Assembly: GCA_963575745.1 (NCBI GenBank)
Contig: CAUYUJ010015016.1
Location: 264,236-328,235, forward strand
Direction: 5' to 3'
Length of the DNA stretch: 64,000 bases
From: Prorocentrum cordatum
Lineage: Eukaryota; Sar; Dinophyceae; Prorocentrales; Prorocentraceae
A program made the position numbers and the translations under genes. The notes under the pieces are model-generated. The model did not search any database, had not been told where the DNA came from, and saw only the letters and a program-made list of their open reading frames with translations. Below are positions 1-64,000 of the stretch, piece after piece. Numbering within the stretch: the stretch's first letter is position 1; every line of letters begins with the position of its first letter.

Positions 1-640
1 GTTTTGCGAGGGTCAGGTTCAGTTTTCCGGGGGTCTCGTTTAGTTTTGCTGGTCCTGTTTTGTTTTCATTGAGCTTTCGTGCAGTTGTCCTACGGTACAG
101 TATTGTGTAGTTGTCCTTCCGTTTTGTTTAAATGTCTTACGGTCTTGTTTAGTTTTACCAGGGTCTTCTCTAGTTTCCATAAAGTCTTGTTTAGTTGTCT
201 TAGGGCCTTGTCTAGTTTTCCGAAGGGGCTCGTCTCGTTTTCTTGGGGTCTCGTTTAGTTTTCGCTGGGTCTTGTTTAGTTTTCTGAGGGCCGTGTCTAG
301 TTAGCATAGGGTCTTGTGTGTTTTCCCTTGGGTCTTGTCTACTTCTCCTACGGTCTTGTCTAGTTTTCCGAGGGTCTTCTTTAATTTTACTAGGGTCTTG
401 TCTTGTTCTCCTAGGGCCTTCTCTAGTTTTCCTAGGGTCTTATCCTGTTTTCCTAGTTTGGGTCTTGTCTAGTTGTCCTACGGTCTGGTTTAGTTGTCCT
501 ATGGGCTTCTGTAGTTTGCCCAGGGTCTTCCCTAGTTTTTTTCATTGGTAGTGTTTAGTTTTCCCCTGGCAGTGTTTAGTCTTCTCCTGGTCGCGTTTAG
601 TCTTCCCTTGGCTCGTTTGGTTTTCTCCTGGTCGTGCCGA
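1..640. repeat. 21-bp satellite, reverse-oriented arm
   Basis: Degenerate tandem units of about 21 bp of the type GTTTAGTTTTCCTAGGGTCTT, alternating between two variants (a 42-bp dimer). The same satellite occurs in both orientations at 5565-7618 and in the opposite orientation at 9505-9740. Open frames here are a by-product of the triplet period. Confidence 0.9.
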
Positions 641-1060
641 TTTTTCTCCTCGGTCGCGTGGAATTTTTCCCTGATCCGCGCCGCCGCCGTCGTCGCCATC
701 ATCGCGCTTCGTCGAGCTCGCTGTTGCCCCATAGCCGGTTTGGCACAAGCAGAGCGTCGCCCATCTGCGGCGCACCGCGATCGGGGACGCTGTGCTGGGC
801 GATGCGCGCGCCGCTTTATGTTCAATTCGGTGGTTATCTAAAAAAAACGGCAGCAGCGAGCGCGGGGCAGCCGTTGCCGCCGCGGGGACATTGAGACAAA
901 CCCGCAGCGGCGGAGCGTCCAGCGCCCAGACCCCTGGGGCCCTGTTGCTGCTTCTCCTCCTCCTGCTCCTCTTTCTCCTCCCCTCCTTGTCCTCCTCCTT
1001 CTGCATCCGCCGCCTCCTCGTCGATCTGTTCCTGCCCCAGTCTTTTTATATTTAAAAAAT
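641..1060. other. GC-rich spacer, no gene; inverted match to 4990-5180
   Basis: No coding signal trusted. The stretch around 930-1045 read on the minus strand (GGCAGGAACAGATCGACGAG and following purine-rich sequence) resembles 4995-5100 read on the plus strand. The A+T-rich block between is therefore flanked by an inverted pair, with the 21-bp satellite outside it on both sides. Confidence 0.6.
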
Positions 1061-2950
1061 ACCAGGCCCAATTTGGAAAACAAATGCGAGGCCCACTGCG
1101 GGGCAAAGAAGATCCGAGGTGCAATGTTGCCCCCCAAAAAATACCAAATTTTGAAGAAAAAAACAAGAAGAAGGAAAAAGAAGAAAACAAAACAAAAAAA
1201 CAGACAGGTGCGAACTCCAATTTTCTTGGACACGCTGAAGATGAGGGCGAAACTTCTGAACAAAATGCAGTTGCGGAGCCCGCATCTGGAAAAAATGCGC
1301 GGGGCCCAATTTTGCAAAAAAAACAATGCGGGGAACATATGTCTGCAACAACTACCAGTTGCATACCCAATGTCGAAAAAAAGAGGCGCGCGTGCTCCAT
1401 TTTGTATATATATATATATATATAACTGCGGGGCCCACCTTTACCCCACCCAAAAAAAACGCTGTGAGTTAACAGAGTTTGAAAACAAAAAATGAGAGGC
1501 CGAACTAATCATAAAAAAATGAGTTCGTTTTATTTCTATTGTTCTCCGAGTTGTCGCAGCGACAATGTTACGTGTTTTCTCCACCGGGCAATTTCTTTCT
1601 TTCCATTTGTTTTGTAAAGTTGTCGTGGCGACAACTTTTTAATGCAAAAATCCAGACGGCAACTTTATTTGTTTCCCGCATTTTTTCCAGCGCGACATGT
1701 TTTTTTTTGATTTTTTCCTCCCGACAAATATATCATGTTCATTTTTTTCCGAGGCCTACGTTTGCAAATAAATAAGTTATGCCGCGCAAGTTTTGCAGAC
1801 ATAATTAAGTTGCGCTGCAGGAGCTGCGGGAAAACATGCAGCGGGGAAAAATTGCGAAATCAATTGAAGCATTTGTTTCAAATATGTTGGGATTATGTAT
1901 ATACATATATATATATGTTGTGGCGAGGCCCAACTGCGGAAAATTTCGACGACAAGATTGAAGAACTGTTGCGAGGTAAAAGAATTGAAAAACAAATGTA
2001 TTGAGGCCCAATTGGAATAAAGAATAAAAGCTGCGCGGGGCAACGAGGGACTTGGCCCCGCGCGGCCCGCGATCATGGCCAGAGGCGCGACCGCGAGCGT
2101 CGACTAGCGCGGCGGGGGGAGGCGCGTCGAAGGTCAGGCGCCGCGAGGGCGCGCGCTTGGAGGAGAAAAAATTCAAAAAATACAGTTGGTGGTGTGGCGA
2201 CTCCATTAAAAAATGATCAGACATAAAATTGTCGGGCGGGCAAAACTTCTGACAGCTTTCAAAACAATTCAAGTTTATTTTCGCTTTATAAAAAGAACTG
2301 TCGGTGCGACGATTCCATTAGAGACGCCCCGAACAAACATAAAATTGTCGAGTGGAAAATGTTGAAAAACATAAAGTTGCCGCTGCGTCAACATTTGAAA
2401 AAATTCGAGGAAACAAAAAAAACTGCCGGGTGGAAACATCAAGTCGGTGGTGCCAGTCTTTTGGGTTGGTTATTAATATATATATATATATATATATGTA
2501 TACACACACGAAGAAACGTAAAATTGTCGGTTGGGAAAAATGTTGAAAACATAAAGATGTCTTTGCGACAAGTTTATTCAAACAAAAATGGGAAAAAACT
2601 GTCGGGGGAAAAGTTTTGAAAGCAAATGAAGTTGTCACTGCCACAATTTCATGGAACACATGTTGGGGAAACTATACAATAAAGTTGTCGGGTGGAAAAA
2701 ATTTGAAACAGAAAAACATAATGTTGACGCTACCACTGCTTTTTGCATTAATAAAATGGAAAACAAATACATCAAGTTGTTGGGTTGATTTTTTAACGAA
2801 AAAAAGTTGTCTCCACCGCAACTCGTATTGGGCATTTTTTCAAGCAAAAAAAAAGTTGCGGGTGGGAAAAATTTTGAGAAAAACATAAAGTTGCGACGGG
2901 GGTTGTGGAAGAGGAAAATTCGGAGCCATGCGTTATTTTATCAAATTTCG
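1061..2950. repeat. A+T-richer degenerate minisatellite with TTGTCG..CGACAA hairpins
   Basis: Loosely repeated units containing phrases such as AAACATAAAGTTGTCG, GTCGGGTGGAAAAATTTGA and GCGAGGCCCAATTTTG, with three (TA)n runs near 1405, 1895 and 2475. Small palindromes recur, for example TTGTCGCAGCGACAA at 1551-1565 and GTTGTCGTGGCGACAAC at 1619-1635. I see no convincing gene; short open frames are low-complexity Lys/Asn/Phe sequences. Confidence 0.7.
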
Positions 2951-2951
2951 A

Positions 2952-3113
2952 GACCGGCTGAAATCAGCGAACATTGAATCTGTGCGTTGGGCTCTTGAGT
3001 TGTGGACGTAATTAAAAATCAATATGCAACCACAACTCAACATCCCAACATAATGATTCAATGTTCGCTTATTTTACCCGGTTCTGAAAATTGGTAAAAT
3101 AAGCGAACGGTGA
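2952..3113. repeat. Imperfect inverted repeat around AGCGAACATTGAAT
   Basis: About 30 bp at 2952-2981 (ending AGCGAACATTGAATC) is inverted at 3055-3084 (starting GATTCAATGTTCGCT), with a third partial copy at 3088-3113 (TAAAATAAGCGAACGGTGAA). It is a foldback or remnant element of about 160 bp; its identity is unknown. 3114-3300 holds nothing recognisable. Confidence 0.65.
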
Positions 3114-3304
3114 ATCGGCATGTCGGCCAACTGAGTTGTCGCATCTTGGCCCGAGGAGTTTGGCATCGGAGTTTTTTTTACTTGACAGCTCTTGCTGATA
3201 GGTTTCTAGTAGGGTCAAAAGAGAGCATCATGACTCCTCAGGGGGGTCTGGGCGGGTGCTGGGGAAGAGAACCGGGAACATAACCGGGCTCGTTTTAAAC
3301 AAAC

Positions 3305-3655
3305 ATTCACACATTTCGTGCTCTTCGACCTCCCAGAACTCCATTCCCGGGCCACATTTTGAATAACCGGAGCCAACAGTCACACACTTCGTGCTCTTCG
3401 ACCTCCCAGAACTCCATTCCCGGGCCACATTTTGGATGCCCGGAGCCAACTGTAGGCCACTTCGTGCTCTTCGATTTCCCAGAACTCCATTCCCGGGCCA
3501 CATTTTGGATGCCCGGAGCCAACTGTAGGCCACTTCGTGCTCTTCGAGTTCCCAGAACTCCATTCCTGGGCATGATTTTGAATGCCCGGAGCCAACTGTA
3601 GGCCACTTCGTGTTCTTCGAGTTCCCAGAACTCCATTCCCGGGCCACATTTTGAA
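3305..3655. repeat. 72-bp tandem array, five copies
   Basis: Units beginning CTTCGACCTCCCAGAACTCC repeat every 72 bp (near 3325, 3397, 3469, 3541, 3613). Because 72 is a multiple of three, the minus strand stays open and encodes 24-residue repeats containing GMEFWELEEHE. I treat this as a minisatellite, not a gene. Confidence 0.85.
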
Positions 3656-3990
3656 TGCTGAGGCAGGCTGATGCTGAGGCAGGCTGAGGCTGAGGCAGGC
3701 TGAGGCTGAGGCCGAGGCTGAAGGCAGACTGAGGCTGAGGCTGAAGCAGGCTGAGGCTGAGGCTGAGGCAGGCTGAGGCTGAGGCTGAGGCAGGCTGATG
3801 CTGAGGCAGGCTGAGGCTGAGGCTGAGGCAGGCTGAGGCTGAGGCAGGCTGAGGCTGAGGCTGAGGCTGAGGCCGAGGCTGAAGGCAGACTGAGGCTGAG
3901 GCTGAAGCAGGCTGAGGCCGAGGCTGAGGCAGGCTGAGGCTGAGGCAGGCTGAGGCTGAGGCTGAGGCAGGCTGAGGCTGAGGCTGCGAT
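3656..3990. repeat. GGCTGA hexanucleotide array
   Basis: Tandem GGCTGA with GCAGGCTGA variants. It continues directly from the 72-bp array and encodes a Ser/Ala/Leu/Pro-rich open frame on the minus strand that is purely repeat-derived. Confidence 0.92.
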
Positions 3991-4380
3991 TGTGACTGCC
4001 GTTGTCACTGCGACTGTCATCGCGAATGCGACTACGACTGCGAGAACAGCAGAATTCTTCAACTGGATTCTCATCTCAATCTTAAGGGGAATGCTTCCAT
4101 ACATGCTCCTACACATCGCTGTTAGGTTGCTTTGCCGGGATAATTTTGGGGAAAAAGCTGTCGGGGGGAACAGTTTTGGGAAAAAAGGTTGTCGCGTGGG
4201 GAAAAATTTGAGAAACAAATTGTCGCCAGAGACAAAAATTGAAAGCAATCAAGTTGTCGCTGCGACATTTTTTGCTGTTGCAAAAAATCGAAAGACATGC
4301 AATTGTCGGGTTGGAAAAATATGGAAATAATCAAGTTATCGTTGCGACGACCTTATTATTGAAAAACCATGAGAGCGCGG
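3991..4380. repeat. A+T-rich block with TTGTCG hairpins, no gene
   Basis: This resumes the 1.1-2.9 kb repeat type after the two arrays. Palindromic phrases include TTGTCGCCAGAGACAA at 4219-4234 and GTTGTCGCTGCGACAT from 4253. Confidence 0.6.
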
Positions 4381-4388
4381 ATGACGAA

Positions 4389-4592
4389 ATGGCCATCAAG
4401 TGTGCGCACACGCGCAACTGCCGCTTTCTCGACAACGACAACTACCAGGACTGGCTCCGCGCCCTCCACAATCCCCAGCAGTGCGCCTGGCTGGAGAGCA
4501 ACCAGGAGAAGCTCCATATGAAGTACTACTTTGACTCCCTGGGCTTCTTCGAAACGCTGGACGGGAACAGTGCCGTCATTTCAACTATGCAG
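4389..4592 (+). CDS. Probable single exon, Cys-containing dinoflagellate family
   Basis: A 68-codon stretch with clearly protein-like composition inside an otherwise repetitive region. It begins MAIKCAHTRNCRFLDNDNY and includes CAWLESNQEKLHMKYYFDS. Cysteines at residues 5, 11 and 37 (by eye) and the aromatic-rich NYQDWLRAL recall short Cys-rich exons repeated in dinoflagellate gene models; I remember the style, not a named family. The last codon is followed by CAG|GGCGCG, a plausible splice donor with GC or GG. The reading frame remains open to 4785 but loses protein character after 4592. No upstream exon was identified, so the true start is unknown. It may be a fragment or a pseudogene. Confidence 0.4.
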
Positions 4593-4599
4593 GGCGCGA

Positions 4600-5560
4600 G
4601 TGATGCAGGCGGTCGGACTGGGCCGTGCAGTCTTGATTATACGCGTGCGCGCGTCGATCCTGTGTCTCATGTGCATGGCGACGACTCCGGTGTGGCGTCC
4701 GTTCAAATTTTCTTTCATTTTTTAAATTGTTTTCAAAATTTTACACCGCGCATTTTTAAAACTACAAGAGTGAGCCTCGCACGTTGAGCCATGCGTTGCA
4801 TCGAAAACTTGCGCCTCGCATTTTTTTTTTGCAACAGTGGGCGTGCAAATGCTAGTTTTGCAAGCGTATTTTCCTCGCGTTGCTTTTCTTACAAATTCGG
4901 CGCATCTTCGGTACCCCCCCCCAAAAAAAAAACAAAAATGGAGCTCGCAAATGTTTTGCGTCGTAAAAAAAGAAGATTTGACCTGCTATTGTTTCAAGAT
5001 TGGAGCAGGAACAGATCGAGGAGGAGGCGGGGGCAGAAGGAGGGGGACAATGGGAGGCAGGGGGGAGAGGAGCAGGAGGAGGAGAAGCAACACCAGTACC
5101 AGCAGCAGGACCAGCACCCGCAGCAGAACCAGCAGCCGCAGCAGCAGCAGGGCAGAGAGGATCAGACTGCGGCAGTTCTCGGCTTAAGGCAACCACCCGC
5201 GCGCAAGGGCCAGACGCTTCCTTCTTCTGGAGGCGACAACCGAAAAGCTAAAGTGAGGCGCTGCCTCTGGCGCGCCTGCTGCCTCTGGCGCATTGCCGAT
5301 GTTGTTGCCGATGGGGGCGGTTTGCCGGGCCTGCAAGCAACGCCCCCGCGACCATGATGGTTCGTGCAGGAATCGTGATTGTAGAGAGTTCCGCCCAGGA
5401 CGTACGGGGCAACACTTTAAGAGGAAACGGCAGCAGAATCTCCTCGGGAACGTCGCAAAATGCCTCGGTGACTTCGTTCAGGGCGGGTGCGTCGCTTCGC
5501 TATGTCACAGGCGCGTTGTTCGCATGGGCATTGCGGCAGGCATTTTGCTGCGAGAACAAG
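4600..5560. other. No gene: A+T-rich then purine-rich low complexity
   Basis: 4600-4985 is A/T-rich with poly-A/T runs and no coding signal. 4986-5190 is GGAGCAGG/CAGCAG-type sequence encoding Glu/Gln repeats. 5191-5560 is unassigned. The segment around 4995-5100 is the inverted counterpart of about 930-1045. Confidence 0.6.
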
Positions 5561-5564
5561 ACTC

Positions 5565-7618
5565 GAGAAAAAACTAAACAGGACCCCAGCAAAACTAGAC
5601 GAGACCTCAGGACAATTAAACAGGACCTTACCACAACTAAACGAGACCCTAGGCAAACTAAAGAGGACCCTACCAAATCTAAACGAGACCGTAGGACAAC
5701 TAAAGAGGACCCTAGCAAAACTACACGAGACCCTAGGAAAACTAAACACGACCCTACGAAACCTAAACGAAACCCTAGGAAAAACTAAGCACGACCTACC
5801 AAACCTCAACGAGGCCCCCCGGGCCCCCCCGGGCCCCCCCCGGGCCGCCCGGGCCCCCCCTGGGACCCCCCCTTGCTCTTCCCGGACCGCCCCAAGCCCC
5901 CCCCGGGCCACCCCGGGCCACCCCCAGCCCCCCGGGCTTTTCCCGGGCGCCAAGCCCGGAACCCGTGACCGGCGCGGGACCAGGGTTCGTTTAGTTTTGG
6001 TAGGGTCTTGTTTAGTTTTCTTCGGGTATCGTTTAGTGTTGTTAGGGTCTCGTGTACTTTTGGTATGGTCTTGTTTAGTTGTCCTAGGGTCTCGTTTAGT
6101 TTGGGTAGGGTCCTGTTTAGTTTTCCTGGGGTCTCGTTTAGTCTTTGGTCGGGTCCTGTTGAGTTGTCCTAGGGTTTCGTTTAGTTTCGGTGGGGTCTTG
6201 TTTAGTTTTCCTAGCCAAACTAAACAAGACTCAAAAAAATACCAAATCAAAATTAGAAGAGATCTCAGGAACACTAAACAGGACCTCACCAAAACTAAAC
6301 GAGACCCCAAACTAAAGAGGACCCCACCAAAACTAAACGAGACCGTAGGAAAACTAAAGAGGACCCCAGCAAAACTAAACGAGACCTCAGGAAAACTAAA
6401 CACGACCCCGCGAAGCCTAAACGAGACCAGAGGAAAACTAAACAGGACCCAGCCAAAACTAAACGAGGCCCCCCCGGGCCCCCCCCGGGCTGCCCGGCCC
6501 CCCCCGAGACCCCCACCCCCCCCCCCCCAGGCCGCCCCCTGCCTCCCCCCAGGCCCCCCCCGGTCCCCCCCCCGGGCCGCCCGGGCCCCCCCCCGGGCCC
6601 CCTCCGAGCCCCCTTCGGGCGCGAAGCACGGAAGCCGTGACCGGCGCGGGGCCAGGGTTCGTTTGGTTTTGGTAGGGTCTTGTTTAGTGTTCCTGGGGTC
6701 TCGTTTAGTGTTGCTCGGGTCCTGTTTAGTTTTCCGAGGGTCTCGTTTAATTTTGGTAGGGTTCTGTTTAGTTGTCCGAGGGTCTCGTTTAGTTTTGGTA
6801 GGGTCATGTTTAGTTATCTTAAGATCTTGTTTAGTATTTGGTAGGGCCCTGTTTAGTTTTCCTGGGGTCTCGTTTAGTTTCGGCAGGGTCCCGCTTATAG
6901 TTTTCCTAGCCAAAACTAAACAAGACTCCGGTGGAAGAGCTAAACAGGACCCAAGCAAAACTAGACGAGATCCCAGGAAAACTAAACAGGACCTGACCAA
7001 AACTAAACGAGACCCTAGGAAAACTAAAGAGGACCCTACCAAAACTAAACGAGACCGTAGGAAAGCTAAAGAGGACCCCAGCAAAACTAAACGAGACCTT
7101 AGGAAAACTAAACACGACCCTACGAAACCTAAACGAGACCTTAGGAAAATTAAACAAGACCCTACCAAAGCTAAACGAAGCCCCCCGGCCACCCCCCGGG
7201 GGGTGCGCCCCCCGGGACCCCCCCCGGGCCCCTCCTGGGCCGCCCCCGGCGTTCCCCGGGCCCCCCCCGGCCCCCCTCCCGGGCTGCCCGGGCCCCCCCC
7301 CGGGCCCTCCCTGGGCCCCCCCCCCGCGCGCGAAGCCCAGAACCCGTGACCGGCGCGGGGCCAGAGATCGTTCAGTTTTGGTAGGGTCATGTTTAGTGTT
7401 CCTAGGGTCTCGTTCAGTGTTGCTAGGGTCTTGTTTATTTTTCCCAGGGTCTCGTTTACTTTTGGTCGGGTCCTGTTTAGTTTTCCTATGGTCTCGTTTA
7501 GTTTTGGTAGGGTCATGTTTACTTTTCCTAGGGTCTCGTTTAGTTTTTGGTAGGGCCCTGTTTAGTTTTCCTGGGGTCTCGTTTAGTTTTGGTAGGGTCT
7601 TGTTTAGTTTTCCTAGCA
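5565..7618. repeat. Higher-order giant inverted satellite, three tandem units
   Basis: Three consecutive units of about 690 bp. Each consists of a forward arm of 21-bp repeats (AAAACTAAACGAGACCCTAGG type), a C/G-rich core and a reverse arm of the same 21-mers. Forward arms are near 5575-5815, 6214-6455 and 6908-7180; cores near 5815-5985, 6455-6655 and 7180-7365; reverse arms near 5985-6210, 6655-6905 and 7365-7618. Each core ends in a shared phrase resembling GTGACCGGCGCGGGGCCAGG (near 5967, 6637 and 7346). The 21-bp period keeps very long frames open on both strands (about 620 and 700 codons) that encode K/R/D/P or F/S/L/V repeats. I regard these as artefacts. Confidence 0.9.
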
Positions 7619-7639
7619 CAAATTGAACAAGACTCTAGA

Positions 7640-9370
7640 GTGAGAGGAGAAATTTGCTTGGCGAAGGACCCAACCATGTGCAGTTGTGAATGCCGCAATT
7701 GTGCTGGGTGGTGGCGGACGCATGCGGGCGGTGCCGCTGGGACCTTCGGTGGAGCTCCCTATGGGGCCGCGAAACGCTGTGCTGGGTGGGTGAGACGCGG
7801 TCAGCAAGGGCTGTGCTGCGTGGTGGCGGACGCATGCGAGCGGTGCCACTGGGGCCTTCGGTGGGGCCCCCTATGGGGCCACGAAACGCTGCACTGGGTG
7901 GGTGAAACGCAGGCAGGGAGCAAGGGCTGTGCAGGGTGGTGGCGGACGCATGCGGGCGGTGCCGCTGGTGCCTTCGGTGGAGCTCCCTATAGGGCTACGA
8001 AGCGTTGTTCTGGGTGGGCGAAGCGCAGGGAACAAGGGCTGCGCAGGGTGGTGGCGGACGCCAGCGGGCAGTGCCACTGGGGCCTTTGCTGGGGCCCCCT
8101 ATGGGGCCACGAAGCGTGCGAGGGGTGTGCCAGAATGGGGTGTGGAGCCGCATGCCAGCGCAGCCACTGGGGCCTTCGGTGGAGCTCCCTATGGAGCCAC
8201 GAAACGTGTGAGGGGTGTGCGAAATTGGGGGTGGAACCGCATGCGAGCGCAGCCACTGCGGCGTTCGGTGGAGTCCCTATGGGGCCACGAGACGTGCGAA
8301 GGGCGTGCCGAGAAAGGGGGTGGAACCGCATGCGAGCGCAGCCACTGGGCCTTCGGTGGAGCTCTCTATGGGGCCACGAACCGCGCGAGGGGTGTGCCGG
8401 AATGAAGGGGGGGGGGAACCACATGCGAGCGCAGCCACTGGGGCGTTCGGTGGAGCTCCCCATGGAGCCACCCACGAAGCGTGCGAGGGGTGCGCCGACA
8501 TGATGGGGTGGAACCGCATGCGAGCGCAGCCACTGGAGCGTTCTGTGGAGCTCCCTATGGGGCCACGAAAAGTGTGAGGGTGTGCCAGAATGGGGGGTGG
8601 AACCGCATGCGAGCGCAGCCACTGGGGCCTTCGGTGGCTCCGTATGGGGCCACGAAACGCTGTGAGGGGTGTGCCAGAATGGGGGGTGGAACCGCGTGCG
8701 AGCGCAGCCACTGGGCCTTCGGTGGAGCTCCCTATGGGGCCACGAAACGTGTGAGGGGTGTGCCAGAATGGGGGGTGGAACCGCATGCGGCGCAGCCACT
8801 GGGGCCTTCGGTGGAGCTCCCTATGGGGCCACGAAACGTGTGAGGGGTGTGCCAGAATGGGGGGTGGAACCGCATGCGGGCGCAGCCACTGGGGCCTTCG
8901 GTGGAGCTCCCTATGGGGCCACGAAACGTGTGAGGGGTGTGCCAGAATGGGGGTTGGAACCGCATGCGGGCGCAGCCACTGGGGCCTTCGGTGGAGCTCC
9001 CTATGGGGCCACGAAACGTGTGAGGGGTGTGCCAGAATTGGGGGTGGTTTCGCATGCGAGCGCAGCCACTGGGGCCTTCGGTGGAGCTCGGTATGGGGCC
9101 ACGAAACGTGTGAGGGGTGTGCCAGAATGGGGGGTGGAACCGCATGCGGGCGCAGCCACTGGGGCCTTCGGTGGAGCTCCCTATGGGGCCACGAAGCGTG
9201 TGAGGGGTATGCCAGAATGGCGGGTGGAACCGCATGCGGGCGCAGCCACTGGGGCTTCGGTGGAGCTCCCTATGGGGCCACGAAACGTGTGAGGGGTGTG
9301 CCAGAATGGTGGGTGGAACCACATGCGGGCGCAGCCACTGGGGCCTTCGGTGGAGCTCCTTGGGCCAGAA
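7640..9370. repeat. 90-bp tandem array (about 17-18 units)
   Basis: From about 8750 the phrase GCCAGAATGG recurs exactly every 90 bp (8761, 8851, 8941, 9031, 9121, 9211). Earlier units are longer and more diverged and contain GGTGGCGGACGCATGCG. All frames of the unit are open, giving 30-residue peptide repeats (GAFGGAPYGATKRV on plus) on both strands. No start context or non-repetitive domain supports a real protein. Confidence 0.92.
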
Positions 9371-9504
9371 ACGTGCAGGGGCGTGGCCAGAATTGGTGCG
9401 GGAGGGGATGTGGGAGGGGGAGGGGGGAGGGGGGAAGGAGGCGGGAACGCGGGGCACCGTCTCTTCCAAAAGAGGACCCAACACCACAGGATGGTTGGGA
9501 AAAA

Positions 9505-9793
9505 ATTATCAAAGCAAAACTAGACGAGATCTCAGGAAAACTAAACAGGACCTCACCAAAACTAAACGAGGCCCTAGGACAACCAGAGAGGACCCTACCA
9601 AAACTAAACGAGACCGTAGGACAACTAAACAGGACCCCAGCAAAACTAAACGAGACCCTAGGAAAATTAAACACGACCCTACGAAACCTAAACGAGACCA
9701 TAGGACAACTAAACAGGACCCTATAGCTAAACGAGGCCCCCCGGGCCCCCCCGGGGGGCGCGCCCCCCGGGCCCCCCCCCCGGGCCCTTCCCC
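9505..9793. repeat. Forward arm of the 21-bp satellite plus GC core
   Basis: A single forward arm (ACTAAACGAGACCCTAGG type) to about 9735, then a CCCCGGG-rich core to 9793. The reverse arm expected from the three complete units at 5.6-7.6 kb is missing. The sequence changes abruptly at 9794 into the left terminal inverted repeat of the next element. Confidence 0.85.
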
Positions 9794-9832
9794 CTTGAGC
9801 ATCCAATGCACCAATATATTGCAAACACCCAT
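9794..9832 (+). repeat. Left terminal inverted repeat (39 bp)
   Basis: Starts CTTGAGCATCCAATGCACC and ends GCAAACACCCAT. It matches the reverse complement of 19590-19628 at 36 of 39 positions by eye. It lies 112 bp beyond the stop codon of the TNP2-like gene. Confidence 0.8.
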
Positions 9833-9943
9833 GTATTAGGATTCTCTTAAAATCTCGTCCGTTAAGATTTTCTGTCAAAATTCGCACCGAAGAAAATCCC
9901 CTTAGATGAGGGGCGTTGCCTTCTTTGGGCTATTTTTTCATAC

Positions 9944-12372
9944 TCAGCGCAAGAGACGAACAACAAGCTGCCCCATAAACTTCGCCATGCATGCCCTTGA
10001 AAACTCAGACGTGTTCGGGGCGCCCCCTCTGCGCTTCCCAAACGCCGCAGCGGACCCTCCAAAGTCTTCACCTCGGTAGTTCCAGTGCTTGGGCGGTTGT
10101 CCTCCAGAAGAACATAATTCCAAAAATAAATGCAGTTTGGGTTTAATGCGAAATATGTTATCATGCGCCGTCGCCAAAGCAGCGAAGTGTTGAGCAAAAC
10201 GCACATAATGGTCCAGCATCGTGTCTTTCGTAAATGGGAAAGACCCTGCAAGCGCAGCGTAGCAGCGTGATAAACTCTGCATGCAAAAATACATAGAAGA
10301 CTCCACGGGGTCATTCCTGTCGCAGAACTGTTCCGCAAGTTCCATACCCCACGGTTTTAGATGCCGAACCATACCAGCGCTACATCTGAGCTTGGGATTG
10401 CTGTTTGATTTGCCTTTCACAACCCCAATGCTCAAGTGAGGAAGCCTGTTCGGCGCGCCGTTCGGAGGTTGTCTATCGTAAAACCCCTGCATCATAAGGT
10501 GCATCTCTCGCATGCGCTGCTTCTGCGCGCCGCCTGGGACTTTCCTCTCGACGACGCAATACCAGATCAGAGAGCCCATAAAATCTGCAGCTACACCTAA
10601 ATCCGCGCAGTGCAGCCAATCCAACATCAAAATTCGCACGCTGGCAAACGGAACCATCAACAAAGGGCATACTCGATGTCCAGCACCCAGGATTTTCATC
10701 AAAAGTTCTTGCCATGATCTGCGGTCCGCGCGCCAGGGCGCGCCGTGGCCGATCTCGGTAGAGACCGCGCGGGCATCGAAGACTTCGCTTTGCCATCCTC
10801 CCTCTCCTGTTCTGCCTCTGCCTCCTCCGCCTGCTCCTCGGCTTGCCCGCCCTCCTCGACGCCCCCGTCACTTGGCGCGTCGCCCTCCCCTCCTCCCCAG
10901 CGCATCGCCCCCCCCCTCGCATATGGTTTCCCGTTGCGTGCCTCGTCGTCGTCGTCGTCGTCGTCCTCCTCCTCCTCCTCCTCCTCTTTCTCCTTCTGCT
11001 CCTCCTCCTTGCCCTCCTCCCCCTCCTCCTCCGCCCCTCCCCCTCCTCCTCCTCCGTCTCCCTAATCATCTCCTCCTCCTCCTCCTCCTCCTCCTCCTCC
11101 TCCTCCCCCTCCCCCTCCTCCTCCTCCTCCTCCTCCTCCCCCTCCTCCTCCTCCTCCTCCTCCTCCTCCTATCCGTCTCGTGTCATTGATTTGCTTGTGC
11201 GCGTTGCCATCCCTTTCCTCCATTCCCCTCTCCCCCCCCCCTTGCCTCCTCCAGCTAATGGTCCGCGCTCCACCTCTCAACTCGCCCTGCTGGCCCCGCG
11301 CGCAGCGTTGATAGCCCTCCCCCGCTTCTTGGGCGATCGCCCCCTAGCGATAGGGGATGGCCTTTGCAACGCCAGTGCGGGGGGCGCACAACTTTCGCGC
11401 CAGGATCCCCCTCCTCAGGCAGCGCGGGGGGAAGGGGGGGGGGGGGCGTTGGGGCAGGGGTCGGTGGAGGCAGAACTGGGTTGGCTATGTGTTTTTCCCT
11501 GTGACCTCGGGCAGCTTGATCTTACGCTGGAAGCAGCGCTCCGCGCCCTGCCACCCTGGCAGCTTCAGCGCCTCCTTGAACATCTCCCAGTCGCCTTTGA
11601 CCTGGCAGACAACGCCACTGAGAGGGGGTCGCCCTCTCTCGCTATGCTGTTTGGCCCTCCACTTGTCGCTCTTCCCGAATGGCGATCCCTCGTGTCTGCA
11701 CGATGGCCGCGTTTTGGTTGCGAGGTGCGCGAATGACCAGCGGGCAATTTCAAACATGTCATCCAGGGTGTTTGGGGACAACTGGTTCTTCAGCAAGCAT
11801 GCGATGGGCGCGCGGAGGTTCGCGTAGCGCTCCTCTAAGCCAGGCAACAGGAGCGAAACAATTTCAGCGGTCACGCTGCGGTCCCAGTTACAAGGCACAC
11901 CGTCTTGCCAGATGCCGCATGGGACCGTGTCGGAGTCGCCGAGGGACGACGCTGCACTGTTGAAATGCTCCAGCGAAACGGGATCTAACCCAGACGCGCC
12001 AGTCAGAACATTTGCGTGGCCGAAGAACGCCAAACGATCCAAAATCTCGTGGGGCAGCATTAACTGCATTTTCCGCGGCCCCTCCACCTGCATTTTAGTG
12101 TTCCACACCCGCGCGTCGCACACGTACAAGGGTGGCCAACCGGTCTTTCTGAAAATTTGGCGAAAGAAACGTGGGGCATTGCCCGGGTATTTTTCTGATG
12201 GTACTAAACCAGTAACGCCTGTGGCACCAGAGCGGTGGACGTCGTTTGCCAATTGGGGCCCCCTGGCGCCCGACGCGATGTTGCGCGACACGAGGTCAGC
12301 GACGTTCGCCCTCAGGCGTTTGTCTGCTGGCAGCGCGCGCCTGTCATAAGGCAGCGCGCGTTTGGACAGCAT
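9944..12372 (-). CDS. TNP2-like transposase-related protein (two exons seen)
   Basis: Exon A runs from at least ATG 12372 to about 11535 and exon B from about 10795 to the stop at 9944. The roughly 740-bp intron is filled by a (CCT)n tract. Exon A carries DGVPCNWDRS and ends in VKGDWEMFKEALKLPGW plus a Cys. Exon B begins near APWRADRRSWQELLMKI and has LDWLHCADLGVAADFMG, IKPKLHLFLELC and YRGEDFGGSAAAFGKRRGG. From memory, this order (GDW, LP-Cys, DWLH.xDxGVxADFLG, RMKPK.H, YRDEDFGG) defines a family repeated many times in dinoflagellate genomes. The Asp-rich DWLH motif resembles the catalytic region of TNP2 transposases of CACTA elements. Residues and splice sites were not verified against an alignment. 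The frame is open upstream to 12777 but that part is (GA)n/(GACA)n, so the N-terminus is unresolved. It sits next to the left TIR and is the best candidate transposase of the element. Confidence 0.7.
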
Positions 12373-12579
12373 GCTGCGGCGACCTCTCTCGAGCCAGAAG
12401 CTACGGGCGTCCCTTGAGCCAAAAGCTACGGACGTATCTTGCGCACTGGCGCGCCCTACAACGGGGCCACCCCTGCAGGAGAGGGGCGACGAGAAGATGC
12501 GAAGGCCCCCCTCGAGAAGGGGTCGCGCTGGATACCGGGCGGGGCGGCGAAAGGGGGGTGGAACAGCAGAGGGAGAAAA

Positions 12580-12585
12580 GGAGAG

Positions 12586-12629
<44 letters not shown>

Positions 12630-12669
12630 AGAACAGACGAACGCGAGTGAGAGCGAGAAGCAACGAACG

Positions 12670-12705
<36 letters not shown>

Positions 12706-12765
12706 GGAAACAGACAGACAGACAGACAGAGATAGGCTGAGACAGACAGGGGCAGACAGACAGAG
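12580..12765. repeat. (GA)n and (GACA)n microsatellites
   Basis: GAGAGA from about 12588 to 12630, then GACAGACA from about 12668 to 12732, both imperfect. They lie at the 5' side of the TNP2-like gene. Confidence 0.9.
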
Positions 12766-12898
12766 AGCCCCTATCAAGGTTTGCGCGCATTTTTTCTTGT
12801 TGGAGCGTCGCCTTGCGCCTCCATCTCTAGCGCCTGCGCGCCGAGGGGATGATGTGGATGTAACTCAGAGAGCTACGAATATGATATGGAAACGCCAC

Positions 12899-14097
12899 TC
12901 ACTCCACGTAGCGCGAGAACCTCCTGGCCGCCAGTTTGATGCCGTCCAGGTGGTGCTCTGCGGTGGACTTCATGGCTGCGAGATCCTTGTTCAGATTGGC
13001 ATAATCCTCTTTCTTCTCGTTCGTCTCGTGAGTGATTCCCGTCTTCTCGATCAGGAGCTCCACCGCCTCCTCGTGATCAGTCGCGCTCTTGAGGGTCTTG
13101 TCAGCCTCCTTTGCCCAGGTGTCATATTGGCCTTTGTCACTGTCCTTGGCAGTCTTGGCGTGATTGTGGAGCTTCGCGCGGAGCGTCTTCAGCTTCTTCA
13201 TCTCAGCCTGGTACTTCGACAGGGTAGACCTATGCGCAAGAAGAGGGAGGGGGGGAGCGTTTGTGAGGGGAGTGAGCAGGAAGACGAGGGAGAGGAGAAA
13301 TTGCTGAGGCGACGGCGTGATCGAATCCTTGTTCGCCTGGATGTTCGGCCACAGCGGGTTCTCCAGCTTCACTGGGTTCGCGCTCGCACTGCTGCTGCCA
13401 CTGCGCAGCTCCCCCATCCTGCCTGCTGCCCATTCCAGCGCTTTTGCCGACTTGACGTCGCCCTCGCCCGTAAACTTTTCTTGTCAGACGTCTCCAAGCT
13501 GTCCTCAGACATCTGTGGGAAAATGAAATAGAACTCGTGCCACAATATGCGGTCCTTCTTGTCGTACTTCACTGGGAACGCCTCCTTCGTATTGTACGTC
13601 TGTGAACTATCCTCCCACCACTCCTGGACGAACTCGAGAGCCAGCTTATGATCCTTAAAATCTGACAATTAAAGGTTCGGTTCTTTCAAAGCTTGCGGAA
13701 CTGTGACGTACCCCTTCTTGGCCCATTCCTTATGCTTTTCTGCATTTTCGCATTCTTCGTGAAACGTACGCACCCAGTCCGAGTTCTTGCTCTTATCCTT
13801 CTGGAAGCTCTCCAAGAATATCTTGCGCTCTGAAGGGCTCTTGCAACTCGACCAGACTGCCTGCGCTTCCGCTGCCTTCTTCTGCAAATCTGCATCAGTG
13901 CCAGAGGAATTGTGCTTGAGCCAGTTGCGCGTCTTTGTGGCCTCCTTCGGGTCGACCGCCTCCCCCTTAGAAGCCTTGCATCTCTCAGGGGCGGGGCCAG
14001 AGTCGTCGCCTTTCTTCGCCCCGCACACCATCGACGAACATAGAATCATCATCGGCGCGGCGTACGCGAAGCAAGAAACCGCGGCGGGAGGAGGCAT
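12899..14097 (-). CDS. Lys/Glu-rich dinoflagellate-family protein, broken frame
   Basis: Three minus-strand blocks read as one protein. Block 1 (about 14097-13672) contains KTRNWLKHNSSGTDADL and SDWVRTFHEECENAEKH and ends at a TAA (13671-13669). The same frame continues immediately with LSDFKDHKLALEFVQEWWED and LWHEFYFIFPQ. Near 13490 a one-base shift at AAGAAAAG restores EKFTGEGDVKSAKALEWAAG and LENPLWPNIQ. A short intron (about 13231-13325, acceptor CATAG) precedes STLSKYQAEMKKLKTLRAK, and the protein ends RRFSRYVE at 12899. I recall similar WV-rich, Lys-rich proteins as repeated, function-unknown families in dinoflagellates. The TAA may be a spliced intron end, true decay or error. It lies between the coiled-coil and TNP2-like genes on the same strand, consistent with one element. 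Confidence 0.6.
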
Positions 14098-14099
14098 TC

Positions 14100-14860
14100 T
14101 GTCGAACCGTACAAGGATCAGACACTCGCAAATGCAAAGATGACAATCAGCGCGCCGAAAACAAGCGGACCTTGAGCCGAAAAGCACTTACGGGATGCAT
14201 GCCCCCCCCTCCCCCCGTTGGCCCTACCTGCCTCCTTCCTCGTCGGTCCTTCCTTGCCGTAGTGTCCTGATCTACAGAAATCCGCCATGCTCATCCTGCC
14301 CCCCAGAAAGCCCCTACAGTAGGGACATGAACCAAGAGGACAATGATATCTAGGCTAGATACCCCGATCAAGGGGTGATCGCGGACTGCGAGCGAATGGT
14401 AAACATTTGCACTACCGCTATTAAGCTGATCAGAGTGTAGGGTCAGAAGCCCCGTGGTCAAACCACCAGTCTTTGTTCGGAAGTGTTGGTTTCATCAGGC
14501 AACGCAAAGTGAGCCAATCTGCCGCTAGAAAGCGGACAATCTCTTTTCTGAAATTCTTTTAATAGAATGTGGGTTTTGCTTGATACTTCCTTCAATTCTA
14601 TTAAATAGAATTTCTATTTAATAGAATCGGGTGTGTCTTCTGTGGCCCAGCTGAGCGGGCTTCCAGTCGCAGCCAGCGTGCAGCGACTGTCGTAGATATG
14701 GATGTGAAACCCACCGCGGGTCTCAGGCCTCCTTCGCGCCGCACACGAGGAAGTCGCCCTCTGGGAGGGGGGATGGGGGGGGGGCGCGCAAGTGTAATGT
14801 GTGGGAGGGAGACAGATCCACTACAGAAGTGGTGACGGCTCTCAAGGAAAAGCATCGCGG
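14100..14860. other. Spacer without gene; TTCTATTAAATAGAA palindromes
   Basis: No coding signal. It contains A+T palindromes ATTCTTTTAATAGAAT (14553-14568), AATTCTATTAAATAGAATT (14594-14612) and TTCTATTTAATAGAA (14612-14626), plus two CCCC..GGGG hairpins at 14311 and 14362. Confidence 0.6.
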
Positions 14861-14862
14861 TC

Positions 14863-15828
14863 CTAGTTCCCCTTGCGGCCGCCCTTCTTGCCGTCCTTCT
14901 TGCCCCCGCCCTTCTTCGCCTGGGCGTCCTCGTCTTTCCTCCGCTTCTCCTCCTCGTCTTTCTTCCGCTGGTCCTCCTCGCGTTTCTTCCGTTCCTCCTC
15001 CGCCTTCCGATCGGAATCCTCTTTCTGCTTCCTCTCGGCTTCTGCCCTCGCGTCGTCCTCTTCCTTCTTCTTCCTCTCTTCCGCTGCTGTGCGGGCCTGC
15101 TCTGATTGCGCCGGTCTCCGCTCCTCTGCAGCCTTCCTGTCGTTCTCCTCTGTCTGCCGCCTTTCTGCGTCAGCCCTCTCCGCCGTCGCCACCTCCAGCG
15201 GACTCGCAGTGCCTGCGCAACTGCCCCCGCCTCCCCCGCGCCTGGCGTCAGCTCTCTTTTTCATGCGTTCTCGCTCGCGGCGCCTGTCCTCTTCCTGCTT
15301 GCGTTTCCGACTTTCTTCGGTTGCGCTCCTGCATTCCTCCTCTTACAGCCTCATCGCCGCAGCTTCCTCTTCTTCCTGTTGCCTCTGTTTTTCAAGCTCC
15401 TCCGCCTCTTTTCGCTCCTGCTCGATTCGTTGGAAAGCTTCGGCTGCTCTGCTAGCGACACTCACCTCTGCTTGCTCCAAGACGCGCAGGACTTGCCTCG
15501 TCATCTCTGCTCTCCTCTTCCTCTCGTCGGCCTTCGCTTGAATCTCCCTTTCTTCCGCCTGCCTGGCTGCTTCCTTCCTCTCTTCCTCTTGTCGCCGAAG
15601 AGCTGCTTCCTCGCGTCGTCGGGCTGCTTCCTCGTCCCTCCGCGCCTGCTCCTGCAGAGCCCCCCTTTCCATCTCCTCGCGTGAAGCCGTTCTCTCGCGC
15701 CTCCCCCTCCTCTGCCTCTTCAGGGTTGCGCGCCCTCTCTTGTTGAGATCCTCCGTCTCAGCGCCGCTAGTGTCGTCTGCGTCCGCCTCTGGGCTGAGCG
15801 GGGCCCCCTCGCAGGTCTCGGTCTGCAT
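14863..15828 (-). CDS. Charged coiled-coil protein with one in-frame TAA
   Basis: Starts at ATG 15828 (MQTETCEGAPLSPEADADD), although the frame is open further upstream as a Gly/Ala/Glu repeat. The body is almost entirely Glu/Arg/Lys/Gln heptad-like sequence (EEAARRREEAALRRQEEE, RKKREEDQRKKDEEEKRRK), predicting a long alpha-helical coiled coil of roughly 280 residues, and ends in a Lys/Gly tail KKDGKKGGRKGN. A TAA at 15345-15343 interrupts the frame, but the same frame continues as coiled coil to 14863. CTGTAAGAG at that point could instead be a GT splice donor of a roughly 65-nt intron. Composition alone does not give a function. Such proteins could bind nucleic acid or assemble into particles, which is inference only. 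Confidence 0.55.
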
Positions 15829-16149
15829 TCCTGCCTCCTGCGTCGCAGGCTGCGTCGCTGGATGCGCGCCTGCAGCTCCTGCTTCCGCGCCTTCTCCTTC
15901 TGCTTCCGCGCCCCCACCTGCTCCCTCGGCCGAGCCCCGGGGATTGCGGACAATATGCCCCTAGCTGAGGGGTCGTTAATGCAAGTAGGGATGTTTGCAC
16001 CCCTAGCAAAGGGGAATCTTATCGTAGGGCTGTTTTGGCGCCCCCTAGCGCAAGGGTGCTTTATTTCCTGATCCCCATCGCGTCCTCGGTGGCGTTCACG
16101 AGAGCTTGCTCGTTCCTGCCCACCCTCTGCTGCTGCCACCTGGGAGGGG

Positions 16150-16465
16150 GAAAGGAGGGGGGCAGGGGGGGGAGACGGCGGGAGAGGAAGAGGGGGGATG
16201 GGGGGGGGGGAGGAGGACGAGGAGGAGGAGGAAGAGAAAGGAGGGGAAAGGAGGAGGGAGGAGGGAGGAGGCGGAGGAGGAGGAGAAAAGGAAACGGACG
16301 TGAAGAGGGAGAAGGGGGGAGGGGGGGAGGGAGGGAGGAGGAGGAGGAGGATGAGGAGGAGGAGGAGGAAGAGAAGGGGGAGGAGGAAGAGGAGGAGAAG
16401 GAAGGAGAGGAGGAGGAAGAGGGGAAGGAGGAGGAGGACGAGGAGGAGGAGGAGGAGGAAGAACC
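16150..16465. repeat. Imperfect (GGA)n purine tract
   Basis: GGAGGA/GAGGAAGAGG low-complexity sequence; open frames of poly-Glu, Arg or Gly are artefacts. The complementary pyrimidine tract lies in the TNP2-like intron at 10960-11170. Confidence 0.9.
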
Positions 16466-16539
16466 CTGCAAGAACAGAAACTCGGATTGAAAAGCTGCGA
16501 AAAGTTTTTCATGCCAAACTCTGGTGACAAGAAAGGTTT

Positions 16540-16805
16540 ATCATGTCAAACTTAGGTTTCCAGTGGGCGCGCAGTGTAATGGGTTCCCATGGGGGCCACC
16601 TGGCGCGCTCGGCCTCCGACTTGCGGCCGCGATAGCGGCGGCCCCCCGTGGAGATGAAGCCCCGCTCCGTCCACCAGCGAGAGGCGTGGTGCTCCTGGCA
16701 GGAACGCGACACGCACGTGAAGACCCACGTGCGCCTGCTGCACTTATTGCACAGCTGGATCTCGTCCGTGCGCAAGAACGGCCTTGTTGGAGCCCTCGTG
16801 CGCCG
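16540..16805 (-). CDS. Cys-rich exon, possible zinc-binding
   Basis: The minus strand after a possible acceptor GTAG|CGG (exon start about 16805) encodes RRTRAPTRPFLRTDEIQLC and then CNKCSRRTWVFTCVSRSC, a CxxC...CxxxxC arrangement followed by QEHHASRWWTERGF. Spacing suggests a small zinc-binding module, but I cannot match it to a named finger. The frame runs to TLRAHWKPKFDMINL near 16540. It is flanked by hairpins and by the (GGA)n tract, with no start codon and no stop linked to the other exons. Confidence 0.4.
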
Positions 16806-16889
16806 CTACTCCCTGAGATCCCTCAGCATCTCAGCCTCACCCCCCCCCCCTCCTCGTCTGACGGCGGTCACGTCGCCCTAGGGAAGGAA

Positions 16890-17058
16890 AGGGGGGGAAG
16901 ACGAACAAATCCTCTATTGAAGAGGCGCCCCGTAGCAAGGGGTCAATAAACTTGTGCATCCGACCCAGCGTCCTTCGCGCCATCGAGATGACGCTTCCGC
17001 GGAAGATCGCCCCGCTGGTCGCCGCCGCTGCCTCCCGGAGCAGATCCGCTGCCAGCGA
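16890..17058 (-). CDS. Weak exon candidate, minus strand
   Basis: One frame gives a helical, protein-like stretch beginning SLAADLLREAAAATSGAIFR and followed by SVISMARRTLGRMHKFIDP. It lies just below the poly-G run and spans the hairpin at 16928-16942, so its end is uncertain. No homology recognised. A second weak stretch, MAKSALVLAALAAWLDSQG near 17320, resembles a signal peptide but lacks support. Confidence 0.3.
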
Positions 17059-17071
17059 TCATCGCCTGAGT

Positions 17072-17073
<2 letters not shown>

Positions 17074-17110
<37 letters not shown>
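17074..17110. repeat. Poly-G run of 37
   Basis: Uninterrupted G on the plus strand. Its length is unreliable in any sequencing technology, and a gap or collapse may hide here. Confidence 0.95.
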
Positions 17111-17665
17111 CTGGCGCGCGCCCTCGCTCTTCTCTGGCTCTACCCAAGGAGTTCCTGGAGGGAGAAGGTTTCTCTTAGAAAACTTTGGTATCTGAATTCC
17201 CTGATCCCCATCTCGCCCCTGACATCCGAACCTCCTGATTTGTTCCCAAGACTCGCGGCCTCCGCCCCCTGCGAATCGAGCCACGCGGCGAGCGCCGCGA
17301 GCACAAGAGCGGATTTCGCCATTGCGCGAAGGCCTTCTCGTGAGCCTCGCGGGCTCGATCGCCTGGGGCCGCAAGCGGCTGCACTGAACATAAACAATCG
17401 AAATCTCTTGCTGCGGTTCCCCCGAATGAAGGGGCGCGCCCCCTAACAAGGGGTTCGTGACGCCCCTGGTGGAAGGGATGTGAACATTATATAAAAGCGT
17501 GAAGAGACGAGATGGCGAGCCCCTGAAAGAGGGGAAGTGCTGCGTAAGATGACGATGTGTGCTGATGATGGCGATGATGATCGCGATGATGATGATGAGG
17601 AGGATGAGGGCAATTCCATCGATCAGCTCCTCCATCAGAGCGTCCGCAGCGCCCCGCGCAGCAGC

Positions 17666-18336
17666 CTACGTCTCAGCAATCGTGCCCTCCTTGAGCTGTT
17701 CGCACACCTGCCTGCCGATGTCCAGCAGCTCCTCCTTCGACACCTTGTCCCTCGCAGCGGCGCCTCCGAACGAGCATAGCTGATTCTTCTTCCCGCGCAG
17801 CAGTTTGATCCCCACCCTGCGGTCCCTCTTGTACCAGTCAAAGTGATAATCGCGCCCGTCGACAAAAAATGAAAGAGAGCAAGACAAAGCAAAAACAAAA
17901 AAAAAAGAGGGGATACCAAAAAAAATAAAGCACGACAAATAAAATAAGAGAATAAAAAAAAACCACCCCAAAAAAGCAGGACAAAAACAAAAAGACAAAA
18001 AAAAGAAAAGACAAGAGGACCATCAAAAGAACAAAGACAAAAAGAATAAAAAAAAAAATTAGAAAAACAACACAACACAAAAAAAGAAACGAAAAAGTAT
18101 AACAAGACGCCTCCAACTGCTTCGTCGGCTAGCTCGTCCTCCGCCTCGTCGTCGCCACCGCCTCCCGCGTCCTGCTGCTCCTCCTCCTCCTCCTCCTCTT
18201 CGTCTTCCTGCCCGCCGCCTTCTTCTCCGTCCGAATCCTCGCTGGCAGCCTTCGCGCGGGCAGGGCGCTTCCTGGGAGGTCCCTTCATCGCTGCAGCAGG
18301 GCGCTTCCTGGCTGCTTTTATACACTTTTTCTTCAT
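17666..18336 (-). CDS. Basic/acidic protein overlapping the upstream gene by ATGA
   Basis: The ATG at 18336-18334 shares three bases with the TGA ending the preceding gene (18335-18333). The N-terminus is basic (MKKKCIKAARKRPAAAM, a nuclear-signal-like KGPPRKRPARAK) followed by a long Asp/Glu/Gly run to about 18118. An A+T-rich intron of about 240 bp (17870-18110) then intervenes. The final block encodes VDGRDYHFDWYKRDRRVGIKL and ends KEELLDIGRQVCEQLKEGTI..ET with TAG at 17668-17666. Exact splice sites are not canonical: no AG is seen just before VDGRD. FDWYKRD echoes TWYDWNSD of the upstream gene, so the two may be related. Function unknown. Confidence 0.5.
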
Positions 18337-19353
18337 TGTTTTTTTTGGTCAGGTTTCGTCGGCGCCTCCTTCTCTTGGGCCTCCCGCTTCTTCCGCCACT
18401 CAGCATGGGCAACGAGCAAGGCGTTGGACTGGTCTGTCTCGATCTTGTCCCCACCAGGCGCGCGTGAGATCAAGAAACCCATCTCGCCTGCTGACAGCGG
18501 CATGCGCGTCTCCTGGCCCGACTCATCAGCAACGACCATGGACGGCGGGTCGGAGTTCCAGTCGTACCACGTCACCTGTGATAAAGAAGACGGATGAGTT
18601 GGACGGATAGAAGAGGATGATCTCAGCAGGAGAAATTAGCAGGCAGCAGAAAGGGATGGAGAGGAGGTGAAAAGTGACCTTCTTCGCAGAGCTAGAAGCG
18701 GCAGGTGCAGCGGAAGGGCGCGCAGGTGACTCCATCACCTCCTGGCTTGAGAAAACGACGAGCGGGCTGTGCACTTCGTCCTTCTTGGTCTTCGCCTTGG
18801 GCGGTGGAGAAATCCCATATAGCTCCTTGATCAGCTTGTGCCTTGCGTCTGCTGGACTGCGTGGTGCACTCGCGGCTGGGGCCGAGCTCTCGGCACGAGT
18901 GTCATCCGCGGAGGTGCTCTCGACGACGTCATCACTGCGTGGCGTCTCCTTCTTTTTGCCAGAAGAAGTACGACCGCACTCCAAGTTCATCGCCTGTCCG
19001 AGGGTCCTCGTGTAGTGATCCAGCTTCTCCGCGGCCACGGCGCTCCTGAACTTGTTCACTACGTAGCTGACGCACCTGCTCATCTCAGTGGCCCAGCGCT
19101 TCGCTTCCTCTGCCGTGAGGTGCGTCTTCTGCGAAACGATGGCCTTCGTGAGCGCTGTGGAGCTCAAGCGCTGCGACGCCTGGCACGCATCCAACAAGAA
19201 CGGCATGTTATCTTTGATGATCTGCTCCGTTGTGCCATTGATGTAGTTCTTCTCGATCAATGACACGCGCTGCTTCACCAAGTCAACCATGGCCTCATCG
19301 CCGAGCTGGCAAGTGCGGTAGAGGCGCGGCTTCTCCTTAGAAGCGCCCCCCAT
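18333..19353 (-). CDS. 305-residue unknown protein, one clear intron
   Basis: Exon 1 is 19353-18679, the intron 18678-18576 (103 bp) and exon 2 18575-18333. The junction is clean: ..GCGAAGAAG|GTCACT at the donor and CACAG|GTGACG at the acceptor, giving AKK-VTWYDWN in frame. The GTCAC/GTGAC similarity on both sides is of the direct-repeat type reported for dinoflagellate introns. The chosen start gives MGGASKEKPRLYRTCQLG. Sequence just upstream (TTATTATGTAG) could be an acceptor for an earlier exon. Exon 1 is helical (VDLVKQRVSLIEKNY, AEEAKRWATEMSRCVSYVV) and then Ser/Ala/Pro-rich with KAKTKKDEVHSP. I do not recognise a domain. It is the gene closest to the right TIR and therefore the 5'-most gene of the element. 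Confidence 0.65.
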
Positions 19354-19589
19354 CTCAACGCAATGCCTGCTGCCGCTCGCGTTTGAGCAAATGGCTACAT
19401 AATAAAAAGGGTAAAAGAAAAGGAAGTGCCCCTTTGAAGGGGTCGCAGGAAGCTCTTCCCCCAGCAAGGGGTGACGTCGCGCAACCATGATGGATCATGC
19501 CGAACACAACATAGGAAAGCGTACCAATATATTGGCGCCCGCCGCGAGCGAATATTTTCGAACATGGGTTCTCGCTGAGAGCAATATAT

Positions 19590-19628
19590 ATTGGTGTTTG
19601 CAATGTATTGGTGTATTGGATGCTCAAG
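19590..19628 (-). repeat. Right terminal inverted repeat (39 bp)
   Basis: Plus-strand sequence ends GTATTGGATGCTCAAG. Read on minus it begins CTTGAGCATCCAATACACC. It lies about 240 bp upstream of the ATG of the first minus-strand gene. A further ACCAATATATTGG palindrome lies just inside, near 19525. Confidence 0.8.
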
Positions 19629-20420
19629 GCCGCGGCGGCCGCGGCCGCTCGCCCGGCGGCCCCGGCGGCGTCCCCAGCGGGTTTGGCAGCGGGCTGGGGC
19701 GATTCTGGGCCGCGACGCTCCGGGCCCAGAACCCTGGCCCCGCCGCCCGCGGCGGCCGCGGCCGCCCGCCCGGCGGCCCCGGCGGCGCCCCCGAGGGACC
19801 GGGAACGGCTCGGGCGCCCCCTCGGCCTCCGCGAACCGCACCGCCCGCGGCGCGCCCGCAAGCGCGCCCAGTGCCGGCGCCGGCGAGCAGCAAGGGCCGC
19901 CGCGGGCAGGCGGCCAGGGGGCGTGACTTCGAGGGGCAGAATCCTTCCCCCCCTGGCCGCAAGCGCCCGCGGCGACAGCAGCTGATCTGCCTGGGCGCCG
20001 GTTGCCCCGCGGGCGCCGCCGCGCGCCCGCCCGCCGTTGGGTTGCCACGCCGAGTTGCCGGCAACCGCCCGCGCGGGGCCGCCTGGCCGGGCGCCGGGCG
20101 CCCCGCGGGCGCCGCCGCGCGCCCGCCCGCCGCCGGGATGCCACGCCGAGCTGCCGGCAACCGCCCGCGCGGGGCCGCCTGGCCGGGCGCCGGGCGCCCC
20201 GCGGGCGCCGCCGCGCGCCCGCCCGCCGCTGCAGGGCTGCCAGGCCGAGCTGCCGGCAACCGCCCGCGCGGGGCCGCCTGGCCGTGCGCCAGGCGCCCTG
20301 CGGGCGCCGCCGTGCGCCCGCTTACTGCGGGCCGCTTGGCGCCCCCAGCGGCGCGGCCGCGCCCGGTCCGCGGCGCCGGCGGGGCCGCCAAGCGCGCAGC
20401 GTTCGTCGCGGGCAGCGTCA
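19629..20420. repeat. Very GC-rich block with 96-99-bp tandem units
   Basis: CpG-dense sequence. Three units containing TGCCACGCCGAG / CCGGCAACCGCCCGCGCGGG repeat at about 20043, 20139 and 20238. Long open frames on all strands are composition artefacts. Confidence 0.8.
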
Positions 20421-20953
20421 AAGCCCCCGGGCAGCCGCGTTGGCCCTGACCGCGTCGCCCAGGACGCGCGCCAAGGCGTCCCGCCGCGTCACGCCTCCGG
20501 CGGCCGCGAGGAGGTCCAAGGCGGCCTCCCCGTCGTCGGACAAGCGCTGGAGGATCACGCGCCGCGGTCCCGTCGCAGCTGCGAGCTCGGCCCGGACAGC
20601 GCGATGCCATGGCGGCATGGCGGCAAGCCCCGGCGGTGCAGCAATGGCCTGATCGAGCAAGCCGCGCCCACCCAGACGCCAGCGAGGCGGCCCGGTGCGC
20701 GATCTGCTCGAATTGCAAGCCGACCAGCAGCCTGCACAGGACGCCGACCAAGCACCAGCCCCACGCCAGGGCGAAAGGCCCGAAGCCAGGCGTGAAAGCG
20801 AACAGGGGCCTCCCAGCCGCCACACTCGTAGATGGCATGCGTGACGGCGCCCTTGCAGCTCGCCGTCGACGCCACCCAGGCTGTCGTCGCGCTGGTGGCA
20901 GCCCGCGAGGCATGGTCCCATGCCTGCGCCACCACCTCGCCCCATCCCGCCAT
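20421..20953 (-). CDS. Weak hypothetical coding block
   Basis: The minus strand reads MAGWGEVVAQAWDHASRAA from 20953. In a second frame it ends with RRVILQRLSDDGEAALDLL and GGVTRRDALARVLGDAVRA near 20420, which looks protein-like. The frame change between them is unexplained. A 43-bp stretch upstream (20964-21007) recurs at 31036-31079, suggesting part of a repeated element. No family assigned. Confidence 0.25.
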
Positions 20954-21117
20954 GGCGCGGCCCAGTTTTCCGCGCTGCGTCCAGCCGCGGCTACGAGGGG
21001 GGCCCAGGCGCGAGACCCAGTCGAGGACGAGGCGCTGCCCCCCCAGGCGGCGGCGCCGGCGCCGGCGCTGGCGGCGGCCAGCAACGCCGGGGCCGGCGAC
21101 GGCGGGGACGCATCGAC

Positions 21118-21770
21118 GATTACCACCACTATCACCACCACCACCACCACCAGTACCACCAACACCGCCTCAACCCACCACCACCTCCACCAACCCACCA
21201 CACAACCACCACCACCACCACCACAGCCACCACCACCACCACAACCACCACCACCACCACCACCGCCAATTCACCACCACCACCACCACCACCACAACCA
21301 CTACCATCACGACCACTACCACCACCACCACCGCCACCACAATCTACCACACCACCACCACCACCACGACCGTCACAACCACCACCGCTACCAGCAGCAC
21401 AACCCACCACCACAAACCGCACCACCACCACCACCACCACCACCACCACCATCACCCCCCACCACCACCACCAGCACCACCTCCACAAACCACCGCCACC
21501 GCCACAACCCACCACCACCACAACCACAAACCACCACCACACCACCACCAAACCACCACCACCAACACCGCAACCCACCACCGCCACCACCACCACCACA
21601 AACCACCGCCACACCAACACCAAACCACCACCACCACCACCCACCACCACCACAACCACCACCAACACCACCACCACCACCACAAACCACCACACCACCA
21701 CCACAACAACCACCACCACCGCCACCACCACCACCGCAACCCACCACCACCACGACCGCCACCGTCGTCC
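21118..21770. repeat. (CCA)n trinucleotide tract, about 650 bp
   Basis: Imperfect CCA/CAC repeats giving His/Pro/Thr frames on plus and Val/Gly/Trp on minus. 21000-21117 is GC-rich with no gene. Confidence 0.95.
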
Positions 21771-21779
21771 TCGTCAACG

Positions 21780-24410
21780 CTCTCCGCCGCCGCCGCCCGC
21801 CGCCGCAGGCGCCGGCGCGGGCCCAGAAACAGAAGTCGCGGCCCCCGCTGCCGCCGCCAAGGGGGGGGTCCGCCCCCCCCCCCCCCCCCCACTTCCAAGC
21901 GACCGCAAAACGCGCTCTTTCCTACGTAGCTACACCCCCCCCTTAAGACCTCCCCTGCCAGAAGCCGCCCCTCCTCCTCCTCCTCCTCCGCCCCTCGGAA
22001 ACTACCCCCCCTCCCTTTCGCGCTACGGAAGCTACCCCTCCCCCTTCCTCCCTGTCCAAAGGAGAAAGACTTAGCTAACCCTCTGCCCGTGAACCTCCCC
22101 TGCCGGACCCCCCCCCTCCTTTTTTCTCCGCCCCTCGGAATCTCCCCCCCGCCCCCCCCCGCTTTCGCGCTCCGGAAAGGGCACCCCCCTCCCCCCCCTC
22201 TCCTTTCCCGAAGGAAGAGGGGGCACCCCCTGCTGGCGCCGGCGCGTCCTCGAAGAGTTCGTCCACCCGCGCTGGCGCCGCCGCTGGCGCAGCGGCCGCT
22301 GGCGCTGGCGCACTGTCTGCCGGCGCGGGCGCAGCCGGCGGGGCTTGCCCGAAGTTGCCCGGCAAGTGCCAGAGTCTGGCAAATCGAGATTCGCCGGATC
22401 ATTGCAGGTGGCCCCGCTTGTTTTGGCCATAGTCCGCCTTGCAGCCTGGGCGTTCCAAGCAGTGGGGTTCTTTGTCAAACCACCGACATGTTCGTGCATG
22501 GCGGTTCTGTCGCAGCGCATTCAGTTGCACATTATCGGCGCGCGCTGAGCTACCCAGCCCGCTCGGCGGTGGTCGGCGGATTGAGCCATTGGCGTCTCGA
22601 GGTAAAGTGGGGTCGTCAAGATCGCATGCGGCATTGCTTATCATAAGAATGCATGCCTGTTTCCGATCTGCGAATGGGCTTCTACCTCGCGCAAAAAGGC
22701 ATCGCGAAATCTTGACCGCGCCAACGATCAGGGATTGCATATTCGGTGCATATCGGGCCGCCTGTGCGGATTATCGGCTGCGTGCTTGGGCATGTTCGCG
22801 ATGGCGAGAGCATCTTTTATTTTCAAATGGTTTCAGACATGCTCTGCGGTCAGCCATCTTTCTGGTTGGTCCCCTGATGAGCGCGCCGTGGATATCTCGT
22901 CGCCCTGCCAAGCATCGGTGCATGCTATGCGCGCGAGTGTCCCTGCTTTTGGCTAGAGTCGACCACGGGGCAAACTTATCTGCCACGCACCAACAAGTTG
23001 TTCCCTGAGGGATAGGCGTTGTTGGGCGTTGAAGTAGGAGGGCAAACCCTTGGATCTACAATTGGGTTGTAATATCACCGTTGCGACGAAGCAGGCGCGC
23101 AGATAGCGCCCCGGAGCACGCTGCGCCCGCGGGCGCGCTAAGTCAGCGTTAGCGCGTTTGTCAAAGTAACTTCTAGAGGTCAGTTTTGTCTTCCGAGCAC
23201 AATGGGATTCGCCGCCCATGCCCCCGCAAGAATTCCAGCGCCTCTGCGCCGCTGTCCCGGCCAGAACAAAGTAGGTATTATGATGATGGTCCCCCTGCGA
23301 TAGGTAGCACTAGGAAGAGATAATCGTCGGCTTCTGGTTCAATTTCTTCTGCCGGAGCATCGGGGCATAACGCAGCGCGCCCCGGGCCTCTGAGGTCATA
23401 GCCGCAATCGCCGGCGCCGTCCTCAATGTTTTAAAGGTATCTTCATTGGTTCGACGTCGGCCCCTCGTCAGCTATTCGTTTCCTGGCTGCCAAGGCCGGG
23501 CATCAGTTGGCAATGCTGTTCGCGACTGTAGCGCGCCCGCCTCGAGCGCAGGGGAATGGCGAAAGAGCTGGGGGGGGCTCGTCGCGTCCCATCGAGAGGG
23601 GGGGTCAACCATCTACGATGAACGCAGCTCGTTTCCTCGGGCTCGTCGTTTGCCCGTGGCCGAGCGCGGCTTCGGCCGCAGGTTCCCTGTGCAAGCGCTC
23701 GCGCGCGCTGCGGGCGCCCGGCGGCAAAGGCGCGCGCGAGTCGCGCCATGCCGGTTGGATCATATTCTCGGCGTGTAGATCCAAGGCAGCACGACGGACC
23801 GCGTCGCCCCATTTCGGCCCGCCGGCACTTGATTGCGCGTCACTCTTAAGGTTAATGCCCGCGCGGGTGAACGCGATTGGGCACGTGCGTTTTCTGCGCT
23901 TTCCTGAGGGCGCGCGGTTGCCCGGTTGGTTCAGCAATTGTGAGATCAGGAATGCAACATGTTTGTTTCGCCACTCGGCGCGTCGTCGGCCGTGCCCGCG
24001 CCGGCCCAGTTGGCGTGCGGCAGCAGATGCGCACGCGCATTTCCGCGGGCTCATCGGGCCCCCAGGGCGCGACATGCACGCCTGTATATCTGGGACGCTC
24101 GGCCGCTTGCCGGCGCGATCGCAATTGGCACCGAAGCGGCAGAGACGCATCCGAGCATCTCTGACATTGAACTCTCAAAGGCTTCTCTTTTCCGCCCCAC
24201 TCTCCAGAAGTACCCCAGAGGTCGCGCGATCACCACTTGCATCCTGAGGGCGCGCGCTCTGGTCAACGGGCTCCGCATTCTCTCGCAGCGCGGCCCGGCG
24301 CGCTGCCCCGGCAGTCGCATGGGCCAGTCAGAGGGCGCGACAACCCAGACCAGTGCGCAATCTCCAGCCAACAAGCCGCCCAAGCATTGGGTTTCCATAG
24401 ATGCCATCCT
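21780..24410. other. No recognisable gene
   Basis: 21780-22330 is C/G-rich with CCCCCC runs and CTCCGGAA/CTCGGAA phrases. 22331-24410 is non-repetitive, of moderate GC, with many short frames on both strands but none with protein-like composition or a family I recognise. Being directly downstream, on minus, of the retropepsin relic, it could be decayed integrase/reverse-transcriptase sequence of the same element. I could not find the motifs. Confidence 0.5.
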
Positions 24411-24411
24411 T

Positions 24412-26036
24412 TCATTGTGGCAACGCGGTCAGACATATAGCCTCGGCGGCAACGTTCGGCGGCAGCCATTCGAATTTCCTCTGACACAATCGCCCTGGGA
24501 CGACGCGACTCATCATATGTTTTATAGCACATGGCCGCGAACGCCCGCGCCGCGCAGAAGACGCCCGCGCGCAAGGCCGCGTCGGGGCGGCAGGCAGGCT
24601 CGACCGAAGAGTCCGTCTGCCCCCATCAGGGGGCGTCAACGCGGGGCAGGGCGCCTGGCAGATCGCTGCGCGTAAACGACCGCACCCCCCGATGGCTCGC
24701 GTCGCCCTGCTCGGAGGAATTTTGCGATGGCGGGCTCGGGTCGCCAATGCGATGCGCCTGCGGCAGGTTCGCACGGGCGGAACCTCGACCCGCTCCCCTT
24801 TGGACGTGGCCGCCCTGGACATGCCGGGACTGCCCGTAAGCCGGCCCCGTGCTTCCTCGAAGTGCGAGCGGAGATGGTGCGTCGACATGTCTGTCTCCCC
24901 ATGTTCCGCAGCTGTCTTCACCTTGTGATGGGTCCCTACTAGCAGCGCGCGGGTCATCTCGTGGCGGTTGGCAGGACGGTCTGAACGATGCCAACGGTCA
25001 CGCGTAGTGCTGACCATCATGTTCACGGCGTCGTCGACCTCCCGATCCATAAAGCGATGCAGGTTCTCGTCGTTGAATTCGCCAATGTCCAGGCTTGCCT
25101 GGGACCTCTGTCCGCGATCACCTCCCGTCTCAGTAGCGTAGCGGACAGTGCCGCCGCAATCGTTGACGCGCGTGATGGCGCCCTCCAGCGCGGCGCTGCC
25201 AGGGCCGGGAGTGGCCTCCCAATAACTGGAGCATGGGATGGCCAGGTGCCCCGATGCCACGAAATCTGATGCGCCCACGGCCTTCCTCCAATAACCAGAT
25301 CACCCTCTTCTGCTGCGTGGAAGTCAGACCGATGATGGCGGGCAAATTTTCGCCAGAGCCCTCAGCGATGTTGGCGATGAAGTGATCCATCCTGGTTGTA
25401 TCAGGTTTGTCCTGATGGTGGCAATGGCAAGCGATGTAGAATGCTCCAAGCTTGCAACATACTGCTGCGCAGCTCCCGACACCATTGACGTACACCAGCC
25501 TGACCAGGTCCATGATGCGCGGCACGTGTCCATGCTGTCTGGCCTGGCTGTCAAACCTTCTGGAGGCGCTGATGCCAATAATGCCTATGCATGAGCCAAT
25601 GTCTACAAGGAAACTCAATGTGTCGCTTGTCGGGAATCAGCGTCTTGAGCTTGCCCGATGCGTATACATGCGGGATGCCAGCTGGCGTTGCCACAGTAAC
25701 CGTCTCCGCGCCCAATTGCCGCTTGAACCGCCTATTGTGTATGACCCATTGGTTCCTCGAGAGGTGCAGGGCTGAGTTGTCCCAGTTCGGATGGAACGCC
25801 TGCAACTCCTCGTGGATAATGGCCCAGTCGGCATAGTGGACGCTGTTGAACGGTTCGGGCAGAAGGTCCTGGATCTGGCCAAGTCGCTGATGTACGCACC
25901 GTGGTGTCCTGCAGCGGGACTCCCGTGCTCTGCTCATACATGGCCCTTTCCTTCTCCACGGCTTGGTCCATGTCCACGTCTTGGCTGTGGGCACAGGATC
26001 CACCCGGAGAGTCAACGCGGCTACTGCGGCTCGCAA
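24412..26036 (-). pseudogene. Retropepsin-bearing retrotransposon polyprotein relic
   Basis: The minus strand reads YADWAIIHEELQAFHPNWD and then KTLIPDKRHIEF to about 25622. A frame change follows into SFLVDIGSCIGIIGISASRR, where DIG stands in place of the usual D(S/T)G active site. The next block contains VNGVGSCAAVC, then GSGENLPAIIGLTSTQQKR, then the hydrophobic end RGRIRFRGIGAPG. A second frame change near 25270 gives SDFVASGHLAIPCSSY. This order (VDxG, GVGxGxxxC, GSG.xLPALLGL, PGPGG, SGHL) is how I remember the aspartic protease of copia-like polyproteins common in dinoflagellates. At least two frameshifts and the altered active site argue for a dead copy. Integrase and RT were not found. 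Confidence 0.65.
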
Positions 26037-26279
26037 CCGACCGGGGCCGACGATGAAGCCTCGCTCCCGTTGCCACCTGTTGCTGTTGAAGGCGGTCCAG
26101 CAAACGATTGCTCAAAGGATTGGGCATGTTATGAGCAGCAGGTGTCCCCGCGTCTTGGAGCGAGGGGGCTGATGCTGCAGGTATCCCCGCATCTTGTAAG
26201 TGTTGCTATTGCTGGAGAAGAGATCGGTGTTGGCTGCATCGGTATGGCATTGCCCGTCGCCGAGTTGTTGGCGGGGATC

Positions 26280-26507
26280 ACAACCACCACCCTCATCACC
26301 ACCGCCAATGTCATTATCATCCCAACAACCAACGTCATCGTCAGCATCGTCATTACCACCACTATCATAATCATACTAAGCAGCACCACCACCATCCTCC
26401 TCCTTCTCCTCATTATCATCCTCATCCTCATCCTCATCCTGATCCTCATCCTCATCCACATCCTCTTCCTCCTCATCATCATCGTCATTACCATGACCAT
26501 CATCATA

Positions 26508-26541
<34 letters not shown>

Positions 26542-27127
26542 TCAGCATGATCATCATGATCATCATCATCATCATCATCATCATGGCCACCGCAACCACC
26601 ATCATCACAATAACCATAACAATCACAATGACCATGACCATCACCACCATCAGCATCATCGGCATAGTCATCATCATCAGCGTCGTCATAATCACCACCA
26701 TCATAATCATCATCATCATCATCGTCATCATCAACAGCATCATCACCATCAAAATCACAATCATCATGGTCAACATCATCATCACAGCCACCAGCATCAT
26801 CATAAACATCATCATTGTCAGCATCGTCATCATCATCAGCATCATCACCATCACCATCACCTACACAATCACCATCACAATCATCATCACAATCATCATC
26901 ACACCACCATCATCCTATCAGCATGATAATCATCATCACCACCAAAATCACCACCACCAGTACCACCACCATCATCATCATAAGCATCATCATGCATCAA
27001 TCATCAATCATCAGCAGCATCAGCATCAGCATCAGCATCAGCATGATCATCCTCATCATCATCAGCATCATCATACCATTCAGCATCACCATCATCATCA
27101 TCAATCATCATCAATCATCATGGGCAA

Positions 27128-27162
<35 letters not shown>

Positions 27163-27193
27163 GCATCAGCATCAGCATCAGCATCAGCATCAG

Positions 27194-27225
<32 letters not shown>

Positions 27226-27232
27226 CCGTCAT
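26280..27232. repeat. (CAT)n-type trinucleotide tract, about 950 bp
   Basis: Imperfect CAT/ATC repeats with CAC, CAG and CAA variants. Frames of Ile/Ser/His or Met/Val on the other strand are artefacts. Confidence 0.95.
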
Positions 27233-28074
27233 GCGCCCTGCTCCTTTCTCTCCCGAGCACGCCCGAGGCGCTCCCGACCGAGCCGAACGAGTAATTGAAG
27301 ACCACTGTGACCGGGTACACGCCGCGGTTCAGCACCCTGGCCTGCGGCGCAAACGTCGCCGGTATACCCGATCTCCGTCCCTCGGAAGGGAGAGGCAGAG
27401 CGGTGCAGTCATCGTGCTGCCACAGGGTGCGCTGAATAAGGCACGGGGGGTTTTTGGCTGGCCCCAGCGAGCCCCAGCCACGAGGAGGTTCCCCGACCTG
27501 GACCCAAGGAACCGCCCGAGCACCAGAGCCCCTCTGGAGCCCAAACCGGAGGGGTCGTCATTTCAGCGTGTTGAAAATAGGAGAAGCTGCGAGAGGAGGC
27601 AGGGAGCGAGAGGCAGAGGAGGGCGAGGGGGGGCAGCAACGCAAGGACGGGAGGGAAGAGGCGGGGGAGGAGAAAAAGGGGGGGGCGATGACGGAGAGGA
27701 CGACGATGGGTGGGAGTCAGGAGCGAGAAAGGAAGGCGAGGGCAAGGTGAATGGAGTAGTGGAGGGGGGGTGATTACGTAAAGGACGAGGGGTGGGGGGT
27801 GAGAAGGATGGGGCGGTGGGGGAGCTGGGAGGTTGAAGATGAGGCTTCGAACAAAGGATCGAGTTCTAAATTTATGTACCTCAAAAAATATGTTCGCACG
27901 AGACTACGAACAAACAACCTAGAACGTTCCGTAGATATACGAAACATCTTTCGATACTTTCCGCACACTCGACACACACATCAATTCCTGGATACTTCAA
28001 TTATGTAGCCGACCCCTGCTCGAAAGCTGGGGCTGGGAGGACGAGGAAAAACACAAAAAGCGGCGAAGAGAGGT
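27233..28074. other. No gene recognised
   Basis: 27233-27560 is unassigned, 27560-27770 purine-rich, 27840-28010 A+T-richer (GAACAAACAACCTAGAACG). No coding signal. Confidence 0.5.
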
Positions 28075-28079
28075 GGTGG

Positions 28080-28120
<41 letters not shown>

Positions 28121-28165
28121 GCGATGACGATGATGATGAAAATGATGATGATGATGATGATGATG

Positions 28166-28204
<39 letters not shown>

Positions 28205-28322
28205 GTGATGGTGATGGTGATGATGATGATGATGATGATGGCGATGACGATGACGATGATGACGATGATGATGATGATGCTGATGATGATGGTGATGATG
28301 ATGATGATGTTGATGATTCTAA
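28075..28322. repeat. (GAT)n trinucleotide tract, about 250 bp
   Basis: GATGATGAT with GGT, GCG and GAC variants. This is the complementary type to the (CAT)n tract at 26.3-27.2 kb. Confidence 0.95.
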
Positions 28323-28503
28323 TCGTTAGTATTACTATTAGATTAGTGTGACGGTGAGTTTGGTGGAGATGGTTTTGACGCTTCTGAAGGTGGCGACGAG
28401 GTTGATGGTGACGGTACCTACGAGGACCAAGTCAGAGCGCCACACAGCGCCGCACAACACAGAAGGCGACATATACAAAGACGACGACAATCCGCCCAGA
28501 CTA

Positions 28504-28589
28504 GGGGAACAAAAAATGGCATAAACATAGCAACTCGGAGGTCCGCGCGGACCTTCAAGTTTTAATGTTTATGCCACTTTTTGTTCCCC
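28504..28589. repeat. 86-bp foldback palindrome
   Basis: Outer arms GGGGAACAAAAAATGGCATA and TATGCCACTTTTTGTTCCCC are near-perfect inverses, and the centre GGTCCGCGCGGACC is itself palindromic. The whole sequence can fold into one long hairpin with a few mismatches. No target duplication recognised. It is a MITE-like or cruciform element. Confidence 0.85.
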
Positions 28590-28959
28590 CAAAGACGCCA
28601 GGAGTACCTCCGCACAGAAAGCGGCAACGAACAAGATGTGCCTTGACACCAGGCGGCTTCGTCCAGAGCGACTCGGATGATGAAAAAAACGGCGAAGAGG
28701 GGAGGAGGAGAGAGTGCCTGCGCACGCCTGCCCCGCGCGCGGGCGTTTTGTCCACCGCGCCGCGGCTGCGTTGCCGTGGATAAGTTCGACGACGACGACG
28801 ACGGCGACGACGACAACGGCGGCTGCTACGACGCGACATTAACCGACGTCACAAACAACGATGCGTCGGCGCAGGCCCCATCGCAAGGATGCGCGATTAC
28901 CGCGCGACGGCGACTCGGATAGCAGCGCACTTCGGCACGGCCTGGGCGCTTCGCACAGC

Positions 28960-29445
28960 GTGTTGCATGAAGGGACCGCGGAGAACCGAGAACCGAGAAC
29001 CGTGACCGAACCGGTCCAAAACCAGGAACGTAGAAAACCAAACCAGACCGAACCGAATTCATTCAGAACCGAACCGGCGAGAACCGAACCGAACCAGAAA
29101 CGGAACCGCACCGGAACCGGGCGGCCCCTGAACCGAACCGACGGGGACCGAACCGAAACCCTTTCCCCATCCGGTCCGGGCCCCAGGACCCCGATGACCC
29201 CCAGGAATCCGGGACCCCGATGACCCCAGGACCTCCGAAAGATACGCGCGGCCCCGCGGACCCCCAGGACCCCAGGGCCCCCCTGGGCCCCCGGGGCCCC
29301 AGGACCCAACGACCCAACGACCCAAGGACCCCCAGGACCCCCGGGACCCCATGACCCCGGACCCAGGACCCCAGCTCAGACCCCGGGACCCCAGGACCCA
29401 AGGACCCCCGGGACCCCCGGGACCCCAGCCCCCAGGTCGCTGGAG
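28960..29445. repeat. (ACCGA)-type and GGACCCC-type minisatellites
   Basis: 28970-29170 is degenerate GAACCGAACC; 29175-29445 is degenerate CCCCAGGACCCC. The GAACC type recurs at 33330-33530. 28590-28960 between the foldback and this array has no gene. Confidence 0.85.
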
Positions 29446-29478
29446 TCCACCGAGTCCAGCACCTGGCTGGCGGGCGCG

Positions 29479-29482
29479 CGCA

Positions 29483-29546
<64 letters not shown>

Positions 29547-29552
29547 ACGCTT
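29479..29552. repeat. (ACG)n tract
   Basis: About 24 ACG units, nearly perfect. Confidence 0.95.
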
Positions 29553-29739
29553 GCCGACGCCCGCGCCCGCCGACGCCGCCGCCGTCGTCGGTCGTCGTCG
29601 GTCCGAGGATGTTTTTCGTTTGGTTTTCCTGCTTCTGGCCCCCGCGGGGGCCTCGGGGGCCCGACAGGGCACGCTCGCCGACACCGGGCTGGAATAGATT
29701 CCAAGAGGAAAAGTCATGGGACCGATTTTGAGCGGACCC

Positions 29740-30110
29740 GGGGGGGGGGCCCTGGCGACCCTCCTGGCGACCCTCTTGGCGACCCCCCTGGGGAGCTCCG
29801 GGAAGGCCCCGGGGGGGGGGCCTGGCGACCCTCCTGGCGAACCCCCTGGCGACCTCCCTGGCGACCCCCCTGGCGACCCGCGACGGCGACGGCGACGGCG
29901 GCGGCGACGGCGGCGGCGGCGAAAGCGACAGCGACTTCGGCTGCAACCCCCCTCGCGGGCGCGACCCCCCTCGCGGGCGCGACCCCCCTCGGGGCTGCGA
30001 CCCCCCTCGCGGCTGCCGCCCCCCTCGCGGCCGCGACCCCCCTCGGGGCTGCGACCCCCCTCGCGGGCGCGACCCCCCCTCGGAGGGCCCCCCTCGGAGG
30101 ACCCCCGCGG
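29740..30110. repeat. GC-rich minisatellites (GGCGACCCTCCT and CTCGCGGGCGCGACCCCC)
   Basis: Two related arrays. The second type recurs in the same orientation at 32620-32800, implying a segmental duplication of the block. Confidence 0.85.
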
Positions 30111-31365
30111 CAGAGCAGATGCAGGCGGCCGAGCCCTCCCCTTCCTGGGGCCCGGGAGGCCCGCGCGCTCGGTTTCGGCGCCCAGGGCCGCTGAGAAAAA
30201 AGAAACAGCGACTGAGGGAAGGGGTCGCGAGATCTGGGGGCGCCCGACGGCGAGAACGACGACGACGACGACGACGACGCAACGAAGCAACGACGACGAC
30301 GACGACGACGACGACGAGGCCGGAGTGCACAACGACAATTTAGGCTCAAGCTTCGGGGGCCTCCGCCGGGGCGCGGGGGCTCTGAGACCGAGGAGGAAGG
30401 GGAAAACAAATCCTGGTTTCTCTCCCGAAAACGCGCGCTCATGCTGCAAACTAACAAAGGGCACCTCGCATGAGCTCTTGATTCCGCGCGGGAGAAATAA
30501 TCCCACGTGCGCTGCCATGATGGCCCTCCGCCTCTATTGGGCTTACTAAGGCTGGCGGTCGGCGGCCGCCGTCGACGAACTGGCGGCCGCTGCGCGTGCC
30601 ATGCGCGCGCTTTTAGAGTCGAAGACGCGGTCGTCGTGCTCTTTCGCGAAGTCAGGGCGCCACCGCCCCCTGGGGCCGTGGCCCCAAGGGATTGGTGGCG
30701 CACTTTCCTCGCAAATTTTTCGGAGGCTGGCGTACTTGCTCGAGAGCGAAGTGTCCCGCGAGCGCTTCCCCCCCGTCTGCGGGGATTCCACCGCGTCTGT
30801 GCCGCCGCCGGGGCGGGGGCGCGTCGGCGTGGTCACTGGCTCCGCTGCTGCTGGCTCCGGGGGCTCAGCGGCAGCCTCGGCGTGCTCTGGGGGCTCAGCG
30901 GCAGCGTCGGCGCGCTCCGGGGGCGCAGCGGCAGCCTCGGACGACTACGACGACGACGACGACGACGACGGACGGAGCAGGGCGGCTTGAGACAATCGGA
31001 GCTCAAAATCGGACTCCTCCCCGGGGCCAAACGCACTTTTCCGCGCTGCGTCCAGCCGTGGCGACGAGGGGCACCCCCGAGGGCCAACTACCAATGTCTC
31101 AAACGGCCATCCCCCTCTGAGACGACGACGGCGGCGGCGACGACCCCGCTGGCGGCCGCCTGGGCGCTGGCGGCGCCACCTGGGGCAGCGCGGCGCCTGC
31201 GCCTGCCGTCGCCGCCCGGGCGGGCGCGCAGGCCGAGCCGGCAAATCTGGAGGCGCGGAAAGGCACGATGCTGGCGGCCTTGGCCGGCGGCGCCTCGGCC
31301 TCGGCGCCGGCCGCGGCGGCGGCGGCCAGCGACGACGCACTCGAAGAAGACGACGAGCCCTGCTT
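30111..31365. other. No gene recognised; short triplet tracts
   Basis: Short ACG tracts near 30255-30320 and 30945-30970. 31036-31079 repeats a 43-bp stretch of 20964-21007 (TTTTCCGCGCTGCGTCCAGC). No frame is convincing. Confidence 0.5.
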
Positions 31366-32250
31366 TTAACGCTTCCGCTTGCGGGCCAGCGGCAGCGCGC
31401 GTTTGATGGCCAGCTGCGCGAGGTGGCAGCCGCAGCCGACGATGTTGAGGCCTGCGTTCTGCAGTCCCTTCCTCGCTGCGCCCTCGCGGTCGCTCGGCCC
31501 TGCGATCGCGTCTGACACGTCGAGGCCGACGTCCTTGAGGCGTCCGTGGAGCACGGCTTCGTATGCGCCCTGGCCCCTACTTGCGGGCATGCGCTTGACT
31601 CCGATGCGCGCGCTATGCCGGCGAAGGGGGTCGGCCCAGTCGGCGATGATCGCCGTAAAGTGCATCGGCGTGAAGCTCTTGGTCTTCCAGCCGTCTAGCG
31701 AGGCCGCCACCTTGCAGCCTTGGAGCTTCGCCTCCTTCAACATCTCTTTCGCCTCGGCTTTGAGCGCGGCGACCTGGGGCGGCAATTCTGTCTTGATGCC
31801 CTTGCGCCCTGGCACTCCAGAGAGCGCCGGGATGGTGCGCCGACAGTCGTCGGCCAATCTCAGTGGGCGCATGTTCTGGAACGCCACGGTGCGCACCCAC
31901 TGCGAAGCCAAGACTGAGTCCACAGGCCGGGCTCTCCCGCCCCCGGGCGGCTGGGGGGCTGCCAACCAATCGGGCGCATCAATATGCCCCTGCTGCACGT
32001 GGCGCAGCACGCGCACCCGCGCGGCAGACGTGGAGCCGTGCCGCATCAGGACCACGCCGTCGAAGTGGGCGGACAGCAACTGGCCCCGAACGACAGTGCC
32101 CCTCACCTCTTCCAATGGCGGTTCCTCTGGGTGGCATACTTTGCAGAACCGAGCCCCGCCACTGCCATTCCTGAGAGGGTGGGGGAAATCGTGAACAAGT
32201 GATTTCACGGGCCGCGCCCGCGCGCGGACAAAGAGCTCGCCGGGGCCCAT
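31366..32250 (-). CDS. hAT-like transposase, N-terminal part
   Basis: An uninterrupted 294-residue frame from ATG 32250. Residues 35-89 form a BED-type zinc finger: FCKVC with Cys36 and Cys39, then GSTSAARVRVLRHVQQGH with His84 and His89. Around residue 181 comes VAASLDGWKTKSF, matching the hAT xLDGWT motif whose Asp is catalytic. MHFTAIIADW and, near the end, GCGCHLAQLAIKRAL follow, matching the hAT C.CHxxNL motif. The region where hAT proteins have TDNAxN reads AIAGPSDREGAARKG, so the second Asp position looks altered. The frame stops at 31366 and the C-terminal third with the last acidic residue and dimerisation region is absent or spliced away. It is probably a truncated copy. It could be the class of enzyme that moved the 8-bp-duplication elements at 55.4 and 62.3 kb. 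Confidence 0.7.
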   Translation of the reverse strand: MGPGELFVRARARPVKSLVHDFPHPLRNGSGGARFCKVCHPEEPPLEEVRGTVVRGQLLSAHFDGVVLMRHGSTSAARVRVLRHVQQGHIDAPDWLAAPQPPGGGRARPVDSVLASQWVRTVAFQNMRPLRLADDCRRTIPALSGVPGRKGIKTELPPQVAALKAEAKEMLKEAKLQGCKVAASLDGWKTKSFTPMHFTAIIADWADPLRRHSARIGVKRMPASRGQGAYEAVLHGRLKDVGLDVSDAIAGPSDREGAARKGLQNAGLNIVGCGCHLAQLAIKRALPLARKRKR

Positions 32251-32337
32251 GGCGCCGGCCGGCAGCGCCCCAGGATGGCGACGAGGCTTGAGGCACCCAA
32301 TGCCAAAGCTTCAGCCAACATGTGCAAGCGTTGCCAT

Positions 32338-32357
32338 AGTCGTCGTCGTCGTCGTCG

Positions 32358-32392
<35 letters not shown>

Positions 32393-32413
32393 CGTCGTCG
32401 TCGTCGTCGTCGT

Positions 32414-32459
<46 letters not shown>

Positions 32460-33061
32460 GGTCGTCGTCGTGGTCGTCGTCGTCGTGGTCATCGTCGTCG
32501 TTGGGGAGGCCCCGGGATCGTCGGTCCGGGGGGGCCCCCCCTGGGGACCCCCCTCATCGGTCTCCCTCGGAAGTGCAGCAGGGCGCGGCGAAGACGACGA
32601 CGACGACCCCCCCTCGCGGGTGCAACCCCCTCGGGGCTGCGACCCCCTCGCGGGCGCGACCTCCCTCGCGGGCGCGACCCCCCTCGGGGCTGCGACCCCC
32701 CTCGCGGGTGCGACCCCCTTCGGGGCTGCGACCCCCCTCGCGGGCGCGACCCCCCTCGGGGCTGCGACCCCCCTCGGGGCTGCGACCCCCCTCGGGGCGA
32801 CGGCGACGGCAGCGGCGCGGGGGGGGGAAGGGCAGGGAAGAGCAGGAGAGGAGCAGGTTGAGGGGCCCCCCCTCTGGGGGGGGACGGGGCGGCCGCGACA
32901 GAGGGATCGAAGAGCAGCAGCGCGCGGCAGAGGCAGCGTCGACGTCGACGTTCTCTCGAGGGGGGGCCCAAGGGGGCCCCGGGAACTTAAGTCCGGGGGG
33001 GCCCGCGGCTGAGGCCCCAAAGGGGGCCCCGGAAACGCCGGTCCGGAACGTCGACGGCGAC

Positions 33062-33095
<34 letters not shown>

Positions 33096-33540
33096 GGGCC
33101 GCGGCGGCGGCGGCGCCGAGCAGCGAGGCACCTCGCCAGGCACGTCGCTGGAGGGCCTCGCGCCTCCACGCCTCCACGTTCCTCCTCCTCCTCCTTCTCC
33201 TCCTCGTCGCCCTCCTCCTCCCTCCTCCGCCTCCTCCTCCTCCTCTCCTCCCCCATCCCCCCCCCTTTTTTTCAAACTGGGTCGTCGCTTGCGCAGACGG
33301 GGCGCCCAACGTCGCACCTGACCAGTCGGGCCGAACCGAACTGGAGCGGCCACTCGACCCGAACCGAACCGGTCGGACCCAACCGCGCGAAAACCGGAAC
33401 CGAACCGAACTGGCGGCAGGCCCAAGCCGAACCGGCCGAAACCGGACCGATGCCAAACCGAACCGGCCAAGCAAAACCGACCCGGCTGCGGAACCGTACC
33501 GAACCGAACCGAGCCGATCCCTTCGTGGTGTTTGCTGAAC
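32338..33540. repeat. (GTC)n tract and GC-rich minisatellite block
   Basis: (GTC)n at about 32340-32505, GCGACCCCCCTCGCGGG units at 32615-32805, GA/ACG tracts near 33050-33100, (CCT)n at 33180-33250 and degenerate GAACCGAACC at 33320-33530. The order (triplet tract, GACCCCC units, GAACC units) parallels 28.96-30.1 kb. Confidence 0.85.
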
Positions 33541-34519
33541 GGACCAGCTCTGGGGCATCGACTCCGCCCCCCCCCCCGCTTCAACTTTCACCTCGCCGGC
33601 GGAGCCGCCGCCATGTCAAGCCCACTGGCCGCGGAGGGCGAGGCGCGCCCAAGGGCGACGCCTCTATGGATTTGGGCCGCCCTTCAAGCAGGGGAGGGGG
33701 AGAAGGAGGAGGGGGAAGAGGAGAAGGAGAAAAAGGAGGAGGAGGAAAAGGAGGAGGAGAAGGAGGAAGAGGAGGAGGCGACACTCGACCAAAAAGGTCT
33801 TGCAAAACGAAATCGGCCCTAAGGGCCGCCCAGGCAACTGACCCGCGCGCCCGCGCGCACCGAACCGCGCGCGGGCACGAGGGTCAGCCGCCAAAGCAGT
33901 CCTCAGGGCCCAGGGCCGCACGGGCCCTCTGCTGCGAGGCAAGGGCAAAGGCGCGAACCGCAAAGGCTTGCTGCCCCATCCTCCGGGCCTGGACCAGCTG
34001 GAGCCCGAAGCAAAGCAAAACCTCCAGGACTGTCGGCCTCTCAGGGCCGTCGGGCGGGGGAACCGCTTGGGCCCCCTCAGAGCGCCCGTGGGAAAATGCT
34101 CAATCCAAAAATCGATTTAGGATTCTGAAGGCGACCTGAGGCTGCCTAGCAGCCCTTTCCCACTCTTGGGGTGCTGACCGTGCTTGAGACGGCTACGGAT
34201 ATTCATGGCGCTGGGGATCGGGCCTCGTGAACAAGTATCCAGAAGGCCTCGTCTCTGCATGTCTGAGGTATACCCGCAGCACGTGGAGCAGAAAAGCAAA
34301 ACGCCAATTCGACTGTGCTGAGGCTCGAGACTTTCGTCGGCGAAGATGGGGGACGCGAGCAAGGCGCGCCCGCGGACGCGCCAAGGCCGCAAGGCACCGT
34401 CTGTGGCAGCCCGCTGGCCCCCAACAGCACCAGATGGGGCTGGCCCCATGCTGCTCACCACCATCGCCTTCGGACTCTTGGGGCCCATCGGGCCAGTCGC
34501 TCAATCTGATCAGCTTGGG
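33541..34519. other. No gene; purine tract at 33685-33785
   Basis: GGAGGAGAAGGAG low complexity followed by unassigned GC-rich DNA. 34190-34519 may continue the LINE relic described next, but no motif was recognised. Confidence 0.5.
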
Positions 34520-35055
34520 CGCGCCGACGCCCATGGAGTCCAGCAGCGCACGGCGAGAAACGTGGACCTCCTGGGCCGCGGCGCACTGGGCCGCTTGGCG
34601 CGCGATCACCTGGCAGCCCTCGATGCGCTGGATGTTGGCCAGAGGCTCCCTGGCGGCCGCCGCGCCCTACTTGGCGCGCTGATCCGCCCTGGCGTTGCCG
34701 TCGAGCTCGAACTGCGTGGTCTAGCCGCTCCTCGCGGCTGCCTGCCCAAGGTGGGCCTTGGTCATGACCACCGTGGCCTCCTGAAGCCTCTCGGCCCTGC
34801 CGGCCCAGAGGTTGGCCCGCCGGCTGCCGGCGGCCGCCGCCGCCGCGAGGCAGCACGCGCAGTGCGCGGTGGCCAGGCCATCGATGTAGATACGGAAGGC
34901 GCCGCCCGCCACCGCGTCCGCCAGCGCCTTCACGGCGCAGTCTCCACCGCCCCTGGCCAGCTGCTCTGGGCCCTCGCTGAGCGGGGCAGCGCCCCGGGCC
35001 TCAGCGATCAGCCAGTGGTTCGTGTCGTGGACCACGACTGAACGGCCAGCCACTC
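34520..35055 (-). pseudogene. LINE-type RNase H relic
   Basis: The minus strand reads GDCAVKALADAVAGGAFRIY and IDGLATAHCAC. It continues with NLWAGRAERLQEATVVMTKA and HLGQ. After a frame change comes QFELDGNARADQRAK, an in-frame TAG, then REPLANIQRIEGCQVIARQA and AQCAAAQEVHV. KAH followed by GNxxAD is the last catalytic region of RNase H as found in non-LTR retrotransposons, and the trailing helical Gln/Ala-rich tail is familiar to me from dinoflagellate LINEs. The frame change and TAG make this a dead fragment. The reverse transcriptase, expected upstream toward higher coordinates, was not found. Confidence 0.55.
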
Positions 35056-36440
35056 GCAGGCTCGGGTAGGCCTGGCTGCTGGTACGCTTGTGTCGCTTGG
35101 GGTGGATAGTAGGTCGGCGCTGATTGTGCGTACTTCGTGTATTCGTTGTGGCACACTGGTTACCATGTAGAGCTCTTTCCTGTGCTACAGTGCTGCTGGT
35201 GTTGTTTCCCGTTGCCTTTCCCTCGGCTTGAGGATTTGGGGTATGTTTGTACATTTCTGTGGTAGTCTGTCGTGCAGGTTGCTGTGCAGTGTGGTGTTGG
35301 TTAAGGAGGTGTCGTGCTGCTTGTATCTGGTCGTGTGTTGATTGGTCTAGTAGCGTTCGGGCCGAAGCTATTCTTAGTGCCGTTCGAGCTGCTGTTCTCT
35401 TTTCCTGTTCCATACGGTGCCAGGAAGGGTATGGGGAAGTAGTCGGAGTCGTGGGCGTCGGCCACTGGGCGTAGGTCGCCGTAGTCGAAGACGTGGTCCT
35501 GCTGCGCTGTCGCGGTGTCCGCAACGCAGAAGATATAAACATATCCTAGATGTAGTGAGTGTAAGATGGGTATGTAGATAAGAATTCACAATGGGATCTT
35601 TAGGGTGGTTTACGATTGTGGCTGGCCCCTCAGGGCTGGCGCACTGCCACGAGCTGCTGGGCCCGAGGCCGGCAGGCGTGCGGGGGGGGGGGGGGAGAAA
35701 AGAGGGCGGAGGCAGGGGGGAGGAGGGATCGGGAAGGATGGAGGGCGGAGGGGGAAGCGAGGGGGGGAGAGAACGGGAGATGAGGAAAGAGGGAGAGAAC
35801 TGGAAACAGGAGGGATGGGAGGGAGGGAGGGAGGGGAAGAGGCCAACAGGAAACAGGAATAGGCCAACAAGAAACAGGACAGAGGCGGGATTGAGGGAGA
35901 AAACAAGACAGGAGAGGGGCTCACAGGGGGTCGCTCATTCCAAACCTTACGGGGGCCCATGACTTTGGCCTTCTCGCCATTTCGCTTCAAACGGCCCTCC
36001 AAGGCCTCAAGATAGCTCCGAGATGGCCCAAGGGAAGCCCAAGCCCAAGATGTGCCCAAGAGGGCCCCAAGAAGTTTATCCGCCGACCCCAGAGGCGCGC
36101 GAGGGAAAGTGGCCAACATTGCCCAACGCAATCTCTCGCCCACCACTGACCAATGCTCATCTCATCGCCCTGACATCTCCACCCCAACGACCTCTGCTGT
36201 TGGGGCTGCCCCCACCAGACAATGCCCCCCCCCCCCCCCCGCGCACACAGAGGTCAGCTGTTGAGACCCCTCCACACGACAAGTTCTGGCCCGAAGCCCA
36301 CCAGCGCCCCCCTCCTCGCCCTGGCACTCCCACCCCACGACAGGTTAGTTTTTGCCCACCAGCGCCCCTCCAACCACCCCCCTCCTCGCGCAGATGGCCC
36401 GACCGCAGATGACTACGTTCACTTCCTTCGGCGCGAGCTC
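35056..36440. other. No gene recognised; purine tract 35675-35860
   Basis: 35060-35545 is open on minus but Thr/Gln/His-rich without a known domain. 35675-35860 is GGGAGG low complexity. 35900-36440 is unassigned. Confidence 0.5.
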
Positions 36441-36444
36441 CACG

Positions 36445-38940
<2,496 letters not shown>

Positions 38941-39029
38941 GGCTGGCGCACCAGCCCCGCACCAGGCGCGGCTGGCGCGCTCGGGCCCTCCGGGCGCGCA
39001 GTAAAACGTTGCGTCTGCGAGCCCAGGCG

Positions 39030-40280
39030 GCTGCGGCGCAGGCCGCGGGGGGGGGGGGGGCGAAGGGGAGGGGGGGGGGGGGAGGGGGAGGGGGATGAGG
39101 ATGAGGAGGAGGAAGAGGAGGAAGAGGATGAGGAGGAGGAGGAGGAGGAGGAGGACGAGGAAAGGAGGAGGAGGAACACCAAGACACGCATTGATAGTAC
39201 GTAGAACCGTAGATTCAAAATGGTAAGAATTGAGTAGGAATGCGAATATTTACAATGGCAATCGTAGTGTCGAATCTCATAATATATACTGAATACCTTT
39301 CATAAGACACATAGTAATGACTTGTCATAAGAAGACGGTGAACCAACATTCTACTATTAACAACCGTAGTTCGAAAACCACGTGCGACTAATAATACTAG
39401 TTCGACTGCTCAAACTAATGTTAATGAGAAAAAGAATGCTAGTACGAACGCTTATACTAGTACTCTAAACATAATACGGAAATGCGAAAACGAATGGTAC
39501 TGATACCACTACTACGAATAATCATAATAAAAAATAATAGTGGCACTGGCAATGAGGTTGCTATTGCAAATACCAACAGCACTGATCATAGTACTACTAA
39601 GAAGAGAAAGAGGAGGACAATGTATATATAACCACGTGCGCAGACACATGCTTGGCTGTCTGCAGCTATTCGTGGTTCGGGGAGGAAAAAGGCCCGCGCC
39701 CGCCCCCGCGCGCGCGTGTCCATACTGCATACTTTCCTTACCCATCGGGCGGCGGGGCGGCGTCGGCTGCATGGCCGCCGCGGGGCCGTCAGCGGCGCCA
39801 CTCAAGATGTTGCTTGTTATAATGTATGATTGAAGCTGGTGGTTATAATGCCGCGTAAGTCGTTGCAATATCTACTCATGATGGTTATAATGTTGATTGT
39901 TGCTGGTGGTGGTGATGAGGAGAATGATAATCAATGGTGCTGGTGACGATGGTGGTGACGGAGGTGATGGTGATGGTAATGTTGAGGGTGCTAGATGTGG
40001 TGATGATGGTATATTGGTGAAGGTGGTCATGAGTTGGCGGGGATTGTGGTGAGGACGACGGCGACGGACGATGATAACGACGATGTCGACGATGCCGATG
40101 GCCATGGTCATCCCTTCTTGCTCCGACGATCGCTCGCGCCGTCGGTCTCCTGCAGCCGTGTCGGTGCCAGTGCGGCCGCCACTGCGGCCTGTTGCTCCCT
40201 GGTCGGCGTCCTCAAGGTATCCCTGGCGGTGGTTCTATCGCATAGGCTTCCTGGTTATAGGCGCGCAAGCATCTCCTGGA
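39030..40280. other. No gene: purine tract then A+T-rich DNA
   Basis: 39045-39170 is GGAGGA low complexity. 39190-39860 is A+T-rich, unlike its surroundings, with no frame of note. 39860-40080 contains GATGGTG-type imperfect repeats. 40080-40280 is unassigned. Confidence 0.6.
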
Positions 40281-41405
40281 CTAGTCCTTCTCTCGCTGCT
40301 CCGCCGGCCAGTCGCTGACGGGGAAGTCCACGTCGTCGTCGCGTGGTCTTGGAATGCCCTGCGAGTCGAAGTCCACGTCCTCGCCGTCTTGGAGCGCCTG
40401 GTGGTACTTCGACCATAAGCTCAGCTGTCTTTCGTAATAGCGGGAGACTGGATTCTGAGGACCGTTCGTCACGGTGGCTAAGATGATCCTTGCGGCCTCA
40501 TACGTATCAAACTCATACGTCTCCCATTCCTCAACCCCTGCGGCAGTCATGGCGCCGTCCACTACGGCCAGGCGCGCCGCTGCGACCATGCGACCCTGCG
40601 CCGCTGGCGCCCTCGCGCAGGCACTGTGCATGAACTCGATGTGCACCGCATTGTGCCACGCAAGCTGGGCTTCTTGCAGTCGCTGCTCGGCATCGAGCGT
40701 GCGCTGCCTTGCATGCATCACTGCACCTGTCGCACGGAGCACCTCCGTGCGACCGATAGGCGAGCGCATCTCGCGCAAGGCGCGCGCGTACGACTCAGGC
40801 GGCAAGCCGTCGTGCGACCAGTACGGCGTTCGCCCATCTCGGTTGGCATGGTAAGCCTCACGGTCGCGCGTGCTCTCCCACCACTGCGTCCAGCGCCCAT
40901 CATCGACGAACCCGTGCCCCAGCGATGCGGCTTCCCGCTCCGATTCCGCGGCCTCGATTACGCTTGCCACGTAGGAGTCCTCTCAGTCTCGTGCATCGTC
41001 AAACTCTGGAGCCGCCGCTGCGGCTTCGTCCTCGGTGACGGGACTAAGCGTAACTTCGCCCTCGGTGACTGGACTGAGCGGAACTCGGCGCCCGCCGCTG
41101 CGGACATTTTGGAATGTAGCTGTGGTGGCGACCAACCACCTCGCGAGCAGCTCGCCCAACTCGGCCCCGCCCACAAGGAAGATGATGTAGAAATCTCCCG
41201 TACGGCCCGCGACGCGCGTGGCCGCCAGGAAACGAGCCAGGCGCTTGCGGTCGATGTGTTCTATGCCGTTGATCGAGGCCTCGCGGCGGCATGCATCGCA
41301 AATGGGGCCCATTCCACATTCCAGCGTCGCGTCAGGAATGTGGAATGGGACAGCATGCTCGCGGTCGCAGTAGATGGACATGCTGTCGTCGGGCAGGCTG
41401 CCCAT
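40281..41405 (-). CDS. WW-domain-like protein with Cys-rich N-terminus, one in-frame TGA
   Basis: From ATG 41405 the frame reads MGSLPDDSMSIYCDREHAV, then ATLECGMGPICDACRREAS (four cysteines, possible metal site) and RTGDFYIIFLVGGAELGEL. It meets TGA at 40985-40983 and continues in the same frame as EDSYVASVIEAAESERE. About 15-45 codons past the stop, GRWTQWWESTRDREAYHANR and DGRTPYWSHDGLPP fit a WW domain (Trp, Tyr, Asn, Thr, Trp, Pro in order), a module that binds proline-rich ligands. The tail is acidic and ends SDWPAEQREKD at 40281. No ATG precedes the WW half, so the two halves belong together and the TGA is decay, error or readthrough. The frame is also open upstream of 41405 (AAEAACWQRH). 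Confidence 0.55.
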
Positions 41406-41479
41406 GTGTCTTTGCCAGCAGGCAGCTTCGGCTGCGGTCCGCCACTGCAGACCTCCCTAGGAGGCGGCCGCCTGGCCGG

Positions 41480-41820
41480 TGAGCGCGGGCGCGCGGTGGC
41501 GCGGTGGCGCCGCTGAACTGTCAGCGGCTGCGTGCACATATGTTCACACATGCACTGACGCATGCAATAATTATGGCAATAATTATGACAGGTGTGCTCA
41601 TTTGTGTGTGACCTCGTGTATATATATATATGTATATATATGACTACACATAATTATGTACTAGTCGTTAAAACAAGTACATCTGATCGTCTACTTTGTA
41701 AATACCGAAGCATGTGATCATATACCACCATTAATTAGTCTACCAGATACCTTTTGGGCAGTGGTGACAATGACAACGGCGGCGACAGGATATGCTTCTT
41801 TTCCCAGCGGGGTCGCGCCA
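41480..41820. other. A+T-rich spacer with (TA)n
   Basis: 41560-41750 is A+T-rich (ATAATTATGGCAATAATTAT, TATATATATATG near 41620-41640). No gene. Confidence 0.6.
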
Positions 41821-41822
41821 CT

Positions 41823-44152
41823 CTAAGCGCTCCGGCGCGAGCCCGCCCCTTGGCGCCAGCCGCCACTGCGGCCCTTCTTCTTCTGATGCGCCCTCCTCCA
41901 GCTGCGTCGCTGCTCGCTGGCAGTCTGCCTCGATCCACGTCCCTGGCGGCCGTGGCCTATGAAGATCATGTTCTGGTGAATGCCGTGGAGCCAATGCGAG
42001 ACGAAGGTGTCGTCCCTGAGCCGCTTGGAGACCACCTTCCCCAGGTTCGGAAGCGGGCGCAAGCCGTAGTGCGTGCTCTGGAAGAAGTTCTGCCTTGTCT
42101 CCGTCAACCTTGCGATGCGGTGTGCCTCGACTGGATCCTCTGGATGCGTGCCCTCTTCGAGCTGTTCGGGGCACTCGGTGTAAGCAGTGCGCCACTGCGT
42201 ACTCGCCACCGGCATGTCGCCCCACTGCGGCAGGGAGCTGCAACTGAAACGCTCGAGCCAGCTGCTTCGGAACTCGATCGGGGCCCCCGAGGCGACAGGC
42301 TGGAGCCACTCTGGCACCAGCGCCGCCACCTGCCCTTCTTCCTCTCCGTAGACGGGGTGCTGCGGGTCGCGCGTGCCGAGCACGGGTGCAAAGTTGTGGT
42401 GGATGGTATAATCAAACACGCCAGGCCCCCAGTCTTTGCGGAAGACGGCGTGGAAGGGCTTGTCCCCCGCGGCGAGGCCGCAACTGAAGCCTATGCGATG
42501 CGAGGTGCGTTCGTCGCAGTCGAAGAACCCAGTGAAGACGCGCGCGCTGCAGCGCAGCAGGCCCTCGATGATGTCCGCGCAGAAGTTCTCGGACCACTTG
42601 GAATGAGGGCCGTGGCGGGGGCCGTCGCTACGGCCACGGGCGAACCTGTAGCGGGCAGGCACGGCCATTCTGAAATGCGCGCCAGGGTTCCGGCTGGACT
42701 CGCGCAGGGCGACGTCGAAAATCGTCGCGACGTGCGCGTCGTCTGTGGCGCACGTGTTTTCCTGCTGCATAACTTTTGACGTCTCGACGACGCGGGGTTG
42801 GTAGAGCACGATTCCTGTCCTCTCTTTGAGGTCAACTAATTCCCAGTAGTTGTCGTCAGCTCGTCTGCTCATGGTCGCTACCACGCCCGCCGCTGCGTCC
42901 TCCAATTGTGATTTCAGTTCTGCGTGCCTACGCAACACTTCCCTCGCTTCCGCGTCGCGCGTCTGCGGGTGGTCGAGGAGCAGCGGGCACCAGATGGGCG
43001 CGAGGATGTTCGCTGGGCTATCGAGCAGTTTCTCGACATCTTCCACTGCGGCCGCGGCCGTCACTACGGCCGTGAGATAGGTAAACGATGGATCCGCAGG
43101 GGCTCGCCGATGCGGACTCTGATCCGGTGCTCGCCAGTCAGCGCGCGCGCGCAGCAGCGGAGCGCCGCGCTCCACGAAGTCGCCGAAATTGCCCCTGCCG
43201 TCCTCCACTTGGATCCAAGCTCTACTTCTCTGGTCCGTCAAACGCGCGTCGGCCACCTCCGCCGTCCACGGAGGATGCGCTCGCGTCGACGCGAGGGCGC
43301 TGTATGCCTCCCGTTTCGGCGCGGGTGGTGCGCAGCTGCTCGGCTTCGGCGTCGTGTGCAGTGGGGCTTCGTACTTCGGGGGTTCGTCAGGCTGCCGCGG
43401 CCCTCTTTTTGCCTGCGGTTCCAAGCGTGCCTTTTTCTTTGGCGGCTCTGCCGCGGCAGCAAGTGTGCCTTCGGAACCTGCGTCTGCTCGGAAGGCTTGC
43501 ATTTCGCCCTCGGCAACAGCTGCACTTTTGGTTCCCTGAGCGCCGCCACTGCGGACTTGGGAGGCGCTGCGGGGCTCACGGAAGGAACTGCGCGGGGGGG
43601 GGCGCGCGGGGCCCCGGGGGGTCTTGCTTTTGACCGAGGAGCCGATAAGTCGTCTGACTCGCTCAAATCCACAGCCCCCGAAGGTCTTGCTTTCGGTGGC
43701 GGCTTTGGCAAGGACTCCATCAGCGCTGTTGCCGCTTGCTTCGCTCCTGCCGCCCTCTTGGCAAACCCGATCGCAAGTGTCGCCGTCGCAGGCGCGCCTC
43801 CCGCCATCGACCACGCGGTCGCAGGTGCGCCCCCCGCCTTCGTCGCGATCCCAGGTGCATCTGGCGCAGCTTCGCTGGGCGAGCCAGACGAGTCACTCGT
43901 AGTCGAACTTTCGTCGGACGCGGCCCTTGGGGGGGCGCGCAGAACTGCGTTTCCGGAAGCTGTCGCGTCTGCAGGCGCGCCTGGGCCTTCGCTGGAGGCC
44001 GCCGCTGCAGCCTTGCTGCCTGCGGCGTCCCAGGGCACCATCGTTGAGGCCGTTGGGCCCGCCCCTTGAGCCAAAGGGGGGCGCGCGGCCAGCTGTTGGA
44101 GCCGCGCGCGCGGTCGAGGTGGGGACGTGACAGGCAAGATGGCAGACGCCAT
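41823..44152 (-). CDS. Long protein of unknown family, probable frame change in N-terminal third
   Basis: The candidate start at ATG 44152 (MASAILPVTSPPRPRARLQQ) gives an Ala/Pro/Ser-rich region with acidic patches SDESSTTSDSSGS and VDLSESDDLS. Near the hairpin at 43543-43554 the credible frame appears to switch to AEPPKKKARLEPQAKRG, a nuclear-signal-like basic patch. From about 43080 to 41823 the frame is uninterrupted and globular in character: ADDNYWELVDLKERTGIVLY, FTGFFDCDERTSHRIGFSC, FDYTIHHNFAPVLGTRD and DTFVSHWLHGIHQNMIFIGH. It ends in a basic Arg/Lys/Ser-rich tail. The Cys/His/Trp content and long open frame make coding status likely. I cannot name the family. It shares strand and hairpins with its neighbours. 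Confidence 0.6.
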
Positions 44153-44154
44153 CG

Positions 44155-44410
44155 TTAATCATCATCCTTGTCATCACCGATGTCATCGGAGTCGATATCG
44201 CCACCGTCATCACCAACGTCATCGCGATCACCATCGTCATCATCATTATCACCATCGCCATCGTTATCATCATCGCCATCACCATCGTCATTCATGAACG
44301 TCATCGTTCTCATCATCGCCATCGTTTCATCGTCATCATCATCGTCACCAGCGTCATCGTGGTCGTTGTTATCTGATGGTGGCGGAGATGATGACGGCGA
44401 TGTCGACACG
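44155..44410. repeat. (ATC)n-type tract
   Basis: Imperfect TCATCG/CACCATCG repeats between two minus-strand genes. Confidence 0.9.
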
Positions 44411-44527
44411 AATTAATTCGTTGACACGATTTAATTCGTCGCAAAGCTTCCGAAAAAGGCAGCGGCGGAAGCTGGTCTGCGATTCCTACAACCGGTGGCC
44501 GCCGCTGCGGCCTGCGCTGCCGCCGTA

Positions 44528-45900
44528 TCACTGGTTGCGGCCCGACTGGTAGCCCAAGTCGCCTGGAGGCGTCCCGTTGCCGCGCTCCCTGTCGAACCTG
44601 CCAGTCCCCGCCCTGTCGAGGTGCTTGTAGCACTGGTACGTGCCAGCGCCATTACTGCCGCCGCAGCCATCCCTGGGTGGAGGCACGGTAGATGCGCGCG
44701 GGTCCGCCTCGCACAGGTCGAATTCCTTGGTTTTCCAGTCGGGGTGGAAGCGGACAACCGACAAGTCCCTGCGGTAGACCGCGAAGTCGTAGTTGTCCTG
44801 GTGTTCGCCGCGTTTGTCGCCCCGTGGTGCCAGGGAGCGAAGCAGCGTTGGTGGTCGTAGCTTTTGGGGCGGGCGGACACCACGCGCCGAACGAGGCCGC
44901 CACTGCAGCCATCAGGCCCGTTGACCACCTGCGCCCTAGTTTCTGGACTCATCTGAGCGATCATCTCCAGCCAGGTCAACGAGACTTCCTCGCCGCCCCA
45001 GAAGTCGATCTGCACGGTTGCCTCACAGACGACATCTCCTCCTGTGGTTTCGGCCGCACGGCGCAGCCACTTCAGCGCAGCGTTGCGCTGGCGGTGCGAG
45101 GCCGTGATCGGGCGACTTTCGAAAACACGTAGGTCGACCGCCCTTGCGGGCGCCGCCACTGCGGCACTCTCTTGCCCGACCTCGGCGACAGGGGCTCTGT
45201 CTCGCGAGCGCTCCCTGGGCATCTCTGCGGGCGGTGGGGGCCCCCAGAGGCGCAACTGCATTGGGCGTTGCGGCGGGGCTGCGTCGCGCTCAGGGGCGGC
45301 ACCTGGGGGGGGGCCGGCGGCTGCGGTCCTGCCGTTGGCGGCGGCGCTGCCGCTGCCGGTTCGAGGGTCGATGTCCAAGGGCTTGAGGGGCCGTCCGTGG
45401 GCGACGGGCGGGCCGCCGCTGCGGCCTGGACTGGACTGGCCTGGCGGCGTCGAAGTCCGCGTTCGCCCCTCAGCTGCTCGAGCGGGCAGTGGTTCACTGC
45501 CCCACGAGCAGGCTCCCCCTCGCGCTCGGCCTCCTGTCGCGCAACCCACCAGTCTCGCGTCTCCCACCGCCCGTTGTCCCAGCCCTTCCAGCTGTCCCAG
45601 CCGCTCCGCGGGCCACCCCACCACTTCCCCTCCTCCTGGCCGCCACTGCGGCCCTCTTGCGCCCAATCGTCCGAGTCCTCCTCGGCCGCCGCTGCGGCCT
45701 CCTGGCCGCCACTGCGGCCTGCGCGCGCCCTGGGCGCGTCGTCTTCCGCCGCCATCTCGCGGCCCTCGGCCGCGGAGGCGAGGTCTGGGCCGAGTGGCCG
45801 CGGGCGCCTAGCGGACAGGGACCGCTGGCGCCGACTGCGGTCCGCATGGGCCTGGGCGAGCGCCGCGCGGGGGCCCGCCGCGGAGCTCGTGGCTTGAGCT
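44528..45900 (-). CDS. Trp/Gly-rich protein with PGTYxCYK-type C-terminus
   Basis: The N-terminal half (about 45890-45450) is acidic/basic with a Trp-rich stretch GWDSWKGWDNGRWETRDWW. A frame change near the hairpin at 45411-45426 leads to GRPLKPLDIDPRTGSG. The frame then holds through RAVDLRVFESRPITASHRQR and VQIDFWGGEEVSLTWLEMI. A last change near 44830 gives SVVRFHPDWKTKEFDLCEAD, then GCGGSNGAGTYQCYKHLD, and ends GYQSGRNQ at 44528. The closing HPDWxTxK...GxSGPGTYxxY pattern is one I remember from function-unknown proteins in several dinoflagellates. An acceptor is probable near 45900. Domain and role unknown. Confidence 0.5.
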
Positions 45901-46019
45901 TGCTCGGTGGGGAAAAGCAAGAGGCAAGAGGAAGAGAAGGGAAACATAAGACGGGGAGACGGAGCGAGAAGGCGAGAACCGAAATAAGAAGAGAGTAAGG
46001 GATATATATATATATATAT

Positions 46020-46077
46020 ACATTCACTAAACTGCGTGGCCAAGGAGGCTACATACTGACCCACAGTCTGAGACCAC
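46020..46077 (-). repeat. Split direct repeat B2 (element 3' end)
   Basis: 58 bp. Plus-strand sequence starts ACATTCACTAAACTGCGTGG. The second copy of B1, with a few mismatches. Confidence 0.92.
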
Positions 46078-46088
46078 GGAGCAGAAAC

Positions 46089-46170
46089 AAACTTGAGCAC
46101 AATGGGCGATGGATCGAAAAGGACCTGGCCACGACTCATGCCGCAAAGAAACATCAGTGATTGCTGCAAT
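46089..46170 (-). repeat. Split direct repeat A2
   Basis: 82 bp, the second copy of A1, separated from B1 by only 4 bp as expected for B1-A2 junctions of PAT/Ngaro elements. Confidence 0.92.
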
Positions 46171-46174
46171 CTTT

Positions 46175-46232
46175 ACATTAACTAAACTGCGTGGCCAAGG
46201 AGGCTACATACGGACCCACAGTCTGAGACCAC
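46175..46232 (-). repeat. Split direct repeat B1
   Basis: 58 bp. Plus-strand sequence starts ACATTAACTAAACTGCGTGG and ends CAGTCTGAGACCAC. It lies 138 bp beyond the recombinase stop codon. Confidence 0.92.
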
Positions 46233-46370
46233 TTGAGAGCCTGAAGGACCTCCAGAGCTACTCCTTTTCTCGGGACCGTGCGCAGCCAGCGCGCGCTTGG
46301 ATCTGCAAAACACAAGCTCGGAGCGCTTGCCAGAACCACGATCGCTGCGAGCGCGACCGAAACAGTCACT

Positions 46371-47320
46371 TCACGTAACAGTTGCAATATACCTTGCATT
46401 AGACCAAAGGGCTGGTTGGCGGAGGGCCGCGAGCAGGCGACTGGACAGAGTGGCAGCGGCGGTCGAGGCGAGGCGCTGATCGCCTGGCTGCAACCTTTGA
46501 AACACAGCGTGCAGGCGAGCGTGTTTCTCGTATCTAGATACACTGCGATGGTCGGCCCTGTATACGTCCGTCGACGGACCACCGTGGCGCAAGCAGTGGG
46601 GTGACAGACGGAGGTGCGATATGCCGAGCCGCTCAACCGAATCCTTGAAACATTGCTCGAACTCTCGAAGCCCGAAGGGAAATATGAAATGATCACACTG
46701 GATGTGAGGGAAAATGATCGCAAGAGCTCGAGCGATCCACTCGCGTCCAGCGACCTCGCCGACCACGATGCTGTCATCGTAGGCGCTGGTCTTCGAGGGC
46801 TGGCCTGAATCAGCTGGAGACAGACGGAGGCACCAACGATCATAACACTCGTGAGCTGCAGCAGCCGGTGACATGACGTTAGAGCGGCGCAGTGTGCATC
46901 CTACGCCAGGCCGCAGATAACAGTCGAAACACAGGACGACTAAAAAAGCGGCTAGCGCCAGACCTTGCTGGAGCATGTCGTCAGCGATCCACCACGCAAT
47001 CTCGAGAGGGGCTGGATCGCGCGCCCCGCCCGGCTCAAGGTTTCGCCATCCAGCGAGCGCGGCGCGGCTCCTGATGTAGAGCCTCCGAGGCATCTCAGGA
47101 TGGCACCACGCGAAGCCATGCAGGGCGGAGCGGGCTACTGACTGCGGCTCTCCACTCAAGAACAACTGCTCCATGAACCTCTCAAGCGCCACCTCAACGT
47201 GATCAGCGGTGTCCAACGGCAGCCCACTGCGGCGGGCGAAGGCAACGAACTTGTTGTTGGCCTCCGTGTAGGCCTGGCGGGCCCCTGCCGACCGGATCGT
47301 GTGAGCCCTCAGAAACCCTG
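46371..47320 (-). CDS. Tyrosine recombinase of the retrotransposon
   Basis: The credible frame begins near LPLRVLNVSERKEDQGF and, after a frame change near 47310, LRAHTIRSAGARQAYTEANN. An N-terminal SAM-like part (VEVALERFMEQLFLSGEP) follows, then LALAAFLVVLCFDCYLRPG with the first catalytic Arg. The C-terminal box LSPHCLRHGGPSTD (His-x-x-Arg) and SRYEKHARL, whose Tyr is the likely nucleophile, complete the core. The stop is at 46371. The spacing from HxxR to Tyr is about 19 residues, shorter than I expect for the family (about 30, with a GRW box between), so a small deletion is possible. The enzyme would insert the circular cDNA by site-specific-type recombination. Confidence 0.8.
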
Positions 47321-47499
47321 GTCCTCCTTCCGCTCCGAGACGTTGAGCACGCGCAGCGGCAAGTTGGGCCCGTGCCCCAGGCGCCTGTCGCCCCGGCCCA
47401 GGGCGAGGTCCAGCGACGCGGGAGGTGGCTGAGCTCGAGCCGCGGCCGTTGGAGACCGGCCCCAGCGTCTTGGCGCAGCTCCTCTTGCCAGGCATCCGA

Positions 47500-50400
47500 C
47501 AGCCTGGCCTCGCCTGGCGCGCGCTCCGCTCCCCTCGGAGCGGCGCAGCGCGCGGCCCACGCCCACGATCGGCGCAGCTGGGGAGCGTGCGAGGCTGCAA
47601 GACTGGTCTTCCACTTCCAACAATGATGTCCGTCTTGAGCCGATAGTCTTACTTTCCCCTGAAGGATCTCGTGAGGCTCCCGAAATTCACGCTTCAGACT
47701 CAGGCTATTCAAGGAATCACAATTAGTCGATAGCAGGGTCGGCTTCTTGCACGAACAACCGTATCGACAACAATCATACTCGACAAAGAACGCGTCCGCA
47801 TATTTCAGAGCCTTCTGGATCTCGGTTTGCCTAAACAGAGACGAGGTCTTGGGGTTCTCGAGGGAGAAGTATACTTCAGATCCGCGCAGAGCTTGATCAA
47901 CTTTGCAGTGAACCGAACGTGCTCCCGAGACGCCCTCACCGACGATTTTGTAGGCCGAGACTTTCTCGCAATACTCCAAGGGGTACACGGCGTTCCAGGA
48001 TGTAAATACCAGATGCGGCCCTCGGTGAGCCACCTGACCACGACGTCCTGGACTCCCCGCTTCTCGAGATTGAACTCCGGACCCTCGGCGATATCGAACG
48101 GCACGGACACCCTGAGGCCCACCTCGGCCATCCCAGAAGTCAGAGCCCCACAACCGGAGTAGAGCTCCAAGAAGGCTGGCGCGAAGCGTCTCGAAGAACG
48201 TGGCAAAGGCGGCGGACGAGACGAAGACAGCTGAGCACTCACCTCCCTGCCTGACTGACATGACGATGCAGACCGAGAGGTGCTCTTTTTCAGATCCAGT
48301 GAATCTCCTGCAGGCGGCATTGCTCCCCGAGATCGGGGAGGACGTCGGACATCGGGCTTGTCGCCCCGAAGCCGGCGAAAGAGAGCTGACGAGGCCGAGC
48401 AGCGCGGAGGGCCCCGAGAGGTTGTGGCAACATGATGTGTTTCGTCGTCGAAACGTCTCGATCCCTCGTCTGCGGGATTTCGTTCGGATTCGATGTGTCG
48501 GAGCCTCAGGTCGATGCCGCGTCCAATCGAGTAGGCGGCGCACCTGCGGGCTAAGGCAAGCAGGCCGAAGTCTCTAGCTCGGCCCTTCTCGAGACAGCAC
48601 AGCGACGAGAGGTTATCAGACAGCCCGAGGAGTCGACGTCCATGACCTGAACGAGTGTAGGACTCTCTGCGGAGCGCCATCAGAATCACCCTCCCCTCCT
48701 TCATATGGATGGCCTCGTCCCTCTTCCATCTCCCCTCGAATAAAGTACGCCAGCGACCAGGCTCGACAACGCTCTCGGGGAGGATCGGGACCATGCCAAC
48801 TATCTCCTTCTGCTCTAGCTGTCTACGTTCTTTACTTCGTAGTTCACAGACTCCCGAGCGAAAACCCCCCGACTCCAGAACGCCCGAAGACGGGGTGGGT
48901 ATCCCGGCAGACTCCAGAAGCCACCGCGAATATGACGTGTCAGGCACCTCGAGATCAGCAGACCAGCCAGGGTTCGGGGGCGGCAGGTTCCCAGAGGCCT
49001 TCAAGATGTCCCCGCGATCCCCCTCCACCTCCACGAACCGCCAACGCTCCTTCCACTTCGTAAGCTTTCGGAACTCCTCGGGGCCCATGGGGGTGTCCAT
49101 GACGGCGTATCCCTTCCCTGACGCGTCTCCACAGTAGGCTCGATCCGATGGCGGAACAGACAGCCGTGCCTCTGCCAAGAAAACGAGCCCCGCCATCAGG
49201 CGGAACTCACGCCTCACCTGACCAGGTAGCTCACATGTACGTCCGAGGCTGTCGTTCACAAACCGATAGGCGTGGGCAAAGACAGACATCGCCGGCCTCA
49301 GGAGGACAAGGTAGTGGATGCAATGACCCAGCAAAACACGAACTGCCTCTCCGGTCACCCGACGCAACTTCAAAATATACTTTATTCCAAGATACAGCCG
49401 CCAAGCCCTCTCTGACTTGTGACGAATGCTGCACCTGCTCTTGTCTATCGCAATGCCCACATTCTCGACAAGCAGTGCGTCCCCGCCCTCCTCGTGCAAC
49501 GTGAACCCCACGCTCTCAAGCTCCCTTTTGATCGCTGCGTAGTCTGACGAAACCTCGGAGCTCGAGAGGCCCACAGTGGCAAGGTTATCCACAAAGACAC
49601 TCGAGACAGGACCAAATCGAAGATCAGGAGCAGGGAGCCCCTCTTGCACTAACCGGTGCTTCCCCCCGATCGCCACAGAGGTGAAGTGCTTCGCCGAGGT
49701 GGTGCAGAAGTGCAGAGCCCAAGACCAGCCTTGCGGCATCCCAAGAAAGACAGGAAACACTTTCTCCGTGGGCCGGGCGGGGCGAAGCCTTCCGAGATCG
49801 TTGTCGAAGATCTGCGGGAAGCCGAACTCGGAGCACCGGATGGGGTAGTCTAGGCCGAACCACTCAGCCATCGACTCAACGGAAAACTGGTAGAAGGCGT
49901 CCTCCACGTCACCTACGCAGACGGAGAGGTTCGGGATCTCGGCGATCGGGCCACACCCCTGCGCCAAGCTAGCGAGCTCGTCCTGGTCAAGCCAGCCGTC
50001 GAGCTGCGAGAGGGCGCCGGCTCCGCCTAATCTAATCTTCAGCGGCAAGCGGTGGTGGCCGTTCGGCATCCTGGCGCCCACGATAAGCCTGATCCCACGG
50101 CGAGACGACTTCCACACAAAGAATATCCCCACCTTCGCCTTGATACGAGTTCTGAACCCCAAGGGCCCCTCGTCATAGAGCTTGCGATAGAGGTCGAGCC
50201 GCGCAGACCGATTTTGTCGCAAGTGGGGGTCCCAGTAAGGCCTGAAGGTCGGGTGCTCCTCATCCCAGGCATCGACCTCGGGTTGCGAGCGGACGAGGTA
50301 CCTATCAGGATCAATCAAGAACGCCGCCTCCTCAGGCGGCAGCAGGTCGACGGCGGGCTTTGGCACCGTCTTGCCCTTCACGATCTTCAGAAGATCGGGC

Positions 50401-50870
50401 TGATACGGGGCGAGGTTCTTCTCGCCAACGCAGTGCAAGTCATTCGCCTTGAGAAGCCCCCAGAAAGCTTCCCGAGCAGTCATCCCACCGCGCATCGGCC
50501 CATAACTACCAACGACGTCTCGAACACGATTCATCACAGCTGTCTGGGTGAAGGAGAGGCGCGGCGGTGACGAAGTCCCGAACCAAGCACCTCCAGAACG
50601 AATCGAGGAGGCAGAAGAAGCAGCCAATGTGTTGAGGCTGCGCACCGCTTCGGCAACTCTGAGCTGTCTGCTTCTTCGAACAGTCAAGCCAGGCGCTTCG
50701 CGGCGTGGAGGGGGCCCACGATCACCACGTCCAGCAACAGAAGGCACTGGCAGCGGGAACTGATCACCATGCTTGGGCCCACCTCCTCTGTCCAAAAACT
50801 CCCCACTTAGTACTCGGGAGGCTCGGCAGGGAAGTGTCTCATCCTTGCCTCCCGGAGCCGTGGCGGTCAT
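47500..50870 (-). CDS. Reverse transcriptase-RNase H-cytosine methyltransferase polyprotein
   Basis: 1021 uninterrupted residues from ATG 50870 (to 47805), continuing after a frame change near 47873. RT (about 240-540): RLIVGARMPN; motif A CVGDVEDAFYQF (Asp near 321); motif B LGMPQGWSWALHF (376-388); motif C FVDNLATVG (426-434), with Asp-Asn instead of the usual Asp-Asp. RNase H (about 575-805): YCGDASGKGYAV, then GLSDNLSSLCCLEKG and HIESERNPADEGSR. Methyltransferase (from about 897): FLELYSGCGALTSGMAEVG, the S-adenosylmethionine motif I, and LHPGTPCTPWSIARK with the catalytic Pro-Cys. After the shift, SEVYFSLENPKTSSLFR supplies the ENP motif, and CSCKKPTLLSTNCDSL follows to about 47500. Cytosine methyltransferases inside dinoflagellate retrotransposons have been described (de Mendoza and colleagues), so the fusion is known in kind. 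Motif C and the Asp-to-Gly in RLIVGAR deserve checking. Confidence 0.85.
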
Positions 50871-52065
50871 GATGCCTGCCCCTCTTGCTGGCCTGCAGGA
50901 GAGGCTTTCGTCTTCGCCTTGGCCTTGGGATTTGGAAGCCCATCTCGATTGTCAGTTCGTCGACGCTCGGCGGCCAGCTCCTCGCGCACTTCCGTTGGGC
51001 CTCCATCGTCTTGGCCTCCTCCTTCTGCTTGTTGCTGAGCCAGGAGTCGAAACTGCGCAGGCGGGCCCCGCCGATCTCGTCGCAAGACCCGATGGCGCCG
51101 ATGTCCAGGCCCGCGAAGTTCGGATGCTTCGGGTTCCGACGGATGGCCTGCTGGATTTCGTGAATTCTGCGCACGGCCTGCTCGATGCAAGCCAGGTTGG
51201 TCGGATCGATTGGGTCGTAGCTGATCCCGAGCCTCACGATCTGGACCAGATTCCGAAGCTCGCGCGCCACCGACGAGTTCTCGCTGACCCCAGACTTGCG
51301 CATGAACGCGTTGAGCCACACCTGCAAGTCTCCGCCGTTCTCGAGCACCGACTCGAGGAACTCCTGGGTCGCCTTCGGTCCAGGATGAGGCCAGTCTGCG
51401 AACGTCTTGGGCGTCACGAGCTCCATCGCCTTCGACAGCGGCAGCACTCGCCTCTGCGCAGAGTTCAAGAAGTGGCCGAGCAGTCACAGGTCCCCCGGAG
51501 CTCCACCAGGCAGCCCAGGCCGCTTCCGAGCGAACCAGGCGTCGTGGTCCGAGTCCTTCACTAGCTCGACCAGTTGGGTGATGCCGCTGATAAGTGCCAA
51601 CCGCTGAACCTTGATACCATCGTCACGATCATCTGTCGAGTCGGCGAGCTCAGCAGCAGTGATGACCTGATCAAACTCAGCCGACGACGGATCCGCCACA
51701 CGCCAGCTAGAGCCTGCCACGCCAGCCGCGCCTGGTGCAGGAGCCACGCCCAGCACCTCCGCGATCCCTCGCGCCTGCTCTCGCATGGTGGCGATCCGAG
51801 CAGGAGCTCGCTGTGGCCCCCGAAACACGTACATCATGCCCGCCAGGTCCACTGGGAAGGCCCCATTCCGAGCCAGCGGCCGCACCTCGACCCCATTGAA
51901 GTCCTTCTCGTAGACATCACCGTCTGGGGTCCCTATGATCCAGCGACCCGCGGCCACCTTCGTGAACAAGACACGGTGATGGTAGTGCAGCCCAGCCGCG
52001 TCGTCTTCGTAGTAGTCGAGTATCTGCAGCTCGTCCACATCTAAAGTCCGATTGACCGCCGCCAT
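50867..52065 (-). CDS. Gag-like protein with two apparent frame changes
   Basis: ATG 52065 gives MAAVNRTLDVDELQILDYYE and holds to the stop at 51484. The next frame resumes with RRVLPLSKAMELVTPKTFAD and runs through WPHPGPKATQEFLESVLENG, LGISYDPIDPTNLACIEQAV and NFAGLDIGAIGSCDEIGGA. Near 50990 it shifts to REELAAERRRTDNRDGL and a Lys/Ala tail PKAKAKTKASPAGQ, ending at TGA 50869-50867. The pattern FxDWPhxGPRT, YDQLD, and RRxQxIExAxRRNP..PN matches gag-like proteins I remember upstream of RT in dinoflagellate retroelements. The stop overlaps the RT start as ATGA, suggesting coupled termination-reinitiation. The shifts could be error, decay or, less likely, programmed. Confidence 0.65.
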
Positions 52066-52487
52066 GCCTCCACCTCTTCACGAAACGCTGGTCCCTGCAA
52101 GGCAGCAGGCGTGGATGACCGCGCCACTCGGCGACGTCCACCGCACCTCCCAAGCACGTAGCCGAGGAGCAGGCACAAGAAGCTAAAGCTCACAGCGAAC
52201 TCCAGGGGCACCGTCCGCCCGCCGCTCGGCGGGCCTGCAAGGGGTGACGCTTCGCCCGAGCAATCCGGGCAAGGCGGTGCTGCAGCGCAAGTGCAGGCTG
52301 GCGCCGCGGGGCACACCAAGGGGCGCCCGACCGCCTGCCTGACGATGTCGAACACGGGCTCGCAGACCTCCGCCGCGGCGGGCGGAGCGGGGCAGGTGCA
52401 CTCGCACCTGGTCGGCGCGAGCGCGTCCCTGGTGAGCGTGTAAACGAAGTGGGTGGCCGAAGAGTAGGAGAAGGCCCACTCGAACAT
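52041..52487 (-). CDS. Small Cys-rich ORF with one membrane segment
   Basis: 148 residues from ATG 52487, the first ORF after repeat A1. Residues 1-75 are Cys/Pro/Ala-rich (RCECTCPAPP, CTCAAAPPCPDCS) with spaced CxC and CxxC pairs. A hydrophobic stretch VPLEFAVSFSFLCLLLGYVL near residues 92-111 is a good single transmembrane helix, followed by basic GRCGGRRR (positive-inside). It overlaps the gag-like ATG by 25 bp in another frame. Small membrane ORFs are not part of textbook DIRS elements. I have a vague memory of similar Cys-plus-membrane ORFs in dinoflagellate retroelements. Role unknown. Confidence 0.6.
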   Translation of the reverse strand: MFEWAFSYSSATHFVYTLTRDALAPTRCECTCPAPPAAAEVCEPVFDIVRQAVGRPLVCPAAPACTCAAAPPCPDCSGEASPLAGPPSGGRTVPLEFAVSFSFLCLLLGYVLGRCGGRRRVARSSTPAALQGPAFREEVEAWRRSIGL

Positions 52488-52512
52488 GTGTTGCTGAACT
52501 CTTCAGCCGAAA

Positions 52513-52593
52513 AAACTTGAGCACAATGGGCGATGGATCGAAAGGACCTGGCCACGACTCATGCCGCAAAGAAACATCAGTGATTGCTGCAAT
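52513..52593 (-). repeat. Split direct repeat A1
   Basis: 81 bp. Plus-strand sequence begins AAACTTGAGCACAATGGGCG and ends GTGATTGCTGCAAT. It matches A2 (46089-46170) except for one missing A. It starts 26 bp upstream of the first ORF. Confidence 0.92.
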
Positions 52594-52953
52594 ATATAGA
52601 GAAAGGGAGAGAGAAATAGAGAGAGAGAGAGAGAGAGAAAGAGACAGACAGAAAGAGAGAGTGAGTGAAATATATATACAGAGAGAGAGAGAGAGAAGAT
52701 ATAGAGTGGAGAAAAACATAATTATATAGAGAGAGATAGAAAGAGAGAGAGAGAGATAGACAACAAAAAGAAGGGAGAGAGAGACACAGAGAGCGAGAAA
52801 GAGAGAGAGAGAGAAGGAGAGAGAGAGAGAGAAAAACAAAAAAAAAAAAAAAAAAAAAAAACCCACACACGCACACACACATTCGTATGATAACAACTGA
52901 CACCGATAAAAAGCGAGAGAATGATATTGAGAGCGTGCGATATATATATATAC

Positions 52954-53017
<64 letters not shown>

Positions 53018-53045
53018 CGAAAGAGACAGAGCGAGTGAAAAAGAA
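52594..53045. repeat. (GA)n tract flanking the retrotransposon
   Basis: GAGAGA with interspersed (TA)n and a poly-A run (about 52837-52860). It begins directly at the end of repeat A1. Confidence 0.92.
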
Positions 53046-53099
53046 AGCGAAAACAATCAAAACAATGATGAGACCATACCAATTGAATTACAGCAGGGC

Positions 53100-54480
53100 A
53101 TCAGCGCGTGATCACGAACACCTTGTGAGAAGAAGAACAAAAAGCAAATCACACAGGGGTGACACGTGTCACGCCGACATGGGGGATTCAATTTGGCACC
53201 ACACAAGATGTGAAACTACAACTATTTCAATACATTCATCCTCTGGACGCCAACATGGGGGACGTAAAACCACACTGGGGTGACACACGTCACACACAAC
53301 ACCGTGTGAGCAAAACTCTTTTTTTTTCCACTACTAGGTTTGCAAGACACATTGGGGGAAATGCGTGTCACCCTAATGGTTTGCTCGCACTTTAGACGCA
53401 ACCATGGGGCCATAAAATGTGAAACCAAACGGGGTGAAATGTGTCACCGCGAAGACTGCGTACGAACCTACCACATGTTTACTATATTCCTGGGCGCTGA
53501 GAAGCAAACGAAAGTGCGCATACGAGAAACACGAAAGTGCGCAGACGAACAACACATCAAAACACATTATAGAAAAAAAGCTTTAATACCTATTGAGAAT
53601 GAGAAAGACAGACCGAGACAGAGAGACAGAAACAGAGAGACCATGGTCCGATCTCAAAAAAAACATACCCTTTTCGCATTCCGAGGGTTGGGAGGTGCAG
53701 AACCCCAGGAGCGCTGCAACGGCTGCTGCAGCCGTTGCAGAACCGCCAGGGGGGTGCGCATAAAATTTGAAATTCAAAATTTTATTAGGGCTTTTGGATT
53801 ACGAGGACCAAGAGACGCTGAAGAACACCATGGCTCCCATCGGCGAGCGGTGACGCAACAAGCTCTTGACACCAAGGCTCCCCAGAGCGCGGTGACGTAC
53901 GAAGCTCGTCACACCACGGCTCCCAAGAGGGAGCGGCAAAGTAAGAGTTTCTAGATACGAGAGCTCCCAACGGAGAGCGACGACGTAACAAGCTCTTCAC
54001 ACCAAGGCTCCCAAGAGCGAAGGGTGCCACGAGCCCTCTCGGGCAAGTTCCTGAAGGGAATTTTGAGCCTCAGCTCTTTCCTCCTCCTTCTATCCTCCCC
54101 GCGGCCGCGCCAGGCTCAAGCTTCCTGTGAGGACGTCCTCTTCCCTCTTTCTCCGACCTCCTGTTTCCGGGGTCGCAAGCTCCGCTGTCTCTCGCACTGT
54201 TTCGGGACAAGCCGAAACCGCCTTGGGTCCCTCTTGGGACGTCTGGGGGCCCTCTGCGACCGTTTTCCGCCCCTTTGGGGTGCCTCTGGGGCCATCTTGG
54301 GACGATCTGGGCCCGTCTGGGGGCCCTCTTGGACCGTTTCAGGCTCCTATGGGGGGCCTGTGGGGCTGTCTGGGGACGATATTTGGGGCCTCTTGGGCCG
54401 TCTGGCGCCGTTCTGGACCCGCAAAAAACGAGAACCACGGTTTCAGCGCGCTGAGGGACGCGGACACCATCGTCGCATCC
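53100..54480. repeat. Three diverged minisatellites, no gene
   Basis: 53150-53460 has GGGGTGACAC-type units (about 120-130 bp); 53790-54030 has GGCTCCCA...AGCTC units of about 43 bp; 54190-54430 has GGGCCCTCTTGGGACCGTCT-type units of about 30 bp. 53470-53790 is unassigned. Confidence 0.7.
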
Positions 54481-54484
54481 TAGG

Positions 54485-55432
54485 CGCCGCTTAACGTCAA
54501 TGCCAAGGTGGAGGTGCGCCTGACGGAGGCGCGACTGCCGGGCCTGGCGAAAGGGGGGGATAGCAAAAGGGGGGTTTGAGAATCAGCTTACGTAGCTGAT
54601 TTTCCCGGCGCATCCCGGCGCCGGAGGCGGCCATGTATCAAAGAATGGGCCTTTCGGTGGGGCAGACACCAACTGCATGCAGCAAATTTCGTACCCCCCC
54701 TTTCCCTATCCCCCCCTTTCGTCCAGCCCGAGACTGGGAGGCAGCAAACATGACCCCGTCATGACTGTTCCTGACGGTTGCGCCAGCCCGCAGCAATTGC
54801 GGGACGAGCTCACTGCTATCCACAGCCGACCCGGCAACTGGCACTGGGGCACGCGGACGGGCGTGCAGAGTGTCGCACAAGAAGGCGGGGGAGGAGGTAG
54901 GAGAAGCATCGATCGATCGATCGAGCTCTCGGGCCAGTTCGGTTCTACGCCCCCATCGACTAGAGCTGAGTTGCATTCAAAAATGTAGTATGGCATGGCT
55001 GTGTTCGCTTCGTGGAAAAGGGGGTCGCTGACGCCATGCGGCGCCCTGGCCCTACCTGCACCGACCTCCCCACGCAGGGGTCGAGGGAAGAGAGGGGGGG
55101 GGGCCTTCTCTGCTCCAAAGCTGGCTCCTGACTCCGAAGGGACTCCCCCTCCTGCCTCGTCCAGCTCTGGCCAGCCCTTCCCCGGCCCCGCCCCGAGGAG
55201 GAGGTGCGAGCCGCAGAGCACGCGGGCCGCCGCGGCGCGCCTGCAGCTCCCGGGTGGACACTCCCCGGAGGCGTACCTCCTCCGCGGGGCCGCCGCTACC
55301 CGAGTACTCCACGACCAAGCCGTCGCCGAGCACCTCTGCGGGGGCGGCGCTCGTGCACCGCACCGTCAGAGCTGAGAGTGAGGATGCGCGATGAACATTT
55401 CTGGTCTGCGGGGCGAAAGCGAACCTCTTCCG
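54485..55432. other. No gene recognised
   Basis: Mixed GC-rich DNA with short frames on both strands and no known motif. 54907-54924 is a (ATCG)n run. Confidence 0.5.
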
Positions 55433-55440
55433 GTACAAGC

Positions 55441-56195
55441 ATCACCCGGGTGACTCCAACCTAAGACCCATGGAGGCCCAACCGGAAAGAAAAAAAAAAT
55501 GGGGCGCGCCGAAGAACCCAGGGGGTCCGGTTTCCGCGGAGGAAAGAAAAAAAACCTGGCGATGGGGTTCGAGCACGGGGGTTACCCCCCCCTCAAATTC
55601 CGGAAGAGGAATGAACTCCCAGCCGCGGGGGTGCCCGCGCGAGGGGTCCCACCCCCCCAAGCGCAACCAGAGGAAGAAAAGCGTGAGAGCCGAGACTGTA
55701 AGTGCAATGCAACAACACCTTAATCGCGGTTGCACTAGGGAATTGTACTAGCACTCGGAACTTGGATCAGAGAGTTGTTATAATACCACTTAAACCGGGG
55801 AATTGTACGGGGGAGTTGTGCTCGGGAGTTGTACCATGGAGTTGTACTAGTACTGGGGATTGGCGATAGGGCGTTGTTCTAGGGGGCACAATTTTACCAG
55901 CTGTAATATGATACCAGCTGCACTCGAATATTTGCACGGCAGGACAACGTGCTCTCTAGGAACAACTGCGCGATAGGACATGATAGTACCAGTTGTACTC
56001 AAGTGCGAGTTGTACGGTAGTCGGAGGGGTTCAGGGGTTCCAACAGCAACGCGCGCGGGGAAGAAGGAAAGAAATCCATGCGCCGCCAGGGGTCCCGGGT
56101 TTAACGGGTCGCCGCGAAGGTTGACCCCCCGCGGAAAGAAGAAAAGAAATCCGGCCGGGGGGTTGGGGGGTTGAGGGATGAGTCACGGGGGCGAT
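55441..56195. mobile_element. Non-autonomous hAT-like element, copy 1 (8-bp TSD)
   Basis: 755 bp. The left end begins ATCACCCGGGTGACTC and the right end, read inverted, ATCGCCCCCGTGACTC (13 of 16 matching). It is flanked by GTACAAGC at 55433-55440 and 56196-56203, a perfect 8-bp target duplication as made by hAT transposases. About 290 bp at the left (to 55731) and 188 bp at the right (from 56008) are shared with copy 2. The middle (55732-56007) is a private GGGAATTGTACTAG-type minisatellite. No transposase inside; the frames in the left part are not supported as genes. Confidence 0.88.
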
Positions 56196-56203
56196 GTACA
56201 AGC

Positions 56204-57540
56204 TAGGCGGGCTACGCACAGCTCTAGTTGGGGAGACGCGCGATGAACATGCAGGCCCCTCTGGACGCCCATGTTGAACTTTCGAGCGGGGCTGTCCATC
56301 GAAAGTGGCCAGAAGGTGGGCCAAAAAGACACGGATGCACGGGCACCAGTGGGAAAATGGCCCATCTTCTATCGATTTCGGCTGTAGCGTGCTTGCACTC
56401 CGCTCAGGCCCCGCTCCAACGCGGTACGGTGCGCAGTCTGTGTCGGCTCTGGGAGGCCAAAAACTATGCACCATACCATTCCTGGGCGGTGGTGCTGTGG
56501 ACAAACAAGAAGCTGCAAAAATGAAAAGACACGGGTCTTGCGCATGATGGCATAGCGACCTTATGCGGTGGTTTGGGCGGGCCGCCAGCGCGGCCCGCTA
56601 CATTGGAAACGAGGGCACTTACGCGCGGCCTTGCGCGGGCAACTTACGCGCGAATGTAGTCGAAGTCTGCCTTCTCTCTTCCGTCGCTCAATTGTCGGAG
56701 GTCAACGAGGACCCCCGAAAGCTTTTGTACGTGTATGCGTGTGTGTGTGTGTGCCGTTTTTCGCTATTCGATGCTCGTGGTCCTTTGCGATCGTCGCCGC
56801 CGCCGCTGCGACCGCCGCTGCGACCGCCGCCGCGACCGCCCCCGCCGCCTCGTGGTGGTTCGTAGTCGGTTGGCGATTGTCGTCGCCGCCGCCATGTGCC
56901 CGCCGCCGCCGCTGCCTTGCGGTGGTGCTCGTGCTCGAAATCGCGGTCGCAGTCGTCGGATGGGCCCGTGAGAGCTGGCAGGCTCCCAGAGGCCTCGAAT
57001 TGCCCCAAGAAGGCATCAATGAAGGAGCCCAAGGACACACAAATAAATACACACAAATAACATGATTCCCCATATGTTCCCATATTTCGGTTTTTGTTTG
57101 TCTTCCCCCCCCCACTTCCCATATTTTCCAATATTTTCCTGGGAGTCGACGATGAATTTTGTCTGTGTTTTTCCCCACCTGAATCAAGGAGAGCCTGAAG
57201 AGAGCCCCAAGATGGCCCGAGCAGGACCCGAGGGCTTCAAATTGGCGATTTCCAAGGACGGAGCGTGCGGAGCACACCCGTGCCCCCCATCTCTGCTTCG
57301 CTGCTGTCTCTCACCAGCCACCTGGAGGGAAGGCAGCACATGGGGAGTGGAAAAGGGGCGGTGGTGCTCCCTTTTGCCAGGGAATGAAGAGGCCAAACGG
57401 TCTGACACTGTCACTGGGTGCGTGGTCCAAGTGGGGCTCAGAGATACATTCCTGTGGTCCCCCTCTGGCTCTTCCTCGCTTTCTTCCCCCCCCCCTCCCC
57501 CGTCATTCTCCCTGTCCTCCCATACGTGGAGAGGGCTGCG
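56204..57540. other. No gene recognised; short CGC/GT tracts
   Basis: 56735-56756 is (TG)n; 56790-56850 is CGCCGCTGCGAC repeats. A weak minus frame across 56200-56500 has no recognised domain; it and the sequence beyond copy 1 were probably contiguous before insertion. Confidence 0.5.
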
Positions 57541-57544
57541 TACG

Positions 57545-58010
57545 CCGCGCCTCTCGCTCGCTCGGCTGCTCAAGCGAGGGAGCGAGCAGATGGCCGCTCG
57601 AACGCTCGCTCGCAAGCTCGATCGAGCGAGCGGCCGGCGAGCGCGGCGGCAGGGGGTGGTCGAGCGAGCGAGCGAGCGAGCAAGCGACCGACCGATCGAT
57701 TGCTTGCTCGTTCCGTCGCTCGCTCGAGCGGGCGGGCCGGCGAGCGCGGGGTCGATCGAGAGAGCGAGAGAGCGAAGGGTCGCTCGTTCGGTCGCTCTCG
57801 GTCGCTCGCTCGCTTGCGGCCGCGGGCCGGTCTTGCGGATCGGGTCGGTCGGGCGGGCTGGACACTGAATGCATGATACTCGCTCGCCCCCCAGAGCGAG
57901 CGAGCGAGGGAGCGAACGAGCGGGGGGGTGGTGGAGGGGAGGGAGCCCTCTCTCTCGTTCGCTCGATCGCTCGCTTGACCGAGCGAACGAGTGAAAGGTC
58001 TGGGGTTCGT
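57545..58010. repeat. (GAGC)n/(GCTC)n tetranucleotide block
   Basis: Alternating CGCTCGCTCG and GAGCGAGCGA runs, so the block is itself rich in inverted pairs. Ser/Arg/Glu/Ala frames on both strands are artefacts. Confidence 0.9.
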
Positions 58011-58114
58011 GAAGGGAGGGGCGGGGACGACGACAACCATCACCCCCGCGACGGCGACGCCCATTACAACCGCGCGGTAGCGACGACCGCCACCACCGCG
58101 CGAGGGCGACGACC

Positions 58115-59525
<1,411 letters not shown>

Positions 59526-59589
59526 AATAGAAATTCGCCGGCCCAACGGGCCAGAGGCGTGCTAAGATCTCCGGTAACAGCAAAATAAT

Positions 59590-60055
59590 ACTTCTACTTC
59601 GCGCGCGCGGGGCTGCCCCAGGGGGTCCCCGGACGAAAAGTACCCCGGGCGATCTCCGGCAGGGTCGGATCAGAGATGGTTTTCCTCCTGGGCGCCGCCC
59701 CCGTGGCCCTCCAGAGAGCCCCAAGAAGGGCCACGAGGCCGCCAAGAGCCCTCCAAGATGGTTCAAGAGTGTTCCGAGATGCCACACGATCGTTCCAAGA
59801 CGCCCAAGGTGGCCCCCAGACGCCCCAAGAGGCCTCCAAGAGCACTCCCCAGAGGGCCCCAAGAGGCAAAATCCCACCAGCCCTCTGGGGCGTCGGTGGT
59901 TTAGGGCGTTTCCTCTTCCACCCCTCCCTCTTCCCCTTCGGGGAGGGGTTTACCCCTCCACAATTACTCAATATGAAAATACTCTCCCTCTTCCCCTGAT
60001 GGCGTCCGGGTGATGGCCGCGCACCCTCCGCGTACTGTTTTTTTACACACAGGAT
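59590..60055. repeat. GGCCCCAAGAGGCC-type minisatellite, no gene
   Basis: 59690-59890 repeats CCAAGAGGGCC/CCAAGATGG-like units, the inverse type of the 54.2-54.4 kb array. The remainder is unassigned. Confidence 0.6.
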
Positions 60056-60059
60056 TCCC

Positions 60060-60880
60060 GGGAAATCCCGGGAAACGACTCTCGCTGAGGCGCCGGCGTC
60101 ATTTTTTCCCATGCACGTGGCGCGGGAGAACATGACGTAGAGGTGCAGCCACCACTGCTCGTCCGACATGCCCGTGCGGCCAGCGCCCTCGTCTCTCGCG
60201 CAGTCGATGGTGACGCCAGCGTCTGGCCCTGCGACAGCGTGGAGGTCAGGTAGGACGCGTGCGTCAGGGTGAACCCCGAGCGGCGCACGCTGTGCGCCCC
60301 CGAGCTCTGCCATGTGAACTCCCTTTCGCTGGGCCTGAACATCAGCAAGCTCCGCGCTCGCGCCTCGGCCTGGCCGTCGTCGTCGGCGCCTTCGGCGCCC
60401 TGTCGCAGCACCTCGGCGACCTCCTGGTAGATCGGAGACTCCTTGAAGCCGTGCACCTGCAGCCAGATTCCCTGCGGTAGGAAGCGGGGGCGAAAGAGCT
60501 GGCCTGCCGAGCACTCCTCGTAGCGCTGCTCGTCCTCGTGGTGGAACTCGAAGGACACGATGGTGGCCCGCTGCTCCTGCACGAGCCCCAACTTCTTCTT
60601 CAGCTCCTCCTGCGCTGCCGTGAACCGCACCTCCATGCCGACGTGGGCCGGCAAAACGCCGTGGATGTCCCCCGTCTTGTGCATGTTCGGGGCGTTCGGG
60701 AGGCGCCGACCCGCGTCGGGCTCGCCCTGAATCGTGCCGCACTCGTCAACGGCCCGCAGGAAAACAAGGGGCACGCCCAGACGAGGCTCCCGCCTGAGAC
60801 TTCCTCCAAATTCAGGCTTGAGGAGCCCAAAAGTGACGACAGTTACAGGATTCCGATGACCCGCTCGGATTACCAACATA
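60060..60880 (-). pseudogene. PIF1-like helicase C-terminal relic
   Basis: The minus frame from about 60880 contains VPLVFLRAVDECGTIQGEPD and HKTGDIHGVLPAHVGMEVRF. It continues with RATIVSFEFHHEDEQRYEE and SVRRSGFTLTHASYLTSTLS, then QGQTL. A frame change near 60225 then gives DAGVTIDCARDEGAGRTG, EQWWLHLYVMFSRATCMGK. GFTLTHA..T..SQGQTL and YVMFSRAT are the last helicase motifs of PIF1-like proteins; a very similar module is repeated in dinoflagellate genomes by my memory. The ATP-binding N-terminal half is absent: upstream lies the 160-bp tandem array, whose first unit overlaps this frame. Frame change plus truncation indicate a dead fragment. Confidence 0.65.
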
Positions 60881-61420
60881 ATCTGCGGGCCCCATAGGGA
60901 GGGAGCTCCCGCCTGAGACTTCCTCCCAATTCACTCAGAGACGAGGCTCCCGCCTGAGACTTCCTCCAAATTCAGGCCTGGGGAGCTCAAAAGTGACGAC
61001 AATTACAGGATTCCGATGACCCGCTCGGATTACCAACATTATCTGCGGGCCCCATAGGGAGGGGGCTCCCGCCTGAGCCTTCCTCAGAATTCACTCACGA
61101 ACGAGGCTCCCGCCTGAGACTTCCTCCAAATTCAAGTTTGAGGAGCCCAAAAAAGTGACGACAGTTACAGGATTCCGATGACCCGCTCGGATTACCAACG
61201 TGATCCGCGGGCCCCATAGGGAGGGAGCTCCCGCCTGAGACTTCCTCCCAATTCACTCAGAGACGAGGCTCCCGCCTGAGACTTCCTCCATTTTCAGGCC
61301 TGGGGAGTTCAAAAGTTACGACAGTTACAGGATTCCGATGACCCGCTCGGATTACCAACATGATCTGCGGGCCCCATAGGGAGGGGGCTCCCGCCTGAGA
61401 CTTCCTCACAATTTACTCAA
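60780..61420. repeat. 160-bp tandem array, four copies
   Basis: Units starting ACGAGGCTCCCGCCTGAGAC at about 60781, 60941, 61101 and 61262. Each contains CGATGACCCGCTCGGATTAC and GCGGGCCCCATAGGGAGGG. The first unit overlaps the helicase relic, so the array may have grown from helicase 5' sequence. Confidence 0.9.
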
Positions 61421-62265
<845 letters not shown>

Positions 62266-62314
62266 CAGGGCCGACGAAGACGAGTTAATCCTAATGCGAG
62301 TGAGTGAATATGAA

Positions 62315-63026
62315 ATCACCCGGGTGACTCCAACCTAAGACCCATGGAGGCCCAACCGGAAAGAAAAAAAAATGGGGCGCGCCGAAGAACCCAGGGGGTC
62401 CGGTTTCCGCGGAGGAAAGAAAAAAACCCTGGCGATGGGGTTCGAGCACGGGGGTTACCCCCCCCTCAAATTCCGGAAGAGGAATGAACTCCCAGCCGCG
62501 GGGGTGCCCGCGCGAGGGGCCCCACCCCCCCAAGCGCAACCAGAGGAAGAAAAGCGTGGGAGCCGAGACTGTAAGTGCAATGCAACAACACCTTAGGGAT
62601 TTGCATTAGTACGGGATTTGTATTAGTACGGGAACAACTGAATTACAGCCGGTGAGGTTTGGGTTCGGGTTCGGGCTTATATATTGGGAACCCAGTATAT
62701 TGGAAACGCAATATATTGGAAACTCAATATGTTGGAAACCCACTATATTGGAAACCCAATATATTCGAAACCCAATATTAGAAACCCGACATATTGGAAA
62801 CCCAAAATATTGGGAACCCAATATATTAGGAACCCAACGAGTTGTACGGTAGTCGGGGGGTTCAGGGGTTCCAACGGCAACGCGCGCGGGGAAGAAGGAA
62901 CAAAATCCATGCGCCGCCAGGGGTCCCGGGTTTAACGGGTCGCCGCGAAGGTTGACCCCCCGCGGAAAGAAGAAAAGAAATCCGGCCGGGGGGTTGGGGG
63001 GGTGAGGGATGAGTCACGGGGGCGAT
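62315..63026. mobile_element. Non-autonomous hAT-like element, copy 2 (8-bp TSD)
   Basis: 712 bp with the same ends and outer segments as copy 1 (left part to about 62594, right part from about 62840). Flanked by AATATGAA (62307-62314) and AATATGAG (63027-63034), an 8-bp duplication with one mismatch. The interior is an unrelated minisatellite of about 15-16 bp (ATATTGGAAACCCA type). Confidence 0.86.
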
Positions 63027-63229
63027 AATATGAGTCAGAAAGAGCTTTGAATATGATTGGACATGAGCCTCCCAGTCACTCCCCCTCCTCAGCTGCCAGG
63101 CCGTGCCCTCCTCAGCCTGCGGTGATGAGCATATGCTTTAGGATCGTTGGCAGTGGGATATGTAAAACGAGCGCTTAGCCACAAAAGGCCATATGTGCAT
63201 ATCATGTTGTAAGATAGTGCCACGCCTCT
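63027..63229. other. Unassigned spacer
   Basis: No repeat or coding signal recognised between element copy 2 and the next array. Confidence 0.5.
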
Positions 63230-63710
63230 AGTCCTTCCTCCGCGCGTCCCAGAGGGTACGTGCCGGAGCACGACCCAAAGGACCAGCACGCCTCCACTCT
63301 TTCCTCCGTGCGTCCCAGAGGGTACGTGCCGGAGCACGACCCAGGGGAGCAACGCGCCTCGACTCCTTCCTCCGTGCGTCCCACATGGGTACGTGCCGGA
63401 GCACGACCTAAGGGACCAGCACGCCTCGACTCATTCCTCCGTGCGTCCCAGAGGGTACGTGCTGGAGAACGATCCATGGGAGCAGCACGCCTCGACTCTT
63501 TCCTCCGTGCGTCCCAGGGAGTACGTGCCGGAGCACGACCCAAGGGAGCACCACGCCCCCGCTCTTTCCTCCGTGCGTCCCAGGAGGGTACGTGCCGGAG
63601 CACCACCCAAGAGACCAGCACGCCTCGACTCCTTCCTCCGTGCGTCCCAGAGGGTACGTGCCGGAACACGACCCAAGGGAGCAGCACGCCGCATCTCCTT
63701 CCTCGCAACA
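63230..63710. repeat. 66-bp tandem array, seven copies
   Basis: CTCCGTGCGTCCCAGAGGG recurs every 66 bp (near 63307, 63373, 63439, 63505, 63571, 63638). It is open in several frames because 66 is a multiple of three. Confidence 0.92.
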
Positions 63711-64000
63711 TGAAAACGAGCAGACCGCCTGAGACATCCCCGCCAAATGGACGCGAACGGGCCCGTGTCCTACCCCTTGGCGGCTCTCCTGAAGGATGCT
63801 GAAACCAGCGCCCCGCCTGAGACATCCTCAGAATCTGATATGAAAACCAAAGATGTTGGGCATGAGAACGAGCAAACCGCCTGAGACATCCCCACAAACT
63901 GACCGCGAACGGGCCCGTGTCCTACCCCTGGCGACTTTTCTTACGGGTGCTGAAACCAGCGCCCCGCCTGAGACAAGCCAAGGATGTTGGGCATGAAAAC
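63711..64000. repeat. About 153-bp tandem repeat running off the window
   Basis: GAGCAGACCGCCTGAGACATC near 63717 recurs near 63870 with the following GGGCCCGTGTCCTACCCC. CCGCCTGAGAC is shared with the 160-bp array at 60.8-61.4 kb. Confidence 0.85.

Follow-up and report, generated by a model that had tools for sequence, protein, structure and literature searches.

Dinoflagellate genomes are very large and rich in predicted proteins without assigned function, and we asked whether a stretch of Prorocentrum cordatum DNA that carries several such genes between inverted ends is a single mobile unit. The window analyzed is 64,000 nt long (assembly GCA_963575745.1, contig CAUYUJ010015016.1, positions 264,236-328,235, forward strand), and all coordinates below refer to it.

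Boundaries, copies and target sites

The original prediction had placed a multi-gene element at 9794..19628 with 39-bp inverted ends matching at 36 positions. These ends were borne out and the match extends to 40 of 44, while comparison of copies made the element one base wider on each side (9793-19629).

9793..19629, unstranded: whole transposon, 9837 bp, with termini CCTTGAGC...GCTCAAGG and ends common to 12 other copies with two terminal inverted repeats (TIRs)
9793..9836, plus strand: left TIR, on the 3' side of the genes, matching the right TIR at 40/44 and giving 40 scored matches genome-wide
19586..19629, minus strand: right TIR, on the 5' side of the genes, placed by its pairing with the left TIR and by the ends of copies
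9791..9792, unstranded: left 2-bp flank CC, identical to the right flank
19630..19631, unstranded: right 2-bp flank CC, from comparison of the copies' ends
17866..18107, minus strand: 242-bp T-rich insert that breaks gene A, present in the window copy and in none of the remaining 12 complete ones

Units of about 9.5 kb with TIRs at both ends occur at many places in the genome. When the TIR was searched against the whole assembly, 28 of the 40 scored matches (53 candidates) formed 14 inward-facing pairs within 30 kb, with 13 pairs spaced at 8.2-12.1 kb and one at 28.6 kb, and no same-orientation pairs within 30 kb were found among the 40. Genome-wide linkage of the genes was assessed by the TIR and gene A searches, and 24 of 25 gene A loci (at least 85%) lay within 11 kb of a TIR match among those listed. 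Both TIRs are present in 13 complete copies of the focal family, the window copy included. Members of three families were compared, with gene A identities of approximately 95%, 70% and 37%; the most distant is represented by 101 scored gene A rows and, in all, 7279 unconfirmed first-look candidates. For ten plus-strand copies of this distant family, chosen by gene A alone from the 101 rows near 37%, the left terminus was found at the predicted place in all ten and both termini in nine, and the ends CCTTGAG...CTCAAGG are common to the TIR types of the focal and distant families.

The prediction had also called for a target duplication, and duplications of 2 bp were present at 19 of the 22 sites compared, with three sites lacking a match; other lengths scored 0/22 (3 bp), 1/22 (5 bp) and 1/22 (8 bp). 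At tandem-repeat targets, removal of one 2-bp copy restores the repeat period. This join test was scored on 22 joins, five of which were taken as informative for their visibly periodic flanks, a choice made after viewing; among the others, L013 and L015 were also best at 2 bp, the rest were scattered or tied, and the flank of L018 was too short. Within this one genome, we saw neither a true empty allele nor a transcript nor an excision event.

The window copy is disrupted at several points, and the chances are about even that it is a mosaic made by the assembly, with its CC/CC flanks matching by chance. Its left end is 99-100% identical to L009 and its right end 99.4-100% identical to L011, the private T-rich insert lies near one change of partner, and PacBio and Illumina reads were combined by MaSuRCA hybrid assembly according to the available text of PMC10666404. 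However, L011 and L012 look recombined too, and genuine exchange or gene conversion between copies would look identical. As the copy is mosaic in either case, the matching CC flanks may not be its own duplication.

Among the 13 complete copies, stops were found in gene A of two, B of one, C of five, D of five and E of two, and exon lengths out of frame relative to L016 in seven, none, ten, eight and four, respectively. The dN/dS among these copies was 0.63-1.11 as compared to 0.54-1.13 for wrong frames, and the third-position signal was weak. Since these values are near 1 and resemble those of wrong frames, comparison among copies cannot prove the genes, which comparison between families does; together with the stops and out-of-frame exons, they lend no support to present activity.

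The predicted transposase and its companion genes

As originally proposed, every identifiable gene lies on one strand, here the minus strand. The opposite strand of L016 contained seven open reading frames of at least 100 aa (less than half exon overlap), none clearly conserved against L033, with dN/dS of 0.65-1.13.

18679..19353, minus strand: gene A exon 1 (MGGASKEK...), 96% identical to the P. cordatum gene model P0021 and 70% to L033
18576-18678, minus strand: gene A intron, between exons 1 and 2
18345..18575, minus strand: gene A exon 2 (VTWYDWNSDPPSMV...), end approximate, continuing P0021 and P0022
17666..18342, minus strand: last part of gene A, Lys/Arg-rich, acidic, then DWYKRD..., interrupted in the window copy
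16560..16868, minus strand: Cys/His exon of gene B (KCSRRTWVFTCVSRSCQEHHASRWW...), boundaries approximate, 64% to L033 and 41% to L034, with both matches at the corresponding position in the gene order
14866..15960, minus strand: gene C, coiled-coil Lys/Glu-rich protein, an open span with an internal stop in the window copy, 60% to L033 and with a positional ORF counterpart in L034
13320..14097, minus strand: first exon of gene D (Lys-rich protein), with approximate boundaries, 61% to L033 and 45% to L034
12899..13228, minus strand: gene D exon 2, 72% to L033 and 35% to L034
11506..12372, minus strand: gene E exon 1 (DGVPCNW, KGDW and CxxC region), supported by P0023, P0024, P0029, P0030 and P0032, 81% to L033 and 53% to L034
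9944..10780, minus strand: gene E exon 2 (DWLH, KPKLH and YRGEDFGG with the third acid), supported by 20 homologues

Gene E appears to encode a transposase with an RNase-H/DDE core, its catalysis being predicted from motifs and a modeled fold. The putative catalytic acids lie in DGVPCNW, (K/R)GDW and YRDEDFGG, with a CxxC after the second, and both exons are in one frame in P0029, P0030 and P0032. The predicted fold of P0030, a homologue of gene E rather than the window protein, matches RAG1/Transib; its best structural match is RAG1, with 426 of 557 residues aligned at 10-14% identity. The acids of this homologue are spaced by 101 and 256 residues versus 108 and 254 in RAG1, for which we take D600 and D708 to be catalytic and took E962 from the titles of structure entries. 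The CxxC stands 20 residues after the second acid in P0030, and of the 19 focal copies readable here 16 have CFQC, whereas the window copy, L015 and L026 have CFQR. The third-acid motif is RDED in 15 of the 17 focal copies that can be read there and RGED in the window copy and L009. The DWLH histidine is nearly invariant among homologues but arginine takes its place in 12 of the 17 focal copies with a readable sequence; H-x3-E is present in most members of a 21-row alignment (A1), with H-x3-H in P0012, P0013, P0014 and P0018. The label "TNP2-like" given by the original prediction fits by motifs and fold but not by Pfam: TNP2 (Transposase_21) was absent from the matches of nine window ORFs, of the 21 A1 members (E up to 1) and of nine proteins including P0029-P0032 (E up to 10). 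An IMG/VR scan with A1 gave 48 pattern matches and no confirmed one, and a viral structure comparison gave no match at E <= 0.001.

Genes A to D accompany gene E. The same gene set was found in the same order in both relatives read through (L033 and L034), as the prediction of genes traveling together implied, with only one element end of L033 inside the region analyzed. The order A-B-C-D-E is common to members of all three families, C in the third being recognized by place and composition only. The Cys/His exon of gene B (about 16560-16868) was absent from the earlier gene list; its query was a composite of two copies, and the L034 match has one stop near its start. The comparison of sequences shows all five genes to be conserved in coding fashion between the two closest families, with two of nine exons (A2 and A3) slightly more conserved in the opposite-strand mirror frame than in the assigned one.

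It is unlikely that mobility is limited to gene E and the ends, with A to D as host genes caught once as cargo. These four genes do lack an assigned function, and curated Pfam cut-offs were reached by no gene among nine window ORFs, 21 homologues of E exon 2, nine longer proteins and eight L033/L034 frames; however, their order and coding sequence are conserved between families. The predicted fold of gene A is poor (pLDDT 56).

As to mechanism, gene E would pair and cut the element ends and join them to the target at points staggered by 2 bp. TnpA of En/Spm binds ends and subterminal repeats, and by analogy gene B, perhaps also D, may help bind the ends or subterminal CAATATATTG-type repeats, with genes A (helical/acidic) and C (coiled-coil) as probable accessory proteins.

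The palindromes

About 17 CCCC..GGGG hairpins had been described as confined to the element, in spacers and introns only. Under a strict rule (CCCC, a 3-9 nt loop with at least two A/T, GGGG), we counted 13 inside rather than 17, against 1.4 +/- 1.3 in 200 first-order Markov sequences.

9898..9913, unstranded: palindrome 3' of gene E
11341..11356, unstranded: palindrome in the gene E intron
12470..12522, unstranded: two palindromes between D and E
14362..14375, unstranded: CCCC/GGGG palindrome between C and D
15958..16014, unstranded: two palindromes between B and C, the first bordering the C open span, by the strict and tighter rules (the other lines by the strict rule)
16928..17534, unstranded: four palindromes between A and B
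19429..19471, unstranded: two palindromes between the right TIR and gene A

"Confined" is too strong, because the remaining 54 kb of the window holds 14 strict-rule matches with other loops. The tighter form CCCCT-N1-8-AGGGG occurs nine times inside (0.26 expected) and twice outside; eight of the nine sites are non-coding, but the ninth (15958) is at the start of the gene C open span, where it precedes any evident start codon. Palindromes occur in all three families, with differing loops.

An origin as introner-type termini, rather than as the transposon's own system, is unlikely. The P. cordatum genome paper (PMC10666404, available text) describes an enrichment of introners among the introns and inverted repeats, 8-20 nt long, that lie no more than 30 bases from the ends of introns, but the palindromes here are single short stem-loops lying mostly in intergenic spacers, 30 in one 10-kb stretch, at positions shared by most of the 13 copies. 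Their most likely role would be either to signal processing of a transcript that spans the row of genes or to provide sites for a protein encoded by the element.

Relation to known systems

A rival reading, in which host genes were duplicated segmentally or in tandem and carried the TIRs along, would fit the many duplicated gene arrays of dinoflagellates, the flanks that the window copy shares with L009 (about 1.5 kb on the left, 95%) and L011 (about 600 bp on the right, 99.5%), the common flank sequence of L026 and L028 and two distant-family copies that share an orientation and are separated by 76 bp. It does hold for some stretches of the window copy; as a general cause it is very improbable and is rejected because other flanks differ by eye and 2-bp duplications fall at unrelated sites, exactly at CCTTGAG, in 19 of 22 cases. 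TIR pairing, gene A linkage, termini, gene order and 2-bp duplications support the predicted multi-gene, TIR-bounded mobile unit, and we conclude, with a probability of about 0.92, that the element belongs to a dinoflagellate family of cut-and-paste DNA transposons with five genes and a putative transposase of RAG1-like predicted fold.

Among known systems, RAG1, ProtoRAG (BbRAGL) and Transib share the predicted catalytic-core fold, and RAG1 has a similar spacing of the acids. RAG1/Transib duplications are 5 bp, in contrast to the 2 bp found here, identity is low, and no RAG2-like partner was noticed. The CMCT clade shares the arrangement of transposase acids and C(2)C, the TIRs and, in the available portion of PMC12730594, target duplications of 2-5 bp (2 bp in PlavakaA), a range that includes ours. 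Its ends, however, are CA...TG in most of the clade, with exceptions allowed, and TGT...ACA in PlavakaA (PMC12730594, same portion), it has H(3-4)H where most members here have H-x3-E and four have H-x3-H, and it differs by our missing TNP2 match, four conserved accessory genes and palindromes throughout. CACTA elements also encode a second protein beside the transposase (PMC4158355, accessible text), but plain CACTA/EnSpm was rejected, as the termini are not CACTA or CAC...GTG and no 3-bp duplications were found. KDZ elements (Kyakuja, Dileera, Zisupton) are DNA transposons of eukaryotes too, and additional genes occur in some of them; Zisupton makes 8-bp duplications (PMC12730594, accessible part), a length seen at one site only, and KDZ was rejected. 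Dinoflagellate introner elements resemble the palindromes in that P. cordatum introns also contain inverted repeats of short length, but these elements are described as intron-making and non-autonomous in the available text of PMC10666404, whereas the units here carry five genes. No description of this element was found in the open-licence literature searched.

We lean toward a more specific reading in which dinoflagellates harbor a deep and separate lineage of transposons with the RAG1 fold. It would be an obligate five-gene system, made up of the transposase and four accessory proteins that are all conserved, and marked by CCTTGAG ends, duplications of 2 bp and a CCCCT/AGGGG palindrome code of its own in spacers and introns; within one genome it would have diversified into several families, of which one is abundant. 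RAG1 is the enzyme that rearranges antibody genes, and by its modeled fold the gene E protein would belong to the RAG1 branch of structures. Since the accessory genes are old and conserved, why a RAG-fold transposase should have four helpers becomes a testable question; the palindromes, with loops differing among three families, offer a ready test of action on DNA versus RNA, and the copies form a mutation record in a genome thought to contain modified thymine. In this one species, five orphan dinoflagellate protein families become parts of one mobile system. If the deep lineage is real, it would represent a non-animal relative of the RAG recombinase with several subunits, and a set of orphan dinoflagellate protein families would be joined into one mobile machine.

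Paired termini and a shared row of genes

A search of the genome (4.13 Gb, 21,875 contigs; the window is contig C14167:264236-328235) with the left terminal inverted repeat (TIR) gave 40 scored matches from 53 candidates. As the original prediction had anticipated, the repeats come in inverted pairs: 28 of the 40 scored matches can be joined as 14 inward-facing pairs no more than 30 kb apart (8.2-12.1 kb in 13 cases), and no same-orientation pair within 30 kb was found among the 40. The claimed 39-bp inverted ends indeed match at 36/39 positions and extend to 40/44, and alignment of the copies sets the termini at CCTTGAGC...GCTCAAGG (window 9793-19629). We extracted 20 stretches, 12 with both TIRs and 8 with one TIR inside the stretch; one of the copies lies on contig C14538 (336,997 bp). 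Together with the window copy, the 12 make 13 complete copies (L009-L018, L023, L025 and the window) of 8.2-9.8 kb and 92.5-98.2% pairwise identity. Judged by eye, the flanks of the copies are mostly dissimilar, the exceptions being the window copy with L009, the window copy with L011, and L026 with L028.

Searching the genome with the gene A protein gave 7279 first-look candidates, of which 139 were scored, and 146 scored rows. By our own count these comprise 25 loci at 85-100% identity, a further nine rows in the 60-78% range, three in the 47-59% range and 101 in the 35-39% range, the remaining rows being second pieces of loci already counted. Among the 25 close loci, 24 lie no more than 11 kb from a listed TIR match. 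L033, one member of the 70% group, carries on its gene-A side a TIR matching the focal one at 89% (its opposite end falls outside the stretch), and its genes follow the order A, B, C, D, E with protein identities of 53-85%. L034, one member of the 37% group, keeps the order A, B, D, E at identities of 31-55%, with one stop near the start of the B match; the position of C is occupied by a Lys/Glu-rich ORF, with no C match at 1e-3. For ten more 37%-group members on the plus strand, chosen via gene A alone, the CCTTGAGACTCC... terminus stood where predicted in 10/10 and both ends were present in 9/10, 9.31-9.37 kb apart. Copies chosen by their TIRs thus prove to carry the genes, and copies chosen through gene A prove to have the TIRs. 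The proposal that the gene set travels as one mobile unit is borne out and extended, the gene order being the same in the two relatives read whole (L033 and L034), and the unit is a real multi-gene transposon belonging to at least three related families.

Target duplication and the mosaic window copy

Equal dinucleotides lie immediately outside the terminus in 11 of the 13 focal copies, and both exceptions are on one contig.

Focal copies with unequal flanking dinucleotides
C13692:226889-236636, copy L011, flanks ag/cc
C13692:289101-298664, copy L012, flanks tt/ag

The left dinucleotide of L011 is the right dinucleotide of L012, a swap that suggests either misassembly or recombination across the 62 kb separating the two copies. 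In the distant family, dinucleotides match in 8 of the 9 copies having both ends. Pooling both families, 2-bp agreement occurs at 19/22 sites (P = 2.8e-13 against a background of 0.152 from shifted positions) and 3-bp agreement at 0/22. At five visibly tandem-repeat targets (C472, C14181, C5815, C259 and C12446), joining the flanks minus one 2-bp copy gave the best period score across trims of 0-6 bp. Of the expected empty sites revealing a target duplication, the 2-bp duplication was found and a true empty allele was not, the tandem-repeat joins serving as a stand-in. Several distant-family copies are located in tandem repeats, two of them 76 bp apart in the same orientation within a GGGACCC repeat (L034:9250-9325), and a target preference is possible.

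Pieces of the palindrome CCAATATATTG are repeated in the subterminal regions (window 9810, 19523, 19589 and 19606), and a different motif, CTATAGATCGACC, recurs likewise in those of L034; both are possible candidates for protein-binding repeats. A ATATATTGGAAACCCA tandem array at window 62679-62837 resembles the inner TIR motif CAATATATTGCAAACACC.

The window copy is a mosaic: its left end is 99-100% identical to L009, with the left flank also in common, and its right end is 99.4-100% identical to L011, with 600 bp of right flank in common. Near a point where it switches nearest relative is a 242-bp T-rich low-complexity insert in gene A (17866-18107), private to this copy among the 13, which may be a repair scar or an artefact; private low-complexity inserts also occur at other places in L025 and in L012. 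The window copy also has one stop in gene C and one in the gene B exon, and in gene E the CxxC motif has Arg at its second Cys position and RDED reads RGED. Since this copy is a mosaic, its CC/CC flank is weak evidence by itself, and the case for a transposon is carried by the family.

Proteins, selection and copy decay

Proteins A-E all scored below the Pfam cut-off. In protein A the model, generally of poor quality, shows a helical domain at the N terminus (pLDDT mostly 57-80), followed by a disordered middle and a Lys/Arg-rich and acidic tail. Near 18340 its gene changes frame at an A run in the window copy and in L016, another focal copy, and is one continuous frame in L033 and the homolog P0022; a source-copy mutation or a programmed shift may be responsible. 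The gene B Cys/His exon adds to the genes originally predicted, and its KC...CV...CQEHHA pattern is partly conserved in three families. Protein C is Lys/Glu-rich and coiled-coil-like, and gene D has two exons and a Lys-rich product. Gene E has two exons, whose join is fixed by the homologs P0029, P0030 and P0032, in which both halves occupy a single frame. Under the green alga Pyramimonas sp. AAC.1, EukProt lists the gene-E fragments P0007 and P0028 (91% identity over 32% of one query and 60% over 47% of the second), perhaps through contamination or horizontal transfer. A close match of a 320-residue window ORF is a P. cordatum gene model.

In agreement with the originally predicted single-strand arrangement, every identified gene is on the minus strand, and other-strand frames lack a clear coding signal: in L016, seven opposite-strand open frames of at least 100 aa (less than half exon overlap) have dN/dS of 0.65-1.13 against L033, none being clearly a gene. 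Protein-guided dN/dS between L016 and L033 is 0.37 and 0.51 for A, 0.46 for B, 0.25 for C, 0.31 and 0.38 for D, and 0.20 and 0.19 for E. Plain DNA alignment of nine exons gave 0.17-0.62, versus 0.75-1.95 in same-strand wrong frames and 0.36-0.67 in the opposite-strand mirror frame; the assigned frame is lowest of six in 7/9 exons and is narrowly undercut by the mirror frame in A2 and A3. The mirror-frame and DWLH (gene E motif) results reduced our odds for the main transposon reading by 0.01. Against L034, computable values are 0.39-0.91, with many synonymous sites saturated.

Comparisons within the set of 13 focal copies give dN/dS of 0.63-1.11, similar to wrong frames (0.54-1.13). Stops occur in 2 copies for A, 1 for B, 5 for C, 5 for D and 2 for E; the length departs out of frame from that of L016 in 7, 0, 10, 8 and 4 copies, in the same order of genes. 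Individual copies drift once inserted, and the lineage is maintained by selection.

Singleton substitutions in the 13 copies are strongly biased (A>G 210/1595 sites, T>C 162/1334, C>T 83/1953, G>A 76/2247), opposite to the C>T excess that is usually seen; with the strands merged, T>C peaks where the next base is A (TpA, 48/285) and where the preceding base is G (124/560). One report associates 5-hydroxymethyluracil in another dinoflagellate with repeats and transposable DNA (PMC11071213), and its mispairing might produce the excess; biased gene conversion or sequencing bias could also do so.

Palindromes and the place of the element

Of the roughly 17 hairpins said to be confined inside the element, a strict count recovers 13 (1.4 expected); confinement is overstated, with 14 other-loop matches in the remaining 54 kb. 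The CCCCT/AGGGG form occurs 9 times inside and 2 outside within the window. CCCCT-N1-8-AGGGG counts are 9 in the window copy, 13 in L033 and 30 in L034 (expected 0.24-0.32). Non-coding positions hold 51/52 palindromes though 56-59% of the sequence is coding, with coding spans approximate and L034 sites 965 and 982 non-coding only if gene A has an intron there (the frame stays open); the sole one labeled coding lies at window 15958, on the margin of the gene C open span. Stems are constant, loops vary by family, and the focal motif is asymmetric on the gene strand (CCCCTTnGCTAGGGG-like). The palindromes lie ahead of each of the five genes and in the E intron, and would serve RNA processing of the gene row or act as protein-binding sites. 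The element forms a new lineage among mobile elements of a kind already known; its conserved helper set is unusual, and it has a putative palindrome code.
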